Shown here piece after piece: positions 1-64,000 of a stretch of DNA of 64,000 nucleotides; the stretch's first letter is position 1; every line of letters begins with the position of its first letter. Where the stretch lies: the NCBI RefSeq assembly GCF_001625215.2, contig NC_030386.2, positions 39,187,296 to 39,251,295 of the forward strand, given 5' to 3'. The notes under the pieces are model-generated. The model was not told the origin of the DNA, searched no databases, and was given only the letters and a program-made list of their open reading frames with translations. This stretch comes from Daucus carota subsp. sativus (lineage: Eukaryota > Streptophyta > Magnoliopsida > Apiales > Apiaceae). Both the position numbers and the translations under genes were made by a program.

Positions 1-149
1 AGGCCTTCGATATGTTCAGCCTGAATGTGTTTAGTCAACAGGTATGCTGGTTAAGAATTTCTCTATAATAACTATTGTCAATATAAACTAGTTTCTCAAC
101 TTTGCAGTACACCTCATGGAAGTATGATCCTTTGGATCCTTTCATCTAA
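1..149 (+). CDS. 3' end of an unidentified gene (last two exons)
   Basis: Two exons can be read. The first enters from outside the window and ends at 41 before a GT donor, in a frame reading AFDMFSLNVFSQQ. The second starts after a TTTGCAG acceptor at 108 and ends in TAA at 147-149, reading YTSWKYDPLDPFI. The junction keeps the frame open, and the spliced tail is rich in aromatic and acidic residues. I do not recognise the protein. It converges on the PAD4 gene; the roughly 680 bases between the two stops should hold both 3' UTRs. The call rests only on splice borders and frame. Confidence 0.5.
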
Positions 150-826
150 GAATTCATATGATGTATCATCATGGCCTATGGAATAGTTAAAGGTTCCCCA
201 AGGATGGCAAAGAGGATGGTAAGAATTCCATCTTTGAATTTCTTTTTAGATTATTTAGACCCAACAAAATTTTCAGAGATTTTGTTAGATTTTGTCATAT
301 CATTCTCTTGCTAAATAGCTGTCATACTATAGGCACACAAGCATAAAACCATCCCCTGCTGTAATTATAAGGTTTATAGTACATGAGTTTAGAGGAAAGT
401 AGCCCAGAAGCTATTAGAAAGCTTAACCTAAACGTAGTACATAAGCAAATAACAAGCTTAACCTAATTAGGAACTGGATTGTTACAATAAGCTTTTCCCT
501 TATTGGTGTTGCTCTGAGGTAAAAAAAACTGATGGTGCCCAATCTTCGCATATGTTATCAATGATCTTACCTCCTGTAGGCTGTAGGTAAAGTTGATTTT
601 GCAAACTCATATCCACAAACAAACAAGGAAAACAGACTTTTATACAACTATAGAACGTAATACAAGTATCTATGATACAGAATGAAAAATACAGGTATAT
701 ATGACAAAGAATGAAGTAAACAGATAGATGGTGCTAGATATTGGTTAGGGTCAATGTAGCATTTTAAAACATCTACATGAAGATCCTTTACATCAACCTT
801 TTATTTGTTCTATGATATACAAACTA

Positions 827-3800
827 TTAGACAGCTTCTCCAACTAGGAAACCAGCATACTGAGGAGGAAATCTCAGCAACTGTGACTTTACTGCCTTAA
901 GTTCTTCAACCCACAAACTGTAGCTTGAATCTTTTGCCAAAACATCTATGGACACCTCTTTCCTTTCTACCAGTCCATTTGAGTATTTTTCGAATTCCTC
1001 AACATTCTGCCAGAGGAGAGCGCTTTTCAGGGGATCATTCTCAGCGTGCCTAAGATCATCAAGCCACTCTCTAGCTTCCTCTACCTTAGCCCAAAAGCAT
1101 GTATCTTGCGTAAGACTTGCAAAGTTACTTCTCTTGATATTCTGTTCTTCATAAGGTACCTTTCTATCTTTCCACCACCTATCAAAGATTTCATATCTCC
1201 TCTCTCGTCCGTGCTTAATATAGTGCCCCTTTGTTCGGTGCAATCCTTTTCCATAATATTCTGCAATGTCTAGTGGCTCGACAAGGAGTTTATAGAACTG
1301 AGATGCATTGACCCATTTAGCTCTCTTGTGAAAATCATGGGGTAACTGGTTAGTTTCTAACATTTCGATTACTTCCTTCCAAAAGCGGGCAAGCTTTATG
1401 CGGTTCATGTTGACCCTAAAGTGTCGCTTTGAGGCACCTCTCATCTTGAATGAATCATAGTAACCCATTTGTTCATCAGATGCATCACAGGATGCTTTAT
1501 ACCACTCTATTTGAGCTCGTAGTGGATTAATTTTGGATAAACGAATGGCTAGATTAGCGCTGTTGAGGTTTGGAGTTCTGCCCATCCTCTTGGCCATCTT
1601 TAGGCAATCTTTTGCTACTTCATAAGCAGGTTCCTGCAACAAGAAAAGCACACAAATATATCATATATGTGTATTTGTCCACTAATCATATACATATTTC
1701 CTGACAAGTATGCAGGAGTAGGACGAAAGATGAGATATAATGCGGTCAAGATCTTACATGACTAGTGCTTATTCCCGAGGACTGCAAGGCCAGTGCAAGC
1801 CCAGCATCATAGTTTGGATGATCAGGTACGTCACCAACTTCCACATAGCCTCTCCTTTTCAAGAATTGGGATGAAATGTTCTCAACATAACCAGTATAGT
1901 TCATATGATCCTCATGAACAGAACTTACAGTAGCTGTCGAAAACAACACATGTAGCAACTTGGTGACAGCAATATCATTGTCCATGCAAATGGCTCCATC
2001 ATCGCTACAAAACATATAGTTCCCAAATGGTGAAAAAGCAGAACCCAGATCTGCAGCCCCTTTTTCCAAATTTTCTGCTGCTGCATTAATATGAACTAAT
2101 ACAAACTTTAATAGTTGTGAATTCTGAGTTCCAAACAAAGATTGTTCGCTGCAGGACAAATCCTCAAGCTTCATGGAAGAATGCCAGAACTGTAGGAGGC
2201 AATGCAGGTGATTAGTCACTTGATCCAGTGGAGCAAACAGGAGTCTGGGGACAATGTCATGCTTTCCGATCACATGAATAAAGTTCCCAGCCCACCGCTC
2301 TTGAAGGATGGCCCGAGAGAGAGATTTGTTTCCGAGCATTGGTGATCCAAATGTAATGCAAAGCACAGAAAAGGAGGCAGAGATGGAGTGGAGATAAGAG
2401 AGGAGCCAAAGAGATGTGAGAGATGCAATTGCACCTCCGAAGGAGTGGCCTGTAAGTACCAGTGATTTTCTTTCCTTTAATATATCCAACATCTGCAATT
2501 AGATACAGGAATGAACTTAAAAATAATCTGGTACAAAATCATAATATTTTTAGGTATTTTACATTTACAGCTAAATTTCCGTTTCAGGTGTGAAATTTTA
2601 GGACGTCATGAAACCATGATATTAATAATTGGTGATAAAAACGTCACTTGAAAAAAAGACTCTGGCTTATGCTTTGTTATTCATTATCATTCCCTTGTCA
2701 AATTATTATATTTTGACCAAAATATCTGCAAATTTAAATATTTAATCAGTATTTTATATAAATAAATATCTTTGTCTGTAACTTGTTAGAGCATCTCCAA
2801 GGGTGTTATGTATAGTTGTTAGCTATAATATAATATATGGATAATAATCTAAAATTATAGCTAATAGGTTCTATGTTAACTCCAATGGTGTTATGTATAA
2901 TCATATTATCTAAAATTATGCATAATTCATTTAGAGGTCTTCCAAATATAGCTACCCCAATTTTAGTTATCCATATTTTTTTGCTAAGGGATAATGGTTG
3001 GAGTGTTTCACATTTTAAATATCCTCTAAACATGCCAACTAGATGACACATAGATGCCAAATGGATGATATAGCTAACAGGTCTCTACCCTTGGAGATGC
3101 TCTTAGACCTTAGGATCGGTGCCTAACAACTTTGGATTTGTATTTACATGTACGACTTGACTAGTCCTTTGTTTCTGTATTTTATATTTTCATCACGTTT
3201 GCCTATTACAATTTATAATATAAATCTATATAGGCATGAAATGAGACAGGTTTAATAATAAAGTGATAGCACCCTCAATTGCATTATAATTATTCATAAC
3301 TTGGGACCGATTGTCCTACTTTTATTATATCCATATTAATTTAACATTTCTAGAATTAGTTAAATATTTATTTTAATGAAAACCATATAGTATTATTTTA
3401 ATAAAAATACATGTTTTCAGCAAAAATTGCAAAAAAAAAATAAAAAATTAAGAACTATCCATGTCATATCAGCCAACCTCGATAAATACATATTTGAATT
3501 TTGATGAAGTTATTTTGTTGTCAAGTGATTATACAGTTCTAAGATTACACGTAAAATGTGCTTCTAAGTTACCAAATAGCACCGTAATTAAGAGATGGTT
3601 TAGAATATTAATCTTAGTTCAGATGATCAACAACCAGCTTAGTGCAAAGTTGACTAACATACAGACATGGAGGATAGGATAATTTATAGGCGTTATTAGC
3701 GTTATTATTTTTAGATTTTTTTGAGTTTGGCAAAGGACTGAAGCTGGAATCCGGGACAACATAGAATAATCAATACTCCTTCTGTCTCATCATCTTCTGT

Positions 3801-4617
3801 ACGTTACCTTTCAAAAAAAAATGTTATAAAACTATAGTTTAAAAGAATCTCAAAATGTAAACAATCAGACAGGACGGAAGGGAATATTATTCTAACACCG
3901 AATCATCAAGAACGTGTCGTGAGCCTTAATGTGACTAGGTCCGGTGCAAATGTGTTGTTTCATATATGGAATTGAGGATCAACTATAAAAACCACCTCCA
4001 TGATTAAGAGATGGTCAAGAACAATTGATTTAGATGATCAACAACTAGCTTAATGCCCGTCTCAGCCTATAATCCGTCCTTGATACAAATCGCAAAGTCC
4101 GTCTCAGCCTATACTATGATCCGCCGTGCATAATTGATTAATGAGAAATGACGAAACACTAACCTGGTTTTGGAAAGTGGAGTTGTTATACATACAAACA
4201 AACTGATGCAAAAACCCCGAATGAACCATAACAACCTCATCCTCCTGTCTTTCAAACGCCGAAAACATTTCCCTGTTTTTCGATGATTTATCGATCAGCG
4301 GCACCAAATTCCCGCAAATCGTGTCCAAACCGTGCATACCGCCCCCACCGGAGAACGCAACATGTATTGCCTCTCCGACATGTTGAGTAACCAGCTCATC
4401 TCGCTTCGTGTTGGCCAGCTGGCAAAGCTTCCAGGATTGTTCAAGAAGCGGCGTCGAGGCCACGAAACTCGCCAGCATTTCACTGGTTTCGAAACTGCGG
4501 AGAAATGAACGATGCATATTAAATATATTTCGATTTTTAGTCAAGAGAGAAAAAACATGGAAATTTTGCTTGGAATTTGATCACTTACGAAGAAGCTTCA
4601 TGTTCCATTGATGCCAT
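827..4617 (-). CDS. PAD4: PAD4-like lipase-like immune regulator
   Basis: Four exons: 4617-4589, 4494-4164, 2492-1758 and 1633-827, giving about 633 residues. The first exon is tiny (MASMEHEASS) and joins to FETSEMLASF, the usual PAD4 start; the ATG inside exon 2 is therefore not the start. The N-terminal lipase-like domain carries GHSFGG (Ser at about 137) and KHDIVPRLLF. The C-terminal EP domain carries the family signature around KWVNASQFYKLLVEPLDIAE. Known family role: PAD4 pairs with EDS1 in TIR-receptor and basal immunity and in salicylic acid signalling, in nucleus and cytoplasm. EDS1 and SAG101 are relatives, but FCSDDGAIC and the FETSEML start favour PAD4. Intron 2 (1.67 kb) holds two MITEs. 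Confidence 0.93.
2789..3102. mobile_element. Tourist/PIF-Harbinger-like MITE in PAD4 intron 2
   Basis: A 314 bp element with 16 bp inverted ends, GAGCATCTCCAAGGGT at the left and its complement at the right. It is flanked on both sides by TTA (2786-2788 and 3103-3105). The TTA duplication and size fit Tourist-like elements. The inside is AT-rich, with no real coding frame. Confidence 0.85.
3774..3886. mobile_element. Stowaway-like MITE in PAD4 intron 2
   Basis: About 110 bp with ends TACTCCTTCTGTCTC and GGACGGAAGGGAATA. These are diverged copies of the CTCCCTCCGTCCC inverted repeat of Tc1/mariner-derived Stowaway elements, with TA at each border. Confidence 0.6.
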
Positions 4618-4909
4618 GGGTCTCCGGTGTGAAATTCGCACTTTGTTACATATATTTTGTAAGTAGTGTTTATTGTAGATATGTAATAATAGTAACAATA
4701 TTAGTAATAGTAATATGATGGCGAATTGAAAGTGTTAGTATAAGATAATCAAAGACTGACTTGCAAGTCAAAGTCAATGATGCAAAGCTTGACTTGAGTT
4801 GGGTCACTCTGTTTTAATGGTGTGGCGTTATAGACCCGCTCTAAGGATCCCTGCATTATTGCGAATCATTGTTCCACTACATATATATTGGAGTGGTCCG
4901 AAGATTCAA

Positions 4910-5293
4910 GAGCATCTCGAGCAGAATCCTAACATATTCTCTAAATATATAATAAAATATTCATTTTATAAGGGATTACTACATTATATTGAATGAGAAC
5001 TCCAACAACATTTCCAATTTCTATTTCCTATTATTATTATAATTATTATTATAATATTATATTCAACTTGTAAGTAGGAGAGAGAAAGGAGGGAAAGATG
5101 GGGGAAAAGGAGAGAAGTGAATATTTTATTCTTCAAAATAGTATGAGGAATGGTTCCACAATCCTTAAAAATGGGGAATGAAGTGGGCATCTTAACTTTT
5201 TAAGGGATGGCCAGGACTCTGAGTTGTGTTTTATGTCATATTCTTTATATTAATAGTTTAAAACACTATATAGGGAAACTGCTGGAGATGCTC
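4910..5293. mobile_element. Tourist-like MITE upstream of PAD4
   Basis: A 384 bp element with ends GAGCATCTCGAGCAG and CTGCTGGAGATGCTC, the same terminal motif as the MITE in PAD4 intron 2. The flanking triplets are CAA and TAA, a diverged 3 bp duplication. The inside contains ATT/ATA-type repeats. It begins about 290 bp before the PAD4 start codon, so it may lie in the promoter. Confidence 0.7.
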
Positions 5294-5879
5294 TAACAAT
5301 TTCGATTTTACCCAAATCGTACTCACCCGAGCTCTTTCGCCCGTCCACTTCGTTATACTTTAATAAATTTTCTCGTCCACTTTTATATATTTTTATAAAT
5401 TTTTATATAATATAAATACTAATCTTACCTCTACTTTCATTATTTTTTTTAATTTATGATTAAATATTAACAAATATCATTAATTTATTAATTTTTTTCT
5501 TTCACATTGTCTTATTCCATCTCCGATCAGAGTATTAAGAAATGGGTTATTAAAATTCTGGGAAGTCCACTCAACTTAGGTGGAAACACAATTCGTGACG
5601 TTTTTTTTAATTCATACTGTATCATTTACTTTCCTACAGTTTCACACTGAAATTTAGTTTTTTTTATTTTCGGTGATCATTTGTAAATTAATTCATCAAA
5701 TATTGAATCGTGAAATTCTTACTGTGACGAAGAAGTCAGCAAACGAAGTAAGAAACTTGATAACTGATGTGATGGACAACTAATTATTTTTCATTGTTGA
5801 GTTTTGACAGAGTAAGCCCTGTCCCGCATCATTCACCGCGTTATTTTCCTTCCAAGCAACAGAGGTCACTGCTTTTCGA

Positions 5880-6005
5880 GCTACGTTTTGTTTGTGGCAA
5901 CACGCTCTGCTACCGGAAGTAGAGAGTTCGAATCTTGTCACAGAGAAGACGGATACGTGAGTGTGTAATTACTAAAAGAATGATCCCGCCACTGTCAGAC
6001 CCAAC
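5880..6005 (+). mobile_element. tRNA-derived SINE-like segment
   Basis: GTGGCAACACGCTCTG near 5894 resembles an RNA polymerase III A box. GAGTTCGAATC near 5932 is close to a perfect B box, about 40 bases on. The spacing and the non-tRNA body after the B box fit a SINE head. The 3' limit is uncertain. Confidence 0.5.
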
Positions 6006-6314
6006 ACAGGGAGCACACAACAGAGTAAAAGAAACTGCTAGACCTTATATTGCATATATGTAAATACCGATCATCTCAGTTCATGGTGAACAAGAACACA
6101 ATATGAGCAACAAGAATACGATATCTTCGGGTGATATCTGAAGCACATGGAGTCTGAGATCTATTTTGCAATGCACAATCGCTACCAAAGTTATTAATAT
6201 CCGACTATATATAACTTAACCATACATATACATGATCATCGGGCATAATTTAATTTAAGGCTTATTGATACAAGTGATCAGCTCGGAAATGATTCATGTA
6301 AAAGGCCAGCAACA

Positions 6315-9300
6315 TCATAAACGAATCCGTTTCACATCACCTTCTGGGACGCTTGCATCGGTTGTAATATCCTTTGCTGCGGGAACCGTTTGTCCATGAG
6401 CCTGTATCGATTTGAATGATCTTATATATTTAGATTGCAGAAAATGATGAATAATATAAAGGAAGAGGAAATGAAACATATATATTAAAAGTAAGGCGTA
6501 GAAAGAGAAACATACTTTGTTCTCATCTGGAACAACAGCATATCTATCGGATGGCAAGACTGAAATTTTCCCTGCTTAAGGAAACACTTAAAGTTACCAA
6601 GATGTTTTATTGTGATTTAGTCTCTCAAATTACAAATAAACGAGGAAACAACTAATAAGTATGTGGATACCTATTGACGGATCAATGTTTGAGGACTCTA
6701 TCAGTTGCCCGTTCGACCCGTCCACACTCAAAGCCTCTATGATCTTTGGGGTGTTTCTGTGATTTTCAGGAAAAAATAATACCATCATTTGCATAACTTT
6801 TCCTCATTATACCGGCTGGAAAATCATAACATGAAAAACTAATATCCTGCGACATCATTCAGAAGTAAAAAGTTTGGTACCTGTCTATAGATTCCCTGTG
6901 TCCCAGTTGTCCATTCGTACCTCTTCCCCACGAGTATACATTCTGTTTATCAGTGACAGCAAGTGTGTGCCTCCACCCACAGGATATCTGGACTACTTTC
7001 TGCCGGTATAAAATTGGAGAAGAAAACATATTAAGTTCGAAGGAATTCAAAAGGATAACCCCTATTAGCAGAAGAAACTCCATTTGAAACTGAAACCAAA
7101 ACAATCGGTATGAAAAGAGATGGGAGAAGGGCATGCCTGCTCATGTGGAAAATTAACAGGCATTGGAGAGCAATGATCCAGATTGTCGCCACTACCAACT
7201 TGTCCGAACTGTAAATGGTAACATTACTTGTTTATTTGGTTATAACCCAAATAAAGCATATGTTATATTGAGCAAGCATGCTTATGTATTGAGATATAAG
7301 ACAGTATATTGCCCTGTGAATGGATGATATTGTTGCAAGGTAAAAACCCAAAAGTAAGTCGCTTAAGTAGCAAGTGTAACACTTTATGAATTGCTTGCTT
7401 GAGAAATCTTGCTACACACTTTATACAAATAGTCATTATCACTAGATGTTCTACTATGACTGAACAGCTAAGAACAGCTCTTTAGCATGAATTATGATAT
7501 TAACCACAGAAACAGAATGCAAGTTTAATTTAGCACATGTGTTGCATACATGCACACAGACAAAAGAGTGTTAGGAACCTTATTCCATCCCCAGCCATAA
7601 AGTTTTCCGGTAGATGACATTGCCATGGTGTGTCTCCAACCGCCTGATATCTGGATCAAGTGCAAAAAGAAATGCACTTTAGTTAAAAGATACAATAACA
7701 TATAATCTCTCATTGAAAAGCATATAACAATTAACAAAAGAATAACAGATGATAACTGCCTGGAAAATGCTTAGAGTGGAACTGTATTACATACACATAA
7801 AAGTGGGTGGACGGAATACAAGCGTACTTAACATTATCTGTATAAACACCTTGACATTATGGTTCAAGGTGCAGGATCCAGAGGACCAGCAAATTTCAGA
7901 GAATATTGAGCCAGCGGCTTAACCTCGTACAATCAACACTGAAGCTGCACTTCTGTTATTACTCCTAGGAGTTTTTATTTTTTTTCACTTCTTTTCTCTT
8001 AGGTTACGTTCACTTGGATGGAATGGAATGAGTATAGAATGAAATGAAAAATTATAAAGAAGTTTTATGAAGAGAAGAATGTATAATGAGACAATAGTGA
8101 CCGAATGAAAACCTCTATGAAATTAAACCTGGTAAGCCGCTGGCTCAACCCAGAGGTTCACCATATTGTATCCTAAAAGTTTCACCCAGCATAAGAGATG
8201 ACTACAATGTTCAGAGCTAGCAAGACAGAGCGTATAAATTGGCAAAGGCAATACATTATACATTCTTGTCCGTTAACAACAATCAATCATGATGTAACAG
8301 AAAAAGAGCAAGAAGCATATAGTTTAGTTTGTGTAATATCTAGTATGTTACCTGGGAAATAACTTCTCCACTTAAGGCATGAAGCTTATGAGGGATGAGA
8401 TGGTCTTCGAAATCCCCGTGCCCTAGTTGACCATATTTGCTCCACCCGTAGGTGTATAAACCACCAGAGGATGTCACAGATATTGTATGCCGCCATCCAC
8501 ATGCAACGAGAACCATCTTATCACCCTACACAATCAGACATTTGGAGACAAATATTGAGAAAAACAAATACACAAGCATAAATATGGTGTATAATGTGAG
8601 ATTGTCCATGCTGATTTGACCGCTGCTGCACAACACAACTCGACCTTATATAATCTGGTCGAGTTGAAGTGCACATAATTAGAATTTGAGCTATTATGTA
8701 CAGTAAGTAGAAGGAACTAAGGAAGTTTAAGTGTATAACAAACTATATAATTAAATCGATTGAACTAACATACATCAACAGTTGTCACTTTCTCAGGTAC
8801 TAAGCGATCATTTCGGTCACCTAATCCCAAGTTCCCATATCGTCCCCACCCCCAACCATAAAGTTCACCGTCTTCTGTGATAGCAACTGTATGTTCAGCA
8901 CCAGCAGCAACCATTTTGACAGCTATTCCCTACACAGAGCAATCGAACTTTACCAAAGCTTATAACATTTTGACCATATTCAATATCATTGCTTAAAAAG
9001 AAAAAAAAAAAATTGCATAACATTATGTCTGGAGAATCTCCAGCACAATGCTAATAGTGAGCGACAGATGCAAATAAGATATACTAGTCAGAATGTTAGG
9101 GAATATACCATTAAAATGAGTATAATATAACTAGTCTCCAAACCTCTGGAAAAAATGAAATCATTTGAAACCAGAATTGAAAAATAAAGCCCATCCACAG
9201 ACCCGAAATATTCTTTTTTTACTAAAACTTAGATCTATAAACCCCTTCACCAACTATCTTGCCATTGAGCAGGTCATCAACTAAATGATCAATTCATGAT

Positions 9301-11403
9301 ACTGTTCACTAAATCATTCATAAGCTTCTACAATACCACATTTTACGACACCACTTTTTGGTAGAATCAAAGCTCATAACTCTTGGATAATACACAATGT
9401 TGCCAATCATCAATTATCTAGATATCTTAATGCTTCATCATGGTGACCCTTATCCCAAAATAATAAAGCACATTCATTCCTTATAAACGACCATCACATC
9501 AATATGATGAGACAAAATAGAACCATAAGTTATTATATTTACTTCTTATCAAAACCAAGTCAAGTATCAAATAAATTCTGATTGCATCAAATGACCATAC
9601 CATACCTGGAAAGCTTGAACTTTTTGGGGCACAAGAGAGTCCTCTATGGTGCCTAGACCAAGCTGGCCATTTTGATTTCGTCCCCAACTACAGTGGATGC
9701 AAGAGATGAAGAATACAGTGCAGAGTTGTGACAAAAAAAAAAAGAAGAATATAGTGCAGAGCTAGAAAATGAAATATTACAATATAATAATTGATACACA
9801 TTTCGCCATCACAGTGCTAAACTGCTAATCACCTCTTAAAAGTATTATATTTGATTTTTGTATATAACAAAAAAGCACATGCCCTAGAGAAAATAATACA
9901 TGCCAATATTTATATCGGAAACGGCCATCAAAGCTAGCAACTGTGTTGGACTGTTAGCCTTTTATCTAGAGAAAAAAGTATGTAAAAATCCATGCATAAA
10001 CCATTTGGGAAAGGACGTGTTCTTTTTTAAACATGAAAGTAACAGCTTTTTTAACAAACATTTAGAAGAAAAAAACTGTCAAGCCCCTGACACAGATTTC
10101 GTATGTATTATACAGTTTCTTGGATATGCATGTATACAACCAGAAGAGAAAGATGTGCACTAAGATCAGTATACTGAGAGAATTGGTAAGAAAAATGGGT
10201 CAGTAGTCAACATGAAATATGATTCTCAATACAAATGGTGCAGCATATAACAAACCTTTGCACCTCGCCTTCCATGGACACTGCCAAACAATGGCTGTCC
10301 CCGCAAGCAATTTGTTTTATACGCATACCATGTAATGCTTTTATCGGCTGAGGAATAAATACATCACTAGAGTTCCCATGCCCGAGTCTTCCAAAATCAC
10401 CCCTACAAAATCCAAGCGACAGATGTTTAGGCACATCTTGAAGGAAAGTAATACAAGATTGACCAAAAGAAAACACAATTTCAGCTGTTGTACACAGCAC
10501 ATAGTACATACCATCCCCAACTGTACACTTGCTTACTCGACTCAGAATAAGCAGTTGAGTGATCAGCTCCACAGCTCACAGATACTATATCCTGACCATC
10601 TAAAGCAGTCACTTGAGTAGGAGAAATTCGATCTTCAGCATCACCGTGCCCCAGTTGTCCATCCTCCCCTCGGCCCCATGAGCACACAACATTTCCAGCT
10701 GTGAAGTGAATATTCCATGATGGTAGAACTCGGTACCAATGCAACTCAATTATTATCACATAAACAACTAATGTACTAAATTCATCTCATATAATTTTTC
10801 ATTCAGTTGTTCACTCACAAACATTCCAGAACACAACTATTTCACTAAATCCCACTTGCACAAAATATACTCCAAACCCTAAAATCCATCAGAATTGACA
10901 AAATAGACACTCTAATTCGAATGCCAGAAGCTTACCATACGAAACAGTTTAGGGCCTCTAGCATACACTATGGATCTTTGTCCTATACATCAGCAATAAC
11001 CAAAGAATGCAGACCTTAAAAGACCCTATTTAGCCAAATAAATTTATGCAATAACTACCATAACTAACATACTTACCCAGACCATTCTTCTCTGAAATTC
11101 AACAAAAAAAAAAAAAAAACAGGTTCTTTCTAGCCACAAATGATATAAAAACTACCAAAAAACCCTTCCTAGTACAAAAATTCAAGGCATTCCCAATACC
11201 AAAACATTAAAATAACCCACCAATCAGCATGAAAGATCAGAAACAATAAAAAATAAAGAATACCCACAACACACAAACTTGATATCAATAGTCTTACCAA
11301 GAAGAGCAACAGAGTGACTAGCACCAGCAGAAATCAACACAACTCTATGACCAGCATTTCCTTGACCAGTTCGAGTGCTATTAATTTCATCATCCCCTTC
11401 CAT
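6315..11403 (-). CDS. UVR8: UVR8, UV-B photoreceptor (RCC1-repeat protein)
   Basis: Twelve exons: 11403-11298, 10698-10512, 10402-10256, 9687-9606, 8929-8774, 8525-8352, 7650-7579, 7208-7137, 6999-6881, 6756-6671, 6571-6516 and 6401-6315. Every phase agrees; the product has 447 residues against 440 in Arabidopsis. The repeats form a seven-bladed beta-propeller. The UV-sensing tryptophans sit in CGWRHTISV (W237), GGWRHTMAM (W289) and CGWRHTLAV (W341), matching Arabidopsis W233, W285 and W337. The C-terminal VP motif that binds COP1 is in RYAVVPDE (V414-P415), and the tail ends DVKRIRL. Known role: UV-B splits the homodimer, and the monomer binds COP1 and stabilises HY5. Intron 8 has a GC donor, and intron 6 holds a repeat element. 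Confidence 0.97.
7906..8148. mobile_element. Inverted-repeat element in UVR8 intron 6
   Basis: A 243 bp segment bounded by near-perfect 18 bp inverted repeats starting TTGAGCCAGCGGCTTA. No clear target duplication is seen, so the family is not assigned. The inside contains GGAATGGAATGAG, seen also in the element of NAC intron 1. Confidence 0.45.
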
Positions 11404-12500
11404 CTACAAATCCCAAAATTAAAAAAAAAATCTTGAAAGTTCTTGTTTGGAGCTGCTGGACCCTGAGCTTAAAGATACATTTATAGTGACAGAGATGGCA
11501 CATGGGTATTCTGGTAAACATTGTACTAGTACATTTTATTATTGGTTGTGTATACTATCTCTGTAGATTATTGAAAGGTACATAAATGCACACTGACAAA
11601 AGAAAGACAAAGTCAAATAAAAAGATAAATTAGGTGAGGAAAGATGGGAGGTATGTAGTAAATTTCTTGAGCTGTATGATAAGTTATGACAACAAGTCTT
11701 GGCTATGATGATGATTCTACCATTTACACATTTTATGGCAGCACAGCTGTATGTTGGTTGGTGTTTGTTAACGGTTTGATTTTGAAATTAAATTAAAATT
11801 TTTTATTTGAAACTGAATTAAATTAAAATTATTGAAAAATAGTTTAATATTGAATATATAAATTTCAGACTGTGATATTCCGATTTTGAATGATTTCAAA
11901 TAAATTTTTATTTTAAGAATAATGTTGTGTACTCCAAATTTTGTTAAATTTTTTTCTAGAAAAACTTAATATATGTTTGATTTTTAACGGGATAGTTTAT
12001 GTGTATACAAGATCCGTTATTATTAGTATCGGGGAAACTTATCGGGATTTAAGAAAAATCAGAAACAATTTTTAAGATGTTTAAGTAAATAATGGAGTCA
12101 AATTTATATAGAATATTTCAGATTGATTTTATCCCACATCTGATCTTCTCATACTAACTTTTAACAAATATCATACAAAATTACAGAACTGGTATATGCA
12201 TAAAACGACTTTGTAAACAATATCCATATTTTCTCAAAAAACGCGGATAAATATCAATAATAATCGAAAGTAGTGAGAAACTCTTATCATCCAAACACCT
12301 TACTGTATTTAAAATATCGAACAGAATTGCATCAATAATATATCTCTCGCTATTTGTGGTGTGGTGTATATGTAAGTGCTGATATAAACGCACAACTAAA
12401 CAGACTCGTGTAAATCAAGAAGGTTGTGGAGGCTTGTAGCTGTGATACATAAGCTCGTGCGTCACGATTTTGTACCCCTTTCTTCTTGTCGTTACCTAAG

Positions 12501-12854
12501 AGGCTGTTTGGGTGAGTTTAAAATAACGGTTTTTCTATGATGTGCCCATGGGCACATGCTAAGCGCGGAAAATTTTGTACTTGAATCATTTTGATTGGCT
12601 CCTATCTTATGATAATGGTGGACCCCCTGCAAATACACCAACCACACCAATCAAAATCTCCCAAATATACAAATTTCCGCGCTTAGCATGTGCCCATGGG
12701 CACACACTAGCCAAACCGTTAAAATAAATGCTTCTTACTTAAAATAAAAAAATGAAGTAAGTTAGAAGCAAATTAAAGGACTGTTTGGGTGAGTTTAAAA
12801 TAAATGTTTCTTATTTAAAATAAAAAAGTGAAGTAAGTTAGAAGCAAATTAAGA
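12501..12854. repeat. Direct duplication with an insertion in one copy
   Basis: The roughly 76 bp block at 12779-12854 (CTGTTTGGGTGAGTTTAAAA onward) is repeated at 12501-12777. The left copy is split by the MITE at 12528-12719. Apart from this insertion the two copies are nearly identical. Confidence 0.75.
12528..12719. mobile_element. Palindromic MITE with long inverted repeats
   Basis: About 192 bp with inverted arms of about 45 bp that contain GTGCCCATGGGCACATGC and GCGCGGAAA. The flanks read TAAAATAA on both sides, an 8 bp duplication that suggests a hAT-type insertion. A diverged relative lies near 61365-61503. Confidence 0.75.
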
Positions 12855-13860
12855 CTTATAAGTGATTAAAATGTTTGGAAAATAAGCAGAAATTTTGAAA
12901 CAAAAATTAGCATTCTCAACTTTTTATAAGTGCTTCTTGACCTTTTACACACAAACGATGCAAATAAATGTTTGTAACTTATAAATCAGAAGTCCGGCTT
13001 TTAAGCCGGAAACAAACACCCCCTAAATATACTCGTACTCACAGACAAGATAGACTTTGGTCTGGTCGGGGCAGAAATGTAAAAACAGCGAGCAATGGAT
13101 GCTGTCGGTAGAGGTGGTTTTTTATGTTAACGAAAGTCACCAAATTAATTTTAAAATTTTTTAGCGGAAGTCAAATATGTGATTTTTTATAGTACGCGGC
13201 AATATTTTTGTAATTCGAAATAATAGAGATAAAAGGGGTTTATTTTACAAATTATTTAGAATGTTCTTTTTTTTTTTTTGATTTAGAATAAATAGTATTA
13301 AGATGAAGAGATCATTAATAGAGATTAGACAACTACTGTTCTTGCGTCACGAACCTCGTATTAATTCTAAAGACGAATAAATGCATGAGACTGATTTATT
13401 ATTTCGGGATCTCTATCACCGAATTTGTGTTTGGCTTCATAATTAAAATATGTTCTTAAATTATATAAATGATAAATAATTTTGTTATTTATTTCCTTTC
13501 TAAAAATAATTTAAAGATGATTTGATTGGTTACATCGATACGAATGTTAAGGTCAATTTTCATTTGTTTTAGACCTGACAATTTGGATGATCGGATCAGT
13601 ACCATAACTTTAGACTGTTAAGATTTTTTAAGTTCTCACTATTTCTCAAGCACATTCTAAACCCAAGAAAAAGTTAAAGCAATAAATAAACAGAATTTTG
13701 CTGAAAGAGGCTTTGTAACTTCGAAATCTTCTAAAGTTAACAGTTACAATTATAGGATAGCGGATGTTCTGAGGACAGGTCTAAAGTTTGCCAAGGAAAT
13801 TAATCATTTCGATGGCGTCGTAAATTAAATAGCCTCTTTGCACTCGGTATTACTCAACAA

Positions 13861-16800
13861 TTACAAAATCCTTATAGTCCAATCATCTGTGATCCGTACA
13901 CCGGGCTTGCGGATCGTTGGTACAGCCGGGGTCCGTCCTGGTCGAAGCATCAGAGGGCCGTCTTCTACATCAGCCTTCTGATTCGAAGGTTCAACGAGCG
14001 CTCCTTTATGTGCAGGTGAGTGTCCAAGAAGTATAATCCTCTCAACAGTACAGTCTGTGACAAATTGACTTTTTCCGGTTGCAGCAGGTGCTAGGTTTAT
14101 AGATGTGAGCTTTCCATTAGAGAATACAAAACGGCGATGGATATAAGATCCTTGCTGGAATGCAAAGCTCTTGCCATCGTCAACATAAAGCTCACCTTCA
14201 GCTTCACGGGAGCTATTAAGAGCTATCACCTAAGGATTGGAAAAATACATAATAGTAAACTTACGAAGACATAAGTTATCATCTCGGCAATGTAGCTCAA
14301 TATAACATGAATATATTTCAAAAAAAGCAAATGTACTTTTTAATAGTATAATTGTGCAACATAATGCAACTACTTGTCTTCCAAGAAGTTGGACGAGTGT
14401 ATTTCTTTCAAAGAATCACGTCGCCACTCAACATCAGAAGTTGATTCAAACTATATAACACATATTATTATTAAATAAAGGGAAAAAGACACTCGAAAAT
14501 TAGATACGTACCAGAGTATAGGGGTCATTTTCCATTTGTTTGGAACTTCTACGGAAACGATCTTTCCTTGGAATGATAGTTCCAGCCCGCTGAAAAGCAG
14601 GAATAGCCTCTTCTGATACATCTAACTTGTGAGTAACACCTCCCGTATATGCAGTTCCAGTTCTCATATCATACCATGATTGTTCTCCCGGTAAATATAC
14701 TGATACTTGTTTAGCACCCTGCTTGATAATATGATGCATTCAGTTTGCTGCAAACTAGGTTTTGAGAAAAGATAATCCAGAAAACTATCACAAAAAGGAT
14801 CCCAAGTGTCTCAGAATGCAAGTTAAGATATTGAGAAATCACCTCAGTATAGATTCCTTGGACTAAAATACTATTCCCAACCATGAAAGCTTCATCAGTG
14901 CCAAAGGTACCTTCATCAGAAGGAAATTCCATCCAAAGAGGCCGAACTACAGGGGTTCCACTCACATTTGCTTCTCGGAACAATGTGTAAAAATAAGGAA
15001 GTAACATGTACCGAATATGTATGGCTTCTCTGATTAGCTCAGTCTTGCGCTCTCTGTAGTCATTGTGAACTAAAGGTATTAACAGCCTTTTAAAAATTTA
15101 TACAATGTATCATACTGAACAGACACAGAAAGCTGTTTACAGATACAAAGCAAATAACTAATCAGTCAAGCAAGGTAATCCTTTCATTGCCCTACCAAGG
15201 GCAAGGAGATATACATTAAAAAAATTATCAGTTCTTTTTAAAAATGGGTGATGACTATGTTAAGATGAGAAAGAAATTTATGAAATTTATAATAAAGTGC
15301 TAATGATGACTGTATACAACTAGCCATCTCTGTATAATAAGAAGTGCATAATCTTAAAATACATCGACCACTATACAACATCACAGACATTAATAAGAGT
15401 ACAAGTTTAAAGTGGCTTAACTTTGACAACAGCTTCTCTATAAAAGCTTTAGTGGCTTAATTTGTAAATGTTACAAATAAAGAATTAATATTTTTATTTC
15501 TTCTGTTTCAAGGTAAAGGAACCCTGGAGATCCTTTTGAGTTTATAAAGATTGTTTATGTTAGCATACCAGCAACATGCTTTGAGTAATAATATTTATTA
15601 TAGCTAACATGTATAGAATGTCATACCCAAATAGCCAGGGTTCTCGTCTCTTGGTGTCATGATGTGCATGGCCCCTAAAAAAGGGATAGTAGGCACCTAC
15701 TTGATACCAACGAAGTAATAACTCAGGCTCAGGATTTCCAAAAAAGCCACCAACATCAGCACCTGAAATATATTGATATATATATAGAGATCATGAGTTC
15801 AGATAACTAGCTTAAGTCTTCACCCCTGATAAAACAAAGTTTACTAACCAGAGAATGCAAGCCCAGTAAGACCAAGTGTCAAAACCATTGGAACCGACAC
15901 CCTGAGCTGCTCCCATTCTGCTGTGTTGTCTCCTGTCCAAACTGCACCATACTTTTGGGTTCCCGGAAAAAATGCCCTTGACAAAACAAATGGCCTGTCA
16001 TTTCCACTTTCTCGTTTCACAAGTCCCCCAGCAGTAGCCATATGGAAGTAGTATCCATAGGCATTATGCAATTCTCGGTGTTCAACATTTCCATAGTGTA
16101 AAGCATCTCTAGGCATTGATATCTGCTCACATTAAAGAATTCATATGTAAAAAGTAAGTAGACAAGAAGGGTCTGCACTGTTGCACAAAGATTGCCCCTG
16201 TTAACCCCCAGAAATATAAAAATTGTATACACATCTATATATTCTTCCGAATTAAGTTTACTATTCTTCCTTCAACCCTGTGATCTTTTGGACAAAAGTG
16301 AGAATAGATTATTTATATAATCCTATATCTTTCTTCCTCTGACAGTATCATCTGTTGAACAACTGTGCATGGTAAGCAATTAAACATTTACATCATCATA
16401 TTCTTTCATCCCATTCCATCACACTGCTCAGGGAATTTGAATATTATGAAGAATGGATTTTACAAAGTACTGTGTTATCTTGTTTCTTTCCTACATCAAA
16501 ACACTACTGCAATGACATGGCCTAAACACAGACCCATTTCTCCTAATTATTACTATCATTGCAAATACATATAATATTTGCGAGGGAACATCACAACTTG
16601 CCACATGAACATGTATAGGATACGTCTCACCTATATATAAAAGTTGAGGGCTATAATTGTGATAAATAGTTATGGTTCTTGACCAAGTAAATCTTGGGCG
16701 TGAAACCCTCTCCCACACGTTTTTACAAATGTTAAAAAGGAGAGGCCATTTTTTGAAGATGCAATCTTGTGTTTGCTAAACCTGATTGCCTACGGCAGGA

Positions 16801-19155
16801 GGCGATCATATGTCGTATTGATAAAAGTTAATTTGGCGCAATAAAAAGGAAGAAATACGAGCTGTGCATAAAATATATTTATTTTCTATATTCTTCAGGG
16901 GTAAAACACAATCATATATTGTTTGTGCATATAATATATATTCTACGTCATGTGCATAAAGCTGTCCTAAGTAATACGGAAATACTACTGAAAATTACAT
17001 AAACAGTCTGCATTCATAAATAGCCAATATACATGACTTCATAATGTCACAAAGCTGCCCACTGCAACAAGCACAGATTGTAGGGGGCTAAATACAATTA
17101 CTAAAAATACCTCATTAGTTACTTTCTAAAAGGAAATACACTGTGTGATCAACTAGTCATTTACATGTTAAAATGTGACAATCTTGACTTCGGAGACAAT
17201 GAATGTTGTCATTTCAACATGTCGTTTCTCTCTTCACTGCTCTTAACATGAATGCCCTTGGTATACAGCACAGAGTTTATAAACAATACCACATGTATAT
17301 ACAATACTCTTACAGATTGCATCATCTTCACAACTTTGACAAAATTCACTAGATATATGTACTGTAGAAAAGGGGTTATTAAGTTGGTGGACAAGGGGGG
17401 CTGGGATTTGTACCAAAAATAAGCATGCAAAAAAGGTGATATATAAACTAAACATAGAATCAATTACCCTAGCAAGCTATACAATAATGCACAGACAACT
17501 GATGGCATTTTCATACTTAATGCAGATGGCACACACCCATATAATCAAAGAAAACAACATACCTCAGGACCATTAAACACAGAAGGTTCATTCATGTCGT
17601 TCCAGATGTACAGGGAAGGAGTTGAACCAACGTACTCCTGGTATGAGAACTTCTCACCCCACCACGACCTGATCTCCGGATTTACCATGTCAATGTAAGA
17701 TGAGGAGCCAGGCCAGCACCAGCCATCATAATCATTACCATTTGCATCCTTAACATAATACCCCTTCTCGGTAGCTTCCTTATGAATGTGATAGGAATTA
17801 TCCCTCTTTATGTGAGGATCAACAATGGTAACCATTTTCCTACCCTTAGCAGCCAATTTCTTCTGCATATCTTCTGGATTAGGAAAGAGCGCCCTATCCC
17901 ATGTAAAGTACTTCTTTCCATCTGTGTGTTCAATATCAAGCCATAAGACGTCATAGGGGATATCATGTTCGTCAAACTTAGAATCCACATTCTGAACATC
18001 TTCCTCATCCCTATAATTCCATCTACACTGATGATAAGCTGTAGCAAAAAGCTGAGGCAATGCTGACGTTCCGGTCACACTAGTATACTGCCTAATAACA
18101 TCTTTAGGTCCAGGACCCACAAAAAAGAACGCATCAACAACCCCTGCCTCACTCATCCAAAAAGTATCAATCCTACTCTGACCCGAAGGAAGCGTGATCG
18201 ATGACTCTGCATCCCACCCATCCTTAAGCACGTCAATCTGCATTTCAGCAGCATTCAACCAAAAAAACCCAGAAGTCCCCCTACTTTTCCCATGCCCAAG
18301 CATAAACGGAATTGACCCATAAAGCCCAAACGGCGACTCATGTAAATACTCAAAAACATCCAAATTAAACAACCTATACGGCTCCGAATCATCCACACCA
18401 GGACCCCTAGTAGGCTTCAATGCAAGACTAGTAGCATGCTCCGGAATCCCATAAACAAAACTAACATCATAAAACGACACATCAAAACTAATCGACTGAG
18501 GCCCATACGGCCTCCTATCCGTGTGCCCTTTCCACCTCTCCTCCCAATCCTCCCCTTCTTTCTTCACCCTCAACTGCTCGAAATCAAACAACCCATGTGA
18601 ATTCAAGGACATTACACTCTTCCCATCTTTCCCCCTCACCAAAACCTCAAAAGGGTCACTCCTCAACACAGCCTCATACTCCCCATTCAAATACACAACA
18701 TTCAAACCCCCCTTATTCTCCACACTCTCCAACCACAGCTTCTTCTCCAAAAAACCCGATTCGATCACATCCGGAACCTCAAATCTCTTCTTGGGTGGAT
18801 CCAAACTAGGATCCTCGTCAATCTTTAACCTCAATATCCCATCAGAATACACAGATAAGCTCAAAATCAAAGCTTTACTATGAATCTCCCCCTTTTCTTG
18901 ATTTTCTTGATCTTCCTCTTGATTTTCTTGATTCTTGGGCACCAAAAAGGCCTTCAAATCCCCATCGCTGACTTCAACATGGGTTGCAATCAGATTACAA
19001 GACATGGGTTTTCGAGATCGAGCCCTTTTACAAAATGGGGTCTGATTACAATTCCTAAACTCATCTTTTTTCCAAGAAAACACAGTGGTCAAGTGAGGAG
19101 CTACAAGTAGAATTACAAGGAGGTATAGATACAAATTGTGTGTGTATTTCATCAT
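13861..19155 (-). CDS. PSL5/RSW3: Glucosidase II alpha subunit (GH31, ER)
   Basis: Six exons: 19155-17563, 16122-15849, 15762-15627, 15053-14843, 14718-14512 and 14229-13861. All phases agree; about 929 residues against 921 in Arabidopsis. An N-terminal signal peptide ([18 protein letters not shown]) is followed by [14 protein letters not shown], typical of this subunit. The GH31 barrel has the nucleophile motif WNDMNEPS (Asp about 520) at the end of exon 1, and [10 protein letters not shown] in exon 2. It removes the two inner glucoses from N-glycans in the calnexin/calreticulin cycle; the missing ER-retention tail is supplied by the beta subunit. Arabidopsis mutants are known for cellulose (rsw3) and EFR receptor (psl5) defects. 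The first exon codes for more than half the protein. Confidence 0.95.
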
Positions 19156-20336
19156 GGTGTAATTTGAGGAGGTGTAATCATAATCAATTTAGCTGTTTTA
19201 GTTGAGACTTTTGAAGTCAAGAAGTAAAACCCTAGAAATATGGGAGAGAAATCTATGAACCAGTACTGGTAGGTTTGTTGTGTGTGAAGTAGCCAATAGT
19301 GTTGTCAGTTGTGAATATTGTGTGGTATCATTTAAATTTGGTTTTTTTTACAAGCATTTGATATGTAGTTTTTTTTGTTTCTTTTTTTGATATGTAAGTT
19401 TCCGAGTGAATGATATGAAATGTGATGATATTATTAAGAGTCCAGGGAATGAAAGGTTGAAAATATAATAAATAAAATAAGAATATAATTTTATGTGTTG
19501 AACATTATATGAAAAATGAGAGAGTGGGAACAAGATTATTTTTCATATTAGTTAGATTAGCGTTCTATTTTAAATTATTTGATTTTGAAATAAAAATGAA
19601 AATTATAAAAAAAAAATTCCGAACATAGTACAAGTTTTATTGTTACACATAATGACAAATCCGACAAGATCTGAAATCCGATTTAGGAAAAATATGAATT
19701 AAAATCTGGCTTTATATTTCTGGTATAATAAATTTCACCTGAAAATTTTGGCGAAGTTCACCGTGATCTAGCGTACCTTAATCCAATACAATCTTTTATA
19801 TATATATATAATATTTAATATATAAATCTACATTACATAATTACATATGTTTGTGATATATTTACAAATTATTTAAACAAACTTATCCATTTATAATCAT
19901 CTCATTAAATTATTGTTTATATTATTCTAAAATATTATAATAGAATATCATTTAGTTTATCTTAATATCGTGTCAAACACTCAAACCATATATTTTTGTA
20001 TTGATAAGATCATTTTTGGATTGATCGAGCCATATTCTGGTTCAATTTTTCAACCTATTTTAGATTTGTGCTGACCCCAAAAACAAGATCGGGTAACCCA
20101 ACAAGCCTACTATTGGTATTGATATACGTATTATTTGAACACATTACGGTTGACTTGCGATCATAACGCAAAGCATTGGAATTTCAGAGCGTCTCCTCCC
20201 CTACATCAAAAGTTCAAAACACTACGAAAGTCATTTATGTACAACATACAACTGAATGCCTAAACCTATTACTGGTGATGCTTCATGGCCGGCTTGGTAA
20301 CAATTCGGCCATTTTGACTCTTTACAAGCAGGGTTG
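19156..20336. other. AT-rich spacer
   Basis: Holds the 5' flank of the glucosidase gene and the 3' flank of the DUF3727 gene. A TA run lies near 19798. No gene or clear element is seen. Confidence 0.6.
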
Positions 20337-23300
20337 TTATCTTTCCCCGAACAATGACTCCAGCAGGGCAGCCTCTTCTTCCTGCAAAAGCAAGCACAGG
20401 AAGAAAGATATAATTAGGTAATAGTTAGTTTTCAATACAGCATGGTTTTCGCTGGGAAATGATTACTTACGACCAGGGCATTAAATTCAGTTTCCTCGTC
20501 TATGGCACTTATTGTAGCAGGGTCCTCCAAAAGCTCCTGATTACAGTCACAAACATGATCAACATACCGTTAAACTTAAATTATCATCTGATCAGTAGCA
20601 GAATGTTGCAGCAATAAGAGATTTAACAGTTGAGAAGAATGGGGATTACAAAAATTAAAATCTACACCACGTAAAATTCCTGGACACTGGTACTGTTACG
20701 GTACGGTAAGCGAATATGCTCCGTAAAGAGCAAGGCAAAATCTGCTCCGATAAGAGGCTGATGACATCTAATACTTACCTCTATAGTAAATAGCCTACAA
20801 CACTCTTGAATCGAGACATGAGCAGAAATAGAAATTAAAAACCAAATAGGAAAACGGCAATGACAAACTTCTTTCGAATTGTAGATCTTACTAAATTACT
20901 AGCAGGTAGAAAAAAACTAACTGCAACCAATTTAAATACAGAATGGTGGCAAGATAAAGCAGCAACAATTTCAACAAAAACGAGTCATTTAATTGAGCAA
21001 TAATAAAGGACTAAAAAAGTGGAATGGAGTTCCTTACATCATCAGCAATTTGCAGGCGCCCATCTTGATCCTGCATCCACATAAACAGAAAAGCTAAAAC
21101 TAGTGATAACATAAAAGATAGCCTCTGATAAAGAGACGAAAACGTACAAAATTATAAACTGAGGCCTGTCTATTTGACATTAAACTGTCTTCTATTTTAG
21201 TTCACATGAGGATGACTTGTAAAATCACAAATTCACAATGAGTTTATTTGTGTAAAAAACTTGGACTGCAGAAGGGATTTTATTTCTGGACGGTACTATA
21301 TTTTAAAGAGCCTATAACCAGAAAGTAGTCCAAGTATGTCATAGAATTGTGATCTACAATGGCGTATAATAAAAAACAGAATATGGGGTGCTAGGCAAGC
21401 TATTATAGTTTACCTTTGTGGCAACAAAAAGTAGTGGATCAGATGGTGTATAAATCATGTAATGAGAACCATCCTGCATAAGAAAATTTGATAGATCATA
21501 AATTAGGAGTAGAAAAAGAAAGTCAGCTCAAGATTGGCTATCCGTTTATCAGTATACAGATTCAACAAAAAGTTTTCATAATTTAACTTTTTAATATGTA
21601 ATGCAGAACCGTTTCCGGAGAGAATTAATGCTTGATCAATAATTCAAAATAATCTTTGAGGTGTTGTTAAAGAAAAAAACAGCGGATAAATCAAAGTGAC
21701 GTACTCTGAAGTGGCAACAAGGCTGCATAACGCAACTAAACCAGAACTTTCAAAATTTATTGAACAAGCACCAGAGGAAAGTTCATCACTTATGGACACA
21801 AATATGAAGCTATTATTATTTTAGGCACATTTTTCATCATGAGTATATTATCAATTGATGTTGGACGTCGTAATGACATGAGACAACTATGTCTGTTTAC
21901 TTTGTGTAGTTGTCTTTCTCAGCCATTTTTTTTGGTACCCAATTTGACTCTTCATAAATAGGCCCATAAAAACTTACCAGATGAAAGAAAGTAATTTCAA
22001 CGCCTTCATTAGGCAAACCATCTACATCTTCACCATCATCTGCATATGCCAAGACACCTTGATAAAAACTATATATGCATTCATATGAACATAGACTTAA
22101 CAGTAAAAAATTAAATCAAGAATGACCCGAAAAACAATAAACATTAAGTGATATATAGAGGCAGATAATGGTGTATATGGATATAACATACTGTTAAATA
22201 AGAATTTCAATAATGGTCTTGAGCAGTAACTGTATATGAATAAACCAAATTTGATACGTGTAGCAGCTGACTGCTGACAGACTAGGGCACTTAAACATTA
22301 TTATTTTATACCACTTAGTCCACAGCCAGACGCCTAGACTATTTACAAGTGTCTAGCACATAGCATTATATACCGTGTACGATTTGAATATGAAATTTCA
22401 TTAATATGGTGAAAATGGTCAAAAATAAGGACAGATACCTGTGCCAAATTCAAATATGTTATCCTCTGCGTAACAGAATCCTCCTCTAGCCGTATAGCAA
22501 AACCTGATACAAGGAAAAACAAAGGAAGGAGATTTGTAACTAAAACTCTAAAAGATTTTAAATTGACATAAAAAAAGGTACGGTACCATTATCCAAGTAC
22601 AAGTTAGTAGAAAGCATACCCACTGTGTATCAGGTGCATGTGTATCTTGGCAAGTGCATAGGCTGCCGTGGGAAGGAGAGCTTCGACTTCTTCATCACTG
22701 ACCTAAAATGCAAATGAATGTAAATTAATAAAGTAAAAAGTGTTAACATAGTTTTGAAAAATAAATGAAGGAAGACATCAAGAAAATTAAAAATTAACTC
22801 TCAAACTCAATTTATAAGAACAAATTTAAAACGAAGCGAAAACATACAGCTGACCATCCCTCAAAATTTGTACTCTTCATTATCTGAACAGGCCTGTGGC
22901 AAAAATAATTAGCATTAGAACATAACTTGGGATAAATAAATTTTCTTACCGGTATTCGTATCAATACTTACATATCAACTGGGCAAAGAAGCAAACAGTC
23001 ATCCCCTCTGGAGCTTCTAAACACTCTTCTGACTACACAATCTAGTGGGAAATTATTGGTGGAATCGACCTGTTCATGGTATTTTTCAAATTGTCATGCT
23101 TCATGAAATTAAAAACCACAAACAATTCCAAAGGATACTGTAAGAAGTGAACATTAGTAATTGATAAACGGAAAAGCTTTTTTTTTTTATACATATTAGC
23201 TTTGTGTAGTCGTCTTCAACTGTTAATAGGGAATTAGTCATATTCAGTTAGAAAATCTATTACTATTGTAGAATTCAGTACAATCACAAATATTCTAATT

Positions 23301-24196
23301 AACTTATCGACATCATTGCTCGCATTATTACGCTAATAATAACTTTCTAAAGTCACAACTTAATTCCTTATATTTATCAGAAATCATACATGAAATGCAG
23401 GGATTACAAAATTCACTAAAAAATCGTAAAAAATACATATCCCGGTTAGGCTCTCAGTACCTCCAAATCAATTATCAAAATTCATATACTTCCAGTTTGT
23501 TAGTTTCGTGTTCCTTATCTCACTTCAAATTTACCTCTACACACATCATCAAGCTAGCATAGCTCCAAATTACATAAACTAAACAAACATAACATGTAAC
23601 AAGTAACTACTACTAAAGCCACACAATTCCCCAACTAACTATTTCCGTTTGTTAGTTCCGCATTCCCTATCGTATTAACACACATCTTCACATCAATATA
23701 AATTCAATTAAACTACATAACAAGCGAGCATTAGTAATCAGAGCAACTAATCAATTCTTACAATGGTGACAATTCGCTTATTCGAAACCATGAGCACTTT
23801 CCCTTGCTCATCCACCACAAATCCAGCCGGCGGCTTCGGCATCGACTGATAAGCCTCTCCCTCATCCTCCTCCTCATCATCCACATCTCCGTGTTCGACA
23901 ACAAAATCACTAGCTCCAAAGCCTCTATACACATCACTATTCTTCTTATTCTTATAATTACCATTACCACTAGCCTTATTATTGTTATAATCAGGATTAG
24001 GCTTCTTTTTGCGCTTCTTATTGACGGGATTAGTGCTCTGCTTAGCGGCGCGGCAGGTGAATCGGAGAGAAGATACTGGTTTTCTAGGGTTTGGATTGTG
24101 AATTGAGAGTGAGAGTGGGGGTATAATTGGGATTAGTCTGTGTTTGAAGTGTGGGTAGAGTGAAATTGATGTGTTTGAAGATGAAGCGAACGCCAT
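20337..24196 (-). CDS. Plastid-type protein with DUF1292/DUF3727-like domains
   Basis: Ten exons: 24196-23762, 23069-22972, 22893-22848, 22702-22620, 22503-22439, 22039-21978, 21473-21414, 21070-21038, 20536-20471 and 20381-20337. The phases agree; 330 residues. The first ~50 residues are rich in Ser, Pro and basic residues, like a chloroplast transit peptide, followed by a Lys/Asn-rich linker and an acidic patch. PPAGFVVDEQGKVLM starts the conserved part. It continues with FRSSRGDDCLLLCPVDMPVQ, ALAKIHMHLIHSGFCYTARG, EGVEITFFHLDGSHYMIYTP and ends ALLESLFGER. This looks like the cyanobacterial/plant proteins of unknown function with DUF1292 and DUF3727; that family name is from memory and should be confirmed. 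No enzymatic motif was recognised. Confidence 0.85.
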
Positions 24197-25295
24197 TTCT
24201 TATGATTATATCAAGCCGTTATAATAGTTGGAGCAGTGTGTGTGTAAGTGTGTGTGTTTTTTTTTTTCAGGGTTTGCTCGCTTTGGTTTGTTTATCGGGC
24301 CACTTGTTGACTACTGTCGGCTGACATGTATTTTCGTCAGTTTTTTATAGGCTTAAAAAAATTGATATTCGGTTTTGAAGTTCAAATATTATATATATCA
24401 AAAATGTTCCTAATATCACATTAAAATATTATATTATATAATATTAGGATTTGTAATAATAAAAAACTACATGAGTTGACGTTTATAATAAGTGTTATTT
24501 TTTGTGACTTCCAAGATGAAATTTTATAAAATAATATTTAAAAATATATTGTTAGCATGTTGTTTAAGGTATTATTATTGGAAATTGTGATAAATCGGTT
24601 AAAACCCCTATCATATTCACTTAACTTTTTTTTTTTTTTACGACTGAAGTATGATTTTACCACTGAGCCACTCTCAACCCATATATTCACTTAACTTATT
24701 ATCATAAAAAGGTTGAATTTTCTTACATATTTAAATTATAGAAAACTGGTTTATACAAATTATTTTAAATGATTCAAAACTGCTTGTATAGAAAAGTCAA
24801 AAAGTATTATATATAAATAATTTCTTTTAACCAGTTAAAATATTTGCAAAATCAACGAGACAAAGATAATGAGAAATGAATAAATAGTAACAGAACTTTT
24901 ATTTTTGATTAGTCCATTGTTAGTCGCAGACTCGCAATAGGTAGCAATATTACTGTGACTAGTGCTTTTTTAATAGCATAGGTGAACGAACAGCCTCAAG
25001 AAATTGAGAATCGTCCCTCGAGATAATTGTTGTTTGATTGCACTAACAACGTACTTGTGCTCACTGTCCTGAAGCATTCACCTTCAGATGGCGAAAGATG
25101 AAAGAACAATTCTCACTCTCGTTTTACATAACAAGTACGGTAACATGTTCGGATTGACAAAAACAAACTTGAATGTACATAATTGTAACAATCTATATGG
25201 CAGTATAAGGTAAACAAAACACCACGATACGACTTCACTCTAATTCGAGATGCAAGAATGAAGGTACATATATTAAACTCAGGTAGAAACTTAAC
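24197..25295. other. AT-rich spacer with a SINE-head fragment
   Basis: A possible truncated SINE on the minus strand lies near 24630-24680, where GAGAGTGGCTCAGTGG resembles an A box and an A-run follows. The rest is the 5' flank of the DUF3727 gene and the 3' flank of the IST1-like gene. No gene is seen. Confidence 0.4.
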
Positions 25296-28200
25296 TCAAT
25301 GCTTCCCAGCAGAGTCGAATTTGTCATCAAATGAAGGCTCGCGAGATACAGAATTTGGCCCTCTGTTGAATAAGTTTGGGTAAGAGAGATATGACTCATC
25401 TTCTAGAGAATCCACTCGTTTGGGCTGGTGTGGAGGTGTATATTGACCAAGGTTAAGGTTCTCGGAAATGGAGGGATTAGAATTCAGCTCTGAGTTGTCA
25501 TATTCCGGATATTTGGTTGTCTCTAACTCGGGGTGGTCACCAAGATGAAGACGAGAGTGTAGAGAATTTGAAATATCAGAATCCGTGAATGAGTTTTCAT
25601 GATCAAGAGCCTGTTTCTTCCCTGTATCTGACACTGAAGAGCCTGAATGAAAAGGGTTGTCACCTGTAATTTGAGAGCCCCCAACATTCCTTTTGCTGAC
25701 GATTTCATTAATTCTAAATTCAGCTAGGCTCGCAGCTGAGCGGGCAGCAGCTGCTGCATGCTCAGCGCTAGAAGCAGCAGCCTGGGCTGCAGCCAAAACA
25801 TCTAGCAAATCCACATCATCAGTGCTGGTCCTCAAAACAGATGGAGGAGGGTTGATTTCTCTTTCTAAAGCGGTAGAAGATGATGGTGGGGGTAAAGATA
25901 CAGAGGACGGTGGTGGGGGAGAGATGAACGGCAGAAACTGCTTATCTTCATCGACCAAAGTACTAGGAGGTTTGAAGTCCTCACTTTCTGGTTTATCTCT
26001 GAGCATTTCCTCAAGCTCTGCCTTTAAATCATGTGAATAAGATTCTTCATCGCCTGACGAGTTTGTTGATTCAGGATCAAGGCCAGACAAGGCAGAAGCT
26101 GGGAAAGGGAGCATCTCTGGGGCCGTCCCAGTCCCCTTACTTGGACGAAGTGATGCTGTTGGAACTTCAGGGAAATCAGATGTGTCAAAGCCAGCATCTG
26201 AGTCAGATGCGTAATGAGGGACTTGTTCCGAGCCAGTATCATCAACATCGTCATCTTTCTTTTCTTCTGGAAGGGGCACTTTGGTTTCACTGACAAATTG
26301 TGTTGGACCATTCTGCCAAAGGATAATAAACCTCGTAAAATATCTAATATGAAATAAAAGCACGAGAATAATTGTAATTTTCTCTTTCTGATTCCTATTT
26401 GGTGCAATCACAATAACAATTACCCACCAGCAGATCTTCATGCGGTTTCAACAATTCACTTTCAGAGGCAGTTGGATCCCAATCTAATTCATGTTCTTCT
26501 GCAATGTCCTTTAACAGCTTCAACTTGACATCAGGGGCAGGAGCACGGACAGAAAGCAATTCTATCAACTACAAAGCAAAAGCACAAGAAACATCATATA
26601 AGAACAATGCTAGCATGCCCTTTTGCTTTAGTCCACTACGTTAATATAGTTTGCATGCAAGTCAGATTTGTCTCGAGTGATTGTGTTACTTGTATGACAT
26701 CCGACAGAAGAGAAAAAGAGACTAGCTAGTTCCATAGTTACAGATGCCAAACCTGTCGATTGACACCACATTCTGGCATCAGCTCTGTTGCAGCTACCAC
26801 AAATTCTTTCCCATATTTTCCAGCAAAGAGCATTTGAACCTGAATCAACTCTGGCAAATCCGCACATCTTGGTGCAGCAAAACAGATGCTTGAAATTGCC
26901 TCTTTTAAATCAAGAGGGCATTCCCTAGATTGAGTACACAACAGCAAAAAAAAGAAGTCAATTTGCAGAAATGATGCCAATTCGTACACTACTTCAACAA
27001 GTACATACTAATTACAATCTCACTCGTATAATCAAACAAAACTGACAGTACTTAAAAATTAGCCAAGAAGACTACATAATAGTGACAAAACCATGACTGG
27101 TTTCGAAGCCATTACTTAGGAAAGAAGGAAGAAGAACATAATGCACAGCTAGAAAGCAGGATTCTTCCACTCACGCGCCGCACCGCGCATTCGATTCTTG
27201 GGGGTGCGGCTATTTTTGGGGAATCTTCTTAATTAATTAATCAAGTGAATAGTTACTTAATCACTTAACTACCTTATAATGCAACAATTAATTAATAGCA
27301 ATTGCTAAGAATAATGAACTCATCTGGTTAATATGAATATTTAGTTAATACATACATTATACATTTTTAACGTGTTACTATTTGCCAAGCAGGGATTCTT
27401 CGACTCACGCGCCGCACCGCACATTCGATTCTTGGGGGTGCGGCCATTTTTGGGGAATCTTCTTAATTAATTAATCAAGTAAATAGTTACTTAATCACTT
27501 AACTATCTTATAATGCAACAATTGTATTATATCATTTACTAAGAATAATGAAATTATTTAGTTATTTATATGACTATTTAGTTAATATACACCCCCTGAG
27601 TCCCCATATTAGATTTGCCGAATTTCCATGTCCCCGTGCTACGAACCCCCGCACACGCACTTTGCTTCCTAGATACATGCACGTGGAAGGAAAAGTGAGT
27701 GCACCATTTGGTCGATAGTGTCAAGACGTAACCAAACAGTGGGTTACTATTTAATTAAAAAAATTCACAGGCATTGCATGACGTCATGGAAAAAATATTA
27801 AGAGAAGAAGCTGGATAGAGTTCAGAACACTTCAAGGGAAAAAATATATCTTCAGCCTTCAAATACTGGGGAACACAGCTTATGCATCTCAAAAATTTTC
27901 GATGCACTAATTGTCCATAATCATAATTTGTTGACCTACTACGTACATTACAGAAAACCCTAAGTTGTATCACAAGTTAATATATAATTTTATACAGACC
28001 TACTCGAAATTATATATGGTATTGCAAAGTCTGCTCCTCTATTGTTGAAACTGTCACTGATAAAAAAGTTGATATTTAACGTTGTCACACTTCACACGAC
28101 AACGCTGTACAGACCGACAACGCTGTGCAGACTTGATACCACTTAACACGTCAGTTAAAATAAGAGAATAATAGGATTCATCTCATAAACCCTTTGGGAC

Positions 28201-29312
28201 CATGAAACCATATAATATAATTAATATTTTTAGCGGCTATTCATTTATATCATTCAAACCTATTATTTTATCAGAATTAATGATTCACGTATATAATATG
28301 CTACAAAACTTCGACATGATAATGTCAATCTCTTTCCCCTTTCAGGTCAAAAAACTAGCATTTTCCATTCCCTAAGACCAAACACAACTAGCAAAGAGTA
28401 GATAATAAGACGAATTGATAATAACATCATCTGAAACCTAGGATGTAAAGCCAACAAACTAACTGTCTGTATAACCTCGATATTAATTTATTTCTTCAAG
28501 TTTTAACCTAAGCATATACACATCTGCAGTCTGCCTCACTGATGCTCTATCTCATTGTTATCAAAATTTCCTAAAATGGGATATTTTACTCAACCAAATA
28601 ATAGCATGCCACTCACATATCATCAGATAACTATATATAAAACCCCGAAAACAAAAATTAAAGTCACAAGTAACCTCTGCGATTCAATAATAGGAAGACG
28701 AACACTGATAAGCTCACAAAACAGTTCAATGATCTCCTGCGCTGCCATCATTTTCTCCTCTCTTATAATATGCTCAACCTGAACATCATTTCAACACAGA
28801 ACAATTACAATCATATCTAAACGATCACTCACACGTCAACAAAACACAGTTTTTCAAGTTAAAACCAGCTTCTACCCGAATCCGAGCAGTCGCTTCCTGT
28901 CCAGTCTCCAACAACTTAGCAATATCCCTCCGCATCTGCTTAAGCTGAATTTCTCTCCGATTCCTCAACAACTTAATCCGCGGAATCGTCAATTTAAGCA
29001 AGGTCTTACTACATAATCACCACAACAAACAAGTAAACTCAAGTCAGACTGATCCACTCATATCATTTCACATCAAATCATCGCAAACACTAAAACAACA
29101 CAATCAAATTCTAAACAATACTTAACATCACACACTCAATAAATTCACAATTAAACTTCAATTAAGCTCAGGATCAGTTAATTACTTGATTCATCACATA
29201 AATAATCATTCACATACACATATAAACATTAATTAATCGACGATTCCGATGATTAAATTTACCATCTCGGAGCTTTAAAGCCTTTGTTGAAGAACGAATC
29301 GAGCATCGACAT
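25296..29312 (-). CDS. IST1-like protein (ESCRT-III-associated)
   Basis: Six exons: 29312-29263, 29008-28876, 28778-28675, 26924-26753, 26568-26428 and 26312-25296; about 538 residues. The start MSMLDSFFNKGFKAPRCK leads into the Ist1 domain (about residues 10-180), with TLLKLTIPRIKLLRNRR, LLETGQEATARIRVEHIIRE, FCELISVRLPIIESQ and SICFAAPRCADLPELIQVQ. IST1 proteins bind ESCRT-III subunits and regulate the Vps4/SKD1 ATPase in multivesicular body sorting. The last exon codes for a low-complexity acidic, Pro/Ser-rich tail with an Ala-rich helix (about AAAQAAASSAEHAAAAARSA), as in the larger plant ISTL proteins. Which ISTL paralogue it is cannot be told. Intron 3 is long and holds a 234 bp tandem duplication. 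Confidence 0.93.
27160..27595. repeat. 234 bp tandem duplication in ISTL intron 3
   Basis: Two head-to-tail copies, 27160-27393 and 27394 to about 27595, offset by exactly 234 bases along their length. Each starts with GATTCTTC and the GC-rich ACTCACGCGCCGCACCGC, continues with a TTAATTAATTAATCAAGT stretch, and then becomes AT-rich. Identity is high in the first ~130 bases and lower after that. The GC-rich head stands out in an AT-rich intron. Confidence 0.85.
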
Positions 29313-30922
29313 CTGTAAATCGCGCAGATCAAATCGCCGATACGATATCTGTGTTTAAAACGAGCGATAATTATTAATTGAAGGATAAAATTATAAATGT
29401 TTGATGTGTATAAGGTTATGTACAAAAGAGTGTACCTGCTCCTCTATGAAGCGGATTATACGCGTAAGTAAATTATGCGAACTCAGTTTTGTTTGCTTAA
29501 CGCGGTAGGCATAGCCAGATTTTTAATGATGCATTTTTATATACTTTGACTGTTTGAGGAAAAAAAACAATAAACATGCGAATAAAAAAATAATGTACTG
29601 TCATGTACCGGACGTTATTTGTAATTTACTAATTTCGCGGATAAATTTATTAAAATATGAAAAATGTTAGACGCTTTAAAAATTGTTCCAAATTTTTGTT
29701 GACAATATTTGTTGGTTATGCTCATATTAATACTAATATTAATACCCATAATCACATTAATAAACGATAAATCATATATAAACCATCTAATTAAAATTAT
29801 GTGTATATCTATTACGTCATTTAAAAGATTTTCTCAAAAAACATATTGTAGAAAGATAACGTCTCCATGATTCCTCATCAGTCTATACCAAGTTTAACCA
29901 TGATTTCTAATAAAAAAAATATACATACATTAAAATTATGGAGGATATAAGGATCATTTTAAAAGGTATGATTCAGAAAAAAAACTTACAACGAATCAGT
30001 AATTAGATAAAACGTCTTTTAATTCATAATTTAAAAGAAAAATGGGATTTGCATAAATTTAATAATTTTAAGAACAATACAAATGTAATCTAAGAAATTA
30101 TTGTGAACGAAAATCGTAGCAAATCAAAAGAGTTTTCTAAAATATGAAGAATCATTATATGCTAGTAAAAATTGAATTTACTACAAAATTTAGAAGATAT
30201 TTGTTTTATTTCATGCACAACTGTGAGTGTAATATTGTGTAATAGACATAGAAAATGTAATATTATGTCATGAACAGTATTTTTGATCATAACATAATTA
30301 TTTTTGATCCCGGGAAAAGTGCATTTTTAATATCGATAAACGAATATCCTAAATAACTAAATATGGTTTTTTAGTCCCAAATATTTTCAGTCATACTTTT
30401 CTGTTGCAATGAGCATGCAGATTTTTCATTTATAAATATGTTAGTGTCACATTTGCTTGTTTAAAAATTTTACATCGATTTTTTTCATTTAAACACGTGT
30501 TAGTATCATATTAGCTTGTTTAGAAATTTTACCTATGCCGATCTTCTCTGTTGATTTCTCCTTAGAAAACATTGTTATCTAACAGTTTAACCTCCCAGGA
30601 ACATCTTCTTCGGGCCACTCGTGAAAAAATTAGAGAAAATATGTTTCAGAAATTAGTGATAAGATAGATAAGAAATCAGTAACTACTGAATTTTATCAAA
30701 GAAAAAGAAGGAAGAAGAAAGTCTTTTAACTTAATCAAACAAAAAAGTCTTAACTGAAACTGTCACACAAACTATAAGTTTATCGACAAGACCTCCATAT
30801 TCCGGGTCCTTGAGCAACAATTAACAAGACAACAGAAGAATACGGTTCAGATTAGTGCAGACTTTTTTTAACAACAGACAATACTTAAGGAGCTAAATAG
30901 CTCAATGAACCGCTGTAAATAA
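29313..30922. other. AT-rich spacer with a 61 bp duplication
   Basis: Contains the upstream region of the IST1-like gene and the 3' flank of the oxidoreductase. Two diverged copies of a roughly 61 bp unit (TTTTCATTTA..., TAGCTTGTTTA...) lie at 30421-30481 and 30482-30540. No gene is seen. Confidence 0.55.
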
Positions 30923-33876
30923 TTACTCAACAATCTCAACTTTCTTACAACCATTGTAAACAGATTCTTTGACAGCATCTAATGTAAGTTGCGTCTTCCT
31001 ACTGATGGTAGGCCATTTCTTGTCAGGTTTTGCACCTTTATTTCTTATATCCGCCACTAACCTCGAGAACTCCCTCACCATCAGACATTCCTGAGGAAGA
31101 TCTGTCATAACTGTGTGCTCGCTTGGCTTCGGCACCCATCCAGTCATCAAGTCATTGAATCCTGACATTACAGCAGTGGTAAAAGAGGCTTTGTTTTCTT
31201 CATAAGGGATGACAAAATCGTGCATATGCAAAGTCCCCTTAGTCCCGACAAAAGTGACATCCATGATCAAGTTTTCCAAGAAAGAGCAACGGAAGGTTGC
31301 TACTTTTCCATCTTCCCAATGTAAGGAAGCATTACATGTCAAAATCACGCCTGCTTTGTTGAGAATAGTTCCAGGCAAAGCAGTTACAAATTTAGGCAGT
31401 TCGAAATCAGCAGCCCACAGAATTGACCTGATGCAGTACCACCCTACGTCACCAAGAGCGCCTAGACCATCAAGATCTGGTTTCGTTCTAATATCATTCT
31501 CCAGAAAATCAGGGGTAACCGCGAAACCGAAGCAGCTATTTACCTGTGAAATTTCAAAATAACATCAGAAACAGTGTAAACTACCAAATGAACAGAAAAG
31601 AGTGCTAGCTCTGAAAAAATAAAGGGTGTTGCCTCTATAAGTTTTGTTTCAAATTACAATATTCTAACACTGACCAGCCGATCAGTTGTAAAGCAAATAT
31701 TATTATATATAGAACATTAGAACTTTCGAGGCAATTTATTTAATGAAAAAAATCAAGGTTACCCATCAAGTATAGCGAACTTAACTGTTTTATTGCCAAA
31801 ACATGCCAATAAAAAGCTAGAGATAACATTATTTTAAGAATATTCAGAAAATATATATTATACTATCCAAGTGAAATAGACATACAAACTACAAAGCTCT
31901 AATTAGGAGAGAATATCGACAGAGAAATCAATTAACTCAAGTTCCAGGTCCATTAATGCCAATTGTTTAACATAATATTAGGATAGAGAAAAACATTACA
32001 CCTGTAGATAGTTTGTCATGTTTAGTGGAATGTTCAGTAAATATGATTCTTACTGTGATGAATACGTGACAGGAAACGTAGAAGAACGGCAAAGTCTGAA
32101 TATTAAAGAATGAAACTATATGATACTCTGTTGGCCATCATGTGAACATCATGCTTCTAACTTGTTTTAAAGTTTGTGACAAATGTACCTAAACCTTCTT
32201 ACTTGAATATAAGTTTATTGTTTATAATATATTCTACACTTTACTAATTGGTAGAATGGACATGCTACTGGTGTGAACATGTAAACGATAGGAACCCCCA
32301 CATTATTGTTAAAAAGAGGGAATTGGTTTAATTTTTTTACTAGTTAAGCAATGAAGAGGCCTCAGAAGTTTCCCTGAAAACTTGACTTATTTTAACCTGA
32401 TACCCAACACCCATATTATAATCTAGAACTTCTAAAATTTGTTTACCAAATTACAACAACAAAAAGGCACCAAGTGAAATAAGTGAAATGTTGCAATCTA
32501 GTCATTGCAGATAGTTAACATGGAACATTCATACGTGGTATTATAACAAGAAAGATTGTTAAAGATGGTTGACTGGCACAAAAATATGTCTCGATGTTAC
32601 CAGAGAAACGTATGAAATAATAATTGGACACAGTAAAATGTAAATTATGTAACACAACATAAGATATTATACTTAACAATGTTTAGATGGATCATCCACC
32701 TGAAGGGGACTAAATATCTACATTTGCGTCTTCATCCTCCATAAACTGAATTGACCAGCTAAATAATTTAATATTAGAAGAAAAAGAAAAGGAAAAGAAA
32801 ATCTAGTCCCCAATCTGAATTGAAAATGAAGTTATCAATTTACTGTACAAAAACCGGAGAATCTAAAACAGAAAACCTGAACATAAATGCAAATAAAGCA
32901 GCACCATGAAATATGCACCGCTAAAAAACAAGCACATTATAATCGGGCATATTCATCACATGTGCAAAGCTCACTCTTGGTACACACAAGCATCACTCCA
33001 TTCCAAAAAATATATATATAACATCACACATTTTCAGCACATAAGCAAAACTTAGTTAGCACTTTAGCACATAACTATAATTTTATAAACTTTTATTCCA
33101 CGAGTCAAACACCATTTAATTCCAAAGTTAACTTTAAGATCTCTATATCTAGCTATGTAGCCTATACTAATATCTAGTGATCGCATCGTGATGATCTACT
33201 GATGTGCACATTAAATAACTACATTAGATGATTAAGCACATTTTCAGCACATAACCTAAGCTAGCTAGCTTATCCATTTCGCATCATACTAATAAGCATC
33301 ATTCAATTCCAAAACTATAACTCAACAAATCTATCAATCCATCAATTTATATGTACACAATTTCGAAACACGAGCATCATTCAATTCAACAGAATTTCAC
33401 AATCATACCGCCTTGAGTTCACCGAAACTCTCGGAATCCGATAAAAACTCCTTAATCTTACTAGCCCTGGGATGATGCATCCACATAGTCCCATCCATAA
33501 ACTGCACTCCATTCCTCTCACACGCCTCGACAATCTTATCGAACTCGAGAGCATTAATCGCCACCGGCTTCTCTAACAACACGTGTTTCTTCTTCTCCGC
33601 CGCCGCAACCGCCCACCGGACGTGAAGACTGGTCGGTAACGGCAAGTAGACGGCGTCAATTTCGGAGTCGTCCAAAACGGCGTCGTAGCTAGCGTATGCC
33701 TTGGCGGAGGCGGGGAAGTTATTCGCGGCGGCGAATTGGGCCGCTTTTTCGGCGGAGCGGCTGCCGACGGCGGCGAGAGAGGCGTTGGGAGCGAGAGAGA
33801 TTGCGCGCGAGACCTTGCGAGCTATATCGGCGCAACCGATTATACCGAATCGGATCGGAGCCGACGGGTCGGCCAT
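30923..33876 (-). CDS. Gfo/Idh/MocA-family NAD(P)-dependent oxidoreductase
   Basis: Two exons, 33876-33409 and 31543-30923, joined in phase 0; 362 residues, the same length as Arabidopsis At4g09670-type proteins as I remember them. The N-terminal Rossmann fold has RFGIIGCADIARKVSRAI at residues 9-26, then the family motif EKPVA (about residue 100) with its catalytic lysine. The C-terminal substrate domain has DLDGLGALGDVGWY and FVGTKGTLHMHDFVIPY. Substrate and pathway are not known for most plant members; relatives act on sugars or trans-dihydrodiols. No transit peptide is evident, so it is probably cytosolic. The single 1.9 kb intron holds no clear coding sequence. Exon 1 is much richer in GC than its surroundings. 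Confidence 0.95.
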
Positions 33877-35171
33877 AGCAGTGTGTGTGGATAGACGACT
33901 GTCTGTTGGGTCGACAGGAGTAATCTATCTCGATATCCTATAATCCCGCTCTTCTGTAATTGATTTTGACATTTGTATTTTGTTATCATTGAATATACAA
34001 TATAATTTTTTCGATAGTAACAGTAATTTCCAATCGATCGACCGGAAGGAGTTGGCTAAATTGAAATAAATTATTTAAAACAAAAAGAGATCTTGGAGAC
34101 TCGAATTTTAAATTATTTCATATGTTGGTTGGTAGATTTTGAAAACTCGAATTTTTATTATTTTTCTAAACTAATTTTAAAAATAAGTTTTTTAGAAAAT
34201 GAAAGAACAATTTTCATGTCATTTTCATATATAGACTAAATCAAATCAAACCAGACATACTCGGTATATCCCGCTTAGAGCAGGTCTGAATGCCACTAAA
34301 GCAGAGAGGCTATAAGGAGACTGTTTCCGTGAAAACCCCCGGTTTAGTGCACAATAAATAATATAATGTGTGATGTAATATTAATATACCTTAACACATG
34401 ACCTTCTTCACATGGGACTTACCTACACAGTTCCCGTTTGTCGATGATGGATGACAATGATCTGAAACGGAGATATCAAACTGGGACGTTTGGCAACAAC
34501 TGTCAATACACTAACCACTACCAATCCAACGGAGTCTCTTTCTTGCCTTCGCCCACCCCATGTAATACCATTGTGTTGGGTTCCATCCCGAATTCCGGGA
34601 CTACAGGAGTTATAACCAACAGGAGACCGATATATTTATGATACATGGTCGAAAACTGTGTATCAAACTGCATAACCAATATAACCAATAACCATAAAAA
34701 CTTGATCTCGCATTGCAGAAGGGATCCATGTGTAGTAACCCTTGTGGAATTTCATATATAGACTATATGAGCATTATCAAGATAAAAAATAAAAAAATTC
34801 ATTTACTTTTATATCGTATCAAAATTAAAAAATATTAATCAAACAAGATTATTTATTGTTATTATGTAACATGTTAATACACAAACATAAGTGTCGTTTT
34901 TGATATAATTTAGGAATTTTACAATAAATTTATATTTTTAAATTATTTTAGAATAAAGAGTCAAAATCGTATAAGATATTGTAATGCTAGTTGAAATTAA
35001 TTGACTTCAAGATTGCAACGTTCATAGTTGAGCTTGCGTACTATATTTTTGAAAATAAAATTTACAACTTATACGAGTAATATTTTTAAGAGAAAATTTA
35101 TAATTTATTACCGGAGATATTTTTTTGGAAACAAGAAAGAAGAAAGACTTATTTCTTTTCTCATTGTGAAA

Positions 35172-35521
35172 CTAGTCGAGAAGCCGCGCGTTGCGGCGGC
35201 CTATAAATGTTATATTAATGATTCAATATTAATATTTGTAGAGTAAAATATCCGAAACTCAAAAAAGTAGTTCTATCGCTTCCTCTCTCTATGCAGAAAC
35301 AAAATCAGATTAAAACTTTCAAGCTATTATATTCCATAAATAATCTGAAACAAAATCAGATTTTAAAACTTGCTTCTAATATATCCGAAACTAAAAGAGG
35401 TAGTTCTAATTTTTAATATTTTTTATCCAAAAATTCCATAAAATTAGAAAAATAGAACAGAGCGATGTGAGAGGCGCCACCTACACGCACCTCGCTTCTC
35501 CTTTATATAAGTATATTGAGA
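35172..35521 (-). mobile_element. Small non-autonomous Helitron (350 bp)
   Basis: Read on the minus strand it begins TCTCAATATACTTATATAAA and ends in CTAG. A GC-rich hairpin (GCCGC...GCGGC, loop CGCAACGC) lies about 7 bases before the CTAG. The flanking base is A before the TC and T after the CTAG, the A/T target typical of Helitrons. No coding sequence. Confidence 0.85.
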
Positions 35522-35846
35522 TTTCCGATTTATTAAAGAGTCTTTCCAGACAATATGAAAATAGTAAAAATTACAAAGCTCCAACAGTAAGATAATAAAA
35601 TTAGGACATTCCTTGTCAAGTAGTCGTCACAATGAGGTTAATATTATTATATTACAATATCTCGTTACATCTCCGAATCCGCAACAGTTTTGGCGGCAAA
35701 TCAATCTAATATCTTTTCCAAAATATCATTCAGTATCTCTCTTAAAAACAGAAATAAAATCAATCACCGAAAATTAATAACAGCATCTTTTCAACACATA
35801 ATTGGGGACTTTTCCGAAAATACATGAACATGAACATGCACTCCCC

Positions 35847-35856
35847 TATATATATG
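35847..35856 (+). promoter_or_regulatory. Probable TATA box of the polygalacturonase gene
   Basis: TATATATA follows a C-rich run and lies about 75 bases before the chosen ATG, a normal plant distance once a short leader is allowed for. It is the best candidate in the region. Confidence 0.45.
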
Positions 35857-35929
35857 GATGCTAGGGTTACATTTTTTCTACCATCTTCTCGAATCTCGAA
35901 TCATAAACGAAGATTTAGAGGCCGAAACA

Positions 35930-37930
35930 ATGGCTGCATCATCAATGGTGATTGTTGGTACAGTTTTTCAACTTGTGTTCACGTTGATGATGAGTTCTTG
36001 TACAGCTAATAATGTTAGGTTTTACGATGTTACTGGATATGGTGCTGTGTCTAATGGAAAAGATGATAACTCCAAGGTAATTTATACGAGAAGTATTTAT
36101 ATTTTATAGACGTAGGCACGTGTAAATTTTCAAATTTTCCGGGGTTTTTGTATAATTTTGTAAAATTTATTATAATGATAAAAAAAGTCAAAATAGAATT
36201 TTAGTTGGGACACCTGTCTCCCATGTCTTTTACTAGATCGGCCTTGTCTAGACAGGTCAATGATTAATCTAGACTACTGCCCGTGGCTCAGAATTCGATA
36301 GGAAATATGATTTATTTGCTATATTGTTAATTGAAAATCCATAAATATTGATTTTGAAGCCCAGCTGATGAGTTACAAACGGATATAGTTTTAACCTGGT
36401 TAGTTCTGAATTATGATTCTGTTTTTATTTTTTTGTAGCAATTTTTGAGAGCATGGGGAGATGCATGCCAGTGGAATGGCAATTCCGTGATGCTAATACC
36501 AAAGGGAATATACAAGCTCAATCCTGTTGATTTTAATGGACCGTGCAAAGGTTCAACTGCAGTGAGGATCGATGGCAATCTTAAGGCTTCAACTGATATT
36601 TCCGCGGAAGCTTGGATTAGTTTTAACTATGTCGATTGGTTGCTGGTAGACGGAAGTGGCACTGTGGATGGCCAGGGTGCTTCTGTTTGGGGTAAATCTG
36701 GCCAGCCTCATTCTATTGTAAGTGTGACCGTTTGACTAATCTTATTTTTCAGAAATAAGTACTTATTCCTGGAGAAAAGGACATGAAATTGTACTTTTTT
36801 ATAGAAATAAGCTCTTATTTTTTTTATAGAGCCTTTCAAGTAGAAAGTTCTTTGGAATCCTGTTACCAGATTCTAAATGTCGAAAAATTTATTATCTTGA
36901 TGATAACTGGTTTCAGTACAATTACTTAATTGTTCTCTCTTATTTCTGACAGTCGTTGGTATTCAATTTTGTCAAAAACTCGAAGATCAGCAACTTGAAT
37001 CTCATCAACAGCAAAAGTGTTCACTTAAAACTGTTTAAAAGCGAAAAAGTTATGATTAGTGGAGTCAAAATTAGAGCTCCAGAGAACAGTCCAAATACAG
37101 ATGGCATCTGTATTGCTGATTCTCTGGACATTCAAGTCCAGAACTCCAACATAGCCTGTGGCGACGACTGCATTTCCATGCTTAGCGGAAATGAAAATGT
37201 TGAAATTTCCGGGGTCGCCTGTGGTCCTGGCCATGGCATTAGTATTGGGAGTCTTGGACAGAGTCTCGGAGATAGCAACGGCCTTACTGGATTGCATGTA
37301 AGAAATTGTAGCTTCACCGGTACTCAAAATGGCTTGAGGATCAAAACATGGGCACCATCTTCCTCTGGTTTGGTCAGTAATCTTATATATGAAGATATCC
37401 ACATGGAGAGTGCTGATAATCCCATTATCATTGATCAACATTATTGCCCGAGTCGCCAATGTGACAACCAGGTACAACGTTCAACTACAATATACTCCAT
37501 CCGTCCCATTCATTATGGCCACATTTTCTGTTCAATCCGTCCCAAAACTTAATTTTAACTTTTTTTTAAAAATAATTGAATAAAATGTGAAAATCTGATT
37601 ATGAAATAAATGAGTAGGACGGAAGGAGGACATTATTTTTCCCGATAAAACCTATTTCCATGTCAATGATATGTTACTAACACTTAAACGCGTGAATGAC
37701 AGGCACAATCGTCGATTCAGATAAAGAATGTGACATTCCGAAACGTACAGGGGGATTCGAGTACACCGGTAGCAGTGAACATCCAATGTAGCAGCAAAGT
37801 GCCATGCTCAGAGTTCAAGCTGCAGGATATAAATTTATCATACAGTGGAAGAGAAGGAGTGGTGAAATCAGAGTGTTTGAATGTTGATGGCCAAGCCTAT
37901 GGTCAACAGCACCCTCCTGGCTGCTTCTAA
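35930..37930 (+). CDS. Polygalacturonase (GH28), secreted
   Basis: Four exons: 35930-36076, 36439-36717, 36953-37471 and 37703-37930; 390 residues. The start MAASSMVIVG gives a clean signal peptide; an in-frame ATG further upstream would bury it. All four GH28 signatures are present: NTDGI, GDDCIS, CGPGHGISIG and RIKTW, with the catalytic Asp residues in the first two and the His in the third. It hydrolyses homogalacturonan in the cell wall, in growth, abscission, pollen or fruit; which role applies cannot be told. The sequence looks like the plant exo-/endo-polygalacturonase clade without an N-terminal propeptide. Intron 3 holds a Stowaway MITE. Confidence 0.95.
37493..37630. mobile_element. 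Stowaway-like MITE in polygalacturonase intron 3
   Basis: Ends TACTCCATCCGTCCC and GGACGGAAGGAGGA, about 136 bp. This is the usual Stowaway terminal repeat. It makes up more than half of a 231 bp intron. Confidence 0.75.
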
Positions 37931-38093
37931 TTTAATCCTAGCAGGCCATCAAGTTTATCAGATGATCTTAGTACTTAGCAGTAGATGGGAGAGTGATATA
38001 TGAGTTTATTTTTGGTTGCCACTTCAGATTGCTGCAAGTGGTGTATTGACAATTGAGTTAATAAGGTTGCACTTGCTTGGTGCTTTAGTAATT

Positions 38094-38095
<2 letters not shown>

Positions 38096-38131
<36 letters not shown>
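38096..38131. repeat. (AT)n microsatellite
   Basis: About 18 AT units in the polygalacturonase 3' flank. Confidence 0.95.
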
Positions 38132-38134
<3 letters not shown>

Positions 38135-38389
38135 AACTGAAGTTCAAGAGTTGAGATATTTTTATCCGAGCACTTCTGCACTGGCAATACAAGCACAAAA
38201 TTACAAAATCAGACTATTCCATCATAACTCACAAATTATAACATTCACAAAATTTAATATACATAATTCACTTGCATAATATATTTTTTTTAATATAGAG
38301 AAATTTGTGAAAAATAACGTTTATAAACTGGAATCAGCAATTCAGCATAACTTATTTTGATTTTTTAATTTTTTTTAAAGCAGGTAAGT

Positions 38390-38815
38390 ATTACAATAAG
38401 AGCCGGAGAGGCATACAAAAGAGGAAGGCCGAGAAGCTTCCAATACTAAACAGAATATAATACATAAACAGAACCCTACCACAAAACAAAAGGAACTACA
38501 ATCCAGGATAGCTTAGGTACGAATGTGCTAGCAGTTTTCCGGATTTGTCGAGGTGTATAAAAACTGACCCGGACATCATACCGAATCATAAAAAAGAGGA
38601 AGAAATTAGAAGTCGTGAGCTGCTTGAAAATCTCCCATGAACACACAACTGCTTCCATATCTGTATCCGTACCCGAAATCCTCCTTCATGGCTTCATGAA
38701 CAGCAACGACTTGTGGAGACCGGAGCCTCCATCTGATCCTTATCAACAGCAAAGCAGTCTTCCTGAAATGCACATCCACCATGCACTACTCCTGCACCAC
38801 TAAAATGGTTAGGCC
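38390..38815 (-). mobile_element. Possible LINE 3' remnant (RNase H-like region)
   Basis: Broken minus strand frames resemble the tail of the RNase H domain of plant LINEs: SPQVVAVHEAMKE, DTDMEAVV, then RQIRKTASTFVPKLSW in place of the usual RxANxxAHxLA stretch. The match is loose and no poly(A) end is clear. It is treated as a decayed remnant. Confidence 0.3.
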
Positions 38816-39495
38816 CAAAATCCGCTCGACTACGCATAATATCTTATTATTACATTACAAATTTTTATATCCAATACATTATAAATTACCAATAAATTTA
38901 TCCAAACCGATCGAAACTTATAAGTCATAAGTTATTTTTCACCAAGTAATTCCGAAATAACTTAATTTGATTTGAACCAAATACACACGTTAATTCATTC
39001 ACCCATCTCATGCCTTGATTATAGTCAAATTTGGTGAGCTAAGCAATTGCAAGGAGATGAGTATTTTTGTCAAAAGACGCTAGAATAACGCTATTACTGT
39101 AATATACTGCATTACTTGCTCCTCAAGTGTTCTGGATTATATAATACAGTAATTCAACAGGGTAGTTCACTAGTAGCTAAAAAACTAACAAGAAAATGTA
39201 TTTAAATAAATCTTCATAATAGATAACATTATTTCCGCGTTGACATAGAATTTACGTAATGGAATACGAAACAAAATTATCATTACAAATGTGCCGAGAC
39301 CATGGAGCCTGGTGATAAATATAGACTGCAACATAGTACAGAACCAGGATTACCGATCTCCATCAGAAACTAGACTAGAGATATACTTCTCAATTTCTAT
39401 CTGCAAATCAGCTTATCTAGACGATGAAAAGCTAGTTATTTGCAAAACGCATCCTTGTTGCATATAGTCTGAACAAGGAGCAGAATATACTAATA

Positions 39496-42400
39496 TCATG
39501 AAGTAATGTATCTTCCCAATAACTTGACAGACGCGGCTAGTAAAAGCCACAATATAGCGAAAACTATACCAATAACGGAGAAACTAAACATTCCTCCAAC
39601 AAACTTTTGCACACGCCTCCGGGAGGTTGAAGTGGGGTTACCTGCGGGACATATAGTTTTCAACCTACCAAAGCTAGACATGCGCTCAAAAGCCTTATTT
39701 ACGAGAGCGTTTTCTGAAGCTGAAGCAGGGGTTGTAGGTATAGACTCCACAAAGGACCACAGAGCAGTAGTAAACCATGAGTCTGTACCGCCATCCTCTG
39801 TGCAGCTTTGATTTTGAATAGCTCCGGTATCCTCATTACATACACCTAAAACATATGATCAAAACTTGCTAATATTAGGACATTGTATATATAAGTAAAC
39901 AGGCGGAAGAGCTCTTGAATCCTGGCTCAAACCCCTCTTTCCCCACTTGGGCACGAGAGTTCTTGCCATGTGGAAGATGACATGGCATGTGAAAACCATC
40001 CATCTGACCAAGAGCTCTATAATGTTAGCATTACGCAGAAAAATTACTCAAATACAAAAATGTAATACAAATACAAGTATGTGGCCATGTATAATCTCAG
40101 TAACTAAAATATCGAAATATTATTGTACCATAATTTGGTTGAGAAGCAGGTGCATGATTTGTTTCCGGAGCGAAAAGGTCGTTTCTTTGTTCAGTTGCCC
40201 ATACTTGAGAACTCATCATATTCGCTTCATCATGGAAGGTGAACTCGTCATAGAAAGCAGTCCCATTCTCGACAGCATTTACATAAGAATGTGACACAAC
40301 ATTGGACATTCCCCCATCAGAAAAATGCAGCTGTGAAATTTGTTCTGGCCCACCTTGCCCCATATCTTGAAGGATCATATTTAAGTCATTGTAAATATCT
40401 GCTGCTGAAAATCCATCCATTTCATTGGATGATGGGGTATCTAGTGGTTTTTCAGAGTTTTGAACAGGTTCAGGACCAAGAAGATCATCCATTTCAAGAA
40501 AATCTTCAATGGAAATTTCACCCGACCCGTCTTCACCATTTTTCATACATGTGACGACCTCAGATGCTTGAATTGGTAATTGAGATGCAAGAGAGAGTGT
40601 GTGGTCAAAGCCAGCCTGCATATCTGAATTCGGGTAGTGGTGGGGAACCATGCTTTGATCAGGTAAACTTACATCCCCAGAGCAATGGTTTAACAATGTA
40701 CTTCCATTTTCTTTATCAGCAAATAATTGATCAAATGTGTACGAGCAAACATTGAGAGGGGGTTGATCAAACACAGTTTCATCTACAATCTTGTTTAAGA
40801 ACTCACCAATATCGTCTCCTTGATCCTGTGGCAATATAATACTTCTGGTACTGTCAATACAAGACGCATCAGCCTCCTTTGCAATATTTTGCTGGTCTAT
40901 TAAACCACTAAAACTCACACACTCGACATCAGCCCATTCCTCTTCTTTAAACGGTGCACCATATTCCTCACCATTCTTAGGACCGGGACCACTCTTTTTA
41001 TAAACCTTGTATAATACATAGTAATCCTGAGCAGAGGGACACCTTCTTAGCTCCTCTTCATCCAATGTATACTCGTGCATCACCCAGTCTGTGCGCTCAC
41101 CAGAAGGAGCACGCCCTTTGTAGTAAACCAGGGTCTTCTTCAGACCAACTGATCTTGAGTTGCTAGATATAGTCCGATCTTTACCAGTTGCTTTCCAGTA
41201 GCCATGCATGGTAGCCCGGTTTGATCTCCCTCCATTAGGATATTTCCTATCTCTAGGGCTCAAAAAGAACCATTGGCGATCTCCCGTCTTCAATTTTGAC
41301 AGCTCTGATAATAGGAGAAAAAGTATTAGTACTTTCAATACAATATTCCTTTCAGCAAATTTAATCCAAATCAACAAGAAATAGACTAATAACAAGCAGT
41401 AGAGTAGAGTCTAAGAATAACATCTTATAATGACTGTGTACACAGGAATAACCACCAATCCATAACACATAAATATAAAATTGTGCTACGTTAGTGCTTT
41501 GTTTCTCAAAAATGGAAAGATTCTATAAGCCCTGTATTGAACCAAAGATACAATATATAAGTATAGGAAGTTACTCAATTTAACCAAAAGTTTGAAATCA
41601 AATAATATAAACAACAGAGTCTCACTTGTACACCAACTTCAATAAACCATATCATCGATCTAGCTATATGAAAAACTGAACACATTACCACTTTAATCCA
41701 ATTCATAGCCGTAAACTTGTTGCAAGCAAATATACAGATAGTAGCCAAAAATACTCTCCAGCTACCTCCAATTCATAGCCAGAAACTTGTTAAAAGCAAA
41801 TATACATATAGTAGCCAAATACTCTCCAGCTACCGCCACAAAATCCAAAAATTCCATCAGACATAGAATATCAAATAGTATCTCCTAACCCAGAACCATA
41901 GCTAACCACCCGGTAATCCCCTCAGCACCGGTTGACAAGGGTAAGATGTACTCATGACTTAACTACACACTGACATCTAGCCTCTAGGAGTCTCACAAAT
42001 AACCAAAATAATTCAAAACAGTAATGTTGTGTTTGGTTGGGGAGAATGGAATGGAATGGAATGAAATGAGTAAAAATACTTAAAACTAATAGAGATAGGA
42101 AGAAAGTTTTGAGAAAAAATTAAGAGAGTGCAAAATTGCTATGATGAGATTTGTGAAGAAATTGAGGATAGGAGAGAATGGAGCATTCCATCTCAAATTG
42201 GAGGTGTGATATCTAGCCTATGATGTAAGAAATAGAATGGTAGAAGGAATGAAATTTTTTAAAAATTATGCATAAGGTAGTTCATTTTTCATTTCATTTC
42301 TTCCGCAATCATTCACCCCAACCAAACACAACATAAGTACATCATCACAAAAGAATACTATTATCAACCCACTAAACCCCCTGTCGAATCCACACAAAAA

Positions 42401-42797
42401 CCCGAATAATCAATCTCCAATCATCATCATAAACACCATAACCATCCAAACCAACTTATAACTCAAAACCCATAATCAGAAATTAGGCAATTAACATAAT
42501 TAACCTTGCAAAACATCATTAACCACAAAACACACAAATCAAGAAACACAAACAATATATAAACACAAAATCAAAGAAAACAACGAAAAGGGTACGTAAA
42601 TTACCAGGCAAATCATCAGGATCCCACTTGTAAACATCAGTCTCGGCAATAATATCAGGCTTCAATCGTCTCCGACAGATCTTACGCTTAAGATAATACA
42701 AAACAAGCTCTTCATCCGTGGGGTGGAATCTAAACCCTGGTGGAAACAACTTGGAACTAGAACCAGATGATGATCTGGATGATTTTACAACACCCAT
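39496..42797 (-). CDS. Membrane-tethered NAC transcription factor (ANAC017-like)
   Basis: Three exons: 42797-42605, 41304-40129 and 39845-39496; 572 residues. The ATG of [12 protein letters not shown] is the first true ATG. The NAC domain spans about residues 17-170 with [48 protein letters not shown] and [19 protein letters not shown] then follows, as in the ANAC013/016/017 group. A long acidic activation region leads to a C-terminal hydrophobic span (about residues 545-566, [17 protein letters not shown]) with a short RYITS tail. Known for the group: the factor sits in the ER membrane and is cut free on mitochondrial dysfunction, driving retrograde responses such as alternative oxidase. Which paralogue this is cannot be settled here. 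Confidence 0.92.
41701..41836. repeat. 70 bp tandem duplication in NAC intron 1
   Basis: ATTCATAGCC...AACTTGTT, AGCAAATATACA and ACTCTCCAGCTACC occur twice at an offset of 70 bases, with few differences. It is a recent local duplication in the intron. Confidence 0.85.
42024..42333. mobile_element. MITE-like element in NAC intron 1
   Basis: About 310 bp with inverted ends ATGTTGTGTTTGGTTGGGG and its complement. Inside, the left part repeats GGAATG. No sure target duplication was found, so the superfamily is open (hAT-like by its ends). Confidence 0.7.
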
Positions 42798-42835
42798 GAT
42801 CACTCAAACACAACAAAAGAACCCAAAGTTTATGG

Positions 42836-43024
42836 GTGTGTCAGAGAGATATGGGAGAGAGATGGAAGAGAGAGAGATATGAGAGAGATGGAGGAGAGGG
42901 AGAAAGAGAGATTTGCGGGAGGGAGAGATTAGAGAGAGAGATTTGCGGGAGGGAGAGATTGAGGAGAGAGGGAGGGGTGAAGACTTGTGAAGTGTGTGAG
43001 TTGTGCAAGAGTGGGGAGAGATAG
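42836..43024. repeat. GA-rich tract in the NAC 5' leader/promoter
   Basis: About 190 bases made mostly of GAGAGA, GGGAGAGA and related units just upstream of the start codon. In transcript orientation this is a CT-rich leader, common in plant 5' UTRs. It contains two copies of a GAGATTTGCGGGAGGGA unit. Confidence 0.85.
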
Positions 43025-44187
43025 GTGGCTTGGTCAAAGAAGGGAAGTTGTAATGTAGGCTGATGAGAAGATTCCTAGAACTTGGAAATTTATGCTTTGT
43101 TTAGGTTTGCAAATCGTTAAATTCGCATTGTAAAGAGTGGAATGATAAAAGGTGAGTGTATTTGTTGACTTTGATTTATTTTATTATTTTTGTTGAAGAA
43201 AATATTTTGTTTGTAATTCGGTGACAAATTAAAGATATTAGAATTTGTGGCGTACTCTATAACTTGGACTAGTTCGTGCTTACCCAGATAATACAGTAAC
43301 TTATACAGTTGAAATTACTTTTGATTTTTACTAAAACGTGTGCCAGAGATGTCCTTGAATATAAATTTGTTTTTATTGTTTTATGTTTTATATCAGATAT
43401 TTTCGATTCTTGTTCTGATATAATATAAATATTCAGCATATTTAATGTTATTTAAAATCGATGCATTTCTTGAACTTTTCCAAATTAAATTTAGAATTTA
43501 CGTTTTATAAATTCAAAAAGTTAATAGTTAGCACATTTTTAAAATCGACCAAAACTAATTTTCTAATAATATAATTGACGTGCAAGAAGTATGTGTGTGT
43601 AAGCAGTGGTTCAGGTATCATTTTACGTAAAATTCCGAACCGATTCTAATTTAAAATCTTATAAATAATTTTAAAATTAATCATATTTATATATAAAATT
43701 TGATTCTAATATAAGATATTAATCACAAATAATGTGCATAAATTATTTAACTCTTGTAATTTGAATCAAAATTTTGGATTTTTAATTAGTTGAACTGTAG
43801 ACCATTATGTACAAATATGATTCTACAGGTTAAAATATTATGATTATTTTTTGATGGTTTTTTTAGAAAAATGATATATAAGTGTTTAAAGTACACGCAT
43901 GAGAGATTTCAGTGCAATTTTCTATTTTTCATTAAAAAATTTATTCCACAAAATACATATCGACAAAAAAAAAATCAATCTAATTTTAAAAAAATAAATG
44001 AGACGTTTAATATAAAACGGTTATGAGTATAAAAAAACGTACAGACATTAATGTACCGTGAAAAGGAGATTTTTTCCCAGCAATCCAATTTCAGTTCTAT
44101 TTATGACATTTATTTTATACTTTGTTATATTCATTTTATCCTCAAAAACCTAATCCTGACATTCTGTTATCGCCCCTTAATATAGTA
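43025..44187. other. AT-rich spacer left of the Helitron block
   Basis: Upstream region of the NAC gene followed by AT-rich DNA. I see no gene or element in it. Confidence 0.6.
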
Positions 44188-44221
44188 CTAGCCTATAGCA
44201 CGGGCGACCATATAATTTTAA

Positions 44222-44400
44222 TGTGATTATTTATAAGCTTATTATCATTTTATTTGTGTTTTTTTACTAATTAAATAAAATGGTTTTAAATTATATTAGT
44301 CGATTCCATATGTGAATGTTTATTTATAAGCTTAATATAATTTTTTAGTGTTTTTTTATTAATTAAATAAAATGTTATTAAATTATATTAGTCGATTGGT
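44222..44400. repeat. Diverged tandem repeats near the Helitron 3' end
   Basis: A unit of roughly 105 bases (TTTATAAGCTTA..., TAATTAAATAAAATG, AAATTATATTAGTCGATT) occurs twice, at about 44230 and about 44332. It lies directly inside the CTAG end. Confidence 0.7.
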
Positions 44401-46321
44401 TATATTCATTTTTGAAAGTTTGTCTTGTGGAATATTTTTCTATAATATAAAATATTAGTATTAACAATCAATTTGTTTTTTCATATGTGAATGTTTTCTT
44501 AATATTAATATATGATAATGTGGTTTTTGATTAATATTACCTCATATTATTCATATTTCATTACATAGCACTGAATACTATTGTATTTAAAAAAATTTAG
44601 TTATATTAAAATATTGAACTGAAATTGTTAGTTATTGGAAAAAAAATCTATTCATTTAAAAATTTTAGTTATTAAATATGTGAATTTTTTTCTTAATATT
44701 ACTATATATGATAATATTGAAAAATGCTATGATTTTGAGCTCTTTGTTAATAACTGTATTGTTCTTTGTCTAATGTGGGGAGAAGGTGAAGTAAGAGAAT
44801 TTTTATTGTTGCGAACCACAAGATTCATAGTACAATTAGAAGTTCAAAAAGTTAATCTTGTTTTGTAAGCAGTAACTAATTCATAAATATATTAATTTGT
44901 TTTAAAATATAATAATTTATGTTTGTAAGTATATTCCGAATTTTGATATTAATGGGCTTGATTTTTTTTAGAAGATTTGTTTTCGAATAATTTGAGTGAT
45001 AAATCCCTATATTAACTCAAAAAAATCCAATCCAATGTATTCGAATATTAAAAATAGAACAAAATATGTGATGTTGCTAAAACAAATTATTTAAATATAG
45101 AAAATAGAACAAAAAATGTGAAGTTACAACAAATTTTAGAAAAACCATAGAAGCATGGTATCATTAATTAACCAGCAACATTTTGTAGTGGTAACCATAC
45201 TATCTTCCAACTCTACCACACTACTGATTTCTCTTCATTTTCTGCCAATCTAGAACTCCTGAGTTATACAGGCTACAATGTTGCTTTATATGGTACACCG
45301 AAGGTTGAGGGTTCTTTAGACATGGAGTCATAATTTTTGCACAAGAAAAACCGTGATGGTAAAGAACAGAAGAACTGTTATCATCTCCGCGCCATCTTAG
45401 TGGTAGTGGTAATGGATCATGTAATTATTTCAGCGGAGAATTCACCAATTTAAAGGAAGGCCTAGTGTGCATCACTCGCTGCCAAAAAAATGTAGCTTTT
45501 GAAGAAGAGGTGGTAGGAGTTGAATTCTATAGCTATTTAAAGACGCCAAGCTTTCTATACCTCTATCAAGGCATTAACACTCATTCATTCCAGCAGTAGA
45601 GCAGTCAAATATGTTCATAGGAGGCGAGAAAATCAACCTTATCAAATAACCTAAATTTTCCATTTATCATTTGCACACCATGTCGATTGTAGTGAAACAG
45701 TACCATGTCTGACTTAGCATATTTGCTACATGTATTACCTAGTTTCTTTCTCTCTTTAACAGTATGTTCCAACTTAATCTTGTATCTTGTCTGGTATTAA
45801 CCTTTAGAAAATGAAAAGACTTGGTGAAAACTTTCTGAATTGACAAAAATGTTGACTTATATCACTTGTCCTCCCTGTACTCTTAGAAATCTAACGCAGT
45901 GGCAGAGCAATGCGGCGTATCATCTTTAGAATGACTAATAAGATCATCATAGAAAATAGTTTGCTTATGTGTCACACATATATCATTGAAATAAAACAAA
46001 CAAAGTATATCAACTGATCAACAAAGACTAAATGGCACCCTTCTTGAACTCAAATATGTCTGGATCTAGTTATCTAGTTTGGTGGGAAAGAATAGAATGA
46101 ATATCAAAGGTTGGAGCTAAGTTCCGAAGAAAATTAGTGAAAAACGACATTGGAAAGGGTATAAATTATGGGATGGAAAGGGTATATTACTCATTGCAAA
46201 CAACAGCCGAATATCCAGATGCCAAAAAACATAATAAACTAAAATTTAATGGATATACAGAAAGAAAGTGTATGCCACTGCTTATATCTTGGCCAAACTG
46301 CAAGACTCTTGAATCAATGAG

Positions 46322-47063
46322 TTACAGAATTTTCCATTTCCGTTCCAAAGCATTTGTGATCTTTGATATACAATATACCGTACTCAATGGGGAGCCAGAA
46401 ACTGAACAACCACGGTAGATATATAATTAATAAGGGGAAAAAACAGGACAGATGAGTTTGTTAAAATCCAATCATAGAGGATGCAATAATATACAAGTTC
46501 AAAACAACTTACTTGATATAAAATCGTCTACAAACTCCTTTTCAATTTTCCCATGGGCCATTGCACCAACCTGTTTACATAGGATTGGAGATGATAGTCA
46601 TACAGAATATCCCCCATAAGAAAATCAACAACCCTTTGACCTCTGAAACCCAATTTATACTCTTTGTAATCCATAAATTTATTTAAATTCTACTTCAGCA
46701 TATTTTACACTAAATATAAACAAAATTACACAATTTATCAATATTACAATCCTATCTTGAAATATAGTATATCATATATAAACAAATGTTAGAGTTCAGC
46801 TTCCTGAAACAAAAAAAAAAAAAAAAAAAAAGCAAAAGAGATTGTTTACCTATTCTGCGAGAGAGTTTACAGGCAATTACTTAAAAGCAGTAAGTGTACA
46901 CACAAACCCATCATCTAATCTTCCAAAATCTTATTAGAAAGAAAGGGTTTAAGCTACAAATAGTAACCTTGCCAACTTTAGCAACCCCCAAAGAAGCCCT
47001 TTCAAGTATAAAAATAACACCATTCTTCTTATCATCCTCGACTGCAGGTTGTGTTTTATCCAT
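46322..47063 (-). CDS. Internally deleted NEP1/EMG1 rRNA methyltransferase fragment
   Basis: Three exons: 47063-46968, 46570-46513 and 46401-46322. The first carries GVIFILERASLGVAKVGK, matching the start of the SPOUT methyltransferase domain of NEP1. The second carries VGAMAHGKIEKEFVDDFI and the third SPLSTVYCISKITNALE with its own stop, matching the C-terminus. The middle of the protein (over 100 residues in intact NEP1) is missing. Even so, the phases join and give an open 77-residue product starting MDKTQPAVEDD. NEP1 methylates a pseudouridine of 18S rRNA. This copy keeps the glycine-rich cofactor-loop part but lacks the RNA-binding middle. Probably non-functional captured DNA, but not obviously broken as a reading frame. 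Confidence 0.8.
46808..46832. repeat. Poly(A) tract
   Basis: A run of about 23 A inside the first intron of the NEP1 fragment. Confidence 0.9.
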
Positions 47064-48415
47064 AAAATAAGTGAATTACCAGCATAATAAGTGCATTGTT
47101 CAAATCGTTTTTGCTTTCAATAATAAATTATACAGCTAGAATGATTCCTATTTTTTGGTGTACATTGTGGTAAGAATTGTCCTCTTTTTTCTTAGTGATA
47201 TAATAAATTTTAGATTAAAACTATAAAGGGTTTGTGTTTTACTTTTTTGGAGCTGGATTTTCATAAAATTTATGGTACTTTGATTAACTGTTATTGTACC
47301 TGCTCAGATATTTTTGACCTTTATTTTCCAACAGTCAACCCCTCTAAGCAACACACTTAGGCACACAAAATGGAAACAATTTATAAGTTAAATCCTTGAG
47401 TATTAAAATTATAAAACTTGTCCTGTTTTTAGTAAAAGTTAAGCTTGTCCTGTTTTAAGTAAAAGTTAAGCAGAGTGTCTTGTCAGCAAATTAGAGGCCA
47501 GAACTTGGAATACAAAAAGCAACTATGAACACAAATATGAAATGGGTTATGTGGAAATTAGCTACACTTTTCTTCTTCTTTGCAATGGTTCCTGGTGCAG
47601 AATGTTGATTAACTAAACATTTACTGCAATTAACTTATGCTATTTCTGGATGGATTCAGCGGAATTTTTGATGGAATATTGCACTATACTACTATTTAAT
47701 TGTTAAATTTAAAATTTCCATTCCCCCTCCATTCTATACCTACAAATTTAAGGTAGACCTCAAACTCATTAATTTGAGAATGAAATTTCCATTCTTTTCT
47801 GTACTCAGGTTCTTCTCAAACCTCATCATAGAAATTTTGCACTATAATCTTTTTCACTCTTCATCCTACATCCTTTGCTGCTTATCTATATTTTTTTCAA
47901 CTTTTCATTTTGTTACCACCTCATTCCTTTCCTTCCAACCAAATGGGCTTTAGACTTTATGATGGAGCTGATAAGTCAAGTCATATAATGGTGAGTATCA
48001 AAGGTCATTCACAAACTCCATTATTTCTGGTCAGTATATAATCTGAGCCGGTTGATATTTAGGCCTACTTACAGGCTTCTTTTTTTTAAAACTTATTCAA
48101 TTAGGTCAAACCTACTTTAATTACAATATCTTCATATATTATAATTTAAACACATTTGTTGGGCCTATATATTTACATATATTAACGGGCCTAATAAAAT
48201 TATATTAATCCAAGGACATCCTTAAGACTAACATAAAAAAGTGAAATATTAAAAGTTAACAAATATATAGAGTGGTCTTCTATTATTGATGTCATATCTT
48301 AAGAGTGTAATTTCAGGTCTATGATTGTTGGAGGTGGGATTCTGAGAAAATGGATAAGATTAGTTGAAAAAAGATGTTAAGCAAGTCTTTTGTATTGGAT
48401 GGAGAAGATTGGTAC

Positions 48416-49641
48416 CTTGGACTTCTTGTGAAGCGTAAGAAGTGAAAGGCTGACTATCAGCTTTCTCAACATCTGCAGATGATCTTTTGGACCTTTTCTT
48501 CACTACAAAGAATGCAACCACGGCTCCAACAACTAAAATGGATATCACAATTCCTGCCACACCACCACCGCCTATACCTGATTTCTTGTATCCACCACCA
48601 TCTGATGAGTTTTTTTTGTCATTTTGTTTTCTATTTCGGTTGCTATTGCTGGATGGAGGAGTTCCAGGTGGAGGAGGTGGTGCTGGACCGGAACTCCATG
48701 AGTTGCCCTCTCTCCTGTTAAAATAATCATGTATGTACTGCTCAAAGATAAAATCCCCTACTTGATTAAGACCATTGTAAGACGATTGATGTGAGAATGT
48801 CTTACTGAATATTTATGTTTTTTAATCTTTCAGGAATCCAACCGCTGAAATGGTTATTTCAAATATTCCTGAGATTGTAGATACAATCAACTTATTAGTA
48901 CAACAATTGAAAACACTTTTTAAGTAATAGACTTGTATCACTCACAAATTATGCAGGGGAAGATTAGTAAGGACATCAATGGAGATTGTAAACTGGTTGT
49001 TTTGCAAATACCTGCACAACAAATATCTTTGAACACAACAAAAATCTTATAAATTTAGATACTAAAACTATGACAATATACTTACATATTGGCCATACTT
49101 GAAGGAGCGGTAAAACTTTCAGGAAGATCACCTATCATGGAATTAAAAGAGATATCCCTGGTTCAAGGAAGATTACATGTCATTGTGTCAAGGAAAAACT
49201 CAAATCCTGGCAAGTGAAAAATTGAAATGTCCTTGCAATGTAGATCAACAGAAAGCAAATTTCATGAGAGAAAGGTGGCCAATATGCTGCACTTTCGGTT
49301 CCCGGTATGAATGAATAAACAAAACTCAAATTTAGAAAAAAGTAAATCCATTCAAAAAAATCATAACGAAAGAACATTAACGTGTATGAAACTGGACAGG
49401 ACCAATCTTACAAATTAGAGAGAGCTGAAAGCGATCCAAACATGTCATTTAGCTGGCCCTGTAGTTGATTGCGACTAAGATTTTTGCACAGGAAAATAGA
49501 GCGGAAAAAAAAATCAATATCTAATTTTGTCCACTAAACAGAACTGGATAAAATAAGGAGGAAACTAACATGTTCTCGATCTTAGTCATTAGTGATATGG
49601 AATATGGGACACCGCCAGTGAAACCACATCCAGCGAGATTT
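48416..49641 (-). pseudogene. Fragment of a STRUBBELIG-receptor-family (SRF) gene
   Basis: Six exons: 49641-49570, 49483-49412, 49157-49086, 49011-48946, about 48873-48796, and 48714-48416. The 72/72/72/66 base pattern is that of LRR exons. The readings GFTGGVPYSISLMTKIE, NLSRNQLQGQLNDMFGSLS, LTNLPLH and NNHFSGWIPERLKN match SRF leucine-rich repeats. The last exon has a Pro-rich stretch and a transmembrane segment ([20 protein letters not shown]) followed by KKRSKRSS. The signal peptide, the first repeats and the whole kinase domain are absent. Two lesions are visible. The acceptor of exon 2 reads CAA instead of CAG (49484), and a TGA replaces the Glu of the N-I-E-N-N repeat in exon 5. Captured and decaying. 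Confidence 0.85.
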
Positions 49642-49903
49642 CTACATTAACAAGGAAGGTGTAAAAAATAATTACTCTCTGTGTCTAGGTAATGTGTTAA
49701 TCTGATGATTTTAAAGAAAGGGTTAATAACACCTTATAATACTTCATTATAAGGTCACATAGCCCATCTACCATAAGACGGAAAATCAAAAATATATTAT
49801 TAACAAATATTATGTCACATGTATGTGATACTATGATTACCTGATAGCATAAGCAATAGTACAAAATTAAAAATAATAATAATGCATAAGCTTCTCTCAT
49901 TAC

Positions 49904-51693
49904 CTAGAATATATTCAACATCTTCAACAAAACCCATCCTCAGCATTTCATCAGCTTCGTCAAGGACACGAAACTTTGATGAACTAAAATCAACATTTCC
50001 CCTTTCAATGTGATCCTATACAACAAAAATGACAAAAAGAAAAAAAAGTTTCAAGAGCAAAGTAGTGATAAATACCTACTTCACAAGCGAAATTGCCATG
50101 TATTACTAGGGTTGCACAAATTAAAAACAAAGTACCTTTATACGACCAGGTGTTCCCACAACTATATCAACCCCTCTCTTCAGCTGTATTTGCTGATTGT
50201 TGTAGGGTGCTCCACCATACAAACAGACCGAATTTAGCTCCAAAGACCCACCATAGACTTCGAAATCTGCAGCCACCTACCATAAAAGAAAAGGGTAAAC
50301 ACAAATTGAACCGACAAAATATGAGTTAAAAAATGGCCCAGTAAAATTAGAAGTTCCATGGAACAGTATCCACACATAATACCTGTGTTGACAACTCCCT
50401 TGTGGGTAATAGCACGAGTACACTTGGAGATCTCCCATCACCAGTCTTTCGAGATGTTTTTAAGGCTCCGTTTGTTAAGGACTCCAATATGGGTAACACA
50501 AACGCCAAGGTTTTACCCTAAAAAATGGAAAGAAAATGAAGCCAGACAGCCACTTTGGCATAAGTAGAAAAAGATCAACCAGAATAAACCCCAAAAAATT
50601 AAACTTAAAAATTACTCAAGTTATATTGAATATATATCAATGCTCTGTCTCACTTCATAACAACATCCAGAAGCTGTTAAGTGTACTTTAAAAATTGTTT
50701 TTTCTACACCTTAGTCTTTCCTATACATTCTTTTCTTAACAAACCACTATATTTAGAGTTCTGGAAAATTGATTCTCGAGAACATCAGACTTCTCACAAA
50801 GTCAATTTAATCCCACAAAATTTGAATTTTATATATCCATGCGAAGATAGCAAAATGCAGCCTCGCAAATTCTTCACTCAATCATTGTTAAACCTAAGTA
50901 ATCCGTGCCCATCAACTGGTGCAAGATTCTAAAAATTGCCAAAATTAAACTAAATGTTGCTTCTTATGACAATAAAGTTGATCCTTATTAACACTACATT
51001 ACTACATTTAATAATAATAATAAATGAAGAAACTAATTGGGCAAAACTACAAAGCCCGAATGGAATAATCTTGGTGAGAGGAGACAATTAAAGTTCAACT
51101 TGCCCCCCAAATTTGTGTGGCTCCCATTTCATACAAATTCACAAAGTTTCTACTATCGTCCTCCAAGTTTCAACCACCACAAAACAATTTAACTTTGTAC
51201 CCAATAACTCACAAACCAAACCTCCAATTTCGGGCAAATTTGCACACAAATTCATTCTAAACTACAAATACAAGATATAAATGCTATCAAATAGTATCAA
51301 TAATTAAAAGTATAATTACCTGACCAGTCCGAGCTCTCCCAACTAAATCAGTCCCATCAAGAATTGTATCAAACGTCATCGCCTGAATCGGAAACAACGC
51401 CTCAATCCCATTCTCCCTCAACGGCTTCGAAATGCATTCGGATTCTCCTCCTTCACCTCCTCCTCCACCTTCATCTTCTTCACCTTCTTCCTACTCTTCT
51501 CCTCCCCAGAGCTCACATCACTCCTATCCTCTTCCTCCTCAATCACCTTCCGCTTCTTCTCCTTCTCCTCCTCCTTCTTGCTCTTCTCCTCCGAATCATC
51601 GAACACAAACTCCTCGGAATAAGAATCGCTCTTCTTGCTCTTCTTCTTCTCCTTCTTCACGCTTCTGTTCTCGATAGAAGAGTCTGTTTCCAT
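49904..51693 (-). pseudogene. 5' half of a DEAD-box RNA helicase gene (RH7/PRH75 type)
   Basis: Four exons: 51693-51320, 50517-50383, 50276-50136 and 50015-49904. A Lys/Glu-rich head (KKEKKKSKKSDSYSEEFVFD) leads to GIEALFPIQA (Q motif), GRARTGQ-GKT split by intron 1 (motif I), LLPTREL (Ia), VVGTPGRIK (Ib) and [13 protein letters not shown] (motif II). It stops before the SAT motif, so only the first RecA domain is present. RH7-type proteins are nucleolar and act in rRNA processing and cold response. Exon 1 is frameshifted: the head frame runs NPNAF and stops, while ISKPLRENGIEALF continues in another frame. Several intact residues are missing at that point. The next exons are clean. Confidence 0.85.
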
Positions 51694-51929
51694 GGCGGAG
51701 ATGAAGAGAGAGAGAGAGGGATATGTTGATAGGCTCTTGTACGGTGCTGTAGTTAGGGGGCTGTTAAAGTCCAACTCTGCTGGGAAATAGAGTCCTGACA
51801 GGAGACAGGCTTTTAAACATTAGTACAGCGTCGAGACTGAAACCAAAAAATGTGACGAAACCAAAAAATATGAACAAAAAGTAGGACTACAAATTATACC
51901 CATGTTGGCTTATTATAGTATAGTATAGA

Positions 51930-52383
51930 TTAAAGAAAAATACTTCCCACCGTATCAAAACAAACTAACAAACAAAACCGCTTTAACCAATCAGTGGTGT
52001 CGCCAATTTTTTTCCAGCATTTTCCAGCTACTGTGGCTACAATATTTGGTCTAAGTCTTTTAAATCTCATTCAAAACTCCCAACTTCACATATCAATCAG
52101 CAAGCATCTCTTGTTCTCCATCTTGTAAGTCTCTGCGTTCACATTTTTCTACTTGCAATACATTTTCAATGCTTAGACCGCCAGACATCATGTTAAGTTA
52201 TCAGTTCTTTTGACAACCTCGGGATGTCATAGAAATGATTTAATTCCGTATTATTATATTAAACAATTTGAAATGTTAGTTTGCTTAGGATTTCACATGT
52301 AGATCTTGACATATGTGTTATATTAATTTCAGAAACCTGAAGTTGAAATTGAGAGTTTGGAACTGGTAATTGAAACACAAGTG
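51930..52383 (+). promoter_or_regulatory. Upstream region and 5' UTR intron of the sphingoid hydroxylase
   Basis: A short spacer after the Helitron 5' end. A donor CTTGTAAGT near 52124 and an acceptor ATTTCAG near 52332 suggest a roughly 200 bp intron in the leader, common in plant housekeeping genes. The promoter must therefore lie within about 150 bases of the Helitron or inside it. Confidence 0.45.
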
Positions 52384-53493
52384 ATGGTGTTCTGGGAAGA
52401 GTATGTGAGTGATGAAACAATGGGAACATATGCCCCAATTGTGGTCTACTGGTTGTACTCGGGGTTTTATCAGATGTTGTCGCCACTCGACAATTACAGG
52501 CTACACACTAGAAAGGAAGAGAGTGAAAAGAATGTGGTGCCATTGTCGTCTGTTATCAGAGGTGTTCTGATTCAACAGCTTGCTCAGGTTGTCGTTGCAC
52601 AGGCTTTGTTTATGGTTAGTGTTCTTGTTACATTTTTTTAATTTTGCTAATTTTGTCGCGCTTTGTTGATGCATAGATGAATGTGTATTGTGTTGCGTAT
52701 ATGAACCATTGCTGCTAATTGGCAGATATATAGTATATGAAAGGGCTCAAAAACAGACCTGAGTAGTCCTGGTGACGGAATTTCAGAACTTGTTGCAGTC
52801 GATGTCTTTGTATCTGTTCCGTGTATAAAAATTGAACTAAGTTCCGGCAAATGCTTCTCTTAGATCTTCTACACAAAATGATCCAGCCCTTCCTTTGTAA
52901 CCGATGATTTAGGCATAATAATTTCGTGTCCTTTGCTGCAGCTGACCAGAGAAGTGAGTTCATCAGGAAGCATAGTTCAGCCTGTTCAGCAAACCCTAGT
53001 CATCCAAATTCTGCAAATTATAGTTGCAACGCTTGTCATGGACACTTGGCAATACTTTGTACACCGATACATGCACCAGAACAAATTTTTGTACCGCCAT
53101 ATCCACTCCCAACACCATAGACTGGTTGTCACTTACGCAATTGGGGCGCTCTACAATCACCCGCTTGAGGGTCTCCTGCTCGATACTGTTGGCGGGGCCA
53201 TCTCTTTCCTTGTATCCGGAATGACTGCCAGAACAGCTGTGGCATTCTTTTGCTTTGCTACTATAAAAACGGTAGATGATCATTGTGGATTATGGCTGCC
53301 TGGTAATGTCTTCCATCTGATTTTTCAAAACAACACTGCCTATCATGATGTTCATCATCAACTTCAAGGTACGAAGTACAACTATTCACAACCTTTCTAC
53401 CCTATCTGGGATCTGCTGCTTGGAACCCATATGCCTTACCGTCTTGTAAAGAGACCCGAAGGAGGCTTTGAGGCAAGGTTGATGAAAGACTGA
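52384..53493 (+). CDS. Sphingoid base C4-hydroxylase (SBH-like)
   Basis: Two exons, 52384-52614 and 52942-53493; 260 residues, as in Arabidopsis SBH1/SBH2. It belongs to the fatty acid hydroxylase superfamily of di-iron membrane enzymes. The three histidine boxes are HRYMH (118-122), HIHSQHH (130-136) and AYHDVHHQ. FATIKTVDDHCGLWLPGN between them is strongly conserved. Hydrophobic spans near APIVVYWLYSGFY, LVIQILQIIVATLV and GAISFLVSGM anchor it in the ER. It hydroxylates dihydrosphingosine at C4 to make phytosphingosine-type (trihydroxy) bases of plant sphingolipids. The start MVFWEEYVSDE is chosen by family alignment; an in-frame ATG lies nine codons earlier. It converges with the PPR gene. 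Confidence 0.95.
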
Positions 53494-53851
53494 TCATATT
53501 TCCATGTCATTCGGGCTTGTCATGCTCAGCAAGTATTCCTGTTTGTAATATGCTCTCACTCGGAGAGGTTTTACAACTATTTGTATTATTTTTCCTAATT
53601 TCATGTTACCTGGTTGAGTTGTGAGATGTAAAATTGGTCTTTCCCAGCTGACAAATCTCCTTTGCTAACTAGTATATTCTTCTCCATGTGTCTGCACTGG
53701 TAGATTGTATAACACTCTTAACATTTCTGGTCAGTATATATTACTCTATGCAAGATCAGGAAAATTTACCAGAAGGCACCATATTTTGCTGGTATGAAAA
53801 CTTCTACCAAATTGTAAAATATGTGACATTCCGAAAAAAGAACACTGAAAT

Positions 53852-55591
53852 CTACCAATATTCTCCACAAGAACAGCACCCCTCTTTGAATCTGTGGAAC
53901 CGAGTTCGATCCCTCACTATAATTTCCCGCTCGTAAATTTTAGAAATGAGCTTAATTACAACATGACAGTCCCCGCATATCCTAATATTCTTATTCACTC
54001 GCAGTGTACTCTTTTCACTTGTTGCAATCAAACCATACGCAACAGCTAACTTTTCACTGTGATGCCACAAGGCATTCTCCTTCTCCCCTTCTCCAATATC
54101 GTGCAAAACATAACTAGTCTCTGCCACATACCCATGCTCTCTGATCCTAAAACTAATTTCATCAAGTTTCCTATAAATTTGATCTCGGAACGAATGGCTG
54201 TGATCTCCATTAACAAACTTATGCATTATGCCGCCTGCTTCAATGTAGCTGAACCCAGGAATCTTCTTCACATCTCTACTTCTCATCGTCTCTCTCACCC
54301 TTCCCACATCTTTCCATCTTTCCTGGGCTGCATATATATTTGACAACATCACAAAGTCTCCACAATTACTTGACCCCATTTCCTCAAGCTTCCTGGACGC
54401 TTTCTCTGCCATCTCCACATTCCCATATGTCTTACTTGCCCCAAGAAGTGTCTGCCAAAGTACCAAATCCGGAACCATTGGCATCTCATTCACAATATCA
54501 TATGCCTCCTGAAGCCGACCTGCCCGGCCCAACAAATCAACCACACTACCATAATGTTTCATATTCCGACTCACTCCACTCTTCGCCATCGACTCAAACA
54601 ACCTAACCCCATCTTCCACCAAACCAGCATGGTTACAAGCACACAACACCATGAGATAACTAACACTATCTGCGACTATCCCCTCTCTACCCATCCGATC
54701 AAAAAGTTCCAGTGCCTTAATTCCATCCCCTTGCATCGCCAATGCCATAATCATCGTATTCCAAGTAACAATACACTTCTCACACCTCATACTACTAAAA
54801 ACCCCAAACGCCTTATCCACAAGCCCACATTTCGCGTACAAATCAATAACAGCATTACACAGCTGCGCATTACAATCCATCTTCTCACCCCTTATAAACT
54901 CAACAACCCTCTCCCCCTCCCCAATCGCCCCCAACTGCGAACAAGCAGAAAGCGCCCCCAGCACAGTCACCTCATTCGGCCTCATCCCCGCAAACCCCAT
55001 CTCCTTAAACATCTCCAAAGCCTCTGTAGCTCGACTCCCCTGAGCCAACCCCATAATCAACACATTCCAACACGCAACATCTCTCACACACATTTCATCA
55101 AACACATTGCGCGCACTATCCAAATCCCCCGCCTTCGCGTAAACATCAAGCAACGTCGTCTGCAACAACACATCAAATACGAACCCACGTCTCAGAACCT
55201 GAGACTGCACCTCCCTGGCCTCAAAAACAGCCAGCCCACGTGCGCATGCCTTCAGCACAAACGAGCACGTTAGAGCATCAGGCTTGCATGAAGCACGTGA
55301 CATCGACACAAACCACGTGATGGCCATTGTGGGTTGTGGGGTTTTAGCGAGGCCGCGTATAATGGCGTTCCATTCGTTGGTCGCCGGAGATGGGAGTTGC
55401 CGGAAAATGTAGATGGCGTAAGAGAGGTCGCCGGAGGCAGAAGAGGCACAGTAATCGAGGAGCTTAGAACGGGAAAAGTAGAAGTTGAACTCGCCGGTGA
55501 TGATGAGATGGGATTGAAGCCGTTTGATGTGAGAAAGCGAGGTGCATTTTCGTAGGATTGAATCAAAATGGACCATTTTCGTAACAACCAA
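53852..55591 (-). CDS. Pentatricopeptide repeat protein, E/DYW class
   Basis: One intronless frame of 579 residues. About a dozen PLS-type PPR motifs are visible, for example WNAIIRGLAKTPQPTMAITW, CNAVIDLYAKCGLVDKAFGV and WNTMIMALAMQGDGIKALEL. The E region follows (PDLVLWQTLLGASKTYGNVE). The C-terminal DYW deaminase domain has HHSEKLAVAYGL (zinc site and catalytic Glu) and RICGDCHVVIKLISK, and ends CSCGEYW in place of the usual DYW. Such proteins direct C-to-U RNA editing in mitochondria or plastids, each at specific sites; the site here is unknown. The N-terminus is weakly basic and fits an organelle signal. Intact. Confidence 0.95.
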   Translation of the reverse strand: MVVTKMVHFDSILRKCTSLSHIKRLQSHLIITGEFNFYFSRSKLLDYCASSASGDLSYAIYIFRQLPSPATNEWNAIIRGLAKTPQPTMAITWFVSMSRASCKPDALTCSFVLKACARGLAVFEAREVQSQVLRRGFVFDVLLQTTLLDVYAKAGDLDSARNVFDEMCVRDVACWNVLIMGLAQGSRATEALEMFKEMGFAGMRPNEVTVLGALSACSQLGAIGEGERVVEFIRGEKMDCNAQLCNAVIDLYAKCGLVDKAFGVFSSMRCEKCIVTWNTMIMALAMQGDGIKALELFDRMGREGIVADSVSYLMVLCACNHAGLVEDGVRLFESMAKSGVSRNMKHYGSVVDLLGRAGRLQEAYDIVNEMPMVPDLVLWQTLLGASKTYGNVEMAEKASRKLEEMGSSNCGDFVMLSNIYAAQERWKDVGRVRETMRSRDVKKIPGFSYIEAGGIMHKFVNGDHSHSFRDQIYRKLDEISFRIREHGYVAETSYVLHDIGEGEKENALWHHSEKLAVAYGLIATSEKSTLRVNKNIRICGDCHVVIKLISKIYEREIIVRDRTRFHRFKEGCCSCGEYW

Positions 55592-56746
55592 TTCCTAATT
55601 AAATAAATAAATTTATATTTAGTTTTAATTATTAGCGATGGTTCTATGCACAAATATGTTAACCGATAAAATCGATAGCCCGTCGTGGGAACAAATGTAT
55701 TCAACTGAAATTTCAAATTTTTTTATTTACAAAATTTGAGAATATTTAATTTAGATTTTAATTATATTAAAATTTTGGATATATAATCGTAAGTTTTTAT
55801 AATTTAAAATTCGATGGTATTTAATTGAAATTATTTAAAACTGTTTTTAATTAGACTATTTAGGATTGATAAAAATCTGATGGTAGACGGATTTTTCTCC
55901 ACAAAATTATTTACAAAAAGATTGCATTTGAAAAAGTTTACAGAAAATCTTACTCAAGAGTTTTCCTGAACATTTTCCCCAACACTATTTTCTCTGAATT
56001 TTTATACAAGAATTTTCTAGAAAATTTTTATCATAAAAGAAATCCCACTGAAATATTTCTCGGGAAAGATCTCTTTTTTTCAATAAAAGTTCATAATAAA
56101 ATTATCGTAAAAATTTATGAAAAAAATATTATATTTCCTTCTCCAAAAAAATTATGGAAAACAGTGATTAAAAGTGGAAAATATGTTCACGTTCTCAAAA
56201 GTTACCTGAAATTCTCATCATTTCTTAGACAGAAGCTTGGGTAGATTTGTTGGCCGAGACTTCAGAATCAGCCATGCTTATAATTTGGGAGTCACGACTC
56301 ACGAACTCTGGCTCTATAGCGGCAGATATTTCTTGATATTCATTTTTATGATCACATCATGACGCGTATAACCAGGGACGATTCGCGGTGTGCACTTGCT
56401 CTTAGTTATTACTCACATAATAAATGACTTAAAATTGACATTCAAGATTGTGATTTGTTTCTTGCATGTGTTTTTTCATCAAAATAATGATCAATTTCTA
56501 GATTACCAATTTCTAGATCCGTCCCTGATTATAACGAAACAACCAACGGCACAGAAGACTTATCACAGTAAATAACTACGCCTTTCAACCAGAGGAGACA
56601 AGACAAGAAGGTAACATAAATCTCTACAAAGAGTAATATACCCCTTTCAATGCAAATGCACATTTCAGTACAATGAAACATAATGCTACATTACAATTAT
56701 ACAATCGACTGGCTTCATTTGGCTTGTAAGAAGTCAGCTAAATCTT
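55592..56746. other. AT-rich spacer between PPR and receptor kinase genes
   Basis: The upstream region of the PPR gene, an imperfect repeat of TTTTCT/AATTTTC-type words (about 55880-56180), and the hAT-like MITE at 56373-56527. No gene is seen. Confidence 0.55.
56373..56527. mobile_element. hAT-like MITE (155 bp)
   Basis: Ends CAGGGACG and CGTCCCTG, the CAGGGRCG-type terminus of plant hAT elements. The flanks CGTATAAC and ATTATAAC form an 8 bp target duplication with two differences. Confidence 0.75.
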
Positions 56747-61086
<4,340 letters not shown>

Positions 61087-61364
61087 TTTAATTTCCTTTC
61101 CTCTGGGAGAAAACAAAGTGAGTAGACTTCATATATGAGAAACAAAACATAGAGTCAACACACAAAAATTCTCCGCCACTCGACGATCACTCGATTGTCT
61201 ATCAGCAATAAGAAATTTCTGTGTGCACGAACTAGATTCCAAAATCAATTGGAAAATGCGCGCGAGCTGGCAGCTAACTTTTTCATGACATGTCTAAAGA
61301 CTCGTGTGGCTCAAAATAAGAATTACTTTTCCTCGTCGGGCCTGTTTTATAAATCGGTTTTTCT

Positions 61365-61503
61365 AGTGTGTGCTCATAGAGGAACACACAAGCATCAAAT
61401 TTTATAAGTTTGGTGATTTTTGATTGGCTCATGCTTCTTTATAATGGTGGATCCCCTGCAAATTCACCTGCAAATTCACCTGCAAATTCACCAACCACAC
61501 CAA
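61365..61503. mobile_element. Left part of a MITE cut by the CACTA element
   Basis: CGGTTTTTCTAGTGTGTGC, TTTGATTGGCTC, ATAATGGTGGA and CACCAACCACACCAA match the MITE at 12528-12719 in order and spacing. The right arm is missing, because the CACTA end begins just after CACCAA. A 12 bp unit (CTGCAAATTCAC) is repeated three times inside, unlike the 12.5 kb copy. Confidence 0.7.
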
Positions 61504-61517
61504 CACTACAAGAAAAA

Positions 61518-61790
61518 TGACTAAAAGCCACCGCCAATATGCGGTCGCTTTTAGCTAAAAGCGACCGAAATGAGTTGGTAGCAAATAAGAGGGTCGCTTT
61601 TATTACTTCCGGTCGCTTTTATATAAAAGCGACCGATTTTTGGTCGCTTTTATTTTATTTGAGATTGATCATTTTTGCTTCAATATTTTGATGAAAATTT
61701 GAATTTGCCGCCTAAAGACATCAAATTCCACCAATATTGGTGGAATTTGAAAAGCAACCACCATTTCTGCCGGTCGCTTTTATATGGTTA
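61518..61790. repeat. Subterminal repeats of the CACTA element
   Basis: At least five copies of GGTCGCTTTTA or its complement TAAAAGCGACC, two of them as palindromes (GGTCGCTTTTAGCTAAAAGC at 61545 and GGTCGCTTTTATATAAAAGC at 61610). These are the likely transposase-binding repeats. Confidence 0.85.
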
Positions 61791-62301
61791 TTTTTATAAA
61801 AAAAAAACCCTGCAGATTATTTTTGTTGGGATCTCCTATTTACTAGTAATAATCATATCAGAAGAATTTATGAAATCTTAAACTTAAAATACACATAACT
61901 TTCAACACAAACATTTATTACAAACCACAAAAGTTAAGCTATTCGGACATTACGATTACATCGATATCATAAAAAGAACTACAAGTCCCCTAGATAATTC
62001 AGAAACTAGTTATCATTGGCCAAAAAAACGTCCCAGTACACATTATGGCACACAGCCTCAAATGATATGCACATCCACTGTACAAGGCCTTTGCACTTCA
62101 GAACCTGATGTTTGATCATCACTCTTCTAGTATTTTAAAAGGTCTTCTTCCAGAATCTGATAATCACATGAACTAGAGTATCCAACTCAAAAACATGTAA
62201 TACAATATTAAGCGTTCAGAACAAAAATAAATAAAGCATTCGATACATAGCAAAGGGATTCAGAGACCAAGAAAATATAAAAGTAAAACTAGGATATTTA
62301 C

Positions 62302-62907
62302 GCAAGATAGGGGAGTACATCTAAGTGAACTTCATCCATTACGACACTGCAGTTCCATAAAACAGTTAATTTCCATGCACACTGTAACTACATACTAAAA
62401 ACAGAACGATAATCTGTACAAGAGAGTAGTCCAACTTCATACCGATATTTGTCAAGATCATCATCTTTCAGTGTCTCACGCAAAAGCACACCTTCAGTCA
62501 TATACTGGTCAAAAGTATAATAGTGTAAGTAACATAGCAAGACAACTTCAAGAACTAAATTTAAGCAATTCTACAAAGCAGTCAGGACTGATTAGTCAAT
62601 TACACAATATACTGCCACATATTTGCAGCAGATTTGAGAAATAAAAATCTCCCTCAAGACAGGAGAGGTAACATACACATTCTCATTTTTAAAAACTGCA
62701 AGTGAATAAATCAGACATGTTGAAATAGAGCTGCATTTACAAAACTAATGTTTACCTTTATTACAGTGTTTGGCCCAGTCACATCCTCGAAACGAATTGC
62801 ACATAACCAACTAGATCACCAAGTTCAGTTTCCATCTCTTCGCTTACTCTTTTGGCAACACTCATTGCAGCCACACACCTTGGTTGAGTTCAGCCTACTT
62901 CATGAAT
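62302..62907 (-). pseudogene. PRP16-type DEAH-box splicing helicase fragment
   Basis: Three exons with splice borders: 62907-62756, 62504-62443 and 62346-62302. They read [20 protein letters not shown], then after a shift [14 protein letters not shown], then YMTEGVLLRETLKDDDLDKY, then RVVMDEVHLDVLPYLA. This is the RecA1 region of PRP16-type DEAH helicases around motifs Ia, Ib and II. Lesions: the Cys before TQPR is TGA, the Arg after QPR is Cys, a 2-base insertion lies between GY and IRF, and the DEAH box reads DEVH with the following ERSLNT lost. The exon-intron layout is kept, so it came from genomic DNA, not a retrocopy. It is transposon-borne and dead. Confidence 0.85.
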
Positions 62908-63025
62908 CTGAAATTGAACTTGAAAAACAGAGAAAAATAAACAAATTTTCATTTTTGGTTGCCCGCTAGAATTTTATTCCAGACTTTGAAGTAACAAGCA
63001 CAATGTCACACGATGTGTGGGCATA

Positions 63026-63047
63026 TACACACACACACACACACACA
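63026..63047. repeat. (CA)n microsatellite
   Basis: About eleven AC/CA units inside the CACTA interior. Confidence 0.95.
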
Positions 63048-63163
63048 TAAAAGAACATGATTACATAAGTTTCTTCACTGCTATTCATTTTATTCACTTG
63101 TGTTATTCACTGCTGTTCATTTTGTACAACTACTACTTTGATGTCTGCACTAAAAGAACATGA

Positions 63164-63380
63164 TTACATAGGTTTATCAGAACTGGATGCAGCTCCTAAT
63201 AAGCTCTCCTCAACTGATGTTTCAAATGATAATGAGAAAAACAACCTTAAAGAGACTGAGATGAGGCCTGGGTTACCTGGGCTTGGTTTGTCATAAAACC
63301 AAATAAAATCAGGGAATTTGTCTCTATCAAAATGCTTGCATTCAACACGATATAACACGATGCTCACAACTGAAAAAAAA
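63164..63380 (-). other. Unidentified exon-like frame in the CACTA interior
   Basis: After a TTTTTTTCAG acceptor (about 63372) a frame reads VVSIVLYRVECKHFDRDKF and ends near DKPSPG before GTAACC. It is on the same strand as the helicase fragment and looks like an exon, but I do not recognise it. It could be another captured piece or chance. Confidence 0.25.
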
Positions 63381-63474
63381 TCAGTTATAAGATAATATCA
63401 CTACAGCAAGACATCAAAGGGGACATGGTAAATGTAACATAAGTCAAATTATTGATCTAAGGTAAACCTGGTTT

Positions 63475-63488
63475 GGGGGGGGGGGGGG
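63475..63488. repeat. G homopolymer run
   Basis: Fourteen G in a row, prone to sequencing or assembly length error. Confidence 0.95.
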
Positions 63489-64000
63489 CATTGTAGGTGC
63501 CTTGTAAATATATATCTGAGAGTATAATCCATATTTTTACCCTGAGCTCTCCATATATGGGTTCTACAGAATTCAAGACTTCAGTTAACTATGAAATTTG
63601 ATAGCGTTATCACTAAACTTGTCTAATACTAGTTCTGTCCTGATTATAACCTAACCACTGATAATACCAGTGTGTCACAAAACAAAATAAAAAACCAAAC
63701 AATATCAAGCAACAAAGATTATGAGGAAAAAACATACCTAAAATAACCGATTGAAAGCAGGAATAGAGTTGGACATGATGAAGTCACCGTGAATCGAAGT
63801 CGAAACATCAAACCCTAAATCACCTGGAAACCCCCAAATTAGCAATATATATCTAAAATTAAAGGATGATATCCTAAATTCAACAATACACATAAAATAC
63901 AGGGCTGAAGAGAGAACTCGGAATTAAGAGAGTGAGAGAGTGAATGAGCGAGAGTGAGTTCAAAGAGAGAGACTGGTAAAAGGGGGAAATGGCACCTATT

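What the first reader, a model, noticed from the sequence alone, without database searches (positions are those of the whole stretch)
44188..51929. Helitron-like block carrying pieces of three unrelated host genes in one orientation
Seen: Helitron-type 5' end (TCTATACTATACTATA after A) and a CTAG-T 3' end 7.7 kb apart on the minus strand. Between them, in order, are exons of an RH7-type DEAD-box helicase, an SRF receptor and NEP1, all transcribed from the element's 5' to 3' end with introns kept. Known: plant Helitrons capture unlinked gene fragments this way. Inference: one element acquired the three pieces and could make a chimeric transcript. The RH7 fragment starts about 240 bp inside the 5' end, so it may bring its own promoter. 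Direct splicing of RH7 exon 4 (phase 1) to the first SRF exon (phase 2) would be out of frame.
Basis: partly seen in the sequence, partly recalled or inferred. Interest (0 to 1): 0.85.

Follow-up and report, generated by a model that had tools for sequence, protein, structure and literature searches.

The report
Carrot Helitron carrying captured gene pieces
A jumping DNA element in a plant genome that fits carrot carries pieces of several unrelated host genes; this is a known habit of plant Helitrons, but a sister copy keeps a trace of how the newest piece may have been added at the front.

Summary
The block is a real Helitron. The genome holds 1,065 close matches to the 5' end and 755 to the 3' end (at most 2 mismatches; reversed-pattern controls 0). 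The three gene pieces are confirmed, sense-oriented, introns kept.

One joint acquisition is not supported. Among Helitron copies found, SRF occurs in 9, NEP1 in 4, the C3 piece in 4, RH7 in 2. The only sibling with RH7 (C7:35.33 Mb) keeps a damaged second Helitron 5' end between RH7 and SRF. NEP1 tends to be most diverged from its donor; SRF and RH7 do not differ. I infer stepwise growth, RH7 last, at the 5' side.

RH7 brings no promoter: the match starts inside the donor's coding exon 1. A net 28-base loss breaks its frame. Between the siblings exons diverge as fast as introns, so it looks like neutral decay. Among ends searched, only this copy shows this broken 3' hairpin.

New member of a known kind: stepwise capture is published for maize.

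The parts
51698..51929 (-). Helitron 5' end region (232 bp), TC terminus, inserted after A
   Evidence: at least 39 related 5' ends,065 pattern matches
49705..51697 (-). RH7-type DEAD-box helicase piece: part of exon 1 to the intron after exon 4
   Evidence: C6:37396334-37398346; Pfam DEAD
51418..51693 (-). 91-codon remnant reading frame of RH7 exon 1, cut short by a frameshift
49673..49704 (-). spacer between RH7 and SRF; about 27 bp of it is shared with the RH7-less copy at C4:29.92 Mb
48049..49672 (-). SRF (STRUBBELIG-family receptor) piece, with a deletion of about 455 donor bases near 48261 bridged by a short shared stretch
   Evidence: C5:306693-308121 and C5:308577-308825; Pfam LRR_1
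48012..48048 (-). spacer of 37 bp at the SRF / C3-piece junction (33-37 bp in four copies)
47105..48011 (-). fourth captured piece, matching C3:5022409-5023673; no gene recognised; contains a repeated stretch near 47845-47712
44999..47042 (-). EMG1/NEP1 piece: part of exon 1, last two exons and 3' flank; middle exons lost
   Evidence: C4:29030569-29027380 (also similar to C4:47862145-47860239)
44188..44806 (-). Helitron 3' region ending CTAG before T
44188..44210 (-). 3' terminus lacking 11 bp (second hairpin arm) that 15 of 17 inspected 3' ends keep

Best explanation
A non-autonomous Helitron of a large family (about a thousand 5' ends) that presumably moves with enzymes supplied in trans. 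Its cargo was built in steps. SRF, the C3 piece and NEP1 were already together in an older element whose relatives survive on C1, C4 and C5. RH7 was added later, in the line of this copy and its C7 sibling, between a new outer 5' end and the older element. The C7 sibling still has the relic of an inner 5' end right after RH7, as expected if replication from an upstream 5' end ran through RH7 and on to the older element's 3' end, or if it switched template into RH7 and restarted at the 5' end. This copy then lost the relic, part of SRF, most NEP1 exons and a 3' hairpin arm, and its gene pieces decay neutrally. Shown: ends, family, apparent donors, shared junctions, inner 5' end, frameshift, equal exon and intron divergence between siblings. 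Inferred: order of capture, mechanism, trans-mobilisation, any transcription.
For: Ends and family. Donors and pieces. Same RH7-side start (donor base 1501) in both siblings plus shared changes against the donor. SRF/C3 junction with similar spacer in 4 copies. Inner 5' end at C7 directly after RH7, 92.6% identical over 217 columns to that element's outer 5' end. Donor divergence (Jukes-Cantor): RH7 introns 0.053, SRF 0.049, C3 piece 0.105, NEP1 0.108. Neutral decay: between siblings exons 24/679, introns 32/1044, p 0.58. No ORF of 150 aa or more inside the element.
Against: RH7 and SRF do not differ in donor divergence (p 0.66), so 'RH7 last' rests on distribution and the inner 5' end. The NEP1 contrast shrinks when only its gene part is used: against the C4:29.03 locus p is 0.003, 0.085, 0.004 and 0.053 for four copies; against C4:47.86 all four p are below 0.002. 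The C3 piece differs from SRF in this copy (p 2e-6) but not in the C1 copy (p 0.60). Five of the nine SRF copies lack NEP1, so loss or exchange must also have occurred. In the SRF tree the two RH7 copies group only weakly (64/62). This copy's 5' end is only 79% identical to its sibling's although their RH7 pieces are about 97% identical. The NEP1 source gene is not settled.
Confidence: 0.78

Rival explanations
1. All pieces were captured at once, or the RH7-bearing form is ancestral and the other copies lost RH7 and gained new 5' ends.
For: RH7 and SRF have similar donor divergence; Helitron copies here clearly lose internal parts.
Against: RH7 in 2 of 9 SRF-bearing copies; the RH7-less C4 copy shares the spacer before SRF with this copy but has other Helitron sequence upstream; NEP1 tends to be more diverged.
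Confidence: 0.17
2. RH7 came in by template switching or filler-DNA repair within one element, which also duplicated its 5' end, rather than by read-through between two neighbouring Helitrons.
For: Inner and outer 5' ends of the C7 sibling are each other's closest relatives among the 13 rows compared (92.6%); it does not need RH7 to have been interrupted at its own locus. Filler DNA is the model favoured for an insect family in PMC6544945 (passages).
Against: The margin is small (next best 90.6% and 90.0%); no clear microhomology at the RH7 start.
Confidence: 0.4
3. Not a transposon: a duplicated segment or misassembly with adjacent host genes.
For: None found.
Against: Apparent donors on C6, C5, C4 and C3; matching ends and A/T sites in many copies; no joined flank elsewhere.
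Confidence: 0.01

Closest known systems
Maize Helitrons with stepwise gene-fragment capture (Dong et al. 2011, PMC3288121; passages and section 9 seen)
   Same: Several unlinked gene fragments in one element; family members show the steps; internal 'pseudo' termini with damaged motifs; internal losses
   Different: Another plant and family; here the fossil is a pseudo 5' end beside the captured gene, whereas that paper's detailed case has pseudo 3' ends
Helraiser / Helibat1 of bats (PMC4778049; abstract and passages seen)
   Same: TC/CTAG ends, 3' hairpin as terminator, read-through capture
   Different: Resurrected animal element with transposase; here no enzyme in the element and the hairpin is broken. 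There, deleting the hairpin lowered transposition to 8.8% and raised read-through
Rice, Arabidopsis and maize non-autonomous Helitrons (PMC2575219; passages seen)
   Same: A few captures spread by transposition, copies retaining different portions
   Different: Different host genes and family
Helitron in the carrot Y2/EX1-like gene DCAR_730022 (PMC10581907; passages seen)
   Same: Helitron in the same assembly, if the identification as carrot DH1 v3 is right
   Different: 17-kb insertion; whether it shares this family's ends was not tested

Membership tests
Helitron (plant, TC/CTRR type) | 5' TC and 3' CTRR | tested here: met
Helitron (plant, TC/CTRR type) | insertion between A and T without target-site duplication | tested here: met
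   A before and T after in this copy and in the intact ends inspected; no duplication seen by eye at this copy's flanks; no empty site available
Helitron (plant, TC/CTRR type) | 16-20 bp palindrome 10-12 bp before the 3' end | tested here: not met
   11 bp of the second arm missing in this copy; both arms present in 15 of 17 distinct 3' ends; this broken end matches nowhere else in the genome with up to 3 mismatches. Read as decay of a family member, since all other features and the family are met
Helitron (plant, TC/CTRR type) | multiple dispersed copies sharing both ends | tested here: met
autonomous Helitron | Rep/helicase gene inside the element | tested here: not met
   no ORF of 150 aa or more in 44188-51929; 168 Helitron_like_N matches elsewhere in the genome
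gene-capturing Helitron | host gene pieces with an outside source locus, introns kept | tested here: met
expressed chimeric gene | spliced transcript joining the pieces | not testable with these tools
   no RNA data; reading frame broken

The most novel reading that the evidence does not exclude
In this family gene capture proceeds at the front of the element: each step puts a new outer 5' end and a host piece ahead of the older element, whose own 5' end is left inside as a damaged relic. The C7 sibling would be a freshly legible fossil of one such step, giving a cargo ordered from oldest (3') to youngest (5').
Probability: 0.4. Interest if true: 0.55.

Novelty: new member of a known kind. Interest (0 to 1): 0.38.

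Why it matters
Plant Helitrons are known to shuffle gene pieces, but how a piece gets in is still debated (end bypass against filler DNA). Here sibling copies with and without RH7, apparent donors in the same genome, and an internal 5' end beside the newest piece make one capture step directly readable. It also corrects an over-reading: the piece brings no promoter and shows neutral decay, so a new gene is unlikely.

Tried and rejected
Rejected: segmental duplication (donors on four contigs); promoter capture from RH7; a maintained coding sequence; other copies using a different 3' end. No second genomic site joins both flanks, so no paralogous empty site. The C3 piece could not be assigned to a gene. 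Rfam and tRNA scans of the window gave nothing. A search for an enzyme-bearing partner stayed suggestive: on C1, 3 of 20 listed Helitron_like_N matches have a family 3' end 15-20 kb downstream on the same strand (expected 0.25, P 0.002, window chosen after seeing the data); the other 130 listed matches had none, but there only exact 3' ends were at hand. Paper searches listed no paper on gene-capturing Helitrons in carrot; only the held library was searched.

Limits: the genome search lists and scores only the best candidates, so copy numbers are lower bounds; the list of 3' ends was cut near the end of C1. No RNA, no second accession. Exon borders used for RH7 are off by 1-2 bases in places. 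In one search I first turned some loci the wrong way; the error showed in overlaps and redid it (42 overlaps, 0 conflicts).

Full report
What it is. The window is G000:C6:39187296-39251295 of a plant assembly of 441 Mb. Its nine large contigs sum to 440.7 Mb, the largest is 64.56 Mb and C4 is 51.15 Mb (contig lengths); the carrot DH1 v3 assembly is described as nine sequences, 440.7 Mb, maximum 64.5 and scaffold N50 51.1 (PMC10581907, passages). I take it as carrot; no species test was run.

Ends and family. The 5' end follows A and starts TC; the 3' end is CTAG before T. Relatives of the 5' end were found at 39 places including this one and of the 3' end at 40 (both lists capped). Of these, 18 combinations lie on one strand in the right order within 60 kb, using 16 distinct 3' ends, and none in a wrong order. 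Pattern counts are 1,065 and 755 with controls at 0. On C1, 17 of 50 exact 5' ends have a 3' end within 12 kb, many giving elements of 330-780 bp; chance mean 0.28; two neighbours were on the wrong strand. Two copies on C1 and C8 are both 8,474 bp long by their end coordinates and differ at one of the first 3,448 bases, so the family moved recently.

Cargo. Going from 5' to 3': RH7 piece (C6:37396334-37398346), spacer, SRF piece (C5:306693-308825 with a deletion), spacer, a piece matching C3:5022409-5023673, and EMG1/NEP1 with its 3' flank (best over its whole length C4:29030569-29027380; another NEP1 locus at C4:47.86 Mb). Pfam supports DEAD, LRR and EMG1; EMG1 donor exons also match solved NEP1 structures. 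The RH7 piece begins 74 bp inside the donor's reading frame (start codon placed by reading frame and recall), so no RH7 promoter is carried. Exon 1 has lost 16 and 12 bases, giving a 91-codon remnant frame. The sibling has its own losses of 19, 4, 1 and 47 bases in exons.

How it was put together. SRF is in 9 Helitron copies, NEP1 in 4, the C3 piece in 4, RH7 in 2. The two RH7 copies share the RH7-side start and changes not in the donor, so RH7 was probably captured once. The C4 copy without RH7 shares the roughly 27-bp spacer before SRF with this copy. In the C7 sibling RH7 runs further and is followed at once by a damaged Helitron 5' end, then SRF. That is what is expected if a new 5' end plus RH7 was put in front of an existing element. 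Maize shows stepwise capture and elements with multiple, damaged inner ends (PMC3288121, passages and section 9).

Relative age. Divergence from donor (Jukes-Cantor) in this copy is 0.053 for RH7 introns, 0.049 for SRF, 0.105 for the C3 piece, 0.108 for NEP1. NEP1 against SRF over the whole match has p 2e-9, but that includes a 3' flank where this copy differs at 133 of 1,167 sites. In the gene part alone, against C4:29.03, p is 0.003, 0.085, 0.004 and 0.053 for this copy, the C7, C5 and C1 copies; against C4:47.86 all four p are below 0.002. The C3 piece is not more diverged than SRF in the C1 copy (p 0.60), and RH7 and SRF do not differ (p 0.66). So the gradient supports an old NEP1 and says nothing on RH7 against SRF.

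Fate. Between the two RH7 siblings exons differ at 24 of 679 sites and introns at 32 of 1,044 (p 0.58), while donor and this copy differ less in exons (19/765) than introns (60/1,162; p 0.003); for donor and sibling the contrast is weaker (27/707, 58/1,020; p 0.09). That is the pattern of a constrained donor and unconstrained copies. The 3' hairpin of this copy lacks 11 bp; predicted folding energy of the last 45 bases is -3.0 against -17.4 and -17.1 for two others (RNA parameters); this end occurs once in the genome with up to 3 mismatches. In Helraiser, hairpin loss cut transposition to 8.8% and raised read-through (PMC4778049, abstract and passages); by analogy this copy is probably a poor jumper. 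Transcription was not testable.

Noticed in passing
G000:C7:39180360-39180818 (minus): A Helitron_like_N match lies 5.3-5.8 kb from SNP chr7_39186121 of the carrot Y2/EX1-like gene, which a 17-kb Helitron disrupts in orange carrots, if contig C7 is chromosome 7. The Y2 Helitron may carry its own Rep gene; its ends were not read.
   Followed up: partly
G000:C1:34523259-34514786 and G000:C8:12099955-12108428: SRF-bearing copies of equal length (8,474 bp) with one difference in the first 3,448 bases: very recent movement.
   Followed up: partly
G000:C4:29917617 onwards (L030, L046, L064): SRF-bearing relative carries a GH16 (xyloglucan hydrolase-like) gene piece where others have NEP1.
   Followed up: partly
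G000:C1:38.29, 51.42 and 36.84 Mb: Helitron_like_N matches with a family 3' end 15-20 kb downstream on the same strand: possible enzyme-bearing partners.
   Followed up: no
G000:C7:40887572-40907565 and G000:C9:30778419-30813578: Longer relatives contain retrotransposon-like reading frames and an outer 5' end of a different subtype from the inner body.
   Followed up: partly
G000:C3:5022409-5023673: Source of the fourth piece lies about 47 kb from the carrot Or SNP chr3_5070341; probably coincidence.
   Followed up: no
window 42024-42334: 46-bp inverted repeats 219 bp apart (MITE-like) between the Helitron's 3' end and a NAC-type gene at 40097-41395.
   Followed up: no
copies on C5:25.97, C1:28.97 Mb: Shared 1.2-1.7 kb insert inside the SRF piece at donor 2964-2966 with a 3-bp overlap, absent in the C4 copy.
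   Followed up: no
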